Shown here in pieces: positions 1 to 64,000 of a stretch of DNA of 64,000 nucleotides. Within the stretch, counting starts at the first letter, position 1, and each line of letters begins with the position of its first letter. Location of the stretch: assembly GCA_036567785.1 (NCBI GenBank), contig DATCTV010000060.1, positions 62,001-126,000 on the forward strand. Direction: 5' to 3'. The translations under genes were made by a program, and so were the position numbers. The notes beneath the pieces were generated by a model, which ran no database searches, was not told the origin of the DNA, and worked only from the letters and a program-made list of their open reading frames with translations. This DNA is from Desulfomonilia bacterium. GTDB lineage: Bacteria; Desulfobacterota; Desulfomonilia; UBA1062.

Positions 1-1015
1 CGGCATCAATCCCAGGTTCACATTCGATTCATTTGTCGTGGGAAAATGCAATTCGTTTGCCTATGAAGTGGCAGTCGCAGTATCGGAAGACGGCATCGGA
101 AGGTACAACCCGGTGTATTTCAACTCGGATATCGGGCTAGGGAAAAGCCATATCGCACATTCAATAGGCAACAGGATCGCAAAGAACAGACCGAATGCAA
201 GAATCAAGTTTACATCGGCAAGGGAATTCTCGCAGGAGTATGTCTTTGCAAGCAGAAACGGGTGTATGGACAAGTTCAGACAGGCATACCGCGGGGGGAA
301 AACTGATATATTTTTCCTTGATGATGTCCACATGCTGGGCTCCAAGGAAAAGACCCAGATGGAACTCTCAGGCCTGATAGATGATATGGCGCATACGGGC
401 ACCCAGATAATCTTCTCTGGCTACCGGCCGCCTTCCAATATACCCAACCTTGAGAAATCTCTGAAATCCAGATTCGAAGGCGGTCTCCTCATTGATATAA
501 AGAGGCCTGATATCAAGACAAGAGCGTCAATCGTAAGAGCAAAGGGAATCAGGGAAGGCATGGCATTAACCGATGATGTCGTTGACTTCATAAGCAGTAA
601 TATAGATACGAATATAAGAGAGCTTGAAAGTGCTGTCCTCACCCTTTGCGCCATGAGCACATTCATGAAGAAAAGCATCTCAATCGAACTTGCCAGGGAG
701 ATACTTGAAGGAACGCTTGAACGCAAATCAAGGATAGATATACCTTTTCTGCTGCAGTTCGTTTCAAAACATTTCGGGATTACCGTGGAAGCACTGATAT
801 CTCCATCAAGAAAAAAGGAGCTGGCATACCCCAGACAGGTTGCAATGTATTTCTGCAGAAGATATACAAAGAATACTCTTCAGGAAATCGGAAACGCATT
901 CAACAGAAAACATACCTCTGTCATGCACAGCCTTGAGGTCATGGAATCCGAATATCAGAACAACCTGAAAACGAGGAAGGAGCTTGATTTTCTTTTTGAA
1001 AAACTCGACGGTTAG
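1..1015 (+). CDS. dnaA: Chromosomal replication initiator DnaA, 5'-truncated by window edge
   Basis: This is an AAA+ ATPase that binds DnaA boxes and melts the origin. The reading frame is open from base 2 and begins with the domain III entry (NPRFTFDSFVVG), so the true start lies upstream and domains I-II are not visible. The Walker A region (about 125-148) reads SDIGLGKS, with Ser where the family has the first Gly. Walker B is FFLDD (about 311-325) and the Arg-finger segment is LKSRF. The C-terminal DNA-binding signature (YPRQVAMYF, then KHTSVMHS) is complete but one residue short in its loop. The next gene is not dnaN, so this is not the classical origin arrangement. It is either the sole, divergent DnaA or a paralogue. 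Family assignment is secure. Confidence 0.93.
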   Translation, partial: GINPRFTFDSFVVGKCNSFAYEVAVAVSEDGIGRYNPVYFNSDIGLGKSHIAHSIGNRIAKNRPNARIKFTSAREFSQEYVFASRNGCMDKFRQAYRGGKTDIFFLDDVHMLGSKEKTQMELSGLIDDMAHTGTQIIFSGYRPPSNIPNLEKSLKSRFEGGLLIDIKRPDIKTRASIVRAKGIREGMALTDDVVDFISSNIDTNIRELESAVLTLCAMSTFMKKSISIELAREILEGTLERKSRIDIPFLLQFVSKHFGITVEALISPSRKKELAYPRQVAMYFCRRYTKNTLQEIGNAFNRKHTSVMHSLEVMESEYQNNLKTRKELDFLFEKLDG

Positions 1016-1043
1016 TTACCGGATTTTCTATCAGGATTAATCT

Positions 1044-1072
1044 GTTGACTAAGACAGGGTTTTTTCCATAGA
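1044..1072 (+). promoter_or_regulatory. Possible sigma-70 promoter before the GH13 gene
   Basis: TTGACT, a 17-base spacer and ATAGAT lie in the 110-base gap between dnaA and the GH13 gene. The -35 is good and the -10 poor. Inference from pattern only. Confidence 0.25.
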
Positions 1073-1125
1073 TATATTGTGGGTTGTTGTGGCTGATTCT
1101 TTACAGATAGCCCCCGGGAGAGCTT

Positions 1126-4100
1126 ATGTTTGAATTCCACATTTCTAAAGCTGCAAGAGACAAGTTCGAATTTGATGAAACACTCTTTTCCACTTCCGGC
1201 AACGTAATATTCGCAAACATCCAGGGCGTCCGACAGTTTACCGAGAGGATAAACAAGAAAAGAAGGAATGAGGCCAGTAAGCCGCCTTCTTTCAGTACAG
1301 GCGACATTTATGCACTGGGTCTTATCGATGAAGCCCTGCATCATGTAATTGATATCTACAGGCAATCGGTAAACCCTGATTCGATTGAAAAAGCATTCAG
1401 CTGGATAACAAAAAAAGTCGGCAGAAAAAATGTTAATGAATGTCTTGAGGCTTTCACCGCACTTTTCCCGCCGGCAGATGTGTATAAGGGGAATGTCTCT
1501 GTTAAAGATTATCTCAAGCTCTCAACAGATGGTGTACCAAATACGCACATCACCCTGCAGGAAATTCTGCTTCTATCTCTCGCAAACAGCAATCCCGCAT
1601 TCGTCCCTTTCATGGAGTTTTTTGAAGATTCACCGCTCAAAGATACCGCATACGGGAAAATAATCGACGAAATCGAAAAATTCTTCAGGACACAACCCGG
1701 ATTCGGACCGTTTAACAACCCCCTTGTCGAGATGCTGAAAGAACCACAGACCGCGTCACCTTATTCCATCTACGGTCAGCTTGAGTATATAAAAACGCAC
1801 TGGGGAGAACTGCTGAAAGACCTTCTGATAAGGGTACTGGGCGGTATCGACCTGATAAAAGAGGAAAGAAAATCCAGATTTTCAGGTCCCGGACCCACTC
1901 AGATCCTCACTTTCGGAGATGAAGGCTTGTCAGGCCCGGGGCTTAAGACGGCAGGGCTTGATGAAATCGAGAAGTTCACCCCCGATACAGACTGGATGCC
2001 AAGGCTCGTCCTTATGGCCAAATCCACCTATGTCTGGCTTAACCAGCTGTCCGCCAAGTATGGCAGAAACATATCCCGTATCGATCAGATTCCCGATGAA
2101 GAGCTTGAACGGCTTTCACGCTGGGGATTCACCGGACTTTGGCTGATCGGTGTCTGGGAGAGGAGTCCCGCCTCCAGGAAGATAAAGCAGATGACCGGGA
2201 ATCCCGAGGCCGAGGCATCGGCCTATTCGATATATGACTATACCATTTCAAATGACCTCGGTGGTGAAGAAGCTTACAGGAACCTTAAAGAACGGGCATG
2301 GACTTTCGGCATAAGGCTCGCCACGGACATGGTGCCAAACCATATGGGCATATATTCAAGATGGGTTATAGAGCATCCCGACTGGTTCATACAGCTTGAT
2401 TATCCGCCTTTTCCCTCCTATTCGTTCACCGGCCCCAACCTTTCCGATGACCCCAGGGTGGAGTTGTATATAGAAGACGGCTACTGGAGCAGGACAGATG
2501 CGGCAGTTGTCTTCAAACGTGTCGACAGAGAAACCGGAAACGTAAGATACATCTATCATGGAAACGACGGCACTCATATGCCCTGGAACGATACGGCTCA
2601 GCTCGACCATCTGAAGCATGAGGTAAGGCAGGCCGTGATAGACCTTACCCTGGATGTTGCCAGGAGGTTTCCGGTCATAAGATTCGATGCGGCAATGACG
2701 CTCGCGAAAAAACATTTTCAGCGCCTGTGGTATCCGGTCCCGGGCATGGGGGGGGATATCCCTTCCAGGGCGGGGCTGGGACTTTCGAATGACGAGTTCA
2801 ACAGGATGTTCCCGAAAGAGTTCTGGCGAGAGCTTGTCGACAGGTTTGCAGAAGAGGCGCCGAACACCCTTCTGCTGGCCGAGGCATTCTGGCTCATGGA
2901 AGGATATTTTGTAAGAAGTCTGGGCATGCACCGTGTATATAACAGTGCGTTCATGAACATGCTCAAGAATGAGGAAAACAGTAAATACAGGGACGTGATG
3001 AAAAACGTGCTCAGGTTCAATCCCGAAATCCTGAGACGTTTCGTGAACTTCATGAACAACCCCGACGAAGAGTCGGCCGTAGTCCAGTTCGGCAAGGGTG
3101 ACAAGTATTTCGGCATCGCACTGCTTATGGTCACGATGCCCGGCCTTCCCATGTTCGGCCACGGCCAGGTAGAAGGCTATTCGGAAAAGTACGGCATGGA
3201 ATACCGCAGGGCCTACAGGGACGAACAGCCGGATAATGATCTTATATCAAGGCATGAAAAAGAAATATTCCCGCTTCTGAAAAAGAGACACCTCTTCAGC
3301 GGTGTGGAAAATTTCGTATTGTACGATGTCGTAAGCCCCAGCGGATGGATAAACGAGGATGTGTTCGCCTATTCGAACATGGCAGACGATGAGCGCGCAA
3401 TAATCATCTATAACAACAGATATGCCGAGGCCAGGGGTTATGTCAGAAGGTCCGTCGGCATTAACATCGATGCAGGGGGAAAGAGAAATATCGTTCACAA
3501 AACGATCTCCGAAGGCTTGAGGCTTAAAAACCATCCCAACATATATTATATTTTTAAAGATTACAGAAACTCGCTTGAATACATAAGGAGCGGCAAGGAA
3601 CTTTCCGACAATGGACTGAGCGTACAACTGGGGGCATTCCAGTCCAATATTTTTCTGGATTTCAAGGAGGTTCAGGACTATCCCGACGGACTCTATGCAA
3701 GGCTTGAAAGGTACCTCTCGGGAAGGGGAGTGCCGGACATAAAGGCGGTGTTCAAAGACCTTTACCTTGAGAATATACATTCCGCCTTCAGAAGCCTGAT
3801 AAATTACAACAACCTGAATCTCCTCATCAATGCGACCGGCAAAGACCTGCATGCCGAACTCGAGAGATTCGAAGAAAGACTCGAAAGGCTCATCATAGAA
3901 ATCAGAAAGGTAACCAGCATAAAACCAGATACGGATAATGTCATCAGGAAGACATCTGATAAAATCAGGCTGGTCATTGAAAACAAAGACCTGATCTCGG
4001 AAAAATCGTTCATGAACAATCTGCAGACATGCACGGAAACAGGGGCCCTCTGCTTTGCCGTTGTCTGGGCAATGATCCATAACCTAGGGGCCCTGTTCAC

Positions 4101-4575
4101 CGACAGCAGCACCGGCAGACGCACAAGACTTCTGCTTGATGAAATGTTGTTCTCAGGAATCATAAAGGAACTTATTTCGGAACATGACGAGTGTTCCGTT
4201 GACGGAGATCATGCCATCGAACTCCTTAAAATCCTGTGTTCCGAAGAAGACAGGTCCCTTCCCATCATTGAGCACCTTCCGGAAATCACCCTTGAACTGA
4301 TCACCGACAGTGATGTCAGATCACTCCTGGGCATAAACATCTATAATGACATAGAATGGTTCAACAGAGAATCTTATCAGGTGCTGGCCACCTGGCTGTT
4401 TTATATATTCACCCTTAAGAAGATCGAGCAAAATCCCGAAGAGAAGAATGCGTCGGAGGATATTTTCAGAACCCTTGACAGGCTGGTGGAAGCTGCAGAA
4501 GAATCATCGTACCGTCTGGCCTGGTTGATAAAACTGCTTTCTAAACCCTTCGGAGATGATGGTAATGACAAGTAA
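1126..4575 (+). CDS. Large GH13 (alpha-amylase family) protein
   Basis: This is an alpha-glucan-active or glucosyl-transferring enzyme of glycoside hydrolase family 13, 1149 residues, with no signal peptide and so probably cytoplasmic. The (beta/alpha)8 barrel lies roughly at residues 330-720. Region I is DMVPNHMG (Asp401), region II RFDAA (nucleophile Asp521), region III LLAEAFW (acid/base Glu586) and region IV NNPDEE (Asp647), so all catalytic carboxylates are present. About 300 residues precede the barrel and about 400 follow it, without domains I can name. The start has a GGGAG ribosome site. Its stop codon lies inside the start of the GlmS-like gene, so the two are probably translationally coupled. 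Substrate (glycogen, trehalose or maltose type) cannot be told from sequence. Confidence 0.85.
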   Translation: MFEFHISKAARDKFEFDETLFSTSGNVIFANIQGVRQFTERINKKRRNEASKPPSFSTGDIYALGLIDEALHHVIDIYRQSVNPDSIEKAFSWITKKVGRKNVNECLEAFTALFPPADVYKGNVSVKDYLKLSTDGVPNTHITLQEILLLSLANSNPAFVPFMEFFEDSPLKDTAYGKIIDEIEKFFRTQPGFGPFNNPLVEMLKEPQTASPYSIYGQLEYIKTHWGELLKDLLIRVLGGIDLIKEERKSRFSGPGPTQILTFGDEGLSGPGLKTAGLDEIEKFTPDTDWMPRLVLMAKSTYVWLNQLSAKYGRNISRIDQIPDEELERLSRWGFTGLWLIGVWERSPASRKIKQMTGNPEAEASAYSIYDYTISNDLGGEEAYRNLKERAWTFGIRLATDMVPNHMGIYSRWVIEHPDWFIQLDYPPFPSYSFTGPNLSDDPRVELYIEDGYWSRTDAAVVFKRVDRETGNVRYIYHGNDGTHMPWNDTAQLDHLKHEVRQAVIDLTLDVARRFPVIRFDAAMTLAKKHFQRLWYPVPGMGGDIPSRAGLGLSNDEFNRMFPKEFWRELVDRFAEEAPNTLLLAEAFWLMEGYFVRSLGMHRVYNSAFMNMLKNEENSKYRDVMKNVLRFNPEILRRFVNFMNNPDEESAVVQFGKGDKYFGIALLMVTMPGLPMFGHGQVEGYSEKYGMEYRRAYRDEQPDNDLISRHEKEIFPLLKKRHLFSGVENFVLYDVVSPSGWINEDVFAYSNMADDERAIIIYNNRYAEARGYVRRSVGINIDAGGKRNIVHKTISEGLRLKNHPNIYYIFKDYRNSLEYIRSGKELSDNGLSVQLGAFQSNIFLDFKEVQDYPDGLYARLERYLSGRGVPDIKAVFKDLYLENIHSAFRSLINYNNLNLLINATGKDLHAELERFEERLERLIIEIRKVTSIKPDTDNVIRKTSDKIRLVIENKDLISEKSFMNNLQTCTETGALCFAVVWAMIHNLGALFTDSSTGRRTRLLLDEMLFSGIIKELISEHDECSVDGDHAIELLKILCSEEDRSLPIIEHLPEITLELITDSDVRSLLGINIYNDIEWFNRESYQVLATWLFYIFTLKKIEQNPEEKNASEDIFRTLDRLVEAAEESSYRLAWLIKLLSKPFGDDGNDK

Positions 4576-7500
4576 GATTGTATCAGGTTTAAAGACACTA
4601 TTATCATATAATATTCATATCGGTTGCAGGCCTGAAAATGCGCCGGCAAGATCAATAATTCTTTTCCCCTTTCAACCTGAAAGGCTGAACTGCGGCCTGG
4701 CTGGCATCCTTGCCATAAAAGGGGCTGAAACCGACAAAACGATCCCCGAAAAATTTTCCTCACTTACCCGAAAGATTTTCTCCATGGGTTTGGACAGCTC
4801 CAAGCTTTCGGATTTTTTAATTCCCGATACGCTCGACAAGCTCGAAGGGATGCTCTTTTCAATGAAACAGGACACAGGGCTGCAATTTGAAATAAACAGA
4901 GACGGCCGTCTCAACAGTCTGAAAAAGCTCTCCCTCGAACTTGACAGCTTTATAGGCTCTCAGGAGCAGTTCCTCGAATCAATGGCGCCTGAAATGCCTG
5001 TATCAGACCTTGAAACCATTTCAAGCCGCCTTATCAGGCTCAAAGATATCCTCTGGGGACTCAAGGAAGATCTCCTTAAAAACCAGGAAAAAATTGCAGG
5101 CCTGTGTGGAGATATCTCGAGTCTTTCACAATTCGGCAAATATCAGCGACTTAATTCCATTCTTAATGCAATGGACAGGCTCGAGGTCAGGGGCAGGGAT
5201 TCAACAGGCGTACAGATCGCTTTCAGAATGGAACCGTCCTCAATGGACAGCATTATAAAAAAACTGGAGACCCTGGGCCTTGACAAGGAATTCCTCGAAA
5301 GAAGCGCAGCCGGTGAGCTTATGAACCGTTCAATAAACATTTCAGACGATTTTGCCGCCTTTACCTACAAGACCGCATCCATCACCGGCGAACTCGGCAG
5401 GAACTGCAGGGAACTCAGAGGATTCATCTCGCAGGACCAGATATTGAAAGAATTCCTTGCTGCGGGCGGTAATGATGAGATGTATCTGGCGCATACAAGG
5501 TGGGCTTCAGTGGGCGCAATTAACATACCCAATTGCCACCCGGTGAACAACTGCACACTTTGTTCGGCCGGTACAGTCGTACTGGACAAGACCTATCCTG
5601 CATACGGCAGCGGCAGGTTCTTCATCAACGTCGCGCTTAACGGTGATATCGACAATTACCTTGATATAAAATCCCGGTGCGAGGCATCAGGCAGGCTCCT
5701 GGATACGAGGGTGACATCGGACACCAAGGCCATACCGGTAGAGATAGAAAGACACCTCCTTGACGGCTGCACCCTGAAAGAGGCGTTCAGGAAAGCCGTA
5801 TCCTCTTTTGTTGGGTCCCATGCAATTGCAATGGAATCGAATCTGGAACCGGGAAAGATGTACCTGGCTCTTCATGGAAGCGGTCAGGCGCTTTTCGTGG
5901 GTCTTTCGGATAACCAGTATTCCTTCGCTTCCGAAGTCTACGGTATTGTTGAAGAAACACCCGTATTCTTAAAATTGGACGGAGAAAGCCCCCGCATGGA
6001 AGGCGAACCTGCCTCATCAGGTCAGATATTCGTTCTCTCAAACGATAAGGGACCGGGCCTTTATGGAATCGAGGCCCTGTATTATGACGGCCATCCCATA
6101 ACCCTCGAAAAAGGAAACATCAAAAGGGCGGAGATTACAACACGTGACATAGACCGGGGCATGCATCCACATTTCCTTATCAAGGAGATAACGGATTCTC
6201 CGTCTTCTGTAAGAAAAACCCTCAGGGGTAAATATAAAATATCGGGTGGTACGGTAAATTTCAACCTGGGGGAAGAAGTCGTCTCACGGAAAATGAAACA
6301 GGACCTGCTCGAAGGCAGGATCAGGAATATCTATATAATAGGCCAGGGCACGGCAGCCGTTGCCGGGACCGCAATAGCAGAAGCAATGGCTGTTTACCTG
6401 AAGAATACCAACCTCAATATTCAGGCGAAAAAGGCAACCGACCTCAGCGGATTCGCAGCGGACGACGACCTCGCCAGGTCGCTTGTCATTGCGGTTACAC
6501 AGTCTGGAACAACCACCGACACCAACAGAGCCGTAACCATGGCAAGGGATAAAGGAGCCCTTGTCCTTGCAATAGTAAACCGCAGGCAGTCGGACATAAC
6601 CACAAAAGCCCATGGAATATTATACACAAGCGACGGACGGGACATCGAGATGTCGGTTGCATCGACCAAGGCATTCTACTCCCAGATAGCGGCTGGTTAT
6701 GTCCTGACGCTGTATTTAGCCAAGCTTTTGAATGCCATCCCCGATGCGGATATCATCAGGGAGCTTGAAGGCCTTGGCAGGGCTCCGGCGCTTATGAACC
6801 GGGTGCTTGCAAGGATGGAAGATTTAAAAAAAACTGCCTGGGATCTGGTGAGGCTCAAGAAATACTGGGCTGTCGTCGGCAGCGGAACAAACAAGGTGGC
6901 GGCCGACGAGGTGAGGATAAAGCTGAGCGAACTCTGCTACAAGACAATCTCATCGGATATTATTGAAGACAAGAAGCATATCGACCTCTCAGCCGAGCCT
7001 CTTATACTTGTCATGGCTGCTGGGAGCCCGGATATCGTGCTTGAGGACATCGTCAAGGATTCCGCCATTTTCAAGGCGCATGCATCAAAGGTGGTTGTCA
7101 TAGCAGACGAAGACGAGAGGCGTTTCGACAATGTTGCTGATCATGTCTTCAATGTGCCCAAGGCTTCATTTCCTTTATCAGTCATCATGAATACGCTGGC
7201 AGGTCATATCTGGGGTTATTATGCAGCACTAAGCCTGGATGAACAGGCAGGTCATTTCAGGGACTTCAGGATAAAGCTGTCCGATGTCCTTGCAAAACAT
7301 GAAGAAGAAGGCCTGTCCATATTCGAAATCATGGCGGACAGGGATCTTCACATGGTTGTAGATGACTTTGCCCGGGAATTCAATGAATGGCGGGGTGCGG
7401 GCCACCTGGCAAGTCTTAACGTGGATACGGCGACCGATCTTACGCTGCTGCTCAAATACGCAACAGGCAAAATAGCCCCTGAAGAATACAGAAAGGATTT

Positions 7501-8212
7501 CAAGGGGAGAAAGGCCTCTTCACCCATAGAGATGCTCGATATAACACTGGGCAAAGCCATCGACGAACTTGCGAGACCTGTCGATGCCATCAGGCATCAG
7601 GCAAAGACAGTAACCGTGGGGACAAGCAGAAAGATCGAGACGCTGAAAGGGGTAATATTCGATTCCCTCTACTCACTCGGATTTACGACAGAAAACATCA
7701 CTCAGAAAGATATACTCGCCATAAAGAGAATCCAGCCCGCGGTCAACTCTGTAAAAGGATTTGCCCTGTACAGCATAACCGGCCTTGATATTGACGGGAT
7801 GCCGACTGATTCTTCCAGACTGATGCTGGAAAAGAAAGGGGGCGTGGCGGCCGGTCTTAAATCGAGGGCGGATGCCGGAACACCACTGATGGGAACAAAA
7901 AGGGCCATCATAAAGAACCGCGAAATCTATGCAGGAAGCGGCAAGTCAGACAGCGCATCCATAGTCATAATATCGCTTCTGGGCCAGAACCTGATCCCTG
8001 AACAGCTTGTGCTGTTCCATGTAGACTTTGAAACCGCGCTTGACATCGAAAAGAAGAAGGCGATTCTGGGAGAAAAACTAGGCGACATCATGAACATGCT
8101 CGAAGAAGAAAACATTGCATGGCGGGATGACTTCATAAGAAATCTGCCTGTAAAACTGCTGCTCGGAGAAGCACCCGAGGTTATTGCCGACATAATCAAA
8201 AAGGAGATCTGA
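4565..8212 (+). CDS. Double-length GlmS-like amidotransferase/isomerase
   Basis: Related to glucosamine-6-phosphate synthase, which makes glucosamine-6-P from fructose-6-P and glutamine, but twice the usual 610 residues. Numbered from the upstream ATG at 4556, the class II amidotransferase domain begins at Cys46 (NCGLAG), behind a 45-residue leader rather than at the N-terminus. A helical insert of about 140 residues follows before the VRGRDSTG motif. HTRWASVG, LNGD and TSDT supply the Arg, Asn and Asp of the glutaminase site. Two SIS domains follow (TQSGTTTDT with VASTKAF; then VVGSGTNK), and about 270 unassigned residues form the C-terminus. I favour the ATG at 4565, which sits nine bases after GGAG; 4556 is in the same frame. 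glmM follows by one base, which supports an amino-sugar role. Confidence 0.85.
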   Translation: MTSKIVSGLKTLLSYNIHIGCRPENAPARSIILFPFQPERLNCGLAGILAIKGAETDKTIPEKFSSLTRKIFSMGLDSSKLSDFLIPDTLDKLEGMLFSMKQDTGLQFEINRDGRLNSLKKLSLELDSFIGSQEQFLESMAPEMPVSDLETISSRLIRLKDILWGLKEDLLKNQEKIAGLCGDISSLSQFGKYQRLNSILNAMDRLEVRGRDSTGVQIAFRMEPSSMDSIIKKLETLGLDKEFLERSAAGELMNRSINISDDFAAFTYKTASITGELGRNCRELRGFISQDQILKEFLAAGGNDEMYLAHTRWASVGAINIPNCHPVNNCTLCSAGTVVLDKTYPAYGSGRFFINVALNGDIDNYLDIKSRCEASGRLLDTRVTSDTKAIPVEIERHLLDGCTLKEAFRKAVSSFVGSHAIAMESNLEPGKMYLALHGSGQALFVGLSDNQYSFASEVYGIVEETPVFLKLDGESPRMEGEPASSGQIFVLSNDKGPGLYGIEALYYDGHPITLEKGNIKRAEITTRDIDRGMHPHFLIKEITDSPSSVRKTLRGKYKISGGTVNFNLGEEVVSRKMKQDLLEGRIRNIYIIGQGTAAVAGTAIAEAMAVYLKNTNLNIQAKKATDLSGFAADDDLARSLVIAVTQSGTTTDTNRAVTMARDKGALVLAIVNRRQSDITTKAHGILYTSDGRDIEMSVASTKAFYSQIAAGYVLTLYLAKLLNAIPDADIIRELEGLGRAPALMNRVLARMEDLKKTAWDLVRLKKYWAVVGSGTNKVAADEVRIKLSELCYKTISSDIIEDKKHIDLSAEPLILVMAAGSPDIVLEDIVKDSAIFKAHASKVVVIADEDERRFDNVADHVFNVPKASFPLSVIMNTLAGHIWGYYAALSLDEQAGHFRDFRIKLSDVLAKHEEEGLSIFEIMADRDLHMVVDDFAREFNEWRGAGHLASLNVDTATDLTLLLKYATGKIAPEEYRKDFKGRKASSPIEMLDITLGKAIDELARPVDAIRHQAKTVTVGTSRKIETLKGVIFDSLYSLGFTTENITQKDILAIKRIQPAVNSVKGFALYSITGLDIDGMPTDSSRLMLEKKGGVAAGLKSRADAGTPLMGTKRAIIKNREIYAGSGKSDSASIVIISLLGQNLIPEQLVLFHVDFETALDIEKKKAILGEKLGDIMNMLEEENIAWRDDFIRNLPVKLLLGEAPEVIADIIKKEI

Positions 8213-8213
8213 A

Positions 8214-9560
8214 ATGGGAAAACTCTTTGGTACCGACGGGATACGCGGGGTTGCAAACACATACCCCATGACAGCCGAAGTGGCGCTCAAAGTCGGTATG
8301 GCCATAGCATACACATGCAGGAAGGAAGGACATACGCCCAGGATAGTCATCGGAAAGGACACCAGACTTTCTGGCTATATGATAGAAGACGCACTCGTTT
8401 CAGGCGTGTGTTCCATGGGTGCGGATGCCCTAGTCATAGGCGTCATGCCTACACCGGGCGTCGCATTCCTCACACAGAGCATGCGTGCGGATGCGGGCAT
8501 CGTAATTTCGGCATCGCATAACCCTTATGAGGATAACGGCATCAAGATATTCTCTAAGACCGGTTTCAAGCTGCCTGATGATAAAGAGGCTGAAATCGAA
8601 GACCTGATCCTCTCGGACAGTCTTAACGAGTTGAGAAGCCCATCTAAAGAACTCGGCAAGGCTTACAGGATAGACGACGCACGAGGCAGGTATATCGTTT
8701 TCATCAAAAATTCATTCCCCTCTGAACTCAGCCTTGAAGGCATGAAAATTGTTCTGGACTGCTCAAACGGTGCGACCTACAGGGTGGCGCCAGAGGTCTT
8801 TTTCGAACTCGGCGCAGAGGTAATCAACCTGGCCAACACGCCTGACGGAAGAAATATAAACAACAGCTGCGGCTCGCAGCATCCTGAAAAAATGGCCGAA
8901 GAGGTCGTAAGGAGAGGGGCGCAGGCCGGATTCGCATTCGACGGCGACGGGGACAGGATGATAGCGGTTGATGAAAAGGGCAACGTCCTCACGGGTGATC
9001 AGATGATAGCGATCTGCGCCAAGGCCCTGAAACAACAAGATAAACTGAAAAACAATCTTGTCGTTACTACAGTTATGAGCAACCTGGGATTCAAAATTGC
9101 ACTTAAGGAACTGGGCATATCTCACATCGAGGCAAATGTAGGCGACAGGTATGTCCTTGAGGAGATGATTGATAAGGGGGCAATAATCGGAGGCGAAGAT
9201 TCCGGGCACATCATTTTCCTCGATCATCATACGACAGGAGACGGAATCATAGCGGCTCTGCAGCTTGCACGTGTGATGAAGGAAGAGAACAGGCCGCTTT
9301 CAGGTCTTGGCGTGATGCAGGTTTTTCCACAGAAGCTTATAAATATAACCGTAAAGAGCAAACCCGATATTGAGACAGTACCGGAGATTGTCTCTGCCAT
9401 AAAGCTGGCGGAAAAAGCGCTGGGCGACAAAGGAAGGGTGCTTGTGCGCTATTCCGGCACACAGCAGATGTGCAGGGTTATGGTCGAGGGTCCGACAAAG
9501 GAAGAGACCGACAAATATTGCGAGATGATTGCCGCAGTTGTAAGGGCCACAATCGGCTGA
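8214..9560 (+). CDS. glmM: Phosphoglucosamine mutase
   Basis: Converts glucosamine-6-P to glucosamine-1-P on the way to UDP-GlcNAc for peptidoglycan and LPS; cytoplasmic. At 448 residues it has normal family length. FGTDGIRG opens the protein, the phosphoserine loop is SASHNP with Ser101, the metal loop is DGDGDR near residue 243, and the sugar-phosphate tail loop is RYSGTQ. The start has a GGAG site inside the end of the GlmS-like gene. Product and operon position agree with the neighbours on both sides. Confidence 0.96.
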   Translation: MGKLFGTDGIRGVANTYPMTAEVALKVGMAIAYTCRKEGHTPRIVIGKDTRLSGYMIEDALVSGVCSMGADALVIGVMPTPGVAFLTQSMRADAGIVISASHNPYEDNGIKIFSKTGFKLPDDKEAEIEDLILSDSLNELRSPSKELGKAYRIDDARGRYIVFIKNSFPSELSLEGMKIVLDCSNGATYRVAPEVFFELGAEVINLANTPDGRNINNSCGSQHPEKMAEEVVRRGAQAGFAFDGDGDRMIAVDEKGNVLTGDQMIAICAKALKQQDKLKNNLVVTTVMSNLGFKIALKELGISHIEANVGDRYVLEEMIDKGAIIGGEDSGHIIFLDHHTTGDGIIAALQLARVMKEENRPLSGLGVMQVFPQKLINITVKSKPDIETVPEIVSAIKLAEKALGDKGRVLVRYSGTQQMCRVMVEGPTKEETDKYCEMIAAVVRATIG

Positions 9561-9589
9561 AACGCAAATAAGGATAAAAATCAAGGAGT

Positions 9590-10798
9590 ATGGATAATAA
9601 AATTTCAAAAAACCTGATCAACAGGGGCATCATCATAATCGAGCCTCAAACTGTCTACATATCGGATGATGTTGACCCTGATCGTATCGAAGAAGGTGTG
9701 ACAATATATCCCGGCTGTAGGATATCGGGCAGAAAAACCTATATAGGAAAAGATACAAAACTGGGGCAGGAGGCACCCGCAAGCTTAGAGAATTGTTCGA
9801 TAGGCCGTGGTGTGGAGCTGAAAGGCGGGTATTTCAAGAATGCGGTTTTCCTTGACAGATCGTCTATGGGTTCTGGCGCTCATGTACGCGAGGCTACTAT
9901 ATTGGAAGAAGAGGCTAACGCGGCACATGCCGTCGGACTTAAACAGACGATACTTTTCCCATTCGTAACGCTGGGCAGCCTCATCAATTTCTGTGACTGT
10001 ATGATGGCAGGTGGCACGAGCAGAAAAAACCACAGCGAAGTCGGAAGCTCATATATACATTTCAACTTCACGCCCAATATGGACAAGGCAACCGCTTCAT
10101 TATTGGGCGATGTGCCCAGAGGTGTTTTTCTCAGAGAGAGGCCTATTTTTCTTGGAGGCCAGGGAGGTCTTGTAGGACCCTCTTGTATCGGTTTCGGCTC
10201 GACAATAGCTGCAGGCATTATATACAGAAATGACTTGGCGGACGGCATGCTGGTGGCAGGCACACAAGCTGAAGCTAAAGAATCTTCTTTCATCCCAGGG
10301 GCCTATTTCGAAGTAAAACGGAAGATTATGAATAACATATCCTATATCGCCAATCTTATTGCACTCAGGAAATGGTACACTGAAGTCAGGTCAGTATTCC
10401 TTACCGAACCTTTGTTGAAGGCATCCGTTGAGGCAATAGATTCTGGACTGGATGAGCGGGTTGCCAGGCTTAAAGCCTTTGCTGAAAAGATCCCGGAATC
10501 AGTCAAAAGTCTTAGGCTTCTTAAAAAAGAGCATCTGTCTGGTATTATCAGAGAACAGGAAGAATTTCACTTGAGGTGGCCTGAAATCGAAGACAACCTG
10601 AACAAGTTCAGAGACCTGGCAGGTGATACAAATCTAATGCGGAATTTTCTTTCCGGCCTGCCAGATGACAGTTCGGATTATATCGCTTCTATCCGCTCTC
10701 TTGATGAAAACACTGTCAGGGCTGGTATTTCCTGGCTCTCATCCATAACACATACAATAGAAACCGGTGTTTGTTCTCTTCTGCCGGCTTTATCTTAA
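9590..10798 (+). CDS. GlmU-like left-handed beta-helix protein without pyrophosphorylase domain
   Basis: A 402-residue protein whose first 240 residues are hexapeptide repeats similar to the acetyltransferase half of GlmU (for example IIEPQTVYI, then VTIYPGCRI and YIGKDTKLG). The uridylyltransferase domain of GlmU is absent, and about 150 helical residues of unknown function follow. Placed 29 bases after glmM, it could acetylate glucosamine-1-P or bind a sugar nucleotide; neither is proven. The GGAG sequence is unusually close to the ATG (one base), so initiation may use the weaker AGGA further upstream. GlmU-family similarity is clear and the reaction is inferred. Confidence 0.7.
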   Translation: MDNKISKNLINRGIIIIEPQTVYISDDVDPDRIEEGVTIYPGCRISGRKTYIGKDTKLGQEAPASLENCSIGRGVELKGGYFKNAVFLDRSSMGSGAHVREATILEEEANAAHAVGLKQTILFPFVTLGSLINFCDCMMAGGTSRKNHSEVGSSYIHFNFTPNMDKATASLLGDVPRGVFLRERPIFLGGQGGLVGPSCIGFGSTIAAGIIYRNDLADGMLVAGTQAEAKESSFIPGAYFEVKRKIMNNISYIANLIALRKWYTEVRSVFLTEPLLKASVEAIDSGLDERVARLKAFAEKIPESVKSLRLLKKEHLSGIIREQEEFHLRWPEIEDNLNKFRDLAGDTNLMRNFLSGLPDDSSDYIASIRSLDENTVRAGISWLSSITHTIETGVCSLLPALS

Positions 10799-10810
10799 CA
10801 AGAGGTTTTC

Positions 10811-11221
10811 ATGATAAAGTTGATAGCCATCATCCAGTGTCATATAGTTCATGAAAGATGCCCCGGATATTATTGCGACAGGGCATTCTCAACAAAAACA
10901 GGGGGCTTTGAAAACCTTGATCTTTCAAATGATGTCAGAAAGCTGTCTTTCACCTGCGGCGGCTGCTGTGGAAGGGCAATACACCGGAAGCTGAGCCTTC
11001 TTAGAAGAAAGGCCAAACAGTCCGATGGCATCGAGGCCCACGAGATACTGGTTAAACTTGCCAGCTGTATGACCAAAGACAACTATCATGGTCCAGCCTG
11101 CCCCCATCTGGACTATATCAAGGAACTGATACATAAAACCGGACTGAGCTTCTCCTGCGATACCGTAATCTCAAAAAAGGCGCAGGAGAAAAGGGCGGCA
11201 GGTGTTTACAGGCAAGGTTAG
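10811..11221 (+). CDS. CGGC-domain protein
   Basis: A 136-residue protein of the CGGC family (putative metal or Fe-S binding; function unknown). It carries the defining CGGCCGRA motif near residue 50, an early CPGYYC pair and later cysteines near residues 87, 99 and 117. It starts 12 bases after the beta-helix gene and is probably the last gene of the same transcript. No membrane segment or signal peptide. Confidence 0.75.
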   Translation: MIKLIAIIQCHIVHERCPGYYCDRAFSTKTGGFENLDLSNDVRKLSFTCGGCCGRAIHRKLSLLRRKAKQSDGIEAHEILVKLASCMTKDNYHGPACPHLDYIKELIHKTGLSFSCDTVISKKAQEKRAAGVYRQG

Positions 11222-11420
11222 CTGTTGTGGTAAGCTTATAAGACAAGGTATTTCATGTACTATTTTCAGACAGGGCTTTTTTCTGTCATCCTATTGATTT
11301 ATTTGGTTTTTTTCTCCAAATTTGACTTATATTCATATCATGGGTATATAGAGAAAAGTATTTTATGATCTTCTGAATTACATTGTTTAGTAAATCATAA
11401 AACACTGTTGGAGGTTATTT

Positions 11421-12728
11421 GTGATTAGAACAAAGACGCCGTCCTTCGGATGGCTGATATTAATAAATATAATATTTATACTGATTGCACTGCCTGACGC
11501 GGTTAATGCAATGCCTGCCTCAAATCATAAATATATTAATGGTGGCGCCGGTACACAAACATTCTCGACAGCAGCCAGAATCGTACCAGGTAAGATTACA
11601 TACCAGGTAAAGGAAGGAGACACCTTTATCACAGTCCTTACCAGTCAGGGCGTTTCCATGACCGATGCACTTTATGCTTCAAAAAATGTCGATAAAAATA
11701 TCCTCAAAAGGATCAGACCGGGCGATGAAATTGACCTGAGAATGAAAACCGGCAAACCATTCATTATAGAAATAGGATACAGTTCCCCCTCATCAAAGAG
11801 AAAAGTTATTTATTCTGGAAAAGCCATATCGATTAAACCTTTCATTACTGGAACTGATTCAAAAGCCACAAAGGAATCCGTAACGAAATCATCAATACCT
11901 GATAAACAAATCAAGGAAAACATCGTTGCAATCCCGGGTATGAATCCCGAAGAATTGACGGGGAATATTCTTTCAGCAGCCGATGGTACATTCTGTTCGG
12001 TCTTCAATGCACCTCAAGAGGTTCAGGCAAAAATCAGAAAGGAAACACAGGATTTGAACAGACAGCTTCTGAAATCAAAAAATGAGAAGAAGAAAAAAGA
12101 CCTGATGCTCGCATCAACGAAACGTCACAAATCCCAGACGCTCGCAAACAGGAAGATGAATGAACACTCCCGTTATGCGTATTCACAGAAAAAACGCAGT
12201 ACACTCCTTGCTTCATATGATGACGAGAGCCAATCCGATGCATACGAAGACAATACGGATGATGCAGCAATAAGCGACAACCCGGAACTTAGAGAAAAGC
12301 TCATCAGTGTTGCGGATACGTACAAAGGCATCCCCTATAGAAGGGGAGGGGCCTCAACCAGCGCTACCGACTGCAGCGGGCTTACTATGCAAATATACAG
12401 GGATCTGGGGCTTAATCTCCCGAGATCGAGCAGTGAACAATTCCATGTCGGTATACCCAGGAAAAAGGATGAGCTTGAAAAGGGAGACCTGGTATTCTTT
12501 TCTACTACTTCTCCATATAAAAAGATCAAAGTCCAAAGCAAAAAGAATCCCAACAAGAAAATCGTCAAATATATAAAGGCACCCAGGAGAATCACCCATG
12601 TGGGAATTTATGTGGGAGACGGAAAATTTATGCATGCCCCGAGGCCTGGACATACGGTTACAGTAGAATCTCTCAATACAAGTTATTATAGAAAGAATTA
12701 CGTTGGCGCCAGGTCTGTAATCCGCTGA
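11421..12728 (+). CDS. Exported NlpC/P60 peptidoglycan endopeptidase
   Basis: Cleaves peptide stems of peptidoglycan outside the cytoplasm. A signal peptide ends near residue 30 (hydrophobic stretch, then AVNAMP). Residues about 55-140 resemble the LysM/opacity-associated segment seen before M23 and NlpC domains. A charged Lys-rich linker runs to about residue 280. The C-terminal NlpC/P60 domain has Cys318 in TDCSGL, His393 in THVGIY and His405 as the third catalytic position. The GTG start has a GGAGG site six bases upstream. It stands alone in the plus direction, with a 199-base AT-rich leader that shows no clear promoter. Confidence 0.88.
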   Translation: MIRTKTPSFGWLILINIIFILIALPDAVNAMPASNHKYINGGAGTQTFSTAARIVPGKITYQVKEGDTFITVLTSQGVSMTDALYASKNVDKNILKRIRPGDEIDLRMKTGKPFIIEIGYSSPSSKRKVIYSGKAISIKPFITGTDSKATKESVTKSSIPDKQIKENIVAIPGMNPEELTGNILSAADGTFCSVFNAPQEVQAKIRKETQDLNRQLLKSKNEKKKKDLMLASTKRHKSQTLANRKMNEHSRYAYSQKKRSTLLASYDDESQSDAYEDNTDDAAISDNPELREKLISVADTYKGIPYRRGGASTSATDCSGLTMQIYRDLGLNLPRSSSEQFHVGIPRKKDELEKGDLVFFSTTSPYKKIKVQSKKNPNKKIVKYIKAPRRITHVGIYVGDGKFMHAPRPGHTVTVESLNTSYYRKNYVGARSVIR

Positions 12729-12742
12729 GTTTCATAAGTGCT

Positions 12743-13570
12743 TCAGGCATATAAAATCTTTTGTTTTTTAAGCCATTCAAGGATAATTCCTTTCACTCTG
12801 TTATCCTTCCTCAACTGATGGGGTGCTCCTTCAAGTATAATCTTCTGGGGGAAATGTGGTGCAGCTTTATAGATTCTGTCCGCGTGAGAAACAGGCACCA
12901 CAGTATCACTGTTGCCATGTATGATGCAAAGAGGCACATCCTGAGGAAGCCATCTGATAAAATTCTCTGCTTTGAGTGAGGTAAAACCATAATACCATTT
13001 ATTGATATCATCAGGAGACATCGGGTCTCTTATAAGCCCCAGTTCCCTGAAGTGTGATGCCATGAGTTCTTTATCTTCAGGGATTATCTGAGACAGATCC
13101 GCTGGGGTCGCCATCAGCATCAGACTTCTGATATTCTTCTTCTCCAGGGCGGCGAATCTTGCCGCTATTGCCCCGCCCGCACTGAACCCGATTATATTTA
13201 TTGCCGCATTATCCGATCCGGGCAATTCCGAAACAAGATCATATATCTTCACAAGGTCTTCATGCCATAGATTCAGATCGATATTCCCTGATGATTCACC
13301 ACACCCGCTGAAATTGAAAACGACACTGATGAATCCATTATCCGCAAGCAATTCAGCCAATGGAACATATCCCATGTCACCTGGCAAAGGCTTGCCTCCC
13401 GGGATGCCGTGACATATTATAACAACAGGCGACAAACCTTTTTTTTCAGGGAAGTACAGCCAGGCCTTTATCGTCCGTTTCCCTGAAGTTAGAAGATATT
13501 CTTTCGATTTCATTCTGGAGCAGTCCAAATCTCCTGTAAACCAATGCCCAGGCATATATTTCTGTCTCAT
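12743..13570 (-). CDS. Alpha/beta hydrolase (serine esterase/peptidase-like)
   Basis: A cytoplasmic alpha/beta-hydrolase fold enzyme of unknown substrate. The oxyanion region is CHGIPGG, the nucleophile elbow GFSAGG (Ser about 130), the acid Asp lies in GNSDTVVP and the base His in GAPHQL. The N-terminal 125 bases overlap the upstream TPR gene if the ATG at 13570 is used. A later ATG at 13513 shortens the overlap to about 70 bases but lacks a good ribosome site, whereas 13570 has GAGGG upstream. Start uncertain, family secure. Confidence 0.82.
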   Translation of the reverse strand: MRQKYMPGHWFTGDLDCSRMKSKEYLLTSGKRTIKAWLYFPEKKGLSPVVIICHGIPGGKPLPGDMGYVPLAELLADNGFISVVFNFSGCGESSGNIDLNLWHEDLVKIYDLVSELPGSDNAAINIIGFSAGGAIAARFAALEKKNIRSLMLMATPADLSQIIPEDKELMASHFRELGLIRDPMSPDDINKWYYGFTSLKAENFIRWLPQDVPLCIIHGNSDTVVPVSHADRIYKAAPHFPQKIILEGAPHQLRKDNRVKGIILEWLKKQKILYA

Positions 13571-14588
13571 CAAAGATTATTCCCTCAGTTCCAGGTTCCT
13601 GTCTTGCAGGTATCCTATGTTTTGCGGCAAGAGACATTATAGTATTTGAAGGTATTTTAAGCATCTCTGACGCCTTCTCCAGAGTTATTCTTCTGAAATC
13701 CCTGTTGTCATTTTTTTTGAATACAAACGTTTGAACTATTGCGTTCTTGGTCTCCTCGGGGTCGATAAGATATGCCTTTTCAATTACTTCCAGATAGCCC
13801 TTTTCCTGCTGATATAAGACATTCGCCAGTTCAACGAGAATCCGGCTGTCATTAGGATAGTTGACAATTACCTTATTGAGAATATCCGCTGCATTCTCCA
13901 TGTCTCCAAGGAAGAAATATATTTCGGCAATATAGAGGAAGGTGTCTCTGTCATTCTCTCCAAGTTCAAGGGATTTCAAAAACATCTCAAGTGCAAGATC
14001 CAGATGCCCGAGTTCCCTGTGGCAGATACCTATCAGTTTGAATATTAAAGAGCTGCTTGAACATAAGACTTTCGCTTTTTCCAGATCGTCCGCAGCAATT
14101 GTATAATAGCCATGGGACATTTTATCTTTTGCCCTGCTCATGAATATTCTGAACCTTTCTTCAAAGTCTTTGACGGAAAGGCTGTTGGCAGGTGTCCTGA
14201 AATCAAGACCGGATGTGCAAAGGTCAATATATGAAGCACTCTCATTTAGAACACCGTCGTAATCAAGAGATTCAACCACCCTCTGGCACAGGTTCTTTAT
14301 TGGAAGCATAGTGGAAGCCTTGTTGGACACTGCAAGACTTGTGATCAGGCTCTCATCCCCTTCCATTTCCGAGAGATGCCTTGCCTCGTTTGTCAGTTCC
14401 CGGAAGAAGTGATTTGTCATGTCCATCGAGTTTTCTATCGGGATAGGCATTGCTGACTTATATTCGCCGCCGGGGCATGTATATTCAAAACTTACCCAGA
14501 GTTCATTATACTCGGCATCAACTCTCTCAACTTCAATTGAAATCAGTTCAATCGCTGCCTTTGTCTGTTCAAGTTTTCCTCTCATCAT
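13446..14588 (-). CDS. TPR protein with C-terminal MerR-like helix-turn-helix
   Basis: A 380-residue protein of unknown role. Residues about 170-290 form three to four TPR-type helical repeats. Residues about 305-365 look like an excisionase/MerR-type HTH (ITLEKASEMLKI, then an Arg/Glu-rich wing). The N-terminal 120 residues are mixed alpha/beta and unassigned. Its 3' end overlaps the hydrolase gene. It could be a DNA-binding scaffold; no partner is visible. Confidence 0.72.
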   Translation of the reverse strand: MMRGKLEQTKAAIELISIEVERVDAEYNELWVSFEYTCPGGEYKSAMPIPIENSMDMTNHFFRELTNEARHLSEMEGDESLITSLAVSNKASTMLPIKNLCQRVVESLDYDGVLNESASYIDLCTSGLDFRTPANSLSVKDFEERFRIFMSRAKDKMSHGYYTIAADDLEKAKVLCSSSSLIFKLIGICHRELGHLDLALEMFLKSLELGENDRDTFLYIAEIYFFLGDMENAADILNKVIVNYPNDSRILVELANVLYQQEKGYLEVIEKAYLIDPEETKNAIVQTFVFKKNDNRDFRRITLEKASEMLKIPSNTIMSLAAKHRIPARQEPGTEGIIFDETEIYAWALVYRRFGLLQNEIERISSNFRETDDKGLAVLP

Positions 14589-14679
14589 TCACAGGTTTAT
14601 TCTGTGCATGCAAAAAAGTCAATAATGCCGGCATGGGAATTAATGAAATAAAGATATCACCAAAATACAGAGAAAACGT

Positions 14680-14709
14680 TTGGAAGCACTATTCCTGTTA
14701 TGATATAAA
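14680..14709 (+). promoter_or_regulatory. Possible promoter of the DUF1573 gene
   Basis: TTGGAA, an 18-base spacer and TATAAA lie about 40 bases upstream of the ATG at 14750. Pattern-based only. Confidence 0.35.
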
Positions 14710-14749
14710 CCCTTATGCAAATTCAAAGACATATACCGGAGGATTTATT

Positions 14750-15448
14750 ATGCTGAAAAAAGGGAGCCTTGCTGTAATCGTAGCTGCAATAATGTTTGCT
14801 GCCATTTCATCCATTGCATATGCAGCGCCAAAAGCTGCGATTGACGAATACGTGTTCAATGCCGGAGATATACCTCAGGGAAAAGCCATAATTCATGATT
14901 TCATTATTAAGAATACAGGAGACATGCCGCTTGAAATAAAAGTCAAACCCTGTTGAGGGGTCAAAATCAACGCCCCGGTGGGGCCGATAGAACCAGGAAC
15001 CATAGGAAAAATACACGTGGAAATAAATACAACTCATATAAGGGATTCATATAAAAAAGAGATCAATGTCACGACAAACGACCCCAATAAAGGGGCTTTC
15101 ATACTGACTGTAAATGCGACTGTAAGGGAGACGCTGTCGATAACCCCTCCATATATTAATTTAGGAAGTGTATCTGTAAACTCAAAAATCAATCAGCCCA
15201 TAAAAGTCGAAAACAAGGGAAAGAGTACCGTGAAAATAACGGCTATAAGTGTTAAGTCTGCTGCCAATCTGAGCATAACCCCTGATAAGAATATTATAAT
15301 CAAGCCCGGCAAAACAAAAGACCTCATGTTAAAGCTTGATTCAGGAAACAGTCCCAGTACCATTGAAGGAACCATATCTATCAAAACCAATATTCCCAGT
15401 CTTCCTGAAAAAATCATACCGGTAAGAGCGGAGGTTCTTGCCAGATAG
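14750..15448 (+). CDS. Exported DUF1573 protein, candidate selenoprotein (in-frame UGA)
   Basis: A 232-codon frame interrupted only by TGA at codon 69 (14954-14956). It starts with ATG behind GGAGG and a signal peptide ending in AYA. The segment before the TGA (FIIKNTGDMPLEI, then VKPC) and the one after it (GVKINAPVGPIEPGT, then VTTNDPNKG) form one continuous DUF1573/ASH-type beta-sandwich. The UGA falls exactly at the place of the family's conserved SCGC cysteine motif, giving Cys68-Sec69-Gly. A second beta-sandwich follows (residues about 130-230). A SECIS-like hairpin lies just downstream. Known family: mostly uncharacterised exported proteins. Inference: an extracytoplasmic thiol/selenol redox or metal-binding site. 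A nonsense mutation is the alternative, but the downstream frame shows no other decay. Confidence 0.72.
14954..14956 (+). other. Putative selenocysteine UGA codon
   Basis: In-frame TGA directly after a Cys codon (TGT) within the conserved cysteine motif of DUF1573. The frame on both sides encodes one domain. Recoding needs selA/selB/selC/selD elsewhere in the genome; none lies in this window. Confidence 0.7.
14972..14984 (+). promoter_or_regulatory. Putative bacterial SECIS hairpin
   Basis: GCCCC, loop GGT, GGGGC: a five-pair all-GC stem whose loop starts with G and lies 20 bases after the UGA. From memory, the bacterial SECIS consensus asks for a stem-loop with G in the first two loop positions about 16-37 bases after the UGA, and this fits. 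A competing GGGG (14957-14960) pairing also exists. Confidence 0.6.
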
Positions 15449-15482
15449 GAGAAGATTACATTTTGGCCTCCATACAGGTATC

Positions 15483-17030
15483 ATGAAAGAACGATTCGGA
15501 AGAAACATCCTTACCGTAGGTGGCCTTACAGGTATCAGCCGTATACTTGGATATATACGCGATATGGTGACAGCGTGGCTTCTGGGTGCCACAGGGCTGG
15601 CTGACGCCTTTTTCATCGCCTACAGGATACCAAATCTTCTCAGACGCATTATGGGAGAAGGTGCGATAACCATTGCAGTTGTTCCTGTTTTCAATGAAGT
15701 CAAGGAAAAAGAGGGCCTTGAAAAGGCATTCAAGATGGCTGAGAGCGTTTTCACTCTCATGTTCATAAGCCTTGTCATTATCACCATCATTGGTGAGCTT
15801 ATTGCCCCCGGGCTTGTTGCCCTTCTTGCTTTTGGAAAAATCAACACTGGCGATTTTCAGGTTGCCGTTCATCTTACTCGAATAATGTTTCCGTTTATTC
15901 TGCTTATCGGAATAGTTTCTCTCTTCATGGGAATTCTCAATTCGGTAGGACACTTTGCAGCACCTGCCGGGGCCCCGATCCTGCTCAATATCTTCATGAT
16001 CGGAATACCCGTAATATTTTATGTCTGGTATCCATTCTTTTCATCTCCTGCGGATGCCCTTGCATGGGGGGTGATAGCCGGAGGGGTTGCTCAAATCCTT
16101 CTCCAACTGCCTCAACTGAAGAGATACAAGGTGCCAATAAGATTCAATGCCGATTTCAGGGATAAAAACATTCGGCAGGTGACAAGACTTATGGGTATTG
16201 CGGCAATCGGTGCATCAATTTATCAGATAAATGTTCTTGTAGGAACACAGCTTGCATCATTTCTTAAAACCGGCAGTATCTCGTTTCTGTATTACGCTCA
16301 AAGACTCCTTGAACTCCCGCTTGGAATTTTCGCATTTGCCGTTGGTAATGTAATGCTTCCTGCAATGAGTTCGGCATCCGCTCGCATGGACAACACTGAG
16401 CTTTCATCCCTGATATCGCGCTCCATTGTAATGGTTCTCGTATTCACCGTGCCGTCTTCTGTTGCATTGGTTATACTGGCGGAACCAGTTACCGCCGTTC
16501 TTTTCATGAGGGGTGCATTTACTATCGCTGATGCAAAAGAAACCGCCTATGCATTGCAGATGTATTCAATATCCCTATGGGCAATAGGTTATGTACGTAT
16601 CCTTAATCAGGCCCTGTATTCGATGCAGGAAGCAAAGACCGTCGTGAACATAGGATGGATGGCCCTGGTTGTAAATGTAGCCATGAGTCTCTTATTGATG
16701 TTCTTCATGAGACATGCAGGAATTGCCCTTGCAAGCAGTATCTCTGTATTCTTCCAGCTTATAATTTTCCACTTTATCCTGACAAGAAAGCAAATTAAAT
16801 TCAGCATGTCGTTATACAGAGACTGCCTGAAGATAATTACGGCATCATTCATTATGGGAATAGTGCTTTATCTGTTCATTTTACATAATTTCTGGCAGCA
16901 CGGTTTGAACACGAACAGCCTAATAATGCTTTCAGCATGCATTATTGCCGGAACCGTCGCATATTTTGCAGTGCTTTATATTTCAGGAATAAGACCGGCA
17001 AAATTTTTCTCACAGAGAAGAGTCCATTAG
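15483..17030 (+). CDS. murJ: Lipid II flippase MurJ (MviN)
   Basis: A polytopic inner-membrane protein (about 14 hydrophobic segments) of the MOP superfamily that flips lipid II for peptidoglycan synthesis. The N-terminal signature is VGGLTGISRILGYIRD, followed by RIPNLLRR and GEGAITIAVVPVF. The length of about 515 residues is typical. The frame is open from 15438, but the ATG at 15483 puts the family signature at the normal place. It lies 34 bases after the DUF1573 gene and may share its transcript. Confidence 0.95.
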   Translation: MKERFGRNILTVGGLTGISRILGYIRDMVTAWLLGATGLADAFFIAYRIPNLLRRIMGEGAITIAVVPVFNEVKEKEGLEKAFKMAESVFTLMFISLVIITIIGELIAPGLVALLAFGKINTGDFQVAVHLTRIMFPFILLIGIVSLFMGILNSVGHFAAPAGAPILLNIFMIGIPVIFYVWYPFFSSPADALAWGVIAGGVAQILLQLPQLKRYKVPIRFNADFRDKNIRQVTRLMGIAAIGASIYQINVLVGTQLASFLKTGSISFLYYAQRLLELPLGIFAFAVGNVMLPAMSSASARMDNTELSSLISRSIVMVLVFTVPSSVALVILAEPVTAVLFMRGAFTIADAKETAYALQMYSISLWAIGYVRILNQALYSMQEAKTVVNIGWMALVVNVAMSLLLMFFMRHAGIALASSISVFFQLIIFHFILTRKQIKFSMSLYRDCLKIITASFIMGIVLYLFILHNFWQHGLNTNSLIMLSACIIAGTVAYFAVLYISGIRPAKFFSQRRVH

Positions 17031-17207
17031 GATGAGAAATATATTGCCTTAAAAGAAGATAAAAAATTGCATTATTTATAATTTACTGGCAAGATATTAA
17101 CAATGTTTAGAGTATTAATTAATTTCTAATTTTAATATAATCAAATAGTTGCAATCTACTGAATATATGGCATCATGTTTGCTAACTTGTTTTACAGGAG
17201 TTTTACA

Positions 17208-17261
17208 GTGCCGGTATTTGAAAAGATAAATATTTTTAAATGTTTTTATATAAATAATTGA
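17208..17261 (+). CDS. Possible 17-residue leader ORF
   Basis: GTG with an AGGAG site seven bases upstream opens a 17-codon frame (MPVFEKINIFKCFYINN) ending 12 bases before the next ATG. It occupies part of the 243-base AT-rich gap after murJ. It could be a leader peptide or coincidence; no repeat or attenuator hairpin is seen. Confidence 0.25.
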   Translation: MPVFEKINIFKCFYINN

Positions 17262-17273
17262 GGTTGCAAACCC

Positions 17274-19133
17274 ATGAGCAAGGAAGCTTTATTAAACGAT
17301 TCCATTATTGAAAATGTTGAGGAGTTTACACCGGCTTTTATAAGGGAGAACGCACATGCAATACCTCATATTTTTAAAATATCCCTGTTTGAAGGTCTGG
17401 AAGTACGAAGAGATAAAATTCCCGATATCATTTTATATGTTATTGAACAAATTACATCTTTCGATTCCGCACTGATTTATGTATGGGAACCCTGGGACAT
17501 GTGGTTCTGCAGGGGAATTCAGGGGAATATTCCCAAATCTCTCGACAAGGGTAATATATTTACTCATGTGGTAAAAAAATCCGGCAGGCATCTCCTTATC
17601 AAAGACATCAAGGAAACAAAGCTTGAACAGGATGACATGCCCTTTTCTTTTTCATCAATGATGGCACTGCCTATATACCTTGATTCCAACACGGTTGGAT
17701 GCCTCGAACTCTACAGAAAGGGTGGAGATCCCTTTAACGCAACCGAACTGGCACTTATCAAACAGGTTCTCCTTTTAAGTGAAAGGACAATAAAGCACGC
17801 TCTGGGCAACAGAAACAGATTAGGAGACCATATTGACGCAAAGATGGATATAAAGCCTAAAGATGTCCTCTTTGAAATACTGCATCAGTACGAAGAACAA
17901 GCCAGAAGGCTCTCTTATCCCCTGAGCCTTGCCCTCGTGATGATGAACGAGTCAGATAAGAACGGGAACAGCAAAGATGTATTTGAAGGGATTCTATCCC
18001 TTAGAAAGATAGCGAGAAAACTGAAAGAATCCCTCAGATGCTATGACAACATAATCAGATATGAAGATATGAGTTTCTTCGTTATATTGCCCGGATGCAC
18101 GTCAGAGCAGGCAAAAAAAGCCATCAACAACGCGACAAAAAGCCTGGAAGAGAACCTTTTATCTTCAATCCATATTGGAATTGCATCAATGCCTGATGAA
18201 GCTCAGGATATAAAAGGCCTTATCAGCGCAGCGCATCAATCGATCACTTATGCCAGGAAAAACAGCCTTAAATGTGCAAACTACCTCCAGGCAGGCAATT
18301 TACGTACATGCAATCTCTCTTCCGAACTGTCAATAAAGAAGGTCCTGAGCCTGGCACCGGGCCCGGAAACATTCGACCAGTTCATAGATATCCTGAAATT
18401 GCAGTGTCAGGCGGAAGAGATACAGTTAAGAAGCACCCCTCCCGGTGATCTGCTTGTATGGGGCAATGCCGATCTGGGTTTCTTCAAACATAAAGGCTTA
18501 CCCGAAGAGATATACAAATGGCTTATTACCTATCTTTCCCCTTCATGGGCATACATAAAAGGCCTTTCAACTGATGTTCAGGACTGGAGCCAGTCCGTTT
18601 TGAGCGTGTTTTCAATCATGTCTGATATGAGGGCGGGATATCCGATCGGATACTCATTAAAAGTTGCTGATCACATGTTTACGCTAGCCTCTTCTCTGGG
18701 AATGAGAGAGGAAGATGCTACGCGCTGGGCAAATTCCGCGCTTACGGCAAACATTGGCTATCTTGGTATGCCGTCTTCCACTCTTACAAAAGATGAATTG
18801 AGCACACATGACAAGAAGAAGATATCATGTCACCCGATTATCTCTGCAAATATGCTTAAGGATGCATGCGTTCTGAATTGTGACGAGGATATATTGATAC
18901 ACCATCACGAAAATATCGACGGATCCGGATATCCCAGGGGATTGAAAGGATCTGAAATACCCATCGGGGCAAGGGCTTTAAGGATTGCGGATACGTATAA
19001 CGCTATGATGTCACCGAGACTTTACAGGACGCAAAAGATGCAGGATGAGGCAATCCGTGAGCTTTATATGATGTCCGGAACCAAACTCGATCCGTCAATG
19101 ACTCCGGCGTTTATAGACGTTATCGGTTCTTAA
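17274..19133 (+). CDS. GAF protein with degenerate GGDEF and degenerate HD-GYP domains
   Basis: A 619-residue cytoplasmic signalling protein. A GAF-like sensor occupies residues about 45-190. A GGDEF-type domain follows at about 200-345, in which the signature is YEDMSFF, so cyclase activity is not expected. An HD-GYP-type domain fills about 440-615, where GHS has become GYS and the HD pair has become AN (TANIGYLGMP), while HENIDGSGYP and RIADTYNAM remain. Phosphodiesterase activity is therefore doubtful; ligand sensing is more likely. The 3' end overlaps the convergent sigma-54 regulator by 14 bases. Confidence 0.8.
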   Translation: MSKEALLNDSIIENVEEFTPAFIRENAHAIPHIFKISLFEGLEVRRDKIPDIILYVIEQITSFDSALIYVWEPWDMWFCRGIQGNIPKSLDKGNIFTHVVKKSGRHLLIKDIKETKLEQDDMPFSFSSMMALPIYLDSNTVGCLELYRKGGDPFNATELALIKQVLLLSERTIKHALGNRNRLGDHIDAKMDIKPKDVLFEILHQYEEQARRLSYPLSLALVMMNESDKNGNSKDVFEGILSLRKIARKLKESLRCYDNIIRYEDMSFFVILPGCTSEQAKKAINNATKSLEENLLSSIHIGIASMPDEAQDIKGLISAAHQSITYARKNSLKCANYLQAGNLRTCNLSSELSIKKVLSLAPGPETFDQFIDILKLQCQAEEIQLRSTPPGDLLVWGNADLGFFKHKGLPEEIYKWLITYLSPSWAYIKGLSTDVQDWSQSVLSVFSIMSDMRAGYPIGYSLKVADHMFTLASSLGMREEDATRWANSALTANIGYLGMPSSTLTKDELSTHDKKKISCHPIISANMLKDACVLNCDEDILIHHHENIDGSGYPRGLKGSEIPIGARALRIADTYNAMMSPRLYRTQKMQDEAIRELYMMSGTKLDPSMTPAFIDVIGS

Positions 19134-20490
19134 GCCACCTGTGATGCGTTATGCCGTACTTCTGTATCTTGTAGTGCATTACCCTCTTGCTTATTCCAAG
19201 AGCCTTTGCGGCATCTTTCTGGACCCAGTCATATTTTTTCAAGGCATCCAGAACCATCTCTTTTTCATTGATTGCGAGACTTGACATCGACAGGTTTTGA
19301 GTTTGAGCCTCAGTGGTTCTCAACCCCGGATTTATTGTTATATCCCCGGCCTTAATGTACTCACCTTCTGAAAGAAGAACAGCTCTCTCCATGCAGTTGC
19401 GTATTTCGCGTACATTCCCAGGCCATTCATAATGCAGAAGAAGCTCCATTGCCTTCTCGTCAATTTCCCTGATCGGTTTGCTGAACTCCTGGGAATATTT
19501 GTGCATGAAATATCTGACAAGAGGGATTATATCCTCTCTTCTTTCTCTGATAGGAGGGATGTGGATATTAACCACATTAATTCGATAGAACAGGTCTTCT
19601 CTGAATTTTCCTTCACGGACAAGAGTGAAAAGATCCCTGTTGGTTGCCGCAATAACCCTTACATCCACCTTGATTGTCTTTGTACCGCCTACCCTTTCAA
19701 ATTCGCGTTCTTCAAGAACGCGTAGTATCTTGGCCTGCAGTGAAAGGTCCATATCCCCTATCTCATCAAGGAATATGCTCCCCATATTCGCCTGCTCAAC
19801 CCTTCCGACACGCATCTTCACCGCACCTGTAAACGAGCCTTTTTCATGGCCGAAGAGTTCGCTTTCCAGGAGATTGAGCGGCAGCGCCGCACAGTTCACC
19901 TGAACAAAGTTATTCCTGGCCCTGTAGGAATTATGGTGGATTGCACCGGCAATAAGCCCTTTGCCCACACCGGTCTCTCCTGAAATTAGGAGCGTCGAAT
20001 CGGCATTTGCAAGCTTCTCGACCATCGAAAGAATTCTTTTGAATGACTTGCTTTCGCATATAATGTTGGATGTGCGGTATATAAGATCTTCCTGAGTATG
20101 CCTCAGATAATCAATCTCATTTTTCATGCGTTTTATTGAAAGAGCGCCTTCAATCTTCTGGTTTATCTCATGAAACCCAAACGGTTTCTGGATGAAATCC
20201 TGCGCACCGTTTTTCATGGCAAGGACAGCCATGTCAACAGATGCATACCCTGTCATCACCAGCACTATAGTGGTCGGGCTTACAGCTTTGATCTGTTTGA
20301 GAAGTTCGAGACCGTCCATTCCGGGAAGCTTGATGTCAGTAAGCATGATATCATAGATGTACTTGTTGATTCTCGGAAGCGCAGCTTCCGCATCAGAAGT
20401 CAGTTCGACATCATGCCCCTGGGATTTGAATTCCTGAAACAGCATCTGTCCAAGATTGATATCGTCTTCTACAATCAGTATGTGTGCCAT
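19120..20490 (-). CDS. NtrC-family sigma-54-dependent response regulator
   Basis: A 456-residue transcription activator in the order receiver, AAA+, HTH. The receiver phospho-acceptor is Asp52 (LTDIKLPGMDG) with Lys in QKPF. The AAA+ domain has Walker A GETGVGKG, the sigma-54 contact loop as GSFTGA (usual GAFTGA) and Walker B IFLDEIGD. The C-terminal Fis-type HTH contains KDAAKALGISKR. No histidine kinase lies beside it, so the cognate kinase is probably encoded elsewhere. Divergent from the SCP2 operon, which it might control; I found no clear -24/-12 element there. Confidence 0.93.
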   Translation of the reverse strand: MAHILIVEDDINLGQMLFQEFKSQGHDVELTSDAEAALPRINKYIYDIMLTDIKLPGMDGLELLKQIKAVSPTTIVLVMTGYASVDMAVLAMKNGAQDFIQKPFGFHEINQKIEGALSIKRMKNEIDYLRHTQEDLIYRTSNIICESKSFKRILSMVEKLANADSTLLISGETGVGKGLIAGAIHHNSYRARNNFVQVNCAALPLNLLESELFGHEKGSFTGAVKMRVGRVEQANMGSIFLDEIGDMDLSLQAKILRVLEEREFERVGGTKTIKVDVRVIAATNRDLFTLVREGKFREDLFYRINVVNIHIPPIRERREDIIPLVRYFMHKYSQEFSKPIREIDEKAMELLLHYEWPGNVREIRNCMERAVLLSEGEYIKAGDITINPGLRTTEAQTQNLSMSSLAINEKEMVLDALKKYDWVQKDAAKALGISKRVMHYKIQKYGITHHRWLKNR

Positions 20491-20508
20491 TATCTTACAA
20501 ATCGTATT

Positions 20509-20536
20509 TTGAAAGAAAAAACTTTACTTTTATTAT
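20509..20536 (+). promoter_or_regulatory. Probable sigma-70 promoter of the SCP2 operon
   Basis: TTGAAA, a 16-base spacer and TATTAT lie between the divergent regulator gene and the SCP2 gene, which has a strong AGGAGG site. Confidence 0.45.
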
Positions 20537-20583
20537 ATACTGCTTCCCTCAAAGAAATTAATTAAGACAAAAGGAGGAAATAT

Positions 20584-20985
20584 ATGAGTGAAAATCTTGT
20601 ATACCTGAGCAGCGCCTGGGCGGAAGAAGTACTAAAGCGGCTGCAGGCTGCATTGCCGCCTGAAAAAATGAACAATGTTTCCACATCGATGTCAAACATT
20701 TATAAAAATTGCCCCGGCGGCGGAGAAAAATACCTTTACATCCAGTGCGACAATGGCGCAGTAACAAAGGTCGAAACAGGAACCGGCGAGCCCCCTAAGG
20801 CGGAATTTACGATCACCGGTGAATATGAAACCTTTGCAAAAATCTCCAGGGCGGAACTCGGCAGCCAGCGTGCACTTATGACAGGAAAGCTCAAGCTCAA
20901 GGGCAACATGGCCAGAGCGCTCAAGCTGGCCTCTCTCGCAGACCGGATGAACAAGATAATATCCGGCGTACCTGCAGTCTATTAG
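20584..20985 (+). CDS. SCP2 sterol-carrier-like protein
   Basis: A 133-residue soluble protein with the SCP2 fold: beta-strands around EKYLYIQC and AEFTITGEYETFAKI, then the final helices GKLKLKGNMARALKL. Known members bind hydrophobic ligands such as acyl-CoA or lipids. First gene of a three-gene operon with a creatinase-like and a UroD-like protein, so it may hold a lipophilic substrate for them. Confidence 0.85.
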   Translation: MSENLVYLSSAWAEEVLKRLQAALPPEKMNNVSTSMSNIYKNCPGGGEKYLYIQCDNGAVTKVETGTGEPPKAEFTITGEYETFAKISRAELGSQRALMTGKLKLKGNMARALKLASLADRMNKIISGVPAVY

Positions 20986-20994
20986 GAGGACGCC

Positions 20995-22218
20995 ATGCCC
21001 AGGATTCTTGACCCCAAAGACCCGTTTTATATCAACAACCCCGCACGAGTAAAAGAGATTCAGGCCGAAATGGCAAAGGCTGGAATCGACGTCTATATCG
21101 GCTCCAGGATAAGAACCATAAGCTGGGTGATAGATGCATTCTGCCCATGGCGCAGTTATCTTATCATCCCTGCACAGGGAGACCCTACTCTATTCACATT
21201 CGTAATCGACGCAGTCAGGCTTGGAGACGAAACATGGCTTGACGAAGACCATGTCAGGGCATACGCCCCTATGGGCGGCATGGATCAAATATCGGCAATC
21301 AGCGATTTCGTAAAAGACGATCTGGGTCTGACAAAGGGCCGTATCGGCTATGAAGACGGCATGGCGACCTATACGGCTGAAGGCCACCTCAGCCACTATG
21401 AATACACCATGCTGAGTCAGGCGCTCGACGGCTTCGAGTTTGTCAATGCCATAGAGATAATTGACAGCCTTTCCATAATCAAGGACATCGGCACGATCAA
21501 CCGTTTCCGTGAAGCATCACGCATCGTCGACGAAGGCCATAAGGCTGCCAGAGCTGCTCTGGAAAACGGCGGCTGGAAGGGTATGACCGAAACTGTTATA
21601 GCCGGCATCGCGGCATTGGCCATGAGGAAGAACGGCAGCGTATCCGAATGGAACTTTGCAGGACTTAATGAAATATCCAGCGGGTACAGGACCGGGCTCG
21701 GAGCATGCACACCGCCTACCACAAGGGAATTCAAGGCAGGCGAACCGCTGATGCTGGATTTTCATGCCATGTTCAAACTGGCATTGGGAGATCACTCCCA
21801 CAATTACCTGATAGGCCCAGCGACACCCAGACAGAGGTGGCATGCCGACAACTTCACCGGCCTGGTAAGCCTGGTCCTTGACAACTACAAGGCGGGCGTC
21901 ACCCCTTCAAAGCTTGCCGAGCTTATGATGCAGTTTGCTGAAGACCGCGGCTGCGCCGATTTTGTCGTGCCCGGATGCGAACACGGGATAGGTCTCTTCG
22001 GTGATGAATGGAGAATAGGCGCAAAAAATGACGGGCCTATCCCGTTCTGGACAAATCCCGACCATGTCTATCAGGAAAACGAACTCCTCATCTGTGCCAT
22101 GCAGTACGCGGCTCCATCCGAAGGAATCGGGTTCAGATATGAGAATCCCATCCTTATCCTGAAGGACGGCTGCGAATACATGTCGAAGTATCCATTGGCG
22201 ATTGAGGAGATCAATTGA
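20995..22218 (+). CDS. Creatinase/M24-family (pita-bread fold) hydrolase
   Basis: A 407-residue protein with an N-terminal creatinase domain (residues about 15-150) and a C-terminal M24 domain. Visible metal-ligand positions are Asp in LDFHA, Asp in GDHSHN, His in CEHGIGL and Glu in RYENP. The position that is Glu in the usual TxEP motif reads AMQY. Metal binding may thus be incomplete, as in creatinase, which works without metal. Xaa-Pro peptidase or amidinohydrolase-type activity is possible. It starts nine bases after the SCP2 gene behind GGAGG, and its stop overlaps the next start. Confidence 0.8.
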   Translation: MPRILDPKDPFYINNPARVKEIQAEMAKAGIDVYIGSRIRTISWVIDAFCPWRSYLIIPAQGDPTLFTFVIDAVRLGDETWLDEDHVRAYAPMGGMDQISAISDFVKDDLGLTKGRIGYEDGMATYTAEGHLSHYEYTMLSQALDGFEFVNAIEIIDSLSIIKDIGTINRFREASRIVDEGHKAARAALENGGWKGMTETVIAGIAALAMRKNGSVSEWNFAGLNEISSGYRTGLGACTPPTTREFKAGEPLMLDFHAMFKLALGDHSHNYLIGPATPRQRWHADNFTGLVSLVLDNYKAGVTPSKLAELMMQFAEDRGCADFVVPGCEHGIGLFGDEWRIGAKNDGPIPFWTNPDHVYQENELLICAMQYAAPSEGIGFRYENPILILKDGCEYMSKYPLAIEEIN

Positions 22219-23327
22219 TGACATCACGTGAACGCCTCATTGCAACTGTTGCATTCGAGCCCCTGGACAGACCTTTCAGGATGGAAACAACGGGGTTCTG
22301 GAATGAGACGCTGGATAAATGGCATTCTGAAGGTCTGCCGCCTGAAATAAATGACGAAATGACTGCTTATATGTATTCAGGATTTGACCTTCAGCTTCCG
22401 ATTATCATGGGCGTTCACTTGAATCCAGGTTTTGATCCACTGTTTGATGAAGAAGTAATAAGCATGGACGGCGAACACATCATCAAACGGGACAGCTCGG
22501 GTTCCATAATCAAAGAACATACCGACCATTCAAGCGCCATCCCGACATGGCTTGAGTCTCCGGTAAAAAACAGGAAGGACTGGGAAGACATCAAATGGCG
22601 CCTCAATCCCGATTCACCTGGAAGGCTTTCCGAGGCCGAGATACTGCTCGGCCTTGAAGGCACTGCCGACTGGCCCCTCACCGTTTATATTCCGGGACTT
22701 TTCGGCACACACAGACACCTCATGGGCTTCACAAACCTGATGATAGCCTACCGCAGACAGCCGGACCTGATTCACGATATCGCACGCCACTGGGTTGATT
22801 TGTGGAAGAAAGTAATCCTGAAGATTGCCGAAAAGCGCAGGCCTGACCTTGTAAGCCTCTGGGAAGACATGTGCTACAAGAACGGTCCCATAATTTCTCC
22901 GAAGCTTTTCGATACCTTCATGGCGCCTTATTACAAAGAGCTGCTTACTTATCTCAAGAATGAACTGGAAATACCTATCATAGGCGTCGATACGGACGGA
23001 GACATGAAGCTTCTTATAAAGCCTTTCGTGGATGCCGGGGTCAACATGATATGGCCGTTCGAAGTAAATGCGGGCATGGATATACTGAACATCAGGAAAG
23101 AATGGCCGAAAGAATTCGCCATATGGGGCGGAATCGATAAGCTTGAATTAGCAAAAGGAAAGGATGCGATATACGCAGAGGTAATGAGGGTTGTGCCTGA
23201 AATGCTTAAAAAGGGCGGCTATATACCGGGCCTTGACCACAACGTACCGCCTGATGTGAGCTTTGAGGACTGGAATTACTATGTAGGCCTCGTCAGGGAA
23301 CTGGGAGAATCACTGGCGGGCAGTTAA
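22218..23327 (+). CDS. UroD/MtaA-family protein (probable methyltransferase)
   Basis: A 370-residue protein of the uroporphyrinogen decarboxylase-like superfamily, in which many non-heme members are corrinoid or coenzyme methyltransferases. Family segments: SRERLIATVAFEPLDR at the start, WEDMCYKNGP, then IIGVDTDGD and FAIWGGIDK. The clade is the one annotated as generic UroD-domain protein in anaerobes, not HemE. The ATG at 22218 overlaps the stop of the M24 gene by one base (TGATG), with GAGGAG upstream. No corrinoid protein gene is adjacent, so the cofactor is unknown. Confidence 0.8.
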   Translation: MTSRERLIATVAFEPLDRPFRMETTGFWNETLDKWHSEGLPPEINDEMTAYMYSGFDLQLPIIMGVHLNPGFDPLFDEEVISMDGEHIIKRDSSGSIIKEHTDHSSAIPTWLESPVKNRKDWEDIKWRLNPDSPGRLSEAEILLGLEGTADWPLTVYIPGLFGTHRHLMGFTNLMIAYRRQPDLIHDIARHWVDLWKKVILKIAEKRRPDLVSLWEDMCYKNGPIISPKLFDTFMAPYYKELLTYLKNELEIPIIGVDTDGDMKLLIKPFVDAGVNMIWPFEVNAGMDILNIRKEWPKEFAIWGGIDKLELAKGKDAIYAEVMRVVPEMLKKGGYIPGLDHNVPPDVSFEDWNYYVGLVRELGESLAGS

Positions 23328-24310
23328 ACAATGTCTTTCCAGAAGGAGAGGACATCCTCTTCTTCCCTTTCCCTTGTGTAAGTCAACCTGATATGATCCG
23401 ATGCCTTTTTTCCCATATCGATTATTCTTGCAGGCTCACGGTTATTGATTGCAAGAACCTCCTCGACTGTTCCGGCAAATGTGAGCAGATCACCCATTTC
23501 CACAGGAAAGCAGAATTCCGGCTTGAAATATTCCCTGCCTCCCATGCCATGATAACCTATTACTATACAGCCGCAGCTCATGGCTTCTGCAGGAGGCAAT
23601 GAAAATCCTTCAGGATAGCCGAAGCTCAAGAAAATGAGCGATTCCTTCATTATAGCAGCTGTTTCAGCCTCTGTTCTGCCTTCTATGGGAACAATTTCAA
23701 AATCACCGAGCCTGTCCGCAGCTTTCAGGATGGATATCACTTGAAGCGCGTGTTCGGAATTTTTTCTTGGCATGAAGCATATCTGTCTTTTTTTTGTTTC
23801 GCAGTAGCTGAATATTTCCCTGTTTATATAATTATGCATCCTGCTGACACTCAACTGAGGAAATGCATATTTGAGATATTCACGGTTATCATCTGAAACT
23901 ACCATTACGCCCCTAAGGTCCTTTGCAAAATAGATCGACTTCCTTATATCCGTATTGAAATCATGGCCGCCGAATGTGTTGTATGTGTTCTGATTGAATA
24001 TGACCTTTGCCGCCGGGGTTTCATATACTTTTCTGAAATACTTCGATGCCTTGGGCCTTGATAAAGGATTGACATAGAGCATTGAATAGTTTTCGGGTAT
24101 TACCAGAAAATCACTTGTTCCGAGCTTGACCTTGCCGATGTAGGACACCTTTGTATCGTTTTCAAACCAGGTGCACCTGAATCGGTTATGACGGTGAAGG
24201 ATTGAAGCTGGAAGTCCGGATTTGTTGAGTATGTCAACATGCCTGTACATCACCCTGACCCCTCCGACAGGTGTCTTATAATCAGGGCAAAGATAGTATA
24301 TTATTCCCAT
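23324..24310 (-). CDS. Glycosyltransferase (GT4-like, GT-B fold)
   Basis: A 328-residue putative sugar transferase, the last gene of a seven-gene LPS/glycan operon. The C-terminal nucleotide-sugar site resembles GT4: LSFGYPEGFSLPPAEAMSCG with the E-x7-E pattern, then VIGYHGMGG. The N-terminal half is divergent (PVGGVRVMYRHVD). It begins directly at the end of the preceding gene and overlaps the end of the convergent UroD gene by four bases. Acceptor unknown. Confidence 0.8.
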   Translation of the reverse strand: MGIIYYLCPDYKTPVGGVRVMYRHVDILNKSGLPASILHRHNRFRCTWFENDTKVSYIGKVKLGTSDFLVIPENYSMLYVNPLSRPKASKYFRKVYETPAAKVIFNQNTYNTFGGHDFNTDIRKSIYFAKDLRGVMVVSDDNREYLKYAFPQLSVSRMHNYINREIFSYCETKKRQICFMPRKNSEHALQVISILKAADRLGDFEIVPIEGRTEAETAAIMKESLIFLSFGYPEGFSLPPAEAMSCGCIVIGYHGMGGREYFKPEFCFPVEMGDLLTFAGTVEEVLAINNREPARIIDMGKKASDHIRLTYTREREEEDVLSFWKDIV

Positions 24311-25303
24311 TTAATTGACATCTCCAGTTATGGTCTTCAATATCCGAGGGGCATTCGTCTTCAGTGTATACCCCTTCTCAAGGGTTGACCGGCCATTATA
24401 TCCCATCGTCTTTCTGAGTCCGGGATCCTGTATAAGCCTTGATAATCCATCGATCCAGCCATTTTTATCCATAGCCCAATAACCGTTTTCGTCCGGGACC
24501 ACGACATCCCTGTTCACACCGACAGGTGTGCAGACAACAGGAATGCCGACACCGAAATACTGTAGAATCTTGAGGCCGCACTTGCCATGTGACCACAGGT
24601 CATCCTTGAGCGGCATAATGCCTATGTCACAGTCCTTGAGTTCAGCCACTTCCGTCTCCGATGACCATTTGACCTTTCTTACAGGCATCACGCGGCAGTC
24701 GAAGAAGACATCGCAGATTATCTTGAGCTCGACTTTGCCGGGATGTCTTTCAGCCACTTCATCCAGAATATCTTTAATCGACTCAAGATAATGAATGCTG
24801 CCGTGATCGCCTATCCAGCCAATAGTAACAATATCCCTGGACCTTCCGTAATCCTTCATGCTGTACCTCTCAGCCGGAATCGAAGTCGGGATAACAACCA
24901 CATTCGGATTATAAGGAAGCGACTGCTCCTTAAGAAAACTGTTTCCTGCAATGATGGTGTCACTTACCCTGGCCATCTTTTCAAACCTGTGAGCTCTTGT
25001 TCGCGAATACGGGCTGCCTGCCAGGGAGTTTTTATACATGACGGCATCATCAAGATCGTAGATAATCCTTTTTGCATTCCTCCTGAACAGTTCGAGAAAG
25101 GGGAAATGAAAGCGTTTTCGCTGGACAAAAATACAGTCATAGCCGTTGAGTTTCATATACAAATCGGCATATTCCTTTATCGTTCGCGGAAACTCCATGA
25201 CATACGTAAAAACCCCGTTTTCTCTAAGATAGGGCAGGTACTGCAAGATCCTGTACCTGCTCGCAGCAATCTCTTTCCCCTGTATCAGGGCAAGCATTTT
25301 CAT
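24311..25303 (-). CDS. Glycosyltransferase (GT-B, group 1 type)
   Basis: A 330-residue cytoplasmic or membrane-associated sugar transferase. The C-terminal portion has ELKDCDIGIMPLKDD, then GLKILQYFGVGIPVVCTPVG, the usual GT-B donor-site layout. A DLDDAVMY segment in the N-terminal half is also seen in such enzymes. Starts by an ATGA overlap with the upstream glycosyltransferase gene, so translation is coupled. Sugar specificity unknown. Confidence 0.82.
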   Translation of the reverse strand: MKMLALIQGKEIAASRYRILQYLPYLRENGVFTYVMEFPRTIKEYADLYMKLNGYDCIFVQRKRFHFPFLELFRRNAKRIIYDLDDAVMYKNSLAGSPYSRTRAHRFEKMARVSDTIIAGNSFLKEQSLPYNPNVVVIPTSIPAERYSMKDYGRSRDIVTIGWIGDHGSIHYLESIKDILDEVAERHPGKVELKIICDVFFDCRVMPVRKVKWSSETEVAELKDCDIGIMPLKDDLWSHGKCGLKILQYFGVGIPVVCTPVGVNRDVVVPDENGYWAMDKNGWIDGLSRLIQDPGLRKTMGYNGRSTLEKGYTLKTNAPRILKTITGDVN

Positions 25304-26421
25304 TTTCGCTTCCCCTTTTCGGCTATAACTTTCTCTATCTTCTCAAAGACCGTGTATGAATCGTCAAATGAGGTGTTTTCCACATGCGGCATCCCACCTG
25401 AAATCATTTTATCAATGGCGTGTTCCAGTGCATCAACATCGGCTGCCGGAATAATATATCCGTTCTTCCCGCTTTCAATGAACATGGATGCACCATTTGC
25501 CGATGTCGTGATGACAGGTGTCCCCGATGCAAGCGATTCGAGCACAACGAGCGAGCATGCATCATAATAGGTCGGATGCGCAAGGCAGTCGCATGCGGGG
25601 TAGATATAATCAAGTCCGGCGCTTTTTCCCGCAAAAACAATCATCCTGCCAAACTTTCCGGCAAGCGACATGGATCCGGCATCAGGTTCGCCTACAACAA
25701 GAAGCCTGACATTGGTCTTTTTTATTTTTTTTAGCGCTTCGAGAAGAATCCTGAATCCCTTCAGGATAAAGTTATTCGCAACAAAGAGGAACACGAAATC
25801 GTTTTCACCAAGACCGTAGAATTTTCTTATATCACTGCGCCCCTCAATCTTAGCCGGTGAGTATTTCCTTGTATCTATGCCATTGGGGATGAGAAAAATT
25901 TCTGGAGGATTCTTGCCGCAGAATTCCCTGATATCATTCTCCACCATCCTTGATATTGCCAGGACAACAGGCCTCTCGACCTTGAGAGTCCACCATTCAA
26001 AGGCTCGCTGAAAGGCATCCTTGAAGCTCAACCTTTTTATGATCCTTATCAGTGACCTCATATTTTCAGAATACCTGATAATGTCCCTTTCAGACCATGC
26101 GGCATGCAGCCCGCCATGGGGCTGATAAATATCCATATGAAATGTATTTCCCACCCCGTAATGAACCCAGCCTTTCATTTTCCTGGCTTTAAAGAAATGC
26201 ATTAAGGCAAAACTCAGATGTCTGAGCGACTGGGGAAATTTTATGACACGGACCTTATGAATGGCTATACCCGGACAATCAGTACCGGAAGACTTCATGC
26301 ATATGACAGCAACCTCATGGCCTCTGTCTGCAAGAAAATGCGCCAGATCCCAGCAGTAGCGCTCTGCGCCGCCTGTTTTTGGATCGAATTTTTCTATGGC
26401 AAGACAGACTTTCATGATCAT
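25300..26421 (-). CDS. GT4 glycosyltransferase, WaaG-like
   Basis: A GT4 enzyme of about 373 residues resembling the LPS core glucosyltransferase WaaG. N-terminal [11 protein letters not shown]; donor site [19 protein letters not shown] with the paired Glu pattern, then [11 protein letters not shown]. The ATG at 26421 overlaps the stop of the aminotransferase gene in an ATGA junction; 26427 and 26415 are alternative in-frame starts. Together with the heptosyltransferase in the operon this points to LPS inner/outer core assembly. Confidence 0.86.
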
Positions 26422-27527
26422 CGCCATTTGTTAATGGCTTCGCACACCCTTTCGACCTGAGCATCAGCAAGCTCCGGATACATGGGCAGGCTCAAGATCC
26501 CCTTATAAAGCCTTTCAGTATTGGCAAGACCGGTGCAGCCCCTTACCCTTCCCAGATATGCAGGCTGCTGATGTATGGCAAGCGGATAATGGATTGCAGT
26601 CCCTATTCCTTCGTTCATCAGATATTCACGAAGCTTATCCCTTTCTTCACACTCTACTACATAAAGGTGCATTGCATGGGTCGTATTCTGGATATCCGCC
26701 GGGGCCTTAATGCTGCTCCCTGATATTGCAGAATTATAGCTTGATGCAATCTGTCTGCGTCTTTCATTGGCTTTCTCCAGATGGCCGAGCTTCACACGAA
26801 GGATGGCCGCCTGTATTTCATCAAGTCTAGAGTTAACGCCGGAAAACGAGCTCACATACCTTTCCTTCCAGCCGTATTCCCTGAGCCACTTTACGTTATC
26901 AGCTATTCCGCAATCATTTGTGATGACAGCGCCCCCGTCACCGAGCGCGCCTAGGTTTTTTGTCGGGTAAAAACTGAATGCGGCCGCATGACCGAAGGTG
27001 CCTGCTTTTTTATCCCCGATGATTGCACCGTGCGCCTGTGCACAGTCCTCAATAACCTTGAGGCCGTGCCTTTCAGCAATTCCCATTATGGCTGACATAT
27101 CGCATGGCTGGCCGTATATGTGTACAGGGACGATGGCCATTGTCTTTGGTGATATAAGTGCTTCAATAAGACCCGGATCAATGCATCGGCTTGTATTATC
27201 AATATCAGCAAAAACCGGGACAAGACCTGCCTGCTCAATCGCAGCGACGGTCGCAACGGCGGAGTGTGAAACCGTTATAACCTCATCACCGGTCTTAAGG
27301 CCGGCGGCTTTCAGTGCAAGCATCAATGCATCAGTACCGCTTGCAACGCCTATACAATTATCTGCACCGATGAATGAAGCAAACTCTTTCTCAAATGAAT
27401 CAACTTCGCTCCCGAGAATATACCAGCCGCTATCGACGACCCTTGCTACGGCATCGAGAATTTCTTTTTGGAGAACTTCAGATTGCGCCTTCGGGTTTAC
27501 AACCGGTATGATTTCTTTTCCCTGCAT
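26418..27527 (-). CDS. DegT/DnrJ/EryC1 sugar aminotransferase
   Basis: A 369-residue PLP-dependent enzyme that transaminates nucleotide-linked keto-sugars. PLP-lysine loop [14 protein letters not shown]; cofactor contacts in GVASGTDAL and [11 protein letters not shown]. It presumably gives an amino sugar to the surface glycan made by this operon. It lies five bases after the SDR gene, which might provide a keto-sugar precursor. Product sugar not predictable. Confidence 0.92.
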
Positions 27528-27532
27528 GATTT

Positions 27533-28528
27533 TTACCGGTAATATGAGAAATACTCTTTAAAATAATTAATGGATATCTGAAGGCCCTGCTCAATACCTG
27601 TGGCAGGTTTCCAGCCCAGTTCGTTTTCAATTTTTTTACAGTCGGAATAGTAGTCGCCTATATCAATAATTTTCCGCTCTTTGGGAAACGGCACTATTTC
27701 ACTTGTGCCCGAACCATTGATATCGATTATCATTGCAGCTAATTCGCTTAAGGTAATCCTGCCTTCTCCTCCGAGATTATAGACCTTGCCGTCAGCCTTT
27801 TCATCTGCACCTGCAAAGAGGAATGCATCCACTGCATCTTCGGAAAAAGTAAAGTCCCTTACCTGCAGACCATCGCCGAAAATAAGCAGAGGTTTGCCCT
27901 CAATTATGTTTTTTATCCAGATGCCGAGAAATGTCTGTCTGGCATCTTTTATCCTCATCCTCGGGCCGTATGTATTTGTGAGCCTCAATACGCACGAACG
28001 GATATTGTAAACATTGTTATAAACGATATGATACCATTCGCCTGCAACCTTGTTGATGCCATTAACGTCAACAGGGCAGACCGGATGGTCCTCGTCCGCG
28101 GGCAGGTATTGAGGTTTACCGTATATCTGGCGGGTACTGGCAAACACGATTTTAATGTCTGGATTATTGTGCCTGCATGCCTCCAATATGAACAACTGGG
28201 CACGGGCGTTTATCTCCAGGTCGGCATAAGGATTCTGCATGGAATCGACATGGCTGGTCTGACCGGCAAGATTGAACAGGTAATCCTGGCCTTTTACCAG
28301 AAATCTCATCGAATGCTCATCGCGCACATCCGAGAAATTGACTTTTACCCTGTCCTTGACAGGTTCTATATTAAAAAGGTTTCCGCCGTATTCAGGAATG
28401 AGGCTGTCTATAAGCGTTACATTGGCACCGAGAGAGACAAGCCTGATCGCAAGGTTTGAGCCTATAAAGCCCAGACCTCCCGTTATCAAAACATGTTTGC
28501 CTCTATAAACAGTTTCGAGATCAACCAT
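27533..28528 (-). CDS. NAD-dependent sugar epimerase/dehydratase (extended SDR)
   Basis: An extended short-chain dehydrogenase acting on nucleotide sugars. NAD motif TGGLGFIG near residue 14 (from the start used here), active-site Ser/Thr region FASTRQIYG, and [10 protein letters not shown]. The position of the catalytic YxxxK reads NGINK, so the usual Tyr is Asn. The frame is open to 28582, but the ATG at 28528, which overlaps the end of the upstream gene by eight bases, puts the Rossmann motif at the normal distance. Confidence 0.88.
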
Positions 28529-29285
28529 TTCTTTTAAGTCCTTTTTCCAGCTCCCAGAGTTTTGCATATTTGACAAACACATAATACATGGTGGAAACAG
28601 CTATAACAAGCCCGGGCATTCCGTCCAGAAAACCCTTTTTAAAAACATATTCCTTTATAAACCTGAAAGGTGGCCTAAATAGCAGATCGATAAACCTGAA
28701 GCGCTTTCCTTCAGCAAACTTGTCCTTCGCTTCGGTTTCAGAATAACGGTTTATCGTGGTAATCTGATCCGCGATGTCTCTGTAATTATAGTGCTCATAA
28801 AAAGATGATTTGAGTTCGCCCACCCTGCCTCTTACTTTTACGTTTGCATGCAGCCCCCCCTCGAATCCTCCTCTGTCCTTTCTGAACAGCCTTATTTCAT
28901 AATCAGGCACCCATCCGCCGTGCATTATCCAGCGGCCCAGGTAAAAGGTACGTCGATGGGCGATGTAGCCGTCGTATATGCCCTTATCACTCTCAAGGCG
29001 CTCAAGCATCTCGGATGCGAGTGCAGGTGGAATAACTTCATCGGCGTCAATGAACACAACCCATTCATTTCTGGCCTTGCTGATACAATAATTGTACTGG
29101 TCCCTGAAGCCAGGCCACTTCCTCTGCTCGAAATTATCGGTATATCCCTTAACAATCTCCGGGGTGGAATCCGTGCTGAAGGAATCGACGACAATTATCT
29201 CATCCGCCCAGGTCTTTACGCTTTCAAGTGCCCCGGCAACTGTGCGTTCATTATCGAACGTGATCATGCAGACGCTTATCTTCAC
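28521..29285 (-). CDS. GT2 glycosyltransferase, WaaE/KdtX-like
   Basis: A 254-residue family 2 transferase. Nucleotide-binding start VCMITFDNE, IIVVDSFSTDST, the DxD-type metal site FIDADE, and a C-terminal FLDGMPGLVIA stretch typical of LPS core beta-glucosyltransferases. ATGA coupling to the heptosyltransferase gene upstream. Likely acts on the inner core; acceptor inferred from context. Confidence 0.88.
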   Translation of the reverse strand: MKISVCMITFDNERTVAGALESVKTWADEIIVVDSFSTDSTPEIVKGYTDNFEQRKWPGFRDQYNYCISKARNEWVVFIDADEVIPPALASEMLERLESDKGIYDGYIAHRRTFYLGRWIMHGGWVPDYEIRLFRKDRGGFEGGLHANVKVRGRVGELKSSFYEHYNYRDIADQITTINRYSETEAKDKFAEGKRFRFIDLLFRPPFRFIKEYVFKKGFLDGMPGLVIAVSTMYYVFVKYAKLWELEKGLKRNG

Positions 29286-30271
29286 AAAATCTCCTTGAGC
29301 ACATCATCAGGCGTGATGCTTTTAAGGCATTCATACGTGCCAAATCTGCAGGTTCGTGCCATACACGGCGCGCATTCAAGCCTTTTCGTTATGAATGAGG
29401 CCTTCCTGCCGAGCGGCGCAGTCCGTACCGGACTGGTCGAGCCAAATATTCCTATCGTCCTTGTCCCGCTCGCAGCTGCCAGGTGCATCGGCCCCGAGTC
29501 ATTGGCAACAACTGCATCACACTTCTCCATCAAGGCAACACTTTCAAGCAGGCTCGTCATCCCTGCGATGTTCAATGCGCCTTCTCCGATTGAAGCTTGA
29601 ATGGCGTTGTTTGCATCCCTGTCCTGCGCACCGCCGAAAAGGAGGATTGACCCGCCTGTTTTTGAAATATACATCTTTCCAAGCTCTGCAAAACTTTCCC
29701 TGGGCCATACTTTTGCAGGCCCATAGGCTGCCGAGCAGAAAATTCCAAGCACGGGCCTTTTCGTCTGTCCGATAATCTCTGAAGCCTTAAGCCTTTCTGC
29801 ATCTGATATAAAAATTTCGGGCAGAACTTCCGTAATCCGTTTGCCAGCTATCGCTTCAAGCATTTCCAGATAAAACTTCGCCTGGTGCCCGGAATATTCT
29901 TCAATTTTTCCATAAACGGGGTGCGTAAAAAGCACTGACCTGCCGCTGCATGCACGGCCGTATCTTATCGGGATACCGGAAAGAAACAGAAAAAACGCTG
30001 AACTGAACGAGTGCGGCAGGCATATCGCCATGTTGAAATTTTTGTCCCTGATCTTTCTATATACCGCCTTCCATCCGGTAATTCTGGTTTTCTCATTGAC
30101 CGTGATTACATTTCTCACACAGGGGTTATATCTATAGAGCTCTGCAAGATGGGGCCTTGTCAGCACATGAATTTCCGCATCGGGCCAGGCGTTTCCCAGA
30201 CCGCATATAAATGGCATGCTCATTACGGCATCCCCGATCCAGTTTACACCCCTGATAAGAATCTTATCCAT
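29282..30271 (-). CDS. ADP-heptose:LPS heptosyltransferase (GT9)
   Basis: A 329-residue GT9 enzyme adding heptose to the LPS inner core at the cytoplasmic face. N-terminal RGVNWIGDAVMSMPF, the donor-site segment VVANDSGPMHLAAASG, and FGSTSPVRTAP are WaaF-type signatures. A C-terminal Cys cluster (CAPCMARTC) is common in WaaF. First gene of the operon; it implies an LPS-bearing outer membrane. Confidence 0.9.
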   Translation of the reverse strand: MDKILIRGVNWIGDAVMSMPFICGLGNAWPDAEIHVLTRPHLAELYRYNPCVRNVITVNEKTRITGWKAVYRKIRDKNFNMAICLPHSFSSAFFLFLSGIPIRYGRACSGRSVLFTHPVYGKIEEYSGHQAKFYLEMLEAIAGKRITEVLPEIFISDAERLKASEIIGQTKRPVLGIFCSAAYGPAKVWPRESFAELGKMYISKTGGSILLFGGAQDRDANNAIQASIGEGALNIAGMTSLLESVALMEKCDAVVANDSGPMHLAAASGTRTIGIFGSTSPVRTAPLGRKASFITKRLECAPCMARTCRFGTYECLKSITPDDVLKEIL

Positions 30272-30350
30272 TTTCAGTCTTATATTAACAAATTACGGAT
30301 AGCGCAACCCCGGAGCATTTCTTCAGCCATCTATTTGCTTATTGTTAATC

Positions 30351-30378
30351 TTGACATTTAACTCTAACAGTTTAATCT
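30351..30378 (+). promoter_or_regulatory. Promoter giving an apparently leaderless mRNA
   Basis: Perfect -35 TTGACA, 16-base spacer, -10 TAATCT. The expected start of transcription (about 30385) coincides with the ATG at 30386, and no Shine-Dalgarno sequence precedes it. Confidence 0.5.
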
Positions 30379-30385
30379 CAATTTT

Positions 30386-32269
30386 ATGATATACGGCTGG
30401 AAAGAAATTTATCAATCAAGGCTTTCTGATGCTGTAACAGCACTAAAACGCATCAGGAAAGGATCCAGAATATTCATAGGCTCAGCCTGCGGAGAGCCGC
30501 AGTTGCTGGTGAAAACCCTCATAGATCTTGCACCTCATATGTATGACACCGAGGTGTACCATTTTCTCGATCTGGGGAATTCTGAATATGCGGAAGACAA
30601 ATATTCCGAACACTTCCGCCATAATGCCCTTTTCATAGGCCAGAGCACAAGAAAGGCGGTTGAAGAAGGCAGGGCCGACTACACTCCGGTGTTCCTCTCC
30701 GAAATCCCGAAACTGATGCAGCGAAGGAAGATGAGGATAGATGTCGCCCTGATTCAGGTCTCTCCTCCTGATAAAAGCGGCTATGTAAGTCTGGGTATAT
30801 CTGTCGATATAACCAAGACAGCTGCCGAGACAGCAAGATATGTCGTTGCTGAAGTAAATCCAAACATGCCGAGAACCCATGGAGACTCATACCTGCATGT
30901 CAACGATATAGATGCCTTTGTCGAAAATGACCAGCCCCTCATAGAGTTTCATTCTGAATCACCCACAGAGATAATTGAAAAGATCGGAAGCATAATTGCC
31001 GACCTTATTGAAAATGAATCCTGTATTCAGACCGGCATCGGCAAGATACCGAACTCGGTTCTGCCTTATCTTATGAACAAGAAAGACCTCGGAGTTCATA
31101 CCGAAGTTTTTACAGACAGCCTGATAGATTTAATCGAGGCGGGAGTCGTAAACAACAGGAAGAAGAATATCAACACCGGCAAGATTGTTTCGGCATTCTG
31201 CATGGGCAGCCGCAAGCTGTATGACTATGTCGATGACAATCCGCTTTTCGAGTTCAGGCCATGCTCTTATGTAAACAGTTCCAGCATAATAAAGCAGAAT
31301 GACAGGTGCACTGCCATAAACTCCGCACTGACCGTGGACATTACCGGCCAGATATGCTCTGACTCCCTGGGATTCAGGTTCTACAGCGGTATCGGAGGCC
31401 AGTCCGACTTCGTGCGTGGAGCTCGAATGGCCAACCGCGGCAGATCAATAATGACACTGCCGTCAACAACGGATGACGGTGAGAAATCCAGAATAGTCCC
31501 GTTCCTGGATCCGGGAAGCGGTGTCGTGATAACAAGGGCTTCAGTAAATTATGTCGTAACCGAATACGGCTATGCTTACATACACGGGAAGACTATACGG
31601 GAAAGGGCGCTTGCATTAATAAGCATCGCCCACCCAAAATTCAGAGACTGGCTGCTCGATTGCGCCAAGGAACAGGGTTATATCTACAAGGATCAGATTC
31701 TGCCGGCGGCAATATATCCGAGAGAATATGAGTCCTGGTGGAAAGACAAGAAAGGCAACGAAATATTCTTCAGACCGACGAGACCCACCGATGAAAGGGC
31801 TATTCAGGACCTTGTATATTCACTCCCGGAACAGGATGTCTATACGCGATTCTTCCAGAACCTCAGAAATTTCCCTCACAAGCTTGCCATGCCGATGGCA
31901 GCCATAGATTATACCGACAAGATGGCTATAGTGGGAGTAATGGGCAATGAGGCTCCTGACAGGCAGGAACAGATAATCGCCCTTGGCCATTACGTTCGCG
32001 ACCCGGTTACCAACAATGCAGAAGTCGCCTTCACCATACATCATGATTATCAGAACATGGGCATAGGCACATTTCTGTTGAATCATTTGTGCATGATAGC
32101 GGTAGACAGGAATATACGAGGTTTCACGGCTGACGTTCTGGCCCGGAATACTCCGATGATGAAAGTGTTTTCAAAAACCGGTTATCCTCTGAAGGTCAAA
32201 CTTGAATACGGGGTTTATGAACTGGAAATTCCTTTTGAAGAAGGGAAAAAAGAGAATGCAGGCAGTTAA
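30386..32269 (+). CDS. Acetyl-CoA hydrolase/CoA-transferase fused to a GNAT domain
   Basis: A 627-residue cytoplasmic protein. Residues 1-430 are a family I CoA-transferase of the 4-hydroxybutyrate/acetate type: IFIGSACGEP, then the active-site Glu in GVHTEVFTD, YSGIGGQSDFVRGA, and TEYGYAYIHG. Residues about 455-620 form a GNAT acetyltransferase (YQNMGIGTFLL acetyl-CoA loop). Such fusions are known in Desulfobacterota. It may recycle CoA among short acids and acetylate a partner; the acetyl substrate is unknown. Followed convergently by a CBS gene across a shared terminator. Confidence 0.88.
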   Translation: MIYGWKEIYQSRLSDAVTALKRIRKGSRIFIGSACGEPQLLVKTLIDLAPHMYDTEVYHFLDLGNSEYAEDKYSEHFRHNALFIGQSTRKAVEEGRADYTPVFLSEIPKLMQRRKMRIDVALIQVSPPDKSGYVSLGISVDITKTAAETARYVVAEVNPNMPRTHGDSYLHVNDIDAFVENDQPLIEFHSESPTEIIEKIGSIIADLIENESCIQTGIGKIPNSVLPYLMNKKDLGVHTEVFTDSLIDLIEAGVVNNRKKNINTGKIVSAFCMGSRKLYDYVDDNPLFEFRPCSYVNSSSIIKQNDRCTAINSALTVDITGQICSDSLGFRFYSGIGGQSDFVRGARMANRGRSIMTLPSTTDDGEKSRIVPFLDPGSGVVITRASVNYVVTEYGYAYIHGKTIRERALALISIAHPKFRDWLLDCAKEQGYIYKDQILPAAIYPREYESWWKDKKGNEIFFRPTRPTDERAIQDLVYSLPEQDVYTRFFQNLRNFPHKLAMPMAAIDYTDKMAIVGVMGNEAPDRQEQIIALGHYVRDPVTNNAEVAFTIHHDYQNMGIGTFLLNHLCMIAVDRNIRGFTADVLARNTPMMKVFSKTGYPLKVKLEYGVYELEIPFEEGKKENAGS

Positions 32270-32282
32270 GCCTGCTTCTCTT
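32250..32282. terminator. Bidirectional intrinsic terminator over two stop codons
   Basis: AAGAGAA, one bulged T, GCAGGC, loop AGTTAA, GCCTGC, TTCTCTT, with A-rich sequence on one side and T-rich on the other. The loop holds the stop codons of both convergent genes (30386 and 32688 genes). Confidence 0.65.
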
Positions 32283-32688
32283 TCCCAAGAAATCCTATAA
32301 GCATCTCGAGAAGGTCTGAAACGGTAATGATACCTGCGAGTCTGTTTTCTTCAACCACCGGAAGACCGCCTATTTTTTCCTTATGCATTATGACGGCTGC
32401 ATCCAGTATATCCGAATCGGGATTTACGGTTATTGGATTAGGCGTCATACATGCTTCGACTTTTATCTCGTTCTGCAGGTATTCATCATACATGGCTTCA
32501 TGAAATACGAATGGAGAATTCAATGCCTTCCTTATATCGAGGTCGGTAATTATACCTACGAGATTTCCGTCTTTTACTACTGGCAGGCGTCTGAAACGCT
32601 TTTCTTCCATGATCTTTATTGCTGATCCGACAGAAGCTTCAGGTGCAATGATAACGGCAGCGGTCTTCATCATTTCAGAAACCTTCAA
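32266..32688 (-). CDS. CBS-domain pair protein
   Basis: A 140-residue stand-alone Bateman module: CBS1 at residues about 5-55 (GIITDLDIRKAL) and CBS2 at about 75-135 (GIITVSDLLEML). Known modules bind adenine nucleotides and sense energy state. The start is TTG with GAGAGGTG seven bases upstream. It ends convergent to the CoA-transferase. Partner unknown. Confidence 0.88.
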   Translation of the reverse strand: MKVSEMMKTAAVIIAPEASVGSAIKIMEEKRFRRLPVVKDGNLVGIITDLDIRKALNSPFVFHEAMYDEYLQNEIKVEACMTPNPITVNPDSDILDAAVIMHKEKIGGLPVVEENRLAGIITVSDLLEMLIGFLGKEKQA

Positions 32689-32747
32689 AAATCACCTCTC
32701 ATGTTATAATTGTTTATCAAAACTTATGATTAAGCCATCCTCCTCTT

Positions 32748-33056
32748 TTACAGGATCAAAAGAGAGTTATCGCCATCGCCATATGCATGAGGTATATAGC
32801 CGTCGGCCTCCCAGTCGTTCTCCCACCTAGTATTGTCGATAAGATAGCGGAACTGGTAGGTCTTGCCGGATTCAAGGTAGAGGCTGATGGAAAATGAACC
32901 GTCTTTCTGTTTCTTCATGAAATCCACGTCCGTAATCCAATCATTGAAATCACCAGCAATTGCAACCTTTCTTGCATTTCCAACGGCTTCTTTAGGTATG
33001 GAAAACGTAACTTTGAACAACTGTTTTGACTTCACATATTGTTTTTTCAATGCCAT
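32748..33056 (-). CDS. Glycogen-binding (CBM48/AMPK-beta-like) domain protein
   Basis: A 102-residue single-domain protein with the early-set carbohydrate-binding fold: KVAIAGDFNDW, then GSFSISLYLESGKTYQFRYLID and WENDWEADGYI. Aromatics in DFNDW and the RYLIDN segment are typical ligand positions. Known relatives bind glycogen or starch. A strong AGGAGG site precedes the ATG. It could link glycogen to the CBS protein downstream, as AMPK beta and gamma subunits do; that is speculation. Confidence 0.82.
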   Translation of the reverse strand: MALKKQYVKSKQLFKVTFSIPKEAVGNARKVAIAGDFNDWITDVDFMKKQKDGSFSISLYLESGKTYQFRYLIDNTRWENDWEADGYIPHAYGDGDNSLLIL

Positions 33057-33180
33057 TACGCGCCCCTCCTTTTCCTGGCAGTATTTCCCTACATGAACCC
33101 GTTATCCCCATAACATAACATATATTATATTTCGGTTAAGTTCTTTTGCAAGTTTCCTGCTTTTATTACTTAATGACTTT

Positions 33181-33666
33181 CTATTCCTCCAGCCTGGCGG
33201 AAATAATTATCACGGGCTCCACAGGAACATCGCTGTGAAATCCCTTGTTGCCCGTCTTTACGGCCGCAATTTTATCAACAACATCCATTCCTTCAACCAC
33301 CTTTGCAAAAACCGCATAACCGAAATCACGTACACCGTGATCAAGAAACTTGTTGTCATTGACATTGATAAAGAATTGAGATGTTGCACTGTCAATTGCA
33401 GAAGTTCTTGCCATGGAGAGTGTGCCTCGCTCGTTTTTAAGCCCGTTCTTCGCTTCATTCTTTATGGGCTTCTTTGTAGCCTTGTCCATCATATCAGGCG
33501 TCATGCCACCGCCCTGTATCATAAATCCAGGGATAACACGGTGGAATATCGTCCCGTCGAAAAAGCCGTCCTTTATATAAGATATAAAATTTTCTGTCGT
33601 TATCGGGGCCTCGTCCTTGAACAGCTCTATCTTGATATCTCCCAGGGTTGTTGAAAGAGTTACCAT
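33181..33666 (-). CDS. Cyclophilin-type peptidyl-prolyl isomerase
   Basis: A cytoplasmic protein of about 161 residues that interconverts proline isomers. [13 protein letters not shown], then [17 protein letters not shown] and [14 protein letters not shown] are the cyclophilin signatures. The frame is open to 33723, but the ATG at 33666 has GAGGTGA and the family N-terminus ([14 protein letters not shown]). No signal peptide, so a PpiB-like cytosolic form. Confidence 0.93.
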
Positions 33667-33743
33667 ATTCACCTCACATTGTTTGATTTTTTTGTTTTTA
33701 AAACATCTTGCTTGTTTAAACAAATATATAATATGAATAGAGC

Positions 33744-35069
33744 ATGGAACAGTTCAAGCTTGAAGATATCACATTCCCTCTCCTGATGAAGGATATAATT
33801 GAAGATAAATTCTCTGGAATATTATTTCTGTCTCTCGAACAGTGGAGAAAGGGAATCATATTCAAGGAAGGAAGGCTCTGTGCCATACAGTCAAACCGCC
33901 CCGAAGAGCTCCTTGGTAATATTCTTGTTGAAAAAAACTTTATCACTCAGGAACAAAATGACATTTCACTGGAAAAGGCACGGATTGAAAGAATCAAACA
34001 TGGAGCTGCACTCATACTGCTTGGTTTCCTGAACCAGATACAGCTTACTGAAGCACTTATAATTCAGATAGAAAAACGTTTCCTGGACATTTTTGAATGG
34101 CAGACAGGATCGGTTCAGGAGGTCCCCAAAACTATAAATAAGAATCCTGAACTTACAGTGGATGAGCTGAACTATCTTTTAAGAAAGGGTATTACCGAAA
34201 AATTCAATCCCTCCATGGCGATAACGGCACTTATGCCTTATGCAGCCGTCAAACCGAAGCCGCTGAAAGAAGAAATGCCTAAAGGGATTTCAATAGACAT
34301 TGAAAGCCTGGAGAAAATGACTGTTTCGGAAATTATATTAAAAAACCCCCAGACAGCCATTGATCTGTTCGCACTTTACTGCAGTGGATTGATAACATTC
34401 GAAGAAAGCAAGCACAAGGCGTTGATTGACAAGCTGCGCAGCAAACTGAAAGAAATAAATAAAAAGACGCCTTTCGAACTGCTGGGTATAGATTCCGATG
34501 CATCTGATGATACTCTTAAAAAGGCCTATATAAGACTTGTCAAAGACAACCATCCCGATTCCTATGCATACGCGGCTGATATTGAAGTCAAAGACCTGGC
34601 AAATGAGATATTCACGGATATCCAGAAAGCTTACAATGAAATTTTAAAGGAGCGCCAGGGCAAGCCTAAAGTTGATCAGTGGGTGAACGACCAGCTTCAG
34701 GCTGAATTGATTTATCAGCAGGCCCTGGACGAACTGAAGAATAAAAATTATGAAAAGGCCCTGGATCTCCTGAAATTATGCGTAAAAATGGCACCAGACG
34801 AGAAGGCCTACAATGAGTCATACATTAATGCCATGTTCATGAAACTGCAGGCAACAAACGGTCCTACTATTGAAATAAAGAATGCGATAAGAGACTCTAT
34901 TAAACGTTTTCCTCAAACTGATTTCTATTATCTCATCCTTGGATGGGTGCTCAAGAAAGAAGGCTCCATCAAGGCTGTCGATGCCTTCAGGGCTGCACTA
35001 AGGATTAATCCTAAAAATGTCGATGCAAGCCGCGAACTCAGATTGTATCGCATGAGGGGTAAGGTCTAG
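33744..35069 (+). CDS. DUF4388-DnaJ-TPR fusion protein
   Basis: A 441-residue protein. Residues about 5-130 match the DUF4388/PATAN type ([23 protein letters not shown]), known from regulators in Deltaproteobacteria. Residues about 245-305 are a J-domain with HPD intact (DNHPDSY), so it could stimulate a DnaK. Residues about 315-435 form TPR-like repeats. Only five bases separate the likely transcription start (-10 TATAAT at 33727-33732) from the ATG, with no clear ribosome site. A signalling co-chaperone is the best guess. Confidence 0.8.
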
Positions 35070-35081
35070 CCGGACTGCCGC

Positions 35082-35405
35082 ATGAATCGCATAGGATTTA
35101 TTTTAAAGCTCAAGCCGGATAAAATAAATGAATATAAAGAGCATCACAGAAGAGTCTGGCCTGAAATGCTCGAGGCTCTCAAAAAAACCGGATGGCACAA
35201 CTATTCGCTGTTTCTGAAGGATGATGGAACTATATTCGGATATTTTGAAACACCCGGAACACTCGATGATGCAATCAAAGGCATGTCAAAGGAGGAAATA
35301 AACTCAAGATGGCAGGCGTTTATGGCACCGTATTTTGAGAATCTTGATGGTTTGCAACCTGATAAGGGCATGCTCGAACTTGAAGAAATCTTCCACCTGG
35401 ACTAG
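35082..35405 (+). CDS. rhaM: L-rhamnose mutarotase
   Basis: A 107-residue ferredoxin-fold enzyme interconverting L-rhamnose anomers, feeding rhamnose isomerase. Family marks: KPDKINEYKEHHRRVWPEM and the catalytic-site His/Tyr in GWHNYSLFL. It is on the opposite strand from rhaABD, 12 bases after the DnaJ fusion gene, and its end faces rhaA seven bases away. Confidence 0.88.
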   Translation: MNRIGFILKLKPDKINEYKEHHRRVWPEMLEALKKTGWHNYSLFLKDDGTIFGYFETPGTLDDAIKGMSKEEINSRWQAFMAPYFENLDGLQPDKGMLELEEIFHLD

Positions 35406-35411
35406 ACCAGC

Positions 35412-36692
35412 TTACCTCTTCGATAGAAAATTCTTCTCGTACTCGCCTGTCTTATCAAGCCATTTTAACCCGGCAGGAACATCGTTAATGGTACACCAGT
35501 AATCCCATACGCTCCCCAAAGGCAAGGTCTTGCAAGCTTCCATAAGTGCAAGTCTTCCCAGACCGTTTCCTTCCAGTTCATATTCCCTTATTTTATCGAG
35601 CGGTTCGAGCAGAGCAAACAGGACAGCCATTAGGGTAGCACGCGCGCCAGCCACCCATGCACCTATCCTGTTTATGGATGCATCGAAATAATCAAGCGCC
35701 AGGTATGTCCTTTCAAGTGCCCCCGCCCTTGCTGTTTCAAGCATCAGTTCCTTCACTCCGTCATCAAAGACGGCAACATGATCGGAATCCCATCTCAGAC
35801 CGCGGCTTATGTGCAGAAGCAGCCGCTGCTGAAACATAAGAATGGAGGATATCTTGTCCGCAACGGATTCGGTCGGATGGAAATGTCCCATATCCAGGCA
35901 CAGGAGTACATCGTCATTGTTTCTTAAATTATGATCGGATACCCATTGCATGTAGAATTCATGTGAACCGGCGACAAAGGCCTCTGATCCAATGCCGAAG
36001 AGTTTGCTCTCGACGCTGTCCATGAGGCATGTCCTGTCATGACGAACTGAATATATTTCCGATAATGACTCTTTGAGCTTCTCCCTTCTTTTAAAACGAA
36101 GTGCAGTACTATCCTTGCAGCCGTCAGGTATCCACAGATTGTGCATGCATGGTCTGCCTAAGGTTTTTCCGAAATGCTCACCTATCTCACGGCATCTTTT
36201 TACATGCTCCACCCAGAAGTTCCTCTTATCATCCTCCAGCGAACACAAAGTCCACCCGTCCGATGACCTTACATGTCCGAAGCATGTGGCGTTGAAATCA
36301 AGCCCCAGTCCGTGCTCTTTTGCCCAGTCCACCCAATGAATATACTGTGAGTAAACCAGTGTATCCCTGTCTCCTGTGTATTTTGAGAAATCACCGTAGA
36401 TTGCATGCAGGTTGAGTCTGTGTTTACCCGGGATAAGCGAAAGTGCAATTTTTAAATCCGCCTGTAGTTCCTCAACATTTCCAGCCCTTCCTGGGTAATT
36501 TCCCGTTACGGCAAGCCCGCCTCCCGGCTCGGAAACGGGCATTTCAAATCCCCTGACGTCATCTCCCTGCCAGCAGTGTATTGATAATGAAATACTATCA
36601 AGTTTTTTAAGGGCTTCAGATACGCTGACGCCATGCTCGGCGTATTTCTCGACTGCAATCTCGTATGCCTTCATAATCAATGCTTCATTCAT
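35412..36692 (-). CDS. rhaA: L-rhamnose isomerase
   Basis: Converts L-rhamnose to L-rhamnulose; metal-dependent TIM barrel. Of the E. coli RhaA type: IHCWQGDDVRGFE, GGGLAVTGNYPG, LNLHAIYGD, CLDMGHFHPTE with metal ligands Asp and His. The ATG at 36692, overlapping the rhaB stop by eight bases, gives the family N-terminus (about 426 residues) and coupled translation; upstream in-frame ATGs lie inside rhaB. Confidence 0.95.
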   Translation of the reverse strand: MNEALIMKAYEIAVEKYAEHGVSVSEALKKLDSISLSIHCWQGDDVRGFEMPVSEPGGGLAVTGNYPGRAGNVEELQADLKIALSLIPGKHRLNLHAIYGDFSKYTGDRDTLVYSQYIHWVDWAKEHGLGLDFNATCFGHVRSSDGWTLCSLEDDKRNFWVEHVKRCREIGEHFGKTLGRPCMHNLWIPDGCKDSTALRFKRREKLKESLSEIYSVRHDRTCLMDSVESKLFGIGSEAFVAGSHEFYMQWVSDHNLRNNDDVLLCLDMGHFHPTESVADKISSILMFQQRLLLHISRGLRWDSDHVAVFDDGVKELMLETARAGALERTYLALDYFDASINRIGAWVAGARATLMAVLFALLEPLDKIREYELEGNGLGRLALMEACKTLPLGSVWDYWCTINDVPAGLKWLDKTGEYEKNFLSKR

Positions 36693-38169
36693 CGATTGGG
36701 CTCCGTTCAATGATTGTTTTATATCCCTTATATGCCGTTTCCCATTCATCCCTGTTATCTGATGCATTATATTTTTCTGTTTCGAATGAAAGGGAAACTA
36801 TTTCCCGGAGTTCATCAATTGAGCTTATTCCGCCCAGAGCAGACGCCTGCATGAGAAGGTTTCCTATTGCAGTCGCTTCCATAGGCCCGGCAATAACTTG
36901 AATGCCTGTTGCATCTGCTGTAAACTGGTTCAAAAGGGTATTTCTGCTCCCACCGCCTATTATGTGAATCCTGTTAATATCAGAATCATAAAGATCACGA
37001 AGCTGTTCGAGAACGAGCCTGTACTTAAGTGCAAGACCCTCGAGTATTGATCTTGTAACCTCTCCCCTTGTCTGCGGGACAGGCTGGTGTGTTTTCCTGC
37101 AATAATTCACAATAGCCACGGGCATATCGGCAGGGGTTCTGAATCCTCTGTAATCAGGATCAATAAATGCGGAAAAGCCCCTTGCCGATTCCGCTTCCCT
37201 GATCAGTTCATCATAAGAAGGAGTTGACCCTTTTAATCCCCATACCCTCCTGCATTCCTGAAGAAGCCACATGCCTGAAATATTCTTAAGAACCCTCCAA
37301 CGGCCCTGTACTCCTCCCTCATTGGTAAAATTTGACATGAAAGATTCATCATTTATCACCGGATGGTCTGTCTCGACACCCATAAGCGACCATGTGCCTG
37401 AACTGATATATGACCAATCCCGCCCACATGACGGAACCGCAGCAACTGCCGAGGCGGTATCATGCGAGGCAACAGCAATGACCGGAACTTCTCTCATGCC
37501 GGTCTCTTTCGAAATTTCGGATGATAGATTTCCAAGAATTGACCCCGGTTTTACTATTTCCTGAAACAGAGATGGCTTTATTCCGAGCGCCGAAACAAGG
37601 ACCATGTCCCAATCCATCAATGTCGGATTGAAAACTTGAGATGTGGTGGCAACAGTGAATTCCGTCTTTTTGATTCCGCATAAGAAAAAATTCAATATGT
37701 CCGGGATGAATAAAACAGCATTGGCAATATCAAGTATCGGAGATTTGTCTCTAAACATGGATTCTAGCTGGAAAAGTGAATTAAAATCCATGAATTGAAT
37801 GCCAGTTCTTTTATATAGTTCCTCTTTGGTGATCTTTTTGAAAAAGGAATCCGCAGCACCTTCAGTACGTTTGTCCCGATAGGAAAACGGCAGACCAATA
37901 AGCTGTCCGTTCAGGTCAATCAGTCCGAAATCGACCCCCCATGTGTCAATGCCGATTGAATCAGGAACTGTTTTTCTGGCACACAGATGCAGGGCCTTTT
38001 TGATTTCTTCAAAAATCCTGTAAATATTCCAGTGCAGCCGGCCATTTACATTAAGCACGCCGGTTGGAAAACGATGAATTTCTTCGATATTCAGTTTTTT
38101 CTCTTCGAGCCTTCCAAGTATGGCCCTTCCGCTGTCTGCTCCCAGATCTATTGCAAGATGAACTGACAT
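36685..38169 (-). CDS. rhaB: Rhamnulokinase
   Basis: Phosphorylates L-rhamnulose at C1; FGGY kinase family, about 494 residues. N-terminal DLGADSGRAI phosphate loop, GIDTWGVDFG, and the FGGY C-terminal part HIIGGGSRNTLLNQF. The start at 38169 follows AAGGA at good distance; the frame runs further up without family similarity. Second enzyme of the rhamnose operon, 13 bases after rhaD. Confidence 0.95.
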   Translation of the reverse strand: MSVHLAIDLGADSGRAILGRLEEKKLNIEEIHRFPTGVLNVNGRLHWNIYRIFEEIKKALHLCARKTVPDSIGIDTWGVDFGLIDLNGQLIGLPFSYRDKRTEGAADSFFKKITKEELYKRTGIQFMDFNSLFQLESMFRDKSPILDIANAVLFIPDILNFFLCGIKKTEFTVATTSQVFNPTLMDWDMVLVSALGIKPSLFQEIVKPGSILGNLSSEISKETGMREVPVIAVASHDTASAVAAVPSCGRDWSYISSGTWSLMGVETDHPVINDESFMSNFTNEGGVQGRWRVLKNISGMWLLQECRRVWGLKGSTPSYDELIREAESARGFSAFIDPDYRGFRTPADMPVAIVNYCRKTHQPVPQTRGEVTRSILEGLALKYRLVLEQLRDLYDSDINRIHIIGGGSRNTLLNQFTADATGIQVIAGPMEATAIGNLLMQASALGGISSIDELREIVSLSFETEKYNASDNRDEWETAYKGYKTIIERSPIDE

Positions 38170-38182
38170 GATAACATTGTCC

Positions 38183-39007
38183 TTAACATGACAGATTGAA
38201 AGCATGTTTCAGTTCTGCGAGTTCGGTTTCGGACAGGCCTTCAGGCGTCTCTCCGGCATTAAGGCAGGCAAGCAGCACCTGTGCACCTTTATTCAATATG
38301 TCAATTGTATCGAACCCGCTTACCGGACTATCCGAAACCGCCAGACAGCCATGCTTCTGCCAGATGACAATCCTGAAACCCTTCATGATCTTTTCAAGTG
38401 TTGATTCGGCAAGCTTTTCGGATCCCGGAAGGGCATAGTCCACGAGTCCGGCACCTTTCGGTATCACGACCTTAACCTCCGGCAGCATGCCATGAAGCAT
38501 TGAATTAAATACGTCTTCACTCCAGAACCTCTTCATATGCGAGAGCGCCACCAGCTCTGCAGGATGTGTATGAATAACCACTTTGTAATTCGAATTAATT
38601 TTCCTGAAATGATCATGAAGCAGCAGGTGCGTCGCCAGTTCCGAAGTGGGCCTTATATTCTTATTGAATCTGCACTCATCGATGATGGAGTATGTTGAAC
38701 CATCCTGAGATATCTGTATCAAACACATCCCGCTCTCAGGGTCTTTGGAAATATCCCTGAACCTGCAACCTGATCCGGTTATTAATAATCTCCTTCCTTT
38801 AAGGTTGGCATATCCTTCAGTACGCAGTGCTATATTCAAATCATGATTGTTTTTCTCGTCTAAAGGCATACTGATATCAGTCACATCAATAGAAAGATTC
38901 CCTGCATTTGCCTCTGCCCAGCCTTTATGCCAGAGCATTGCTGCTACATCTTTTACCTGATGGACAATTGCTTCCAGGGACTTATTTATACTTTTGTGAT
39001 TTTTCAT
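38183..39007 (-). CDS. rhaD: Rhamnulose-1-phosphate aldolase
   Basis: A class II aldolase splitting L-rhamnulose-1-P into dihydroxyacetone phosphate and L-lactaldehyde. About 274 residues; ANAGNLSID loop, zinc ligands in HTHPAEL, and a third in WQKHGCLA. AGGAG six bases before the ATG at 39007. Lactaldehyde metabolism is not encoded in the window. Confidence 0.94.
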   Translation of the reverse strand: MKNHKSINKSLEAIVHQVKDVAAMLWHKGWAEANAGNLSIDVTDISMPLDEKNNHDLNIALRTEGYANLKGRRLLITGSGCRFRDISKDPESGMCLIQISQDGSTYSIIDECRFNKNIRPTSELATHLLLHDHFRKINSNYKVVIHTHPAELVALSHMKRFWSEDVFNSMLHGMLPEVKVVIPKGAGLVDYALPGSEKLAESTLEKIMKGFRIVIWQKHGCLAVSDSPVSGFDTIDILNKGAQVLLACLNAGETPEGLSETELAELKHAFNLSC

Positions 39008-39055
39008 ACCATCTCCTGTTTTTGTTTCAGGCATTAATGATTATCCGATAATGTC

Positions 39056-39322
39056 TTATTCAGCTGTTTTTTCAGGTATTGCTTCTGTTTTATTTTCATT
39101 ACATAAGTTGCTGCCGGCCAGTTCGAGCGCCTCGATTATAAGCCTGTTGCGTTCCTGCCAGACGGTATTCTTATCGTAGATTACAATTATTTTATCATCC
39201 AGACGGCATACCCCGCCTCTGCGGTTTATTTTGTCCTCAATGATAAAAAGCCCTGCCGTCTGAGCTTCATCGAGGAGTTTTTTATTCAGTTCTTTATAGT
39301 ATTTCTCGCTATGCATGATCAT
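39056..39322 (-). CDS. Small protein of unknown function
   Basis: An 88-residue charged protein without recognised domain; a helical N-terminal part, a short beta-rich middle (GGVCRLDDKIIVIYDK) and a helix QERNRLIIEALELAG. Its ATG overlaps the stop of the cupin gene (ATGA), so it is a real coupled gene between the cupin and rhaD. A role in the rhamnose operon is not evident. Confidence 0.65.
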   Translation of the reverse strand: MIMHSEKYYKELNKKLLDEAQTAGLFIIEDKINRRGGVCRLDDKIIVIYDKNTVWQERNRLIIEALELAGSNLCNENKTEAIPEKTAE

Positions 39323-40077
39323 GCCCTCCCAAAATCATCCTCCAGTCTTACAATATCATCCTCACCAAAGTAATCACCCATCTGGATTTCAATGAATATA
39401 AGCGGGGAATCACCCGGATTTGCAATACGATGAGCAGCCCCTTTCATTATATCGATTGATTCACCTTCTCCAAGATCATAATTATTGTTGTTAAGGGTGA
39501 CGACTCCCCTGCCTGATACTATTATCCAGTGCTCGGATCTCCTTTTATGAGACTGGAGACTGAGTCTTTTTCCGGGATTCACCGTAATTCTCTTTACCTT
39601 GTGATCATCTTTATCTGAAATAATCTCGTAAAAGCCCCAGGGCCTTCTGTCAATTGTTGCCGTTTCTTTTTTGATATTCTCATAAATTCCATAATATGAT
39701 TCAGTTATATCCGGACTGCTTACAGGAAACGTCCTGTCCAATATTTCATTTGGAACAATAGACATATCTGCGGATGCAAAATAGCATTTCCTGCATGATG
39801 TTTTTATAATCTGCAGATCATCATCACTCAGGGAAGTACTTAAGACAGTAAGAAGAGGTATTTTTATCCAGGGATTAAAAACAAGAGGAATTGTCCCTGA
39901 TTCATTATGTATAATATCACAGTCGGTTTCATAAATGAATCTGGAAAGCTCCATTATATCAATTGGTTCCAGATGATCACGTGTTATATAACTTATTGTA
40001 TCGCAGCCTCTGCTTTTAAGGCTTTCGATAAGGTTTTCATGCTGCGTATCTTCTTTGATAAGAAAACCTATCTTCAT
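39319..40077 (-). CDS. Cupin protein, ManC/type II mannose-6-phosphate isomerase-like C-terminus
   Basis: A 252-residue protein. The C-terminal 110 residues match the cupin half of mannose-1-P guanylyltransferase/mannose-6-P isomerase fusions: RPWGFYEI, LSLQSHKRRSEHWIIV, EGESIDIMKGAAHRI, VRLEDDFGR. The N-terminal 130 residues are not the guanylyltransferase but an alpha/beta segment without known motif. First gene of the rhamnose operon; a sugar or sugar-phosphate isomerase role is plausible but not shown. Confidence 0.8.
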   Translation of the reverse strand: MKIGFLIKEDTQHENLIESLKSRGCDTISYITRDHLEPIDIMELSRFIYETDCDIIHNESGTIPLVFNPWIKIPLLTVLSTSLSDDDLQIIKTSCRKCYFASADMSIVPNEILDRTFPVSSPDITESYYGIYENIKKETATIDRRPWGFYEIISDKDDHKVKRITVNPGKRLSLQSHKRRSEHWIIVSGRGVVTLNNNNYDLGEGESIDIMKGAAHRIANPGDSPLIFIEIQMGDYFGEDDIVRLEDDFGRA

Positions 40078-40128
40078 GCAATAACACCCCTTTAATGGAG
40101 GTATACTTGGTGATTATAAGAAGGCAAG

Positions 40129-40161
40129 AAAAAAATAGGGGTGCCAGAGGTACCCCTATTT
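40129..40161 (-). terminator. Intrinsic terminator after the membrane oxidoreductase gene
   Basis: On the minus strand AAATAGGGGT continues through ACC, loop TCT, GGC to ACCCCTATTT, followed by a seven-U run. A 13-pair stem with one wobble. Ends the oxidoreductase transcript before the rhamnose operon promoter region. Confidence 0.85.
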
Positions 40162-40183
40162 CCAATCCGATAGTCTTTAGTGC

Positions 40184-42337
40184 CTACTCGAGTCCAGCCG
40201 CCTTAACTACCAGTTCGGCAATATCATAGCTCTGAAGTTTTTCTTCAAATCCGAGCTCTTTGATACCGTCTGAAATCATTGTGAGGCAGAATGGACATGC
40301 GGTACAGACAGTTTTTGCTCCGGTGGCAAGAGCTTCCTGTGTTCTCTTCTGGTTAATACGTGTTCCAAGATGCTCTTCCATCCACATTCTGCCGCCGCCT
40401 GCGCCGCAGCAGAAGCTCTTGGCATGATGGCTGGCCATCTCCACCAGAGAACCGCTCTTAAGAGATGTCAGAATATTTCTTGGCTGCTCATATACCTTGT
40501 TGTAGCGTCCGAGATAGCATGAGTCATGAAGTGTAATGTTACCAAGGCCTTCGATCTTTCTGGTCATCTTGATCTTGCCGCTCTTGATAAGGCCGTCAAG
40601 AATCTCAGTATAGTGATAAACCTCGAAATCTCCGCCGAGTTCCTTGTAATCGTGCTTCAGCGTATTGTAGCCGTGAGGACACAGGGTTATGATCTTTTTG
40701 ACATTGTATGCCTTGAAGGTCTCTATATTGGCCATGGCCAGCGCCTGGTAGATGTATTCGTTCCCGATTTTCTTTGCCGAATCGCCGCAGCAGCCTTCTT
40801 CCGTGCCAAGAATCGCATAATCAAGGCCTGCTTCATTGAACAGTTTGGCAAGTGCTATTGTGACCTTCTTGTTTCTCTCGTCAAAAGAACCGGCGCATCC
40901 GATATAGAACAGATACTCGGCTCCTCCCTTTTCAGACATGAGAGGGATGTTCAGCTCTTTTATTGTCCCGTCTCCGAGGGTTATCGACGTGCAGGTTTTT
41001 GTCCAGTCTCCACGGCTGTGTGCCCCGATGCACCACGGGTTGGAATTATTCTCAAAACCCTTGAAGACAACCTGAACTTCAGGCGGAAAATCGGACATCA
41101 TCATAACCAGGTAACGTCTGAGGTCAATGAGCTTCGGGAACTGTGTGATATAAGCAGGACATGCCTCCACGCATGCCATACATGTCGTACATGACCATAA
41201 AGTATCGGGGGATATCGCATCACCGATAAGCTGCGGACCGGTATACTGCTCATCGGGTATCGCCCTCACCTTGCCGTCAGGTCCGATTATAAGTTTGGAT
41301 TTGGCTTCAAGATGCGCCCTCAGGTTCTGTATGACATCCCTCGGCTTGAGCGGTTTGTCTGTCAGGTTCGCTGGACATACCTCAACGCATCTGCCGCAGC
41401 GTACACACGCATCCGTGTCGAATATATCTTTCCATGAATACTCTTCAACATTATGGATGCCGAATGTCTCCGCATTTTCGAACATCTCCGGAGGCATGAT
41501 CTTGATCTGCGGAACAGCAGCATCGGACTTAAGCAGAATGTTTGCCGGAATAGTGAATATATGAAGCAGTTTGGTATATGCAATTACTACAAAGAAAACA
41601 AGTGCGGTAATAAAGTGTACCCACCAGACGAACAGGTGCGTTGATTTAGCTGCCTGTACGCTCATGGCGCTGAATATCAGAGAAAATGCATAGCCAAGAT
41701 AGTTGGCCCATACATAGCCATTCATCGGATCTCCGGGCTGAACCTCTGTTGCCTGAATGCGAAGTCCCTCTACAAGGAATCCGGTTACTATTATGCCGAG
41801 AAGCAGCCAGAGTATCCACTTGTCTTCAGGCTTCTCATCCAGCCATGCGGGTTTCATTATATAGCGACGATAGAGCGCCATGAGAAGGCCTATGATCACC
41901 ATGAGGCCTGCCGTGTCAGTTACCAGTGAATATGCAATATACAAACCGCCTTCCATGAAATGCCAGTGGAATATCGGCTCGATAATATCGACCTGAAGAA
42001 AATCTATTCCGGCCCCTGCAAAGAGAATTACAAAACCCCAGAATATCAGGAAGTGCATTATGCCCTGGAACGGCTCTCTCAATATTTTTTTGTGGCCGAA
42101 AACGTCAACAATAGTATCCCAGATTCTTTTTCCGATATTATTAAGCCTGTCCGTTTCCGAACCGGTCGCTTTCATGGCTATCTTCAGCCTGGTCCAGAAA
42201 CCGCCGACATACATGCCATGAATCATCAGCACAATTGCCACAAGTGCCAGTATGTAGGTAAGCGGCTCAACAATCGGGAATCCGTCTCCCTTAACGTTCC
42301 AGAATATCTCCCTTGTGATACCAGAAGTAGCGCTCAT
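40184..42337 (-). CDS. Membrane Fe-S/heme b oxidoreductase, ETF:quinone type (EMO-like)
   Basis: About 717 residues. The N-terminal 270 residues hold five to six membrane helices like the NarI/DsrM cytochrome b domain. Two 4Fe-4S motifs follow (CVRCGRCVEVCP and CTTCMACVEACP), then two HdrD/GlpC-type CCG domains (EEGCCGDSA, and SFCCGAGGGRMW). This architecture is the one described for ETF-linked membrane oxidoreductases that pass electrons from EtfAB to menaquinone. The start at 42337 has AGGGGG; an in-frame extension to 42394 lacks support. It follows etfBA but a terminator lies between. Confidence 0.9.
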   Translation of the reverse strand: MSATSGITREIFWNVKGDGFPIVEPLTYILALVAIVLMIHGMYVGGFWTRLKIAMKATGSETDRLNNIGKRIWDTIVDVFGHKKILREPFQGIMHFLIFWGFVILFAGAGIDFLQVDIIEPIFHWHFMEGGLYIAYSLVTDTAGLMVIIGLLMALYRRYIMKPAWLDEKPEDKWILWLLLGIIVTGFLVEGLRIQATEVQPGDPMNGYVWANYLGYAFSLIFSAMSVQAAKSTHLFVWWVHFITALVFFVVIAYTKLLHIFTIPANILLKSDAAVPQIKIMPPEMFENAETFGIHNVEEYSWKDIFDTDACVRCGRCVEVCPANLTDKPLKPRDVIQNLRAHLEAKSKLIIGPDGKVRAIPDEQYTGPQLIGDAISPDTLWSCTTCMACVEACPAYITQFPKLIDLRRYLVMMMSDFPPEVQVVFKGFENNSNPWCIGAHSRGDWTKTCTSITLGDGTIKELNIPLMSEKGGAEYLFYIGCAGSFDERNKKVTIALAKLFNEAGLDYAILGTEEGCCGDSAKKIGNEYIYQALAMANIETFKAYNVKKIITLCPHGYNTLKHDYKELGGDFEVYHYTEILDGLIKSGKIKMTRKIEGLGNITLHDSCYLGRYNKVYEQPRNILTSLKSGSLVEMASHHAKSFCCGAGGGRMWMEEHLGTRINQKRTQEALATGAKTVCTACPFCLTMISDGIKELGFEEKLQSYDIAELVVKAAGLE

Positions 42338-42438
42338 ATATCCCCCTATAATACTTTGATAATCTCTGCCTTGTTCCCAAAAACCGGGCCACATGTAATT
42401 AATTTATGATATTGCATGCCGCCCCGTTTCTGCGAAAT

Positions 42439-42468
42439 AAAAAGGACGGGAAAATTCCCGCCCTTTTT
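42439..42468 (-). terminator. Intrinsic terminator between etfA and the oxidoreductase gene
   Basis: On the minus strand AAAAAGGGCGGGA, loop ATTT, TCCCGTCCTTTTT then ATTT. One mismatch in a 13-pair stem, and a clear U-run. It separates etfBA from the downstream oxidoreductase or attenuates it. Confidence 0.8.
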
Positions 42469-42477
42469 AATTGTTGT

Positions 42478-43449
42478 TTAAGCTCCCTTTATTTTCTTTA
42501 CTTCGTTGGTAAGTGCAGGAACAACCTTGAAGAGGTCATCTACAACACCAAAGTCTGCCTTGCTGAATATCGGTGCTTCGGCATCCTTGTTGATTGCCAC
42601 GATAACCTTGGATGTGCCCATACCGGCCAGGTGCTGAATTGCACCGGAGATCCCGCATGCAATATACAGATTCGGACTTACGGTTTTTCCTGTCTGCCCG
42701 ACCTGATAACCATGACCGATCCAACCTGCATCAACTGCGGCACGGGATGCACCGATTGTTGCCGTTGGCCCGAGTGCCTTTGCAAGTTCTCTGAGAATAC
42801 CAAACTCTTCCGGTCCCTTCATACCGCGGCCGCCAGATACTATAATTTCCGCTTCGGTCTGGTCCGGTTCTTTGGTTTCCGCCACCTCAACTGATTTTAC
42901 AACTGCTTTGATTTTGGCGGCATCAAGTGTAACCGCAACATTTTCAATTGCCCCCGCGCCTGCAGCTTCTGCAGCCATAAAAGAATTAGGCCTTACAGAG
43001 ATAACCTGCGGGTCTGCTAGACATTCAACCATTGTATATGCCTTGCCGGCGTATATCGGTCTTTTTGCTACGATTTTACCGCCTTCCAGGCTGAGGTCGA
43101 CTACGTCGGATAAGCAACCTACGCCAAGCCTTGCTGCCAGTGCAGGTGTGAAATCCTTACCCTGTGCAGATGCCGCTATCAGGATAATTGACGGACTGAC
43201 CTTTGCCACAACTGCTGCAACAGCCTGAACATAGGCTTCTGTTGTATAGTTGGCATATTCAGGTGCATCCACAACAAATATTTTATCAGCGCCGTATTTT
43301 GCAAGATTGCCTGCAAGGCCCGCAACACCGGAGCCGACGAGAGCCACTGAAATTTCTCCGCCAAGTGTCTTTGCCTTGCTGGTGATTTCATAACCGGCTT
43401 TCTTGAGTTCGCCTTTCTGAACTTCCGCTACTATTAATATTCCTGCCAT
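42478..43449 (-). CDS. etfA: Electron transfer flavoprotein alpha subunit
   Basis: A 323-residue FAD-binding subunit that carries electrons from acyl-CoA dehydrogenases. The C-terminal FAD motif is complete (GYQVGQTGKTVSPNLYIACGISGAIQH is the region; VAINKDAEAPIF follows). Eighteen bases after etfB, with GGAGG at the start. Standard length. Confidence 0.96.
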   Translation of the reverse strand: MAGILIVAEVQKGELKKAGYEITSKAKTLGGEISVALVGSGVAGLAGNLAKYGADKIFVVDAPEYANYTTEAYVQAVAAVVAKVSPSIILIAASAQGKDFTPALAARLGVGCLSDVVDLSLEGGKIVAKRPIYAGKAYTMVECLADPQVISVRPNSFMAAEAAGAGAIENVAVTLDAAKIKAVVKSVEVAETKEPDQTEAEIIVSGGRGMKGPEEFGILRELAKALGPTATIGASRAAVDAGWIGHGYQVGQTGKTVSPNLYIACGISGAIQHLAGMGTSKVIVAINKDAEAPIFSKADFGVVDDLFKVVPALTNEVKKIKGA

Positions 43450-43467
43450 TGTCCTGTCCTCCTTCCC

Positions 43468-44247
43468 CTAGATGACCTTTGCTTCTTCGCTAAGGGCTTT
43501 AGCAAGTGCTGCTGCCTTAACGTCGGCATCATCACCCTCGATTTTTTTACCGGCCTGGCGGGCGGGCGGAAGGGTCATGTTCTTTATAGCGGTCTTCGCT
43601 GCTGCGCCAACACCAAGATCTGCTGCCGTCTTAACATCAACCGGCTTCTTCTTTGCCTTCATAATGCCGGGTAATGATGCATACCTGGGCTCGTTAAGAC
43701 CCTTCTGTGCCGAGAAAATGGCAGGAAGAGGTACTTCAATAACTGCCTGGCCACCTTCTATTTCCCTTGTTACTATGGCTTTATCTCCTGCTGCTTCGAA
43801 CTTGACAACCATTGTGATGACAGGGAGCCCGAGCATTTCACCGAGGATTGCAGGGACCTGGGCTGCATCATCATCAATGGCCTGTTTGCCGCACCAGATA
43901 GCCTTAACATCTGCCACTCCCTTTATCGCTGCAGCAAGCGCCGATGCTGTAGCATAGGGATCTGCCTTGGCTGCAAAATCGGCATCCTGAATATGAATAC
44001 CGTTGTCAGCACCCATTGCAAGAGCTGTTCTGATGGTCTCGATTGCCCTGTCCGGACCTAGTGATATAATTGTTATAGTACCAGCTCCGGCCTTTTCCTT
44101 CTGTTTAAGGGCCTCTTCCACTGCAAATTCGTCATAGGGATTCATAACCCATTTGACACCGTCCGTAGCAATCCCTGTTCCCGAGCCGTCAATCTTAATC
44201 AAAGTCTCGGTATCAGGTACCTGCTTAATGCATACTACACTGTTCAC
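43468..44247 (-). CDS. etfB: Electron transfer flavoprotein beta subunit
   Basis: A 259-residue partner of EtfA in the AMP/FAD-binding heterodimer. CIKQVPDTETL, MNPYDEFAVEEAL, and the ETFB signature region VTREIEGGQAVIEVPLPA are present. GTG start with AAGGAGG. Lies 39 bases after the dehydrogenase/hydratase gene and probably shares its transcript. Confidence 0.96.
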   Translation of the reverse strand: MNSVVCIKQVPDTETLIKIDGSGTGIATDGVKWVMNPYDEFAVEEALKQKEKAGAGTITIISLGPDRAIETIRTALAMGADNGIHIQDADFAAKADPYATASALAAAIKGVADVKAIWCGKQAIDDDAAQVPAILGEMLGLPVITMVVKFEAAGDKAIVTREIEGGQAVIEVPLPAIFSAQKGLNEPRYASLPGIMKAKKKPVDVKTAADLGVGAAAKTAIKNMTLPPARQAGKKIEGDDADVKAAALAKALSEEAKVI

Positions 44248-44286
44248 ATTAAACCTCCTTACCGTTTATTGGCCTAAAGCCTTGTT

Positions 44287-46266
44287 TTACATATCTCTGA
44301 ATTTTGCAGTGCGTTTTGTCAGGAAGGCATCGACACCTTCCACCGCATCTGCGGAAACTTTAACGCGTGCAAAATTTTCAGCCTCGATCTCACATCCGTC
44401 TTCGAAGGTTTCCTGATATCCATCCATTACAGAGGTCATGGCGGAAGAAACGGCAATCCTTCCTTTCTTTGCTATTATTCTCGCCAGCCCTTTGGCTTCG
44501 TCTATCAACGACGCCAGAGGAACAATCTTATTTACCAGACCTATAGATAATGCCTCCTGGGCATTAACCGGTGAACCTGTAAGAATCATTTCCAGACCTT
44601 TAGCCTTTCCAACGATCCTCGGCAGTCTTTGTGTACCTGCAAAACCCGGAATTATTCCCAGATTTATTTCCGGAAGTCCAAGTTTGGCAGAATCTGCAGC
44701 TATCCTGATATGGCAGGGCATTGCAATTTCAAGTCCTCCTCCTAATGCAAATCCGTTTATGGCGCATATGACAGGTTTATCCGAACCTTCAATTATATTA
44801 GTCATCAACTGTCCGCGTTCAGAGTATTCTTTTGCACCGCCTAATGTCATAATCTGCTGGAATTCCTTTATATCGGCACCAGCCACAAATGCTCTGCCCT
44901 TGCCCGTAAGAACAATCACCCTGACAGATGGGTCCGCTATTGCCTTGAGCATGCAGTTAGAAATGTCATTGATCGTTTTGACGCTTAAAACATTCATCGG
45001 GGGATTTTCTATTGTCACCAATGCAACCCCATCACCGTCCACTTCATATGTGCAATTTACAAAAATGCTTCCGGTCTTTTCAATGCTTTCAATCGAAGAA
45101 GGCAGAGTAAATCTTTCCGGACTGGTTTCAATGGCATACATTTCAGCAATATCAGCTATATTTGACCAGCCTATTACTTCTTCAGCCCAGTGCAGCGGGC
45201 CGTATGCCACTTTGGTCGGGAAATTCGTCCCATAAACCATCCCTGTATCTATGTCATGAGCGCCTGCAACACCCTCTTGAGCTATCAGTAGTGCCTCTCT
45301 TACCTGTACAGCAAGCAGCCTTTCGGGTTCAAAATCCAGACTGTCCGGCGGGTTTTCTTTCCACAATTTCTTTAAATATTTCTCGACCTCGGAGTTAACT
45401 GTCTTGTTGGACTTATCCGAGTAATCATAGAAGCCTTTGCCTGTTTTCTGGCCATACATCTTTTTATCAACAATAATCTTAAGTATGTCCGGAACAGGCG
45501 TTCTTTTTCCGAATGCCTCTTCAAGCGTAACGGAAGCATGCATTGCCACATCCAGCCCAACCAGATCCCAGAGTGTAAAAGGTCCCATAGGCATCCCGAA
45601 TTCAACCATTGCATCGTCAATTTCCTGTATAGTGCCGGAACCGTCCATAAGTGCAAGCAAGGCTTCATTCATGTAGGGAATAAGTATGCGGTTGACTACA
45701 AATCCTGGTGCATTCTTGCATTTGATGGCTATCTTGTCGATCACGGTTGCAAATTTCATCATCTCTTCAAGGGTTTCGGCTGAGGTATTCACATCATATA
45801 TAACCTCAACCAGTTTCATTACATGCGCTGGATTGAAGAAATGAAGCCCGATAAAACGGTCTTTCCTGCTGATCTCTTCTGCTATGTCAGTCAGGCTCAA
45901 TGATGACGTGTTAGAAGCCAGTATGGTTTTTTCAGGACAGATTTTATCAAGTTCAACGAAAATCTGTTTTTTTAATTTGAGGATTTCGGGAACAGCTTCG
46001 ATAACAAGGTCAACATCTTTCATATATTCAAGATCGTATTGAACGCCGCCCTTTAACAGCCCCTGTTTCTTTTCAGCTTTATCAGCAGTCAATTTGCCCT
46101 TGGCAACGAGCTTGTCATAAACGCTTTTCGATAGGTCCACAGCCTTATCGACAAACTTCTGATCAATGTCTTTTACAAAACATTCAATCCCGACCGAAGT
46201 TAGAAGATGGGCAATTGACCCTCCCATTGCCCCTCCGCCGATAACAGCTGCTTTTGTTATGTGCAT
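44287..46266 (-). CDS. 3-hydroxyacyl-CoA dehydrogenase / enoyl-CoA hydratase fusion
   Basis: A 659-residue bifunctional beta-oxidation enzyme with the domain order opposite to FadB: dehydrogenase first. NAD motif GGGAMGG near residue 10, HFFNPAHVMKLVEV at about 140, NAPGFVVNRIL at about 185. The C-terminal crotonase (about 405-655) has AFVAGADIKEF, GGGLEIAM and LPEINLGIIPGFAGT with both catalytic Glu. Substrate could be straight-chain or benzoate-derived acyl-CoA. Next to etfBA, so the oxidation steps and their electron acceptor are co-encoded. Confidence 0.94.
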   Translation of the reverse strand: MHITKAAVIGGGAMGGSIAHLLTSVGIECFVKDIDQKFVDKAVDLSKSVYDKLVAKGKLTADKAEKKQGLLKGGVQYDLEYMKDVDLVIEAVPEILKLKKQIFVELDKICPEKTILASNTSSLSLTDIAEEISRKDRFIGLHFFNPAHVMKLVEVIYDVNTSAETLEEMMKFATVIDKIAIKCKNAPGFVVNRILIPYMNEALLALMDGSGTIQEIDDAMVEFGMPMGPFTLWDLVGLDVAMHASVTLEEAFGKRTPVPDILKIIVDKKMYGQKTGKGFYDYSDKSNKTVNSEVEKYLKKLWKENPPDSLDFEPERLLAVQVREALLIAQEGVAGAHDIDTGMVYGTNFPTKVAYGPLHWAEEVIGWSNIADIAEMYAIETSPERFTLPSSIESIEKTGSIFVNCTYEVDGDGVALVTIENPPMNVLSVKTINDISNCMLKAIADPSVRVIVLTGKGRAFVAGADIKEFQQIMTLGGAKEYSERGQLMTNIIEGSDKPVICAINGFALGGGLEIAMPCHIRIAADSAKLGLPEINLGIIPGFAGTQRLPRIVGKAKGLEMILTGSPVNAQEALSIGLVNKIVPLASLIDEAKGLARIIAKKGRIAVSSAMTSVMDGYQETFEDGCEIEAENFARVKVSADAVEGVDAFLTKRTAKFRDM

Positions 46267-46304
46267 AAATAACTCCTTTATAAAAAACCCTGTTTATTAA
46301 ATAG

Positions 46305-46883
46305 TTAACAAAGTCCGTTTATAAAATAACCGGCAACTTCTATCGCCACATCACGGACATCAAATCTTTTTCTTTTGGATGTAACAAGATATGTGGACAA
46401 TTCATCGAGCGAACCATATATCGCCCTTGATGCGATTTCAGGTTTAATATCTTTTCTGAATACCCCTCGCTGCTGTCCATCGATAATTATCTCTGCAACT
46501 ATATTAAGATAAGCAAGAAAATGCTTATTTTTGTACTCTCTCATGAATTTGTTCGATTGTTTCAGTTCAACCTGGATAACCTCGGCCAGTGGTCTGTCCG
46601 ATTCGACCATTCCCAGGTGTGTTTCGAAAAACCTGATTATCTTTTGCCGGGGATCATCGATCCCTTCAAGCTCGTTTCTTACAAGTTTTATTATTCTTGT
46701 GAGCTCTTCTTCAAAAAGAGATATGAGGATATCATCTTTGTTTTTAAAATATAAATATATGGTGCCGTCTGCTACGTGGGCTTCTCTTGCTATTTCCGAA
46801 ACTTTAGAATTATAAAATCCTTCTTTAGCAAAAACCTGCTTGGCGGCATTCAATATTGTTCTGTATTTTTCTTCACCTCTCAT
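46305..46883 (-). CDS. TetR-family regulator (FadR-like)
   Basis: About 192 residues. The N-terminal HTH reads VSEIAREAHVADGTIYLYFKNK, the remainder is a helical ligand domain like the acyl-CoA-responsive FadR of Bacillus and relatives. The start at 46883 has GAAGGGA; the open frame to 46955 runs into the acs terminator and is unlikely to be translated. Position between acs and the beta-oxidation fusion suggests that it controls them. Confidence 0.88.
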   Translation of the reverse strand: MRGEEKYRTILNAAKQVFAKEGFYNSKVSEIAREAHVADGTIYLYFKNKDDILISLFEEELTRIIKLVRNELEGIDDPRQKIIRFFETHLGMVESDRPLAEVIQVELKQSNKFMREYKNKHFLAYLNIVAEIIIDGQQRGVFRKDIKPEIASRAIYGSLDELSTYLVTSKRKRFDVRDVAIEVAGYFINGLC

Positions 46884-46945
46884 ACAGATCCCTTCACCCT
46901 GTGCAGAAAATATCGGTAAAATTTCAGAACAGCTAATTTCTAAAT

Positions 46946-46968
46946 CCGGGGGCATGAAATGCCCCCGG
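46946..46968 (-). terminator. Hairpin terminator after acs
   Basis: CCGGGGGCAT, loop GAA, ATGCCCCCGG: a perfect ten-pair stem just past the acs stop. The following T-run is weak (ATTTAG), so it may terminate partly or need Rho. Confidence 0.6.
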
Positions 46969-46984
46969 CTCCAAAAGTTAAATA

Positions 46985-48955
46985 TTAGTCAAGCTTCTTT
47001 CTTTCGTCGACCAGAATATTTACAACATTCGGATCAGCGAGTGTTGATGTATCGCCAAAATCACTGAAGTCAGCGGCTGCAACCTTCTTGAGAACACGGC
47101 GCATGATTTTGCCTGAACGTGTCTTTGGAAGGCCGTCCGCCCAAAGGATTTTATCTGGAGTGGCGATAGGTCCGATCTCTTTACGTACGTGATTGATAAG
47201 CTCTTTCTTGAGGTCCTCGGACTTTTCCACGCCGGTATTCAACGTAACATAAGCAAAGATACCTTGTCCTTTGATATCGTGAGGGAACCCGACAACTGCT
47301 GCTTCTGCAACCTTCGGATGAGAAACAAGGGCGCTTTCGACCTCTGCCGTACCCATTCTGTGACCGGATACGTTTATAACGTCGTCAACACGGCCTGTAA
47401 TCTTGTAATAACCGAGGTCGTCTCTCTCTGAACCGTCGCCTGTAAAATATTTGCCGGGGAACTGAATGAAATATGTATCTTCAAAACGCTTGGGATCTCC
47501 CCATACCCCCCTCATCATTCCGGGCCACGGTCTCTTGATGCAGAGATTGCCTCTTCCTACACCTTCGATTTCCTTGCCGTCGTCATCAACAATACAAGGT
47601 TCGACGCCAAAGAAAGGAACCGTTGCCTTTGCAGGTTTAATATCGATTGCACCTGGCAACGGAGTAATCAGAATTCCGCCTGTTTCGGTCTGCCACCATG
47701 TATCAACTATTGTGCACTCGCTTCTTCCGATCTTCTCATAATACCATCTCCAGGCTTCAGGGTTCAGAGGCTCTCCAACCGAGCCGAGAATTCTGATTGA
47801 TGTGATGTCGTGCATATCAACCCACTTGTCGCCTTCTTTTGCAATTGCGCGGATTGCGGTAGGTGCTGTATAGAATATGTCAACTTTATACTTTTCAACT
47901 ACAGCCCAGAACCTGTCATAACCTGGATAACTTGGAACACCTTCGAACATGATGGATGTAGCTGCGTTCGAGAGAGGCCCATAAACAATATAAGTATGAC
48001 CAGTTACCCAGCCGATGTCAGCCGTGCACCAGTAAATGTCTTCGTCATGATAATCAAATATATACTGCTGCGTCACTGATGCATACAGAAGATATCCGCC
48101 TGTCGTATGCACAACACCTTTGGGCTTCCCTGTTGAGCCTGATGTGTAAAGAATGAACAGAGGATCTTCCGCATTCATTCTTTCTGGTTCGCAGTAAGGT
48201 GCTGCATCCTTCATGAGATCATCATACCAGAGGTCACGGCCATCTTTCCAAGCGCATTTAATCTGGTCGCCTGTTCTCTTGACAACTATCATTTTCTCTA
48301 TAGACGGGCACTGCTCAACCGCCTTGTCAGCATTGTCTTTTTGCGGAACAGCTTTTGCGCCGCGGAATGTACCGTCGCATGTGATAAGGACTTTTGAGTC
48401 GCTGTCCACTATTCTATCGCGAAGGGCATCTGCAGAGAATCCACCGAAAACTATGCAATGGATAGCACCTATCCTTGTGCAGGCTAACATTGTGATTGCA
48501 AGTTCGGGAATCATTGGAAGATATATTGTTACACGGTCGCCCTTCTTAACACCAAGCTGCTTAAGAACATTTGCGGCCTTGTTTACTTCGCGGTACATAT
48601 CCATATAACTTAAAGTTTTGCATTCAGAAGGATCGTTTCCTTCCCAGATTATAGCTGCTTTATTCTTCTTTCCGTTTTTGATATGGCGGTCGAGGCAGTT
48701 ATAGCTGACATTGAGCTCCCCGTCTTCGAACCATTTAACACTTACAGGTGAAGTGAATGACCAGTTCCAAACCTTTGTCGGCTTTTTGAACCAGTCGAGC
48801 CTCTCGGCCTGTTTTGCCCAGAATTTTTCCGGATTTTCGATTGAATCCTTGTACATTGCCTCATACTCTGCCTTACTCTTGATGTAGGCCTTTTCCCTGA
48901 CCTTGGGAGGAACCGGGAAAATCTTTTCGTACATGCTCATGGTATCTTCTGCCAT
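46985..48955 (-). CDS. acs: Acetyl-CoA synthetase (AMP-forming)
   Basis: Activates acetate with ATP and CoA. 656 residues, full length. Adenylation P-loop [20 protein letters not shown], the hinge [17 protein letters not shown], and the catalytic Lys in [16 protein letters not shown] seven bases before the ATG and a well-formed promoter upstream. In this setting it could run acetate assimilation. Confidence 0.97.
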
Positions 48956-48998
48956 AAAATTGCCTCCTTAATTATTGGTTTTATTCGCAACGTGCCAT

Positions 48999-49027
48999 CA
49001 TATAACCGAATGCGACAAGCAGGTCAA
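48999..49027 (-). promoter_or_regulatory. Sigma-70-type promoter of acs
   Basis: On the minus strand TTGACC, a 17-base spacer and TATATG. Transcription would start about 50 bases before the acs ATG. Confidence 0.6.
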
Positions 49028-49033
49028 GGAAAA

Positions 49034-49049
49034 ATGAATCGTCATTCAT
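49034..49049. promoter_or_regulatory. Inverted repeat, candidate operator
   Basis: ATGAAT, CGTC, ATTCAT, seven bases upstream of the acs -35. It resembles a shortened form of the Bacillus FadR box (half-sites TGAAT and ATTCA), and a FadR-like TetR gene is adjacent. Only one copy found. Confidence 0.35.
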
Positions 49050-49123
49050 ATACATCTTTTATGATTATCAGATTTAACAAAAATGACAGCAAATGCCATT
49101 TTTATAATCAACATTCAAATGTT

Positions 49124-49151
49124 TTGTTAAAATAATAGGATATGTTATAAT
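49124..49151 (+). promoter_or_regulatory. Promoter of the secreted-protein gene
   Basis: TTGTTA, 16-base spacer, consensus TATAAT, 31 bases before the ATG at 49183. The rest of the 227-base gap holds the divergent acs promoter. Confidence 0.5.
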
Positions 49152-49182
49152 AAGTTTAATAATTAGAAATTGGGGGAAAATC

Positions 49183-50541
49183 ATGAAAAAATTATTCGTC
49201 CTGATGATTTCATTAGGAGTTTTATTCTGCATTACATCTCAATTATCTGCAATGGCTATCGACACCCAGATAAATGGTCCGGATGAATTAAAAAACCAGA
49301 AAGACGCCATAAACAAGACAGTTGAAACAAGGTGTCTTGCAAACGGTATTGATATTGGAAAATTTAATAATCTCAGTATCCATATAAACAAGCTTGGAGA
49401 TGTGTATTCATTCGATGCCATTCTTGACAGCGCTCCCCCGAAAGCTTTTCATAAAGATATGAAATCTTTTAATGATTTGACATCAACAATTAATGAAATG
49501 ATTGCTTCACTTTTCTCTGTCCAACCCCCTTCAACACCTGTGGCTCCCATGGCAAAAATAAAAGATACCAGACTGAATTTTAAAGCAACATCGATTGTTA
49601 TCTTTAATCACAATATTTATGTATCCGGAGGCAATACTATTTATCTTATAAATGATGGAAATGCTACCCCATGGTGGTCATATAAAGGACCGGGCCCGAT
49701 TTTTCGCATGTGGCCCTATAAGGATACAATCATTGCCCTGATCAGGTACAATGGCGGTTATAATACTGATGTGTTCGTAACCCATCAAATAAAAGACGGA
49801 GTTACCATAAACACCTGGACAGGCGTTGTGGTACCCCTTGGAAATGGTCTGGCCAAGGCAGATATAACCATGCCTCCTGATTTATCACAGGAAATCAACA
49901 GGTGGTCATCAACAAAGGCTGTTGACGGAGATCCTGACCTTCTGCCTGCATCAATGGATCCTCTGGCCTCCACAAGGGCAGACATCATGCCCTGGAGCAG
50001 TGGAAATGAAATCATAACATTCTCAAAATCCAACGGAAAGCTGCTTGTTTTCAGCAAAGACATGAAAAATCCCAAAGAGTCTTCAAAAAGCTGGTGGGAA
50101 AAAACCAAAGGGGCTTTCACTCTCTCGGATGTTGACAAGAAAGCTCTCTGGGCATCAGATACACAATTCTCAAGGCTGCCTTTGTATCTGGAACAGATAT
50201 ACATAGAAAAGAAATCAAGTACCTCAGAAGACGCTGAATCCAGAGAGCAGGAAGTGGATTACTTTTTAGCCCCCCGCATTATCGCAGATTCAAATTGCAT
50301 GTTAACAATTGATAACAATCAGGGGCTCTGGGGCGTGCTCGACAAAGTGACCTCATACAAATCATGCCAGATAAGGGTTTATACCTGGAATGTCAATGAT
50401 TTCACAGAAACCATTCCTTTGAAATCAACATTGGGCTACTGTGTGGATATTGCCGTAGATGGAGACAAGATTCTAGCGCTGATAGTTACAGACGAAGGGA
50501 CACTTATCAGAACCGTCGGCCTTAAGGATAATGTTATATAG
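49183..50541 (+). CDS. Exported protein of unknown function
   Basis: 452 residues with a signal peptide (KKLFVLMISLGVLFCI, cleavage near SAMA). Beyond residue 130 the chain is beta-rich with spaced Trp/Tyr/Gly strands (SIVIFNHNIYVSGG, NTIYLIND, FRMWPYKDTIIALI), as in a beta-propeller, but no family is recognised. GGGGG precedes the ATG. The 3' end overlaps the opposing miniprotein gene by eight bases. Confidence 0.7.
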   Translation: MKKLFVLMISLGVLFCITSQLSAMAIDTQINGPDELKNQKDAINKTVETRCLANGIDIGKFNNLSIHINKLGDVYSFDAILDSAPPKAFHKDMKSFNDLTSTINEMIASLFSVQPPSTPVAPMAKIKDTRLNFKATSIVIFNHNIYVSGGNTIYLINDGNATPWWSYKGPGPIFRMWPYKDTIIALIRYNGGYNTDVFVTHQIKDGVTINTWTGVVVPLGNGLAKADITMPPDLSQEINRWSSTKAVDGDPDLLPASMDPLASTRADIMPWSSGNEIITFSKSNGKLLVFSKDMKNPKESSKSWWEKTKGAFTLSDVDKKALWASDTQFSRLPLYLEQIYIEKKSSTSEDAESREQEVDYFLAPRIIADSNCMLTIDNNQGLWGVLDKVTSYKSCQIRVYTWNVNDFTETIPLKSTLGYCVDIAVDGDKILALIVTDEGTLIRTVGLKDNVI

Positions 50542-50722
50542 GCCAGAGGCCTCTTTTAGGCTTCTTCTCTTCCTTTTTGGGCTGTATAACCGGTTCTTCC
50601 ACAACTTTTATGGTGATATCTCTGCTGAAATCGGGGCAGTTAACACCGCCTGACGATTTGAATTTCTTGTTGCAATCCCCTCTCCATGCACATACCGGAC
50701 ATAATAGTCTATCTCTGCTCAT
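50534..50722 (-). CDS. Four-cysteine miniprotein
   Basis: 62 residues. LLCPVCAWRGDC then GVNCPDFSRD gives four Cys (8, 11, 17, 29), followed by a Lys/Glu/Pro-rich tail. This spacing suggests a zinc or Fe-S knot. I recall similar short proteins in Deltaproteobacteria but cannot cite a family. ATG start; stands alone on the minus strand. Confidence 0.6.
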   Translation of the reverse strand: MSRDRLLCPVCAWRGDCNKKFKSSGGVNCPDFSRDITIKVVEEPVIQPKKEEKKPKRGLWPI

Positions 50723-50796
50723 GGAGCTAAAATAGTTTTATAAATTTCTATTGTCAAGAACTGAAAGTCTATCTTCATAATTTTTCAGCTGTAATT

Positions 50797-51930
50797 TTAC
50801 AGCAGATCCTCATCAAGAAGAATTTGGTAAACATGCCTGCCAATTGCCAGACACGATGTCAGACCGGGAGATTCAATTCCAATCAGATTAATAAGACCGG
50901 GAAGATTTCTGTCTTTCTCATGCCTGATAATGAAATCCTTCGCTTTCTCTCCTTCTGTCTGTATCTTTGGTCTTATGCCTGCCGTATCTGGTGTCAGGTC
51001 ATCCTCTTCGATAAAAGGCAAAAAATCTTTAACGCCAAGATAGAATTCTTTCTTATGAGAAGGGTCAACATCATAATCCAATGCATCAACATAAAATGCA
51101 TTCGGTCCAAGACGGGCTTCTCCGGCAATATCTTTAGTTGTATGAATGCCAAGACCCCTCAAATCTTTATCAGGACTCGGGTAGATAAGTCCGTTAATAA
51201 GTCGTGCCTTGCTTCTTTTCAGCCTGAAATATTCACCCTTAACCTTGTGAATTCTATAGCCTGATATATCAATATCAATCCCTGCCATGCGTGCAACTTC
51301 ATCAGCTCCCAGTCCGGCGGCATTAATGACAATCCTTGATCTGAAAGAATATTCAGTGCATGAATCTTTCACCGTACATGTATATCCTTCATTCGATAGC
51401 TCAAGAGAAGTCAATTCGGTCTTGTAGATTAATCCGACGGAATTGTTTGAAGCCAGCGCCTCGACAATCTTAATAAAAGAGTGAGAATCTATAATACCTG
51501 AGTCAGGAGAATATAATGCGCTGATACCCCTCACATTAGGTTCAATAATTTTCAATCCCTTTTCATCAATCAGGCTTAATCTTTCAACCCCGTTTCTTAT
51601 ACCCTGCTTATGAAGGGTCTCGATTGCATCTGCGCCTGAACCATCGGTTGATATAATCAGCTTTCCAACCTTCAATGCAGGCACTTCGTATTTATTGCAG
51701 AATTCATAAAGAAGTTTTGCTCCCTCAACACAAAGTTTTGTTTTGAGAAAGTCCTCAGGATAATATATGCCCGCATGTATCACCTCGCTGCTCCGTGAAC
51801 TGACACCTCTGCCCGGACCCGGCTCCTTTTCAATTACAACTATGCTGAAGTCCTTTCTCAATGAGAGCGACAAAGCGATACTGAGTCCGGTAACTCCTGC
51901 ACCTATGATTGCTATATCGACATCATACAT
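50797..51930 (-). CDS. FAD-dependent oxidoreductase, L-2-hydroxyglutarate dehydrogenase type
   Basis: 377 residues, DAO superfamily. FAD motif AIIGAGVTGLSIALSL near residue 8 and SSRSSEVIHAGIYYP, the mark of the LhgO/YgaF group; C-terminal GIESPGLTSCLAIGRHV. Family members oxidise L-2-hydroxyglutarate or related 2-hydroxy acids to quinones or ETF. It ends or begins an operon with priA 18 bases upstream. Confidence 0.87.
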   Translation of the reverse strand: MYDVDIAIIGAGVTGLSIALSLSLRKDFSIVVIEKEPGPGRGVSSRSSEVIHAGIYYPEDFLKTKLCVEGAKLLYEFCNKYEVPALKVGKLIISTDGSGADAIETLHKQGIRNGVERLSLIDEKGLKIIEPNVRGISALYSPDSGIIDSHSFIKIVEALASNNSVGLIYKTELTSLELSNEGYTCTVKDSCTEYSFRSRIVINAAGLGADEVARMAGIDIDISGYRIHKVKGEYFRLKRSKARLINGLIYPSPDKDLRGLGIHTTKDIAGEARLGPNAFYVDALDYDVDPSHKKEFYLGVKDFLPFIEEDDLTPDTAGIRPKIQTEGEKAKDFIIRHEKDRNLPGLINLIGIESPGLTSCLAIGRHVYQILLDEDLL

Positions 51931-51948
51931 ATCTTTTTGTACCGGTTA

Positions 51949-53904
51949 TCAGAGCATATCATAAGGGTCTACATCAATCTTTACCTTAAGGGATGAAGGG
52001 AATTTCATCTTTCCAAGACTATCAAGACATGAATGCAGTCTGCTTCTGTTCCCTGATAATAAAATAAGGTTCCAGCGGTAAGAATTCCTGAGCAGTTCTA
52101 TCGGGGCAGGCGAAGGCCCCAGAATATTAACCCCACTTTCTTTGAGCTTTTTCGATGTCTTCTTTGCGTGTTCTTCTGATTCATTTTCCTTTGGCGAAGA
52201 AAAAATACATCTTGCCATATATGCAAAAGGCGGGAACCCTGTCTTTCTTCTGATCTCTGTTTCTGAAGAGATCATCGATAAATAGTCATGTCCGGATATG
52301 AAACCCATGATCTGGTGTTCGGGTATCAGCGTCTGAAGAATCACCTTTGTGTCAGGTCTTGTCCTACCTGCCCTGCCGGCAACCTGAACGACCTGCTGAA
52401 AGGTTCTCTCCGCCGCCCTGAAATCAGGCATATGAAGTAACTGTTCGGCATGTATTATTCCGACAAGAGTCAGCCCGGGAAAATCATGACCTTTTGAAAT
52501 CATCTGAGTCCCGATGATGATATCAACTTCTCTTTCCGCTATTGCCTTCAAGGCTCTGTTTAGCCTTAAGGGCGTATCTATCTTATCAGAATCCATCTGA
52601 AGCAGTCTTGCCTCCGGAATAAGGTTTTGTATTTCTTCAATAACTCTTTCCACACCCAGCCCCACATGTTTCATCTCGATGCATCCGCAACCGGGGCATA
52701 TCTCGGGCACGGCCTGCGTATGCCCGCAATAATGGCACACCGCAAGCTGTCTGGCTTTATGATAAGTAAGTCCTCTTGAGCATCTTCTGCATTCGAGGAT
52801 CTCACCGCATCCGGGGCAGATCATCACCGAAGAAAACCCGCGCCTGTTCAGGAAAAGGAGCGTCTGCTGATTCTTATCAAGGGTTCCCCTGACAGCATCA
52901 ACGAGTTCCCGGGAAAGAACCTCGCTCCGTCCCCGCATATCGATTATGGATATCTCTGGAAGCGAAGCTCTTCCGGTTCTTTCCGTCATTGTAATAAGCG
53001 TATGATCGGTCCTCTTTGCCCTTTCGTATGTCTCGAGACTCGGTGTTGCCGAACCGAGTATGACTACTGCATCGGCCTTGCTGGCCCTCATGATGGCAAG
53101 GTCCCTGGCATTGTAGGTGACCCCGTCTGATTGCTTGTAGCTCTGGTCATGCTCTTCGTCTATGATAATCAGACCGACATCCGTTAAGGGCGCAAATATT
53201 GCCGATCTCGTTCCTATTACGAATCTGGACTTTCCGGAGGTGACTTTGACAAATTCCCTTGACCTGTCATTAGGGCTAAGTCCTGAATGAAATATTGCCG
53301 ATTCAAATGGTATCCTGCTGTTTATCCGCATGACGGTCTGAGGGGTAAGGGCTATTTCAGGAACCATGTAAATAACCGAACCGCCCAGTGAAAGGGTTTT
53401 TATTGCTGCCTCGATGTATACCTCGGTTTTTCCTGAACCCGTCACGCCATGAAGCACTGCAACATGAAACCGTTTTTTCTCAATCAGGTGACCAATTGTT
53501 TTGATCGCATGCGCCTGCTCTCTTGTGTGCTCCGGAGGGTTTTCGATATTGCGGTTATGGCCGGCCCTGCCGGCGGATATCTTTTTTAAATCCATGCCTT
53601 TCCTTACAAGAGGAGGGAAAGCTAGCTGCATAGTGGCGCCAATCGAGGCATGATAATATTTCGAAGTCCAGGCAAGCAGATCTATTATATCTTCCGGTAT
53701 AATAGGAGCAGGATCAAGCGATTCGATAACATCCTTCAATCCCTCTTTCTCCTCATTGGTTATTTCAACAACGAGCCCTGTTTTAATGGAATTTCTCAGA
53801 GGTACCTTGACCCTCATGCCTCTGGACAGATGAAAGTCCGGAGGAATTTTGTATGACAGGACTTTCGGCATACCTGAGAAAACTACGACCTCTGCGACTT
53901 TCAT
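51949..53904 (-). CDS. priA: Primosomal protein N' (PriA helicase)
   Basis: Restarts stalled replication forks; 3'-5' superfamily 2 helicase. 651 residues. N-terminal DNA-binding part MKVAEVVVFSGMP, Walker A GVTGSGKTEVY, Walker B IIDEEHDQSYK, FLNRRGFS, eight zinc-binding Cys in four CxxC pairs between residues about 365 and 410 (one is CPGCGEILECRRC), and the RAGR motif in VAGRAGR. Slightly shorter than the E. coli protein, complete. Confidence 0.96.
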   Translation of the reverse strand: MKVAEVVVFSGMPKVLSYKIPPDFHLSRGMRVKVPLRNSIKTGLVVEITNEEKEGLKDVIESLDPAPIIPEDIIDLLAWTSKYYHASIGATMQLAFPPLVRKGMDLKKISAGRAGHNRNIENPPEHTREQAHAIKTIGHLIEKKRFHVAVLHGVTGSGKTEVYIEAAIKTLSLGGSVIYMVPEIALTPQTVMRINSRIPFESAIFHSGLSPNDRSREFVKVTSGKSRFVIGTRSAIFAPLTDVGLIIIDEEHDQSYKQSDGVTYNARDLAIMRASKADAVVILGSATPSLETYERAKRTDHTLITMTERTGRASLPEISIIDMRGRSEVLSRELVDAVRGTLDKNQQTLLFLNRRGFSSVMICPGCGEILECRRCSRGLTYHKARQLAVCHYCGHTQAVPEICPGCGCIEMKHVGLGVERVIEEIQNLIPEARLLQMDSDKIDTPLRLNRALKAIAEREVDIIIGTQMISKGHDFPGLTLVGIIHAEQLLHMPDFRAAERTFQQVVQVAGRAGRTRPDTKVILQTLIPEHQIMGFISGHDYLSMISSETEIRRKTGFPPFAYMARCIFSSPKENESEEHAKKTSKKLKESGVNILGPSPAPIELLRNSYRWNLILLSGNRSRLHSCLDSLGKMKFPSSLKVKIDVDPYDML

Positions 53905-53991
53905 AATATATAAGTATCATTACAATGAATGGCTTGACTACCTTTGTTTTTCCCATTTATACTTGCAGTGTTCGGGCAGGAGGAAAATTCC

Positions 53992-54642
53992 TTGAAATTA
54001 AATATAAATGACATCCTACAGGATCTGAGGGACAGCAACCCGGAAATCAAAAGGATGGCTGCAAAAGCTCTGGCGCAGCACGGCGATTCGTCACAGAATC
54101 TTATAATAGAGGCCCTGGAAACAGCTGACAGAGATACTGCAACCATAATATACGACACCCTTTTCGATTCCCCGGGTAATTTTACAAAAGTGTTTTATAA
54201 AGGCACAAAAGAAAGAGATCCCCACATCCGCTCCCAATCAATCAGATATCTTTTCAGAAACGGCTCGTTCAAACCGAGTGAAGGAATTGACTGGCTGAAT
54301 GACCGGGATCCCTATGTAAGGAGAAGGGTGATAAGTTATCTTTCATGGATGAATGACAGATCGAGCCTTAGTACGATAATGCACATCGCCGTCAGGGATG
54401 CGGATCCGAAAGTCAGAAAAGACGCACTGAAACTCGCCAGCGTATGGGGAAGAAAAAATGATGCGGGGAATCTCATTGATGCATTAAAGGATAAAGATAC
54501 CGAAGTAAAAATCCAGGCGATCTGCACTCTCAAGAAAATTACCGGCGAAGACTTCGGCAACCCGACAGGAGCTAGTGAAGATGAGCTTTCCTGGATTGTA
54601 GCAAAATGGCAGAGCTGGTGGAAAATTGTCAAGGATGCATAA
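53992..54642 (+). CDS. HEAT-repeat protein
   Basis: 216 residues of paired helices: LQDLRDSNPEIKRMAAKALAQHG, RDPHIRSQSIRYLF, RDADPKVRKDALKLA, KDKDTEVKIQAICTLK, each with the Asp/Pro/Arg signature of HEAT or PBS-lyase repeats (about six). The frame opens at 53944, but the TTG at 53992 follows a perfect AGGAGG and begins right at the first repeat. Its stop overlaps the ParA start (TAATG). No enzyme residues; a protein-binding scaffold. Confidence 0.82.
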   Translation: MKLNINDILQDLRDSNPEIKRMAAKALAQHGDSSQNLIIEALETADRDTATIIYDTLFDSPGNFTKVFYKGTKERDPHIRSQSIRYLFRNGSFKPSEGIDWLNDRDPYVRRRVISYLSWMNDRSSLSTIMHIAVRDADPKVRKDALKLASVWGRKNDAGNLIDALKDKDTEVKIQAICTLKKITGEDFGNPTGASEDELSWIVAKWQSWWKIVKDA

Positions 54643-55601
54643 TGGATCAGCCTAAATACACGGCAAAGGAATTTGCCACACTAATCGGAATATCAAAATC
54701 ACATCTTACGAAATTGGAGTCGGAAGGCAGGTTTCCGGAACCTCAAATAATTGACGGGGTCCGTTATTACTGTCCGCATGAAATCCCCAATTATCTTGAA
54801 AAGTTGAAGAAAGGCCCTCTAGTCAAAACAAAAAGAAGGCAGATTTTTCTGAACTTCAAGGGAGGCACGGGAAAAACAACACTCTCAGCCTTTTATGCAT
54901 TCAGACTTGCACAGCTGGGCATAAAGGTCCTTCTGATAGACCTCGACCCTCAGGGCCACCTCACACAATGCCTTGGCATTTCTCATGATAATTTCGAGGC
55001 CACACTCTATAATGTGCTGATTGAACGCATGGACATAAAGGATGTAATAATCGACACGCCCATGCCCAACCTCAAGCTCATTCCGGCAAGCCTTGACCTT
55101 TCACCTGTTGAACTGGCGCTTACATCGATGAACGCCCGTGAACTGCGGTTAAAAAAAAGCCTGGCTTCGATTCAAAATCAGTATGATGTCATAGTAATGG
55201 ATGCATCCCCTTCAATCGGCCTTTTAAACCTTAACGGCATTCTGGCAAGCACGGAACTTTTCGTTCCTGTTCTTGCAGATTTTCTTTCTTATCACGGGCT
55301 CAAGATTCTATTCGAGACCCTTTCCGGGATAGAGGAAGATTTTGACTTTATCCTGGACAATATCCATATAATCATTAATCATTTCAATGCGGCGTTAAAC
55401 ATCTGCCAGAGGGCGAAAGAGGCCCTTCAGGAGCATTACAGCGACTACCTTCTTGAGACAATCATCAGACAGGATACGAAAATGGCCGAGGCGGCAAGTA
55501 TGGGACTTCCCATACATCTGTACACGTCAAAAGGCAGGGGGTCATACGACATCGATTCTTTTATTAAAGAAATTTACCCTGATCTGCCGATTGTCTTTTG
55601 A
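54642..55601 (+). CDS. ParA/MinD-type ATPase with N-terminal HTH
   Basis: 319 residues. Residues 5-58 form a MerR/HTH-17-like module (YTAKEFATLIGISKSHLTKLE, VRYYCPHEI). The deviant Walker A is KGGTGKT (73-79), the A' motif IDLDPQGH, Walker B VIVMDAS. Such ATPases form ATP-dependent dimers on DNA and position plasmids, chromosomes or protein cargo. No ParB gene is adjacent; instead HEAT and coiled-coil genes flank it. Overlap with the HEAT gene indicates translational coupling. Confidence 0.9.
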   Translation: MDQPKYTAKEFATLIGISKSHLTKLESEGRFPEPQIIDGVRYYCPHEIPNYLEKLKKGPLVKTKRRQIFLNFKGGTGKTTLSAFYAFRLAQLGIKVLLIDLDPQGHLTQCLGISHDNFEATLYNVLIERMDIKDVIIDTPMPNLKLIPASLDLSPVELALTSMNARELRLKKSLASIQNQYDVIVMDASPSIGLLNLNGILASTELFVPVLADFLSYHGLKILFETLSGIEEDFDFILDNIHIIINHFNAALNICQRAKEALQEHYSDYLLETIIRQDTKMAEAASMGLPIHLYTSKGRGSYDIDSFIKEIYPDLPIVF

Positions 55602-55674
55602 TAATTAGGATATTATAATAATTTGATACAAAAAATATTCATGGTTACATAATCTAAAGAGAAGGGAGCAAATT

Positions 55675-56490
55675 ATGAAAGACGGTTTTGACAAGAATGT
55701 TGCAGAAAAAATGCCGAAAATTCAGAAAGTCCGCCCCAACAGACCATGGAATATCAATCCTGTCCAACTGCCGGCCCGAACTGAAGAGATTGAGACTGCA
55801 ACAGAGAAAGAACCGTTTTTCGAACAGCATGAAACAACTGTCACTGCAACACGTGAAGAGCCCCTGGAGATGAAAATTGAAACACCCCTCACGCCCGCTT
55901 TCCAGACAAACACAGCTGAAATAAAACAGGCCGAAAAAACAATAAAAGAAATCGATTCCCAGTTTACCAGCATGATGATTGAGAAGAAGGAGGCAGAGCG
56001 CCTGCTAGGAGTAAAAGAAAATGCGCTTGAAGATGCATTGAAGGAAAATATCGAACTGAAGCAGCAGCTGTCATCACTTCAGAACACAGCCGAATCTTCC
56101 GTTCACCTGAACAGGGAGATCGATTTTCTAAGCGAGCAGATACAGGACGCCAATCTTTATATCCAGGGACTGCTCACCGTCATAAGCGAAAAAGATGCGG
56201 CCTTGAGCGAACAGATTGCCCTCAAACAGGATCTGGAGGAAAGGTTCACCAGAATCGGGAATGAGGTGAAAGAAAAGGCGCTTCTCGACGTCAAGGCCGC
56301 CATTCTCGAAAGAGACCTTGATGCCGCACATAAAAGAATAAAAGACCTTGAGTCCATTCTCGAATCGGAGACCAGAAAGCGCAAGCCGCTAGAAGAAGAG
56401 ATCGTCGAACTGAAATCTACGCTGGAACAGGTGCATGCGTCGCTTGCACAGATAAGGCTCAAGGCGAAGCGGGAGGCATATGGACTCTAA
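55675..56490 (+). CDS. Long coiled-coil protein with basic N-terminus
   Basis: 271 residues. The N-terminus has clustered basic residues (K15, K18, R20, R23 in PKIQKVRPNRPW), followed by a Thr/Glu-rich disordered stretch to about 80 and a near-continuous coiled coil from about 80 to the end. Basic N-terminal peptides are what stimulate ParA-type ATPases in ParB and PomX. Good AGGGAG ribosome site; 73 bases after parA. Overlaps the next gene by 11 bases. Confidence 0.78.
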   Translation: MKDGFDKNVAEKMPKIQKVRPNRPWNINPVQLPARTEEIETATEKEPFFEQHETTVTATREEPLEMKIETPLTPAFQTNTAEIKQAEKTIKEIDSQFTSMMIEKKEAERLLGVKENALEDALKENIELKQQLSSLQNTAESSVHLNREIDFLSEQIQDANLYIQGLLTVISEKDAALSEQIALKQDLEERFTRIGNEVKEKALLDVKAAILERDLDAAHKRIKDLESILESETRKRKPLEEEIVELKSTLEQVHASLAQIRLKAKREAYGL

Positions 56491-56722
56491 GACAAAGCAG
56501 AAGGTAAATGACCTCTTCTCTCTTGTCGATGACATATCAGGCGATGTCGTCCTGAACGGTGAAGTCAAGAAACTGCACGATGAACTGGCATCGCTGAAAC
56601 AGGAACTGGCAAACCTCACAAAAAGACACAATGAACTCGAAAAGGCCTTCCTCCAGAAAAAGGAAGATGCGAAACAGATTAAAAAAGGATTGAAGGAAAT
56701 CCTTAAAGAGATAGAAGCCTGA
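56480..56722 (+). CDS. Short coiled-coil protein
   Basis: 80 residues, a single coiled coil (KLHDELASLKQELANLTKR) with a Lys-rich end. The ATG lies inside the end of the long coiled-coil gene, so the two are coupled and may form a complex. No family recognised. Confidence 0.7.
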   Translation: MDSKTKQKVNDLFSLVDDISGDVVLNGEVKKLHDELASLKQELANLTKRHNELEKAFLQKKEDAKQIKKGLKEILKEIEA

Positions 56723-56730
56723 GTCTCAGC

Positions 56731-59247
56731 TTACAATGGTCTGCCGATCTGCAGCAGAATAACATAATCCGCGCTGTTTATATAATCAGGCCTTACAACC
56801 GGTACCGCCGCCCCGAACCTGAATTCCGACATAACGCCCCATGCGATCTCCATGGAGGTAACCAGTTCAATGCCTGCCCCCAGTGCGATATCATCTGTTG
56901 ATACCGTATCGGAACATATCCCGCTGTCCACGAAAGTGCCCAGCTTGAGCCTGTGCAGGAACAGAGGTATCGTCTTATATCCTTTCTGCAGGTTGGCAAG
57001 AGGCCAGTAGACTTCGGCTCCTGCCGTGTACGCCTGACCGGCCTCGAACGTATTGGAAGGAAATCCCCTTAAGGGATAGAGTCTTGAGGGCCTTCTGGTG
57101 AAGTAACCTTCTCCGACATCCCCTCCCATCCTGAAGGAACCGTGTCCGGGTTCATAACCGCCCCAGGTCTTTGCCGCACTCAGACTGAATACGCTGAATA
57201 TCTCCTTCCCGGTTCTCAGCCTGAGACTCGCGTAGGCAGAGCTCATTCCTCCTGAATAGTATTCATAGTTAAGGGACGTTCCAAGGCTTCCGAAGATTTT
57301 ATTGATGCTTACCGCACCCCAGATATCCTCACCGTTATCATCGGGACTTTCGCGGGTGTCCCATCCGAGCCAGTTGCATGAAACGGTAAACCAGTCGTGT
57401 TCAACAGGTCTGAAAAAGATTTTTCCTTCAAGCCTCGACTCATCGACACTTGCAATATCCGACGAATAGTCGAGCGGATACCTTGACAGGTTCACACCCA
57501 GACCTTTTGCGCTGGCCCCGAGGTTAAAGATGAAATATTCTTCGTAGAAAGAATACCTGAATCCGCCGTTTATTGTATAGTCTGTCGATACATCCCTTCC
57601 AAATGTGAGAAGGCCGATCTGAATATCGGACGTGTCGGCATACATATCCGGTATCATCCAGTTGGGGAAAAGGCTGTTGAGCGGATTATACCCTTTTCCC
57701 CCGGTTTCATTATAGGAAGAAGACTCATTGCCGGATGTATCATAAGATGGCAAATCATACTTTATCCGTGCTGTGAGTTTGTACTCATCCACCTTCCACC
57801 CGTTGTGCACCAGATTAAGGTATTTGCCGCCTCTTGGCATGACTGCCCCGTTCCGGACATCCGTAAGCTGAACCATACCCTGAGCATATATCTGGAATTT
57901 GCCTGATATGTCGGATGAATAAACAAGGGTATCACCGTCCCACCACGGGTCCATTTCGGTTGATGGCGCATCGGTGATACGTTCCCAGGACTTGTCATAG
58001 ACCCATATATCCCAGTTTCCTTTAACATTGGCAGATACGGCGATCCTTCCACCCTCGCTCCTGACAGGACCCGACATCTGAATAGCCCCTTCGGGCCCTG
58101 CAATTAACATATCGCTCTTTCTGAGCGTCTCTATGCCCAGTATTTTCCTGAACCTGAAATCGATGAGATAAGGTATATGACCCTTTCGGGTGACGGCTAT
58201 ATCACCCTGACCCGGGTCCCAGACATGCTCCACTTCCGTAATTCTTGATAACCCGTCCATATATGAGACTATGCGGGATTTGCCTTCCCAGTCATATTCC
58301 TGAAGCCACAGTGTGCCTCCCTTATCCCTGTATCCGTATCTACTGCATATCGAATTTCTTTCCACGCCCGGATAGACTCCAGAGTTGTTCCAGTAGATGA
58401 AGGGTTCCGGCCAGTATCCCTGTATGAACATGCCGGATGCATCTCCATTTTTTACGGCCGCATCTTTCATGAAATCATCCCACATACCGTGCCAGGATTC
58501 CCCGAATACCTCCCTGGCCTTGATGTCGATCTCAAGCGGGATGAAACCCCTGCCGTGAACCCTTACGAAATCCATAAGCTTGTCCATCCCGTACTTTTCA
58601 CAAATCCATTCGATGAACGGTCTGCCGAAAATCCTGTATGAATAATGGCCAGGCCATATTCCGGGATGGTTGCTCAATTTGGCGATATCCGGAGGAAGCG
58701 ACTCATCGAATATGGCCCTGTCATAAGAATCAATCACTGTCTTTCCGCAATACCGCTTGTACATGAGGCTCGAAAACCCGTCATCGAACCATGGAGCCAT
58801 AATGGCGTTCGGAGACATCACGACGCCGAATGCATAATACAGGGCTCCCGGCAGGCCCGACCTGACCGCATAGACCGCCTCGAGACACATGCCCTTGAAT
58901 AGAAAGTATCCCCAGGGGTCTTCTTCCATATAACCGTCATCGAGCACGCCCGGGGCCTTTATGGGTATCCTTATCTCGTAGTGGGGAATCACGTGGACAA
59001 TGAGATCAGGGGAATCCTTCTTTCCGTCGACAATAACATGCAAGGGCTTTGGAACAATGAGGCCATATGATTTCAAAAAACTTTTGATCGGATCGATTTT
59101 TTCAACAAGAGAGTTTGCGATCTTTTCCTCACCTTCGGGATAGTAGACGTAGATTCCGTCTTTTTCGATCGACTGCAAGGCAAATGTATTGCCGCACAGG
59201 ATAAAGAAAAAAATACATACCAGAAGGATTCTATTCATTCGGGACAT
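56731..59247 (-). CDS. Outer-membrane protein: degenerate gluzincin, beta-propeller, beta-barrel
   Basis: About 838 residues with a signal peptide (MNRILLVCIFFFIL, ending GNTFA; ATG at 59247 or 59238). Residues about 25-280 resemble gluzincin peptidases: APWFDDGFSSLMYKR matches the glutamate-bearing PxWFxEG region, but HExxH is replaced by LEAVY. TolB/WD40-like strands follow (about 320-520: KGNWDIWVYDK, GDTLVYSSDISGKFQIYA). The last 290 residues alternate as barrel strands, with the RLYPLRGFP segment as in Omp85/BamA-like barrels. The open frame further upstream overlaps the MOSC gene and is not used. Confidence 0.75.
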   Translation of the reverse strand: MSRMNRILLVCIFFFILCGNTFALQSIEKDGIYVYYPEGEEKIANSLVEKIDPIKSFLKSYGLIVPKPLHVIVDGKKDSPDLIVHVIPHYEIRIPIKAPGVLDDGYMEEDPWGYFLFKGMCLEAVYAVRSGLPGALYYAFGVVMSPNAIMAPWFDDGFSSLMYKRYCGKTVIDSYDRAIFDESLPPDIAKLSNHPGIWPGHYSYRIFGRPFIEWICEKYGMDKLMDFVRVHGRGFIPLEIDIKAREVFGESWHGMWDDFMKDAAVKNGDASGMFIQGYWPEPFIYWNNSGVYPGVERNSICSRYGYRDKGGTLWLQEYDWEGKSRIVSYMDGLSRITEVEHVWDPGQGDIAVTRKGHIPYLIDFRFRKILGIETLRKSDMLIAGPEGAIQMSGPVRSEGGRIAVSANVKGNWDIWVYDKSWERITDAPSTEMDPWWDGDTLVYSSDISGKFQIYAQGMVQLTDVRNGAVMPRGGKYLNLVHNGWKVDEYKLTARIKYDLPSYDTSGNESSSYNETGGKGYNPLNSLFPNWMIPDMYADTSDIQIGLLTFGRDVSTDYTINGGFRYSFYEEYFIFNLGASAKGLGVNLSRYPLDYSSDIASVDESRLEGKIFFRPVEHDWFTVSCNWLGWDTRESPDDNGEDIWGAVSINKIFGSLGTSLNYEYYSGGMSSAYASLRLRTGKEIFSVFSLSAAKTWGGYEPGHGSFRMGGDVGEGYFTRRPSRLYPLRGFPSNTFEAGQAYTAGAEVYWPLANLQKGYKTIPLFLHRLKLGTFVDSGICSDTVSTDDIALGAGIELVTSMEIAWGVMSEFRFGAAVPVVRPDYINSADYVILLQIGRPL

Positions 59248-59270
59248 TAGGTCAGAATGTCTATATAAAC

Positions 59271-59750
59271 TCAAGCGGAAACAGACCCGGTCATTGAATC
59301 GGCAAGCACTACAGTGTCGCCGGGTCTGATGATGCCCCCGCATACCACCTCGGCAAAAACCCCCTCTCTCGGCATTACGCAGTCGCCCACCTGATAGTAG
59401 ATTTTGCATCTGTCATGACATATCTTGCCTATCCTTGTTATTCTCAGAATCACTCCACCGCCCACCTTAAGCACATCCCCCGGCTTGAGTTCCCAGAGAA
59501 TTATGCCTTTGATCGTAAGGTTCTCGGCAAAGTCACCGTTTCTGGCATCATAGCCTTTCTCCCTCATCTTCTCGATGCTTTCCCATGCAAGAAGGCTTAT
59601 CTGCCGCTCGCCGGGGCCTGCATGCGCGTCACCCTTGATACCATGGCAGTTTACTATCTCCGCCTTTTCTACCGGGGATTTTTTTTCGCCTTTGAAAAGG
59701 CTCGTGTTTACGGATATGACAATGCCCTTTACGCTATTTTCCACTATCAT
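59271..59750 (-). CDS. MOSC-domain protein
   Basis: 159 residues. MOSC domains carry sulfur or molybdenum-cofactor-linked groups on a conserved Cys; here GKICHDRC and GDCVMPREGVFAEV form that region, and GIKGDAHAG, NLTIKGI are family marks. It starts at the base before the lipoamide dehydrogenase stop, on the same strand, so probably co-transcribed. Substrate unknown. Confidence 0.88.
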   Translation of the reverse strand: MIVENSVKGIVISVNTSLFKGEKKSPVEKAEIVNCHGIKGDAHAGPGERQISLLAWESIEKMREKGYDARNGDFAENLTIKGIILWELKPGDVLKVGGGVILRITRIGKICHDRCKIYYQVGDCVMPREGVFAEVVCGGIIRPGDTVVLADSMTGSVSA

Positions 59751-61100
59751 CTATCCTTTGTGAACGCTCAGTCCCAGACAGTCTTCAGCCGCTTCCTTCA
59801 CGATCTCCGAGAATGTCGGGTGCGTATATACCGGATCCAGAAAATCGCTTACGGTCATGCCCTTTTTTACGGCGAGAGCCGCCCATGCAATGAGGTCAGT
59901 CGCATGCGGTGCCGCTATTGTAACTCTGACCAGCCTGCCTTCACTGTCGGTATAGACATTTGCAAATCCGTCATTGGCCTCGGCGGTTCTGGCCCTGCCA
60001 AGCGCCGCTACCGGGAAAGTCCCTTTTTTAAGCCCAGGGGCATCATGTGGCACGGCGCCTACAGATGCTATTTCAGGACTTGTAAATATTATGGAAGGCA
60101 CGCAGGAATAATCCATCAGGGCATTTCCTCCGGTAATGTTTTCAACCGCGATTTCCGCTTCCCTTGATGCAATGTAGGCAAGCATCCATTCGCCTGTGGC
60201 GTCTCCTGCCACGTATACGCCCGGAACGGATGTCCTCATGCCCTTATCAACCTTTATGCCGCCTGAGGCATGCATATCAATCCCGAGCTTTTCCAGGCCT
60301 GCAGGCACGACCGGAGACCTTCCCGTGCACCACAGGATTTTTTCGGTTTCTATCACCTCTGTTTTTTCACCCGATTCGACAGTGGTGTTGAACAACTCTC
60401 TTTTTTCGATACCTTTAACCAGTGCTGAAGTCAGAAAGCGGACACTTCTCATCGTTTTGAGAAGAAGCCGGGACACATCCGGTTCTTCTCCGGGCAGAAT
60501 CCTGTCGAGCGCTTCGACGACAGTTACCTGAACACCAAGGGCAGAGAATATCCCTGCCATCTCCATGCCGATGACACCACCTCCCACTATCAGCAATGTC
60601 CGGGGAATCTCTTTCACCGAAAGAGCCTCGTTGCTGGTCCATATACCGGGCACGTCAAACGGACACGGCTTGGGTTTCGAGCCTGTGCATATCATCAGGT
60701 TGTCGAATTTATAGATATCATCGCCGATCATTACTTCGTCGCTTCCGGCAATGGCTGCCTCGCCTTTAATAAGCTCAACGCCGTTCGTCTTCAGAAGCAG
60801 TTCGATGCCTTTGGAAAGTCTTGAGATGATCCTTTCCTTTCTGCTTAATAAATTTTCAAGGTCGAGCGGTCTTACTTCCGCTTCTATCCCGAACCTCGAC
60901 GCATTTTTCATTCCTGAAAATAGCTTTACACTCTCGCAATAGGTCTTTGTCGGAATGCACCCCAGGTTCGTGCAGGTCCCGCCAGGTTTACCCGCCTCGG
61001 CAAGACCCACTTTAAGCCCTTTTTTCGAAGCCAGTATCGCAGCGGTATATCCGCCGGGCCCGGCGCCTAATACAAACAAATCATACTTGCCTTTTTGCAT
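59751..61100 (-). CDS. lpdA: Dihydrolipoamide dehydrogenase
   Basis: A flavin disulfide reductase that reoxidises lipoamide in 2-oxoacid dehydrogenase or glycine cleavage complexes. 449 residues. FAD motif LGAGPGGYTAA, redox pair in GGTCTNLGCIPTK, NAD motif VGGGVIGMEMAG, VYVAGDATG, and the His-Glu base in HPTFSE. No partner complex genes are near, so which complex it serves is open. Confidence 0.93.
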   Translation of the reverse strand: MQKGKYDLFVLGAGPGGYTAAILASKKGLKVGLAEAGKPGGTCTNLGCIPTKTYCESVKLFSGMKNASRFGIEAEVRPLDLENLLSRKERIISRLSKGIELLLKTNGVELIKGEAAIAGSDEVMIGDDIYKFDNLMICTGSKPKPCPFDVPGIWTSNEALSVKEIPRTLLIVGGGVIGMEMAGIFSALGVQVTVVEALDRILPGEEPDVSRLLLKTMRSVRFLTSALVKGIEKRELFNTTVESGEKTEVIETEKILWCTGRSPVVPAGLEKLGIDMHASGGIKVDKGMRTSVPGVYVAGDATGEWMLAYIASREAEIAVENITGGNALMDYSCVPSIIFTSPEIASVGAVPHDAPGLKKGTFPVAALGRARTAEANDGFANVYTDSEGRLVRVTIAAPHATDLIAWAALAVKKGMTVSDFLDPVYTHPTFSEIVKEAAEDCLGLSVHKG

Positions 61101-61217
61101 AAGGCGGCTATATCACATATACGCTTCTCATCAAAAGCGATTTGAAGCAAATTTTTTAAGACCAATGAATAAAGAAAAGCCATTATAAAACCGATAATAG
61201 GATTGCATGGAGGGAAT

Positions 61218-62546
61218 ATGGGTTCGGAAAATTCATTCGAATATATGGAAGGTGATATAGATACCAATATCGTTTCCCTTGGAAACGCCAGAATAGATTC
61301 GCCGGTAAAAGGCACCATGTTCATTGAAGACGGCGAACGCACGCTGATCGACACATCTCTCGCATTTCTTGAAAAGTGCAGGCTTCAAGGCCGCTATCCT
61401 TCGACGTTCGAAATAGCGGGCCCGAGGAAAAAGATATTCTTCGACCCGTCAAAGACAAAAGCGGGCATTGTTACATGCGGCGGGCTCTGCCCGGGCATAA
61501 ACAACGTCATAAGAAGCATAGTCATGGAATTCTACTATATGTACGGTGTTCATAACATATGCGGGATACCGTTCGGACTTCAGGGTTTTATACCCAAATA
61601 CGCACATCCCATAATCGATCTGACACCGCAATCGGTAGAGCACATACAGGAGAGGGGGGGAACAGTCCTCGGCTCATCTCGCGGGGGACAGGACATATCT
61701 GAAATCGTAGATGCAATCGAAAGGCTTAATTTGAATATCCTCTTTTTCATAGGAGGCGACGGAACGCTCAAGGCCGCTTCAGCCGTTGCAAAGGAAGTGC
61801 TTGCCAGAAACTACAAGTGTTCGGTCATAGGCATCCCCAAGACAATCGATAATGACATCAGTTTCGTAAGCAAGACCTTCGGTTTCGACACCGCCGTAAA
61901 AGAAGCCAAGAAAGCCATCATGTGTGCCCATGCCGAAGCCAAAGGCGCACCAAACGGCATAGGCCTCGTAAAGTTCATGGGCCGGGATTCCGGATTTATA
62001 ACCGCCTATGCAGCGCTGGCACAGGGCGATGCAAATTTTGTCCTTGTACCTGAAATGGATTTTGACCTTGATGGGGAAAACGGATTTCTATCGTGTCTTG
62101 AAAAAAGGATTAAAAATCGCGGCCATGCGGTCATCGTCGTCGCAGAAGGCGCGGGCCTTAAATTCTTCGATAGCGCCAATGCGAAAAAGGACGCCTCTGG
62201 AAATATAAAGATGGGTGATATCGGCATCTTCCTGAAAGACGCAATCCAGAATTTCTTCGCAAGGATAGATATGCCGATCAACCTTAAATACATCGATCCC
62301 AGCTACATGATAAGGAGCGTCGAGGCCGACGCCACCGACTCCATATTCTGCGGGCTCCTTGCCCAGATGGCGGTACATGCTGGTATGTCGGGCAAGACCG
62401 ATATGCTCATAGGCAACTGGGGAAACAATTATGTCCATATACCCATCGCTTTAAGCGTAAGAGAAAGAAAAAAGATTGATGTTAAGGGACCGCTCTGGAT
62501 GAGCGTCATGGAATCCACCGGCCAGCCGGTAATGAAAAACTCATGA
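61218..62546 (+). CDS. 6-phosphofructokinase, group II-like, predicted ATP-dependent
   Basis: Phosphorylates fructose-6-P in glycolysis. About 442 residues, longer than E. coli PfkA and closer to the plant/trypanosome/PPi-related clade. GGLCPGINNVIRS, GGDGTLKAA (Gly, not Asp, at the phosphoryl-donor position), PKTIDND with Lys, and KFMGRDSGFI. The Gly/Lys combination is that of ATP-using members of the PPi-like clade. The ATG at 61218 has GGAGGG just upstream; the TTG at 61203 is less likely. Confidence 0.9.
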   Translation: MGSENSFEYMEGDIDTNIVSLGNARIDSPVKGTMFIEDGERTLIDTSLAFLEKCRLQGRYPSTFEIAGPRKKIFFDPSKTKAGIVTCGGLCPGINNVIRSIVMEFYYMYGVHNICGIPFGLQGFIPKYAHPIIDLTPQSVEHIQERGGTVLGSSRGGQDISEIVDAIERLNLNILFFIGGDGTLKAASAVAKEVLARNYKCSVIGIPKTIDNDISFVSKTFGFDTAVKEAKKAIMCAHAEAKGAPNGIGLVKFMGRDSGFITAYAALAQGDANFVLVPEMDFDLDGENGFLSCLEKRIKNRGHAVIVVAEGAGLKFFDSANAKKDASGNIKMGDIGIFLKDAIQNFFARIDMPINLKYIDPSYMIRSVEADATDSIFCGLLAQMAVHAGMSGKTDMLIGNWGNNYVHIPIALSVRERKKIDVKGPLWMSVMESTGQPVMKNS

Positions 62547-62565
62547 AAAAATAAAGGAGATCATC

Positions 62566-63171
62566 ATGTCAAGCGACAATGACGACCTTATTATTGACCT
62601 TACCGAATTGATGGATGAAGAAGACTCAGCCAAAAAAGAGGTGCCCGTTGACCCGGCCCCTGAAGTAAAAACTCACAGACCCGAAACGGCAACCTTTGAC
62701 CTGGGCAGAGAGCTTTCAAAGGACGACAAACCCTCGGAAAACTCGAAGGAAGATTTCGACTTTGACAGGATATTCAGGGAATCGCTTGAAAGCATAGCCA
62801 CGCCTAAAAAGTCCGAACCTGTTCAGCCTGAGAAAAAAGAAGAACCGGAATTTCCTTTTGAAGAAAAGCCTGTTGAGGCCCCCGCTGAAGATATATTCAA
62901 TCAGCAGGCAGAAGAAACTTTTGAGCAGAAAGCGGAAGAGACTTTTAAAATCAATACCGGAGAATATTCAAAATCTGCAGATAAAGAGGCCGTGATCGAA
63001 GCGGCCAGAGAATCTCTGACGAAAGACATCCCTGAAATGGTCGAATCCATAGCAAGGCCTGTAATAACGGACCTCATAAATGAAATTGTCGCGTCTGTTA
63101 AAAAGGACCTGCCCGGCATAATCGAAAAAGTCATCCGCGAGGAGATCGAAAAGCTCAAGAAAATAGACTGA
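62566..63171 (+). CDS. Acidic disordered protein with PopZ-like C-terminal helices
   Basis: 201 residues. N-terminal short motif LIIDLTELMDEED, a Glu/Pro-rich low-complexity middle with a small repeat (AEETF twice), and C-terminal helices (residues about 140-201) with IARPVITDLINEIV and LPGIIEKVIREEIEKL. That tail recalls the oligomerisation end of PopZ/DUF2497 proteins, where RPML, LP and REEIER are conserved. GGAG precedes the ATG; 20 bases after the phosphofructokinase gene. Confidence 0.7.
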   Translation: MSSDNDDLIIDLTELMDEEDSAKKEVPVDPAPEVKTHRPETATFDLGRELSKDDKPSENSKEDFDFDRIFRESLESIATPKKSEPVQPEKKEEPEFPFEEKPVEAPAEDIFNQQAEETFEQKAEETFKINTGEYSKSADKEAVIEAARESLTKDIPEMVESIARPVITDLINEIVASVKKDLPGIIEKVIREEIEKLKKID

Positions 63172-63266
63172 CGGCTTGCTGGATTTATACTCGCTTTTTA
63201 ATTATGCGCCAATCAATGTCTATTTTTGTTTCTTATGCATACACCTGAGGAAAATCTGAAAAAGAA

Positions 63267-63294
63267 TTGACTAAAACCGGTTAATAAATGATAT
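63267..63294 (+). promoter_or_regulatory. Possible valS promoter
   Basis: TTGACT, 16-base spacer, TGATAT, about 35 bases before the valS ATG. The leader is too short for a T-box. Confidence 0.35.
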
Positions 63295-63329
63295 GTGGAT
63301 GGCTTAAGATCATATCCAGGAGATAATAT

Positions 63330-64000
63330 ATGCTTGATCAGGATTACAATCCAGGTGAAATCGAACAGAAATGGTATGAATTCTGGCTTGAAAAAAAATA
63401 TTTTCATGCATCCACGGAAAACAATAAGCAGGCCTTCTGCATAGTCATTCCGCCTCCCAATATAACCGGCGTCCTCCACATGGGGCATGCTCTCAACAAC
63501 ACGCTTCAGGACATTCTCTGCCGCTACAAACGCATGGACGGCTACAACACGCTCTGGATGCCGGGGACCGACCACGCAGGCATTGCAACACAGACTGTTG
63601 TCGAAAGGCACCTCGCAGAAAACGGAACTTCCCGACATGAACTCGGAAGGGACGCATTCATCGCCGAGATCTGGAAATGGAGGGAAAAGCACGGCAGCCT
63701 CATAATAAACCAGCTCAAACGTCTGGGTGCATCATGCGACTGGGACAGGATAAGGTTCACCATGGACGAGGGCCTTTCAAAAGCGGTTCGCAAGGTGTTC
63801 GTAACACTTTATAACGAAGGGCTCATCTACAGGAGCGATTACATCGTGAACTGGTGCCCGAGATGCCACAGCGCAATATCAGACCTTGAAGTCGACCACG
63901 AGGAAGAGGACAGTTTCCTATGGCACATCCGCTATCCCATGGAGGGAGGCGGTGAGGTTGTGGTGGCCACCACGAGGCCCGAGACCATGCTGGGCGACAC
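63330..64000 (+). CDS. valS: Valyl-tRNA synthetase, 3'-truncated by window edge
   Basis: Charges tRNA-Val. The ATG at 63330 follows AGGAG; the frame stays open to the window end (about 223 residues). Class I HIGH motif as HMGH in [14 protein letters not shown], then [13 protein letters not shown], and the start of the editing domain [13 protein letters not shown]. ValS-type because of the AGIATQ run and [16 protein letters not shown]. Confidence 0.95.

Follow-up and report, generated by a model that had tools for sequence, protein, structure and literature searches.

A reading frame in the 64-kb stretch of DNA analyzed here (64,000 nucleotides, hereafter the window) encodes a protein with a DUF1573 domain and is crossed by a single TGA codon. 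This locus raises two questions: is the codon read as selenocysteine (Sec), and what could the resulting protein do in the cell?

A DUF1573 gene with one in-frame TGA

The initial annotation described one frame of 232 codons with a single TGA at codon 69, directly after a cysteine codon, and inspection of the window confirmed this arrangement. The gene and the features surrounding it are as follows:

13446 to 14588, minus strand: divergently oriented gene; TPR protein carrying a helix-turn-helix at its C-terminus
14738 to 14742, plus strand: likely ribosome-binding site GGAGG, 7 bases 5' of the ATG, as read from the sequence
14750 to 15448, plus strand: predicted selenoprotein coding sequence, 232 codons with Sec69, stop codon TAG
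14750 to 14824, plus strand: predicted signal peptide, residues 1-25, with a probable cut between AYA and AP, from the translation
14951 to 14953, plus strand: Cys68 (codon TGT), position -1 to Sec and sole cysteine in the protein
14954 to 14956, plus strand: in-frame UGA, predicted Sec69, the only TGA in the frame, followed by Gly
14972 to 14984, plus strand: bacterial SECIS hairpin GCCCC-GGU-GGGGC, within the coding sequence, assigned by comparative tests and the bSECIS rule
15483 to 17030, plus strand: murJ (lipid II flippase), 34 nt 3' of the selenoprotein gene

The TGA had been placed inside a DUF1573 domain, and the Pfam match (PF07610, residues 31-125, E-value 4e-20) indeed spans it, with 72.1 bits against a gathering score of 26.1 bits. 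A second Ig domain of the HYDIN/CFA65 type (PF22544) covers residues 129-226. AlphaFold predicted two Ig-like domains with a mean pLDDT of 92.4 and placed Cys68-Sec69 in a loop of domain 1, between short strands 63-65 and 71-74. The predicted N-terminus, MLKKGSLAVIVAAIMFAAISSIAYA followed after the cut by APK, resembles a signal peptide, and an N-terminal helix (residues 2-23) is seen in the AlphaFold model of the DUF1573 selenoprotein; the protein is thus likely exported. The best matches among solved structures were HYDIN/CFAP axonemal Ig domains, CEP192 SPD-2 domains and an uncharacterised Porphyromonas protein (2qsv). These searches returned fold likeness only, with no function and no known enzyme of the same fold. 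Because standard gene callers end the frame at codon 69, genes of this kind can easily be overlooked or annotated as fragments. Most other readthrough frames in the 64-kb window are antisense to, or overlap, longer frames.

Conservation of the UGA codon and presence of the Sec machinery

An ortholog with exactly one TGA was found in all 24 genomes examined from the host bacterial family. The TGA occupies one invariant alignment column in all Sec orthologues, giving Cys-Sec-Gly in 24 genes (hereafter CUG genes) and Thr-Sec-Gly in two. Aligned Sec orthologues share 30-43% identity with the window protein, and both halves of the protein are conserved. Relatives from the phylum that were checked at this column carry Cys or Sec: Cys in non-Sec relatives (SCGCT, outgroups) and Sec in other selenoprotein relatives (UGCT). 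A sequencing error, considered from the start as a possible refutation, is excluded because the same TGA is kept in 24 genomes. Several orthologues end in an ordinary TGA stop, and UGA is therefore not globally reassigned.

All the selenocysteine genes looked for were present in the host genome (97% complete): selA (500 bits), selB (359 bits), selD (378 bits) and a tRNA-Sec with anticodon TCA (UCA). The selD gene (L001 1501-2415) in turn encodes a selenoprotein, its in-frame TGA lying in GAGUACKIG. Among the 24 family genomes, selA was not found in seven, three of which are 98-99% complete. Since these seven genomes all carry tRNA-Sec, and five of them selB above the cut-off, assembly gaps are the likely cause of the undetected selA. 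The near-complete genomes G007, G009 and G016 have the UGA gene and tRNA-Sec with no selA found, which could reflect either an assembly gap or a diverged SelA.

A SECIS hairpin downstream from the UGA

A five-pair GC hairpin with a GGT loop had been noticed 15 bases past the UGA. We located it at 14972-14984, with 5 bp, a 3-nt loop (GGU) and a UGA-to-loop spacing of 20 nt. The bSECIS constraints are a loop of 3-9 nt, a stem of 4-16 bp, a G in the first two loop positions, a spacing of 16-37 nt and an MFE of at most -7.5 (PMC13188914). The window hairpin falls within these limits, as did none of 100 synonymous recodings of the window gene. The scripted rule recognized 20 of the 24 CUG genes, against 7% of synonymous recodings; in its strict form it missed the remaining four and both Thr-Sec genes. 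An Rfam search of positions 14000-16000 gave no match.

Judged by raw folding energy, the window hairpin does not stand out on its own (z about -1); comparative tests were used because thermodynamic folding of the single hairpin was not significant. Across 26 distinct sequences, a six-pair helix showed 94.2% standard pairs, with 13 cells changed on both sides; none of 500 shuffles did as well, and slid controls were at most 63% paired. The pairs observed amounted to 5.9 of 7, compared with 3.8 of 7 expected when the genes are recoded synonymously according to their individual codon usage, and the clearest excess of stability along the gene in such a comparison was found at the hairpin site. 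The proposed SECIS therefore conforms to the bSECIS rule, with covariation and recoding controls in its support. Comparison across genomes makes it near certain that the UGA at 14954 is read as selenocysteine, and the selenoprotein interpretation given in the initial annotation is supported by the machinery, the conserved TGA, the SECIS and the Cys or Sec of relatives at this column.

The hairpin also encodes conserved residues after Sec, APVG in the window (14978-14989) and APGG in orthologues. The non-Sec paralogues L025, L038 and L040 have not retained this Ala-Pro-Gly-Gly stretch, which makes it look as though the SECIS had shaped the protein sequence after Sec.

A family-wide subgroup with a displaced partner cysteine

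The initial annotation did not regard DUF1573 as a described selenoprotein family, a view that has to be corrected. OS_HP2 (pfam07610) was listed as a selenoprotein with the motif UxC (PMC2398784), DUF1573 selenoproteins are listed with the motif UGC (PMC9312934, PMC13188914), and an NCBIfam model (NF041425) exists for the OS_HP2 family (seleno)protein. What is new is a monophyletic CUG subgroup present throughout the host family. Its motif is [P/G/R]-C-U-G-[V/A] in 24 genes (C-U-G-V in the window) and H-T-U-G-V in two. No Sec member has the +2 cysteine, which places the subgroup outside the UGC/UxC definition. As initially proposed, the UGA sits at the DUF1573 cysteine motif, where Sec occupies the column of the first Cys in the ancestral CGC; what is unusual is therefore a partner Cys at -1 instead of +2. 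The spacing from NTGD to Sec is equal in L015, L021 and UGC proteins, so the Sec columns are equivalent and it is the partner cysteine that changed place.

In a DUF1573 tree of 92 rows, one clade (100/100), drawn entirely from the host family, united the CUG genes with both Thr-Sec genes and with four paralogues devoid of Sec (CxCGG, CxxCNG). The next node (95/82) added mainly CGCT proteins and few UGC proteins, most of the latter being placed elsewhere. L037 (SCESCNG), a non-Sec paralogue in the host genome, was the sister of the window gene (99/85), and the exchange of Sec and cysteine is therefore fairly recent. UGC paralogues coexist with CUG genes in several genomes of the family. A second DUF1573 lineage of the host family, nested in the UGC group, carries Cys-Cys-Gly at the Sec column (eight rows, L056, L122 and L124-L129; 100/100), and its position in the tree indicates that the cysteine moved from +2 to -1 there on a separate occasion. 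The Thr-Sec-Gly orthologues (L023, L094 and L027, L097, from genomes G005 and G011), which lie beside murJ, kept Sec and lost the -1 Cys. The -1 cysteine is therefore not indispensable, and the Cys-Sec couple is not universal.

The distribution search covered one phylum, with 395 genomes drawn from it and 42 belonging to the class, and revealed no close match to the subgroup outside the host family. Full-length Sec orthologues scored 237-327 bits, and the best outsider, devoid of TGA, 167 bits. TGA-bearing relatives outside the family in which the motif was read all carry UGC, except one with UGS (L055). Named relatives found belong to the Desulfobacteraceae.

Genomic environment of the selenoprotein gene

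The gene is located directly 5' of murJ, on the same strand, in 23 of the 24 family genomes, with a gap of 18-169 nt (mostly 27-46), and the divergent TPR-protein gene is a neighbour in 21 of these 23. The gap of only 34 nt in the window suggests that the selenoprotein gene and murJ share one transcript. A promoter and terminator consensus scan gave promoter matches no commoner than in shuffles. Genome G001 contains two tandem Cys-Sec copies (L005 1498-2199 and 2407-3159, minus strand), one of them reading GCUG, along with a third that is truncated at a contig end; murJ is absent from the flanks examined around the tandem copies. Neither murJ nor TPR neighbours were found in the flanks examined around DUF1573 genes outside the subgroup. 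A few genes upstream in the window (10811-11221), a CGGC-domain protein (PF08821) is encoded, which is cysteine-rich and possibly a redox or metal protein.

Putative function of the selenoprotein

We propose that the gene encodes an exported DUF1573 selenoprotein of two Ig domains, which would carry a vicinal Cys68-Sec69 thiol/selenol redox site in the cell envelope (probability of about 0.6). SelB and Sec-tRNA(Sec), aided by the hairpin at 14972-14984, would decode the UGA at 14954, yielding a protein with vicinal Cys68-Sec69 in a loop of the first Ig-like (HYDIN/PapD-like) domain. As the protein has no cysteine other than Cys68, the only possible internal bond is a Cys68-Sec69 selenenylsulfide, and the redox couple would consist of the thiol/selenol and selenenylsulfide forms of these adjacent residues. 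The product would most likely act as a small envelope thiol/selenol redox protein, with its resolving cysteine shifted from +2 to -1. Selenoproteins that have Cys homologues are commonly assigned a redox role, which by analogy is likely for Cys68-Sec69 as well.

The main rival, to which we give clearly less weight, also assumes a selenoprotein and sees in the Cys-Sec loop an envelope ligand site for soft metals (e.g., Hg, Cu, Ag, Zn), not a redox catalyst. A ligand role would be in keeping with a CGC/UGC/CUG/CCG loop carried by an Ig scaffold that is not enzymatic, with the Thr-Sec orthologues devoid of a partner cysteine and with the lack of a known enzyme of the same fold in the structure searches made. 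However, the conserved neighbours include no metal gene, and no conserved third ligand was identified.

It is improbable that the protein is an ordinary OS_HP2 selenoprotein with a drifted motif, functioning as the UGC proteins do and lying beside murJ by an accident of genome history. The superfamily and the Sec column are shared, all 29 subgroup rows match NF041425 weakly (best E-value 2.3e-26), and synteny can persist by descent inside one bacterial family. Yet the window protein reaches 82.9 bits, below the curated cut-off of 100 bits, compared with 108.9 for a UGC protein; the 100/100 clade stands apart from most UGC proteins, several genomes carry UGC paralogues alongside the CUG genes, and the +2 cysteine is missing throughout the Sec members.

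A functional link between the selenoprotein and MurJ is a hypothesis drawn from gene position. A bolder and quite improbable extension would tie selenium supply to cell-wall synthesis: the Cys-Sec protein might protect or switch MurJ or another envelope partner, or failed decoding of the UGA under selenium shortage might lower murJ expression. Finally, that the UGA does not encode Sec, the gene being a pseudogene or the codon a sequencing error, a stop or another residue, is very improbable: the genome assembly is fragmented (64 contigs), but the recurrence of this TGA in 24 genomes, the conservation of both halves of the protein, the hairpin covariation, the dedicated Sec machinery and the ordinary TGA stops of several orthologues argue against it.

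In an ortholog kept by all 24 family genomes examined, Sec is thus fixed while the partner Cys moves from +2 to -1. Together with the exchange of Sec and Cys among paralogues of the same genome, this constitutes a natural experiment on the role of the second cysteine of DUF1573. No functional study of the exported DUF1573 family was found in the literature searched, and the constant murJ neighbour offers a first handle on this selenoprotein family.

Comparison with known systems

The subgroup shares with OS_HP2 selenoproteins the DUF1573 domain, (predicted) export, the Sec column and a SECIS just downstream. OS_HP2 proteins have the motif UGC, with the partner Cys at +2, whereas the subgroup has CUG, with the Cys at -1 and none at +2; it also differs by forming a separate clade, below the NF041425 cut-off and fixed beside murJ. 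HYDIN/ASH-type Ig domains (2qsv, 2e6j, axonemal HYDIN) share the fold, and these matches hint at neither catalysis nor Sec. The C-terminus of thioredoxin reductase is Gly-Cys-Sec-Gly, and a tandem copy of G001 likewise has GCUG. Adjacent Cys-Sec (CU) is also found in HgcA and in the Csac_0668-type 2Fe-2S protein (PMC13188914). The vicinal Cys-Sec is common to these three proteins and the window protein, but folds and families are unrelated and the likeness is one of analogy only: the Cys-Sec of the window protein is predicted to lie in the loop of an Ig domain, not in a C-terminal tail or at a corrinoid site.
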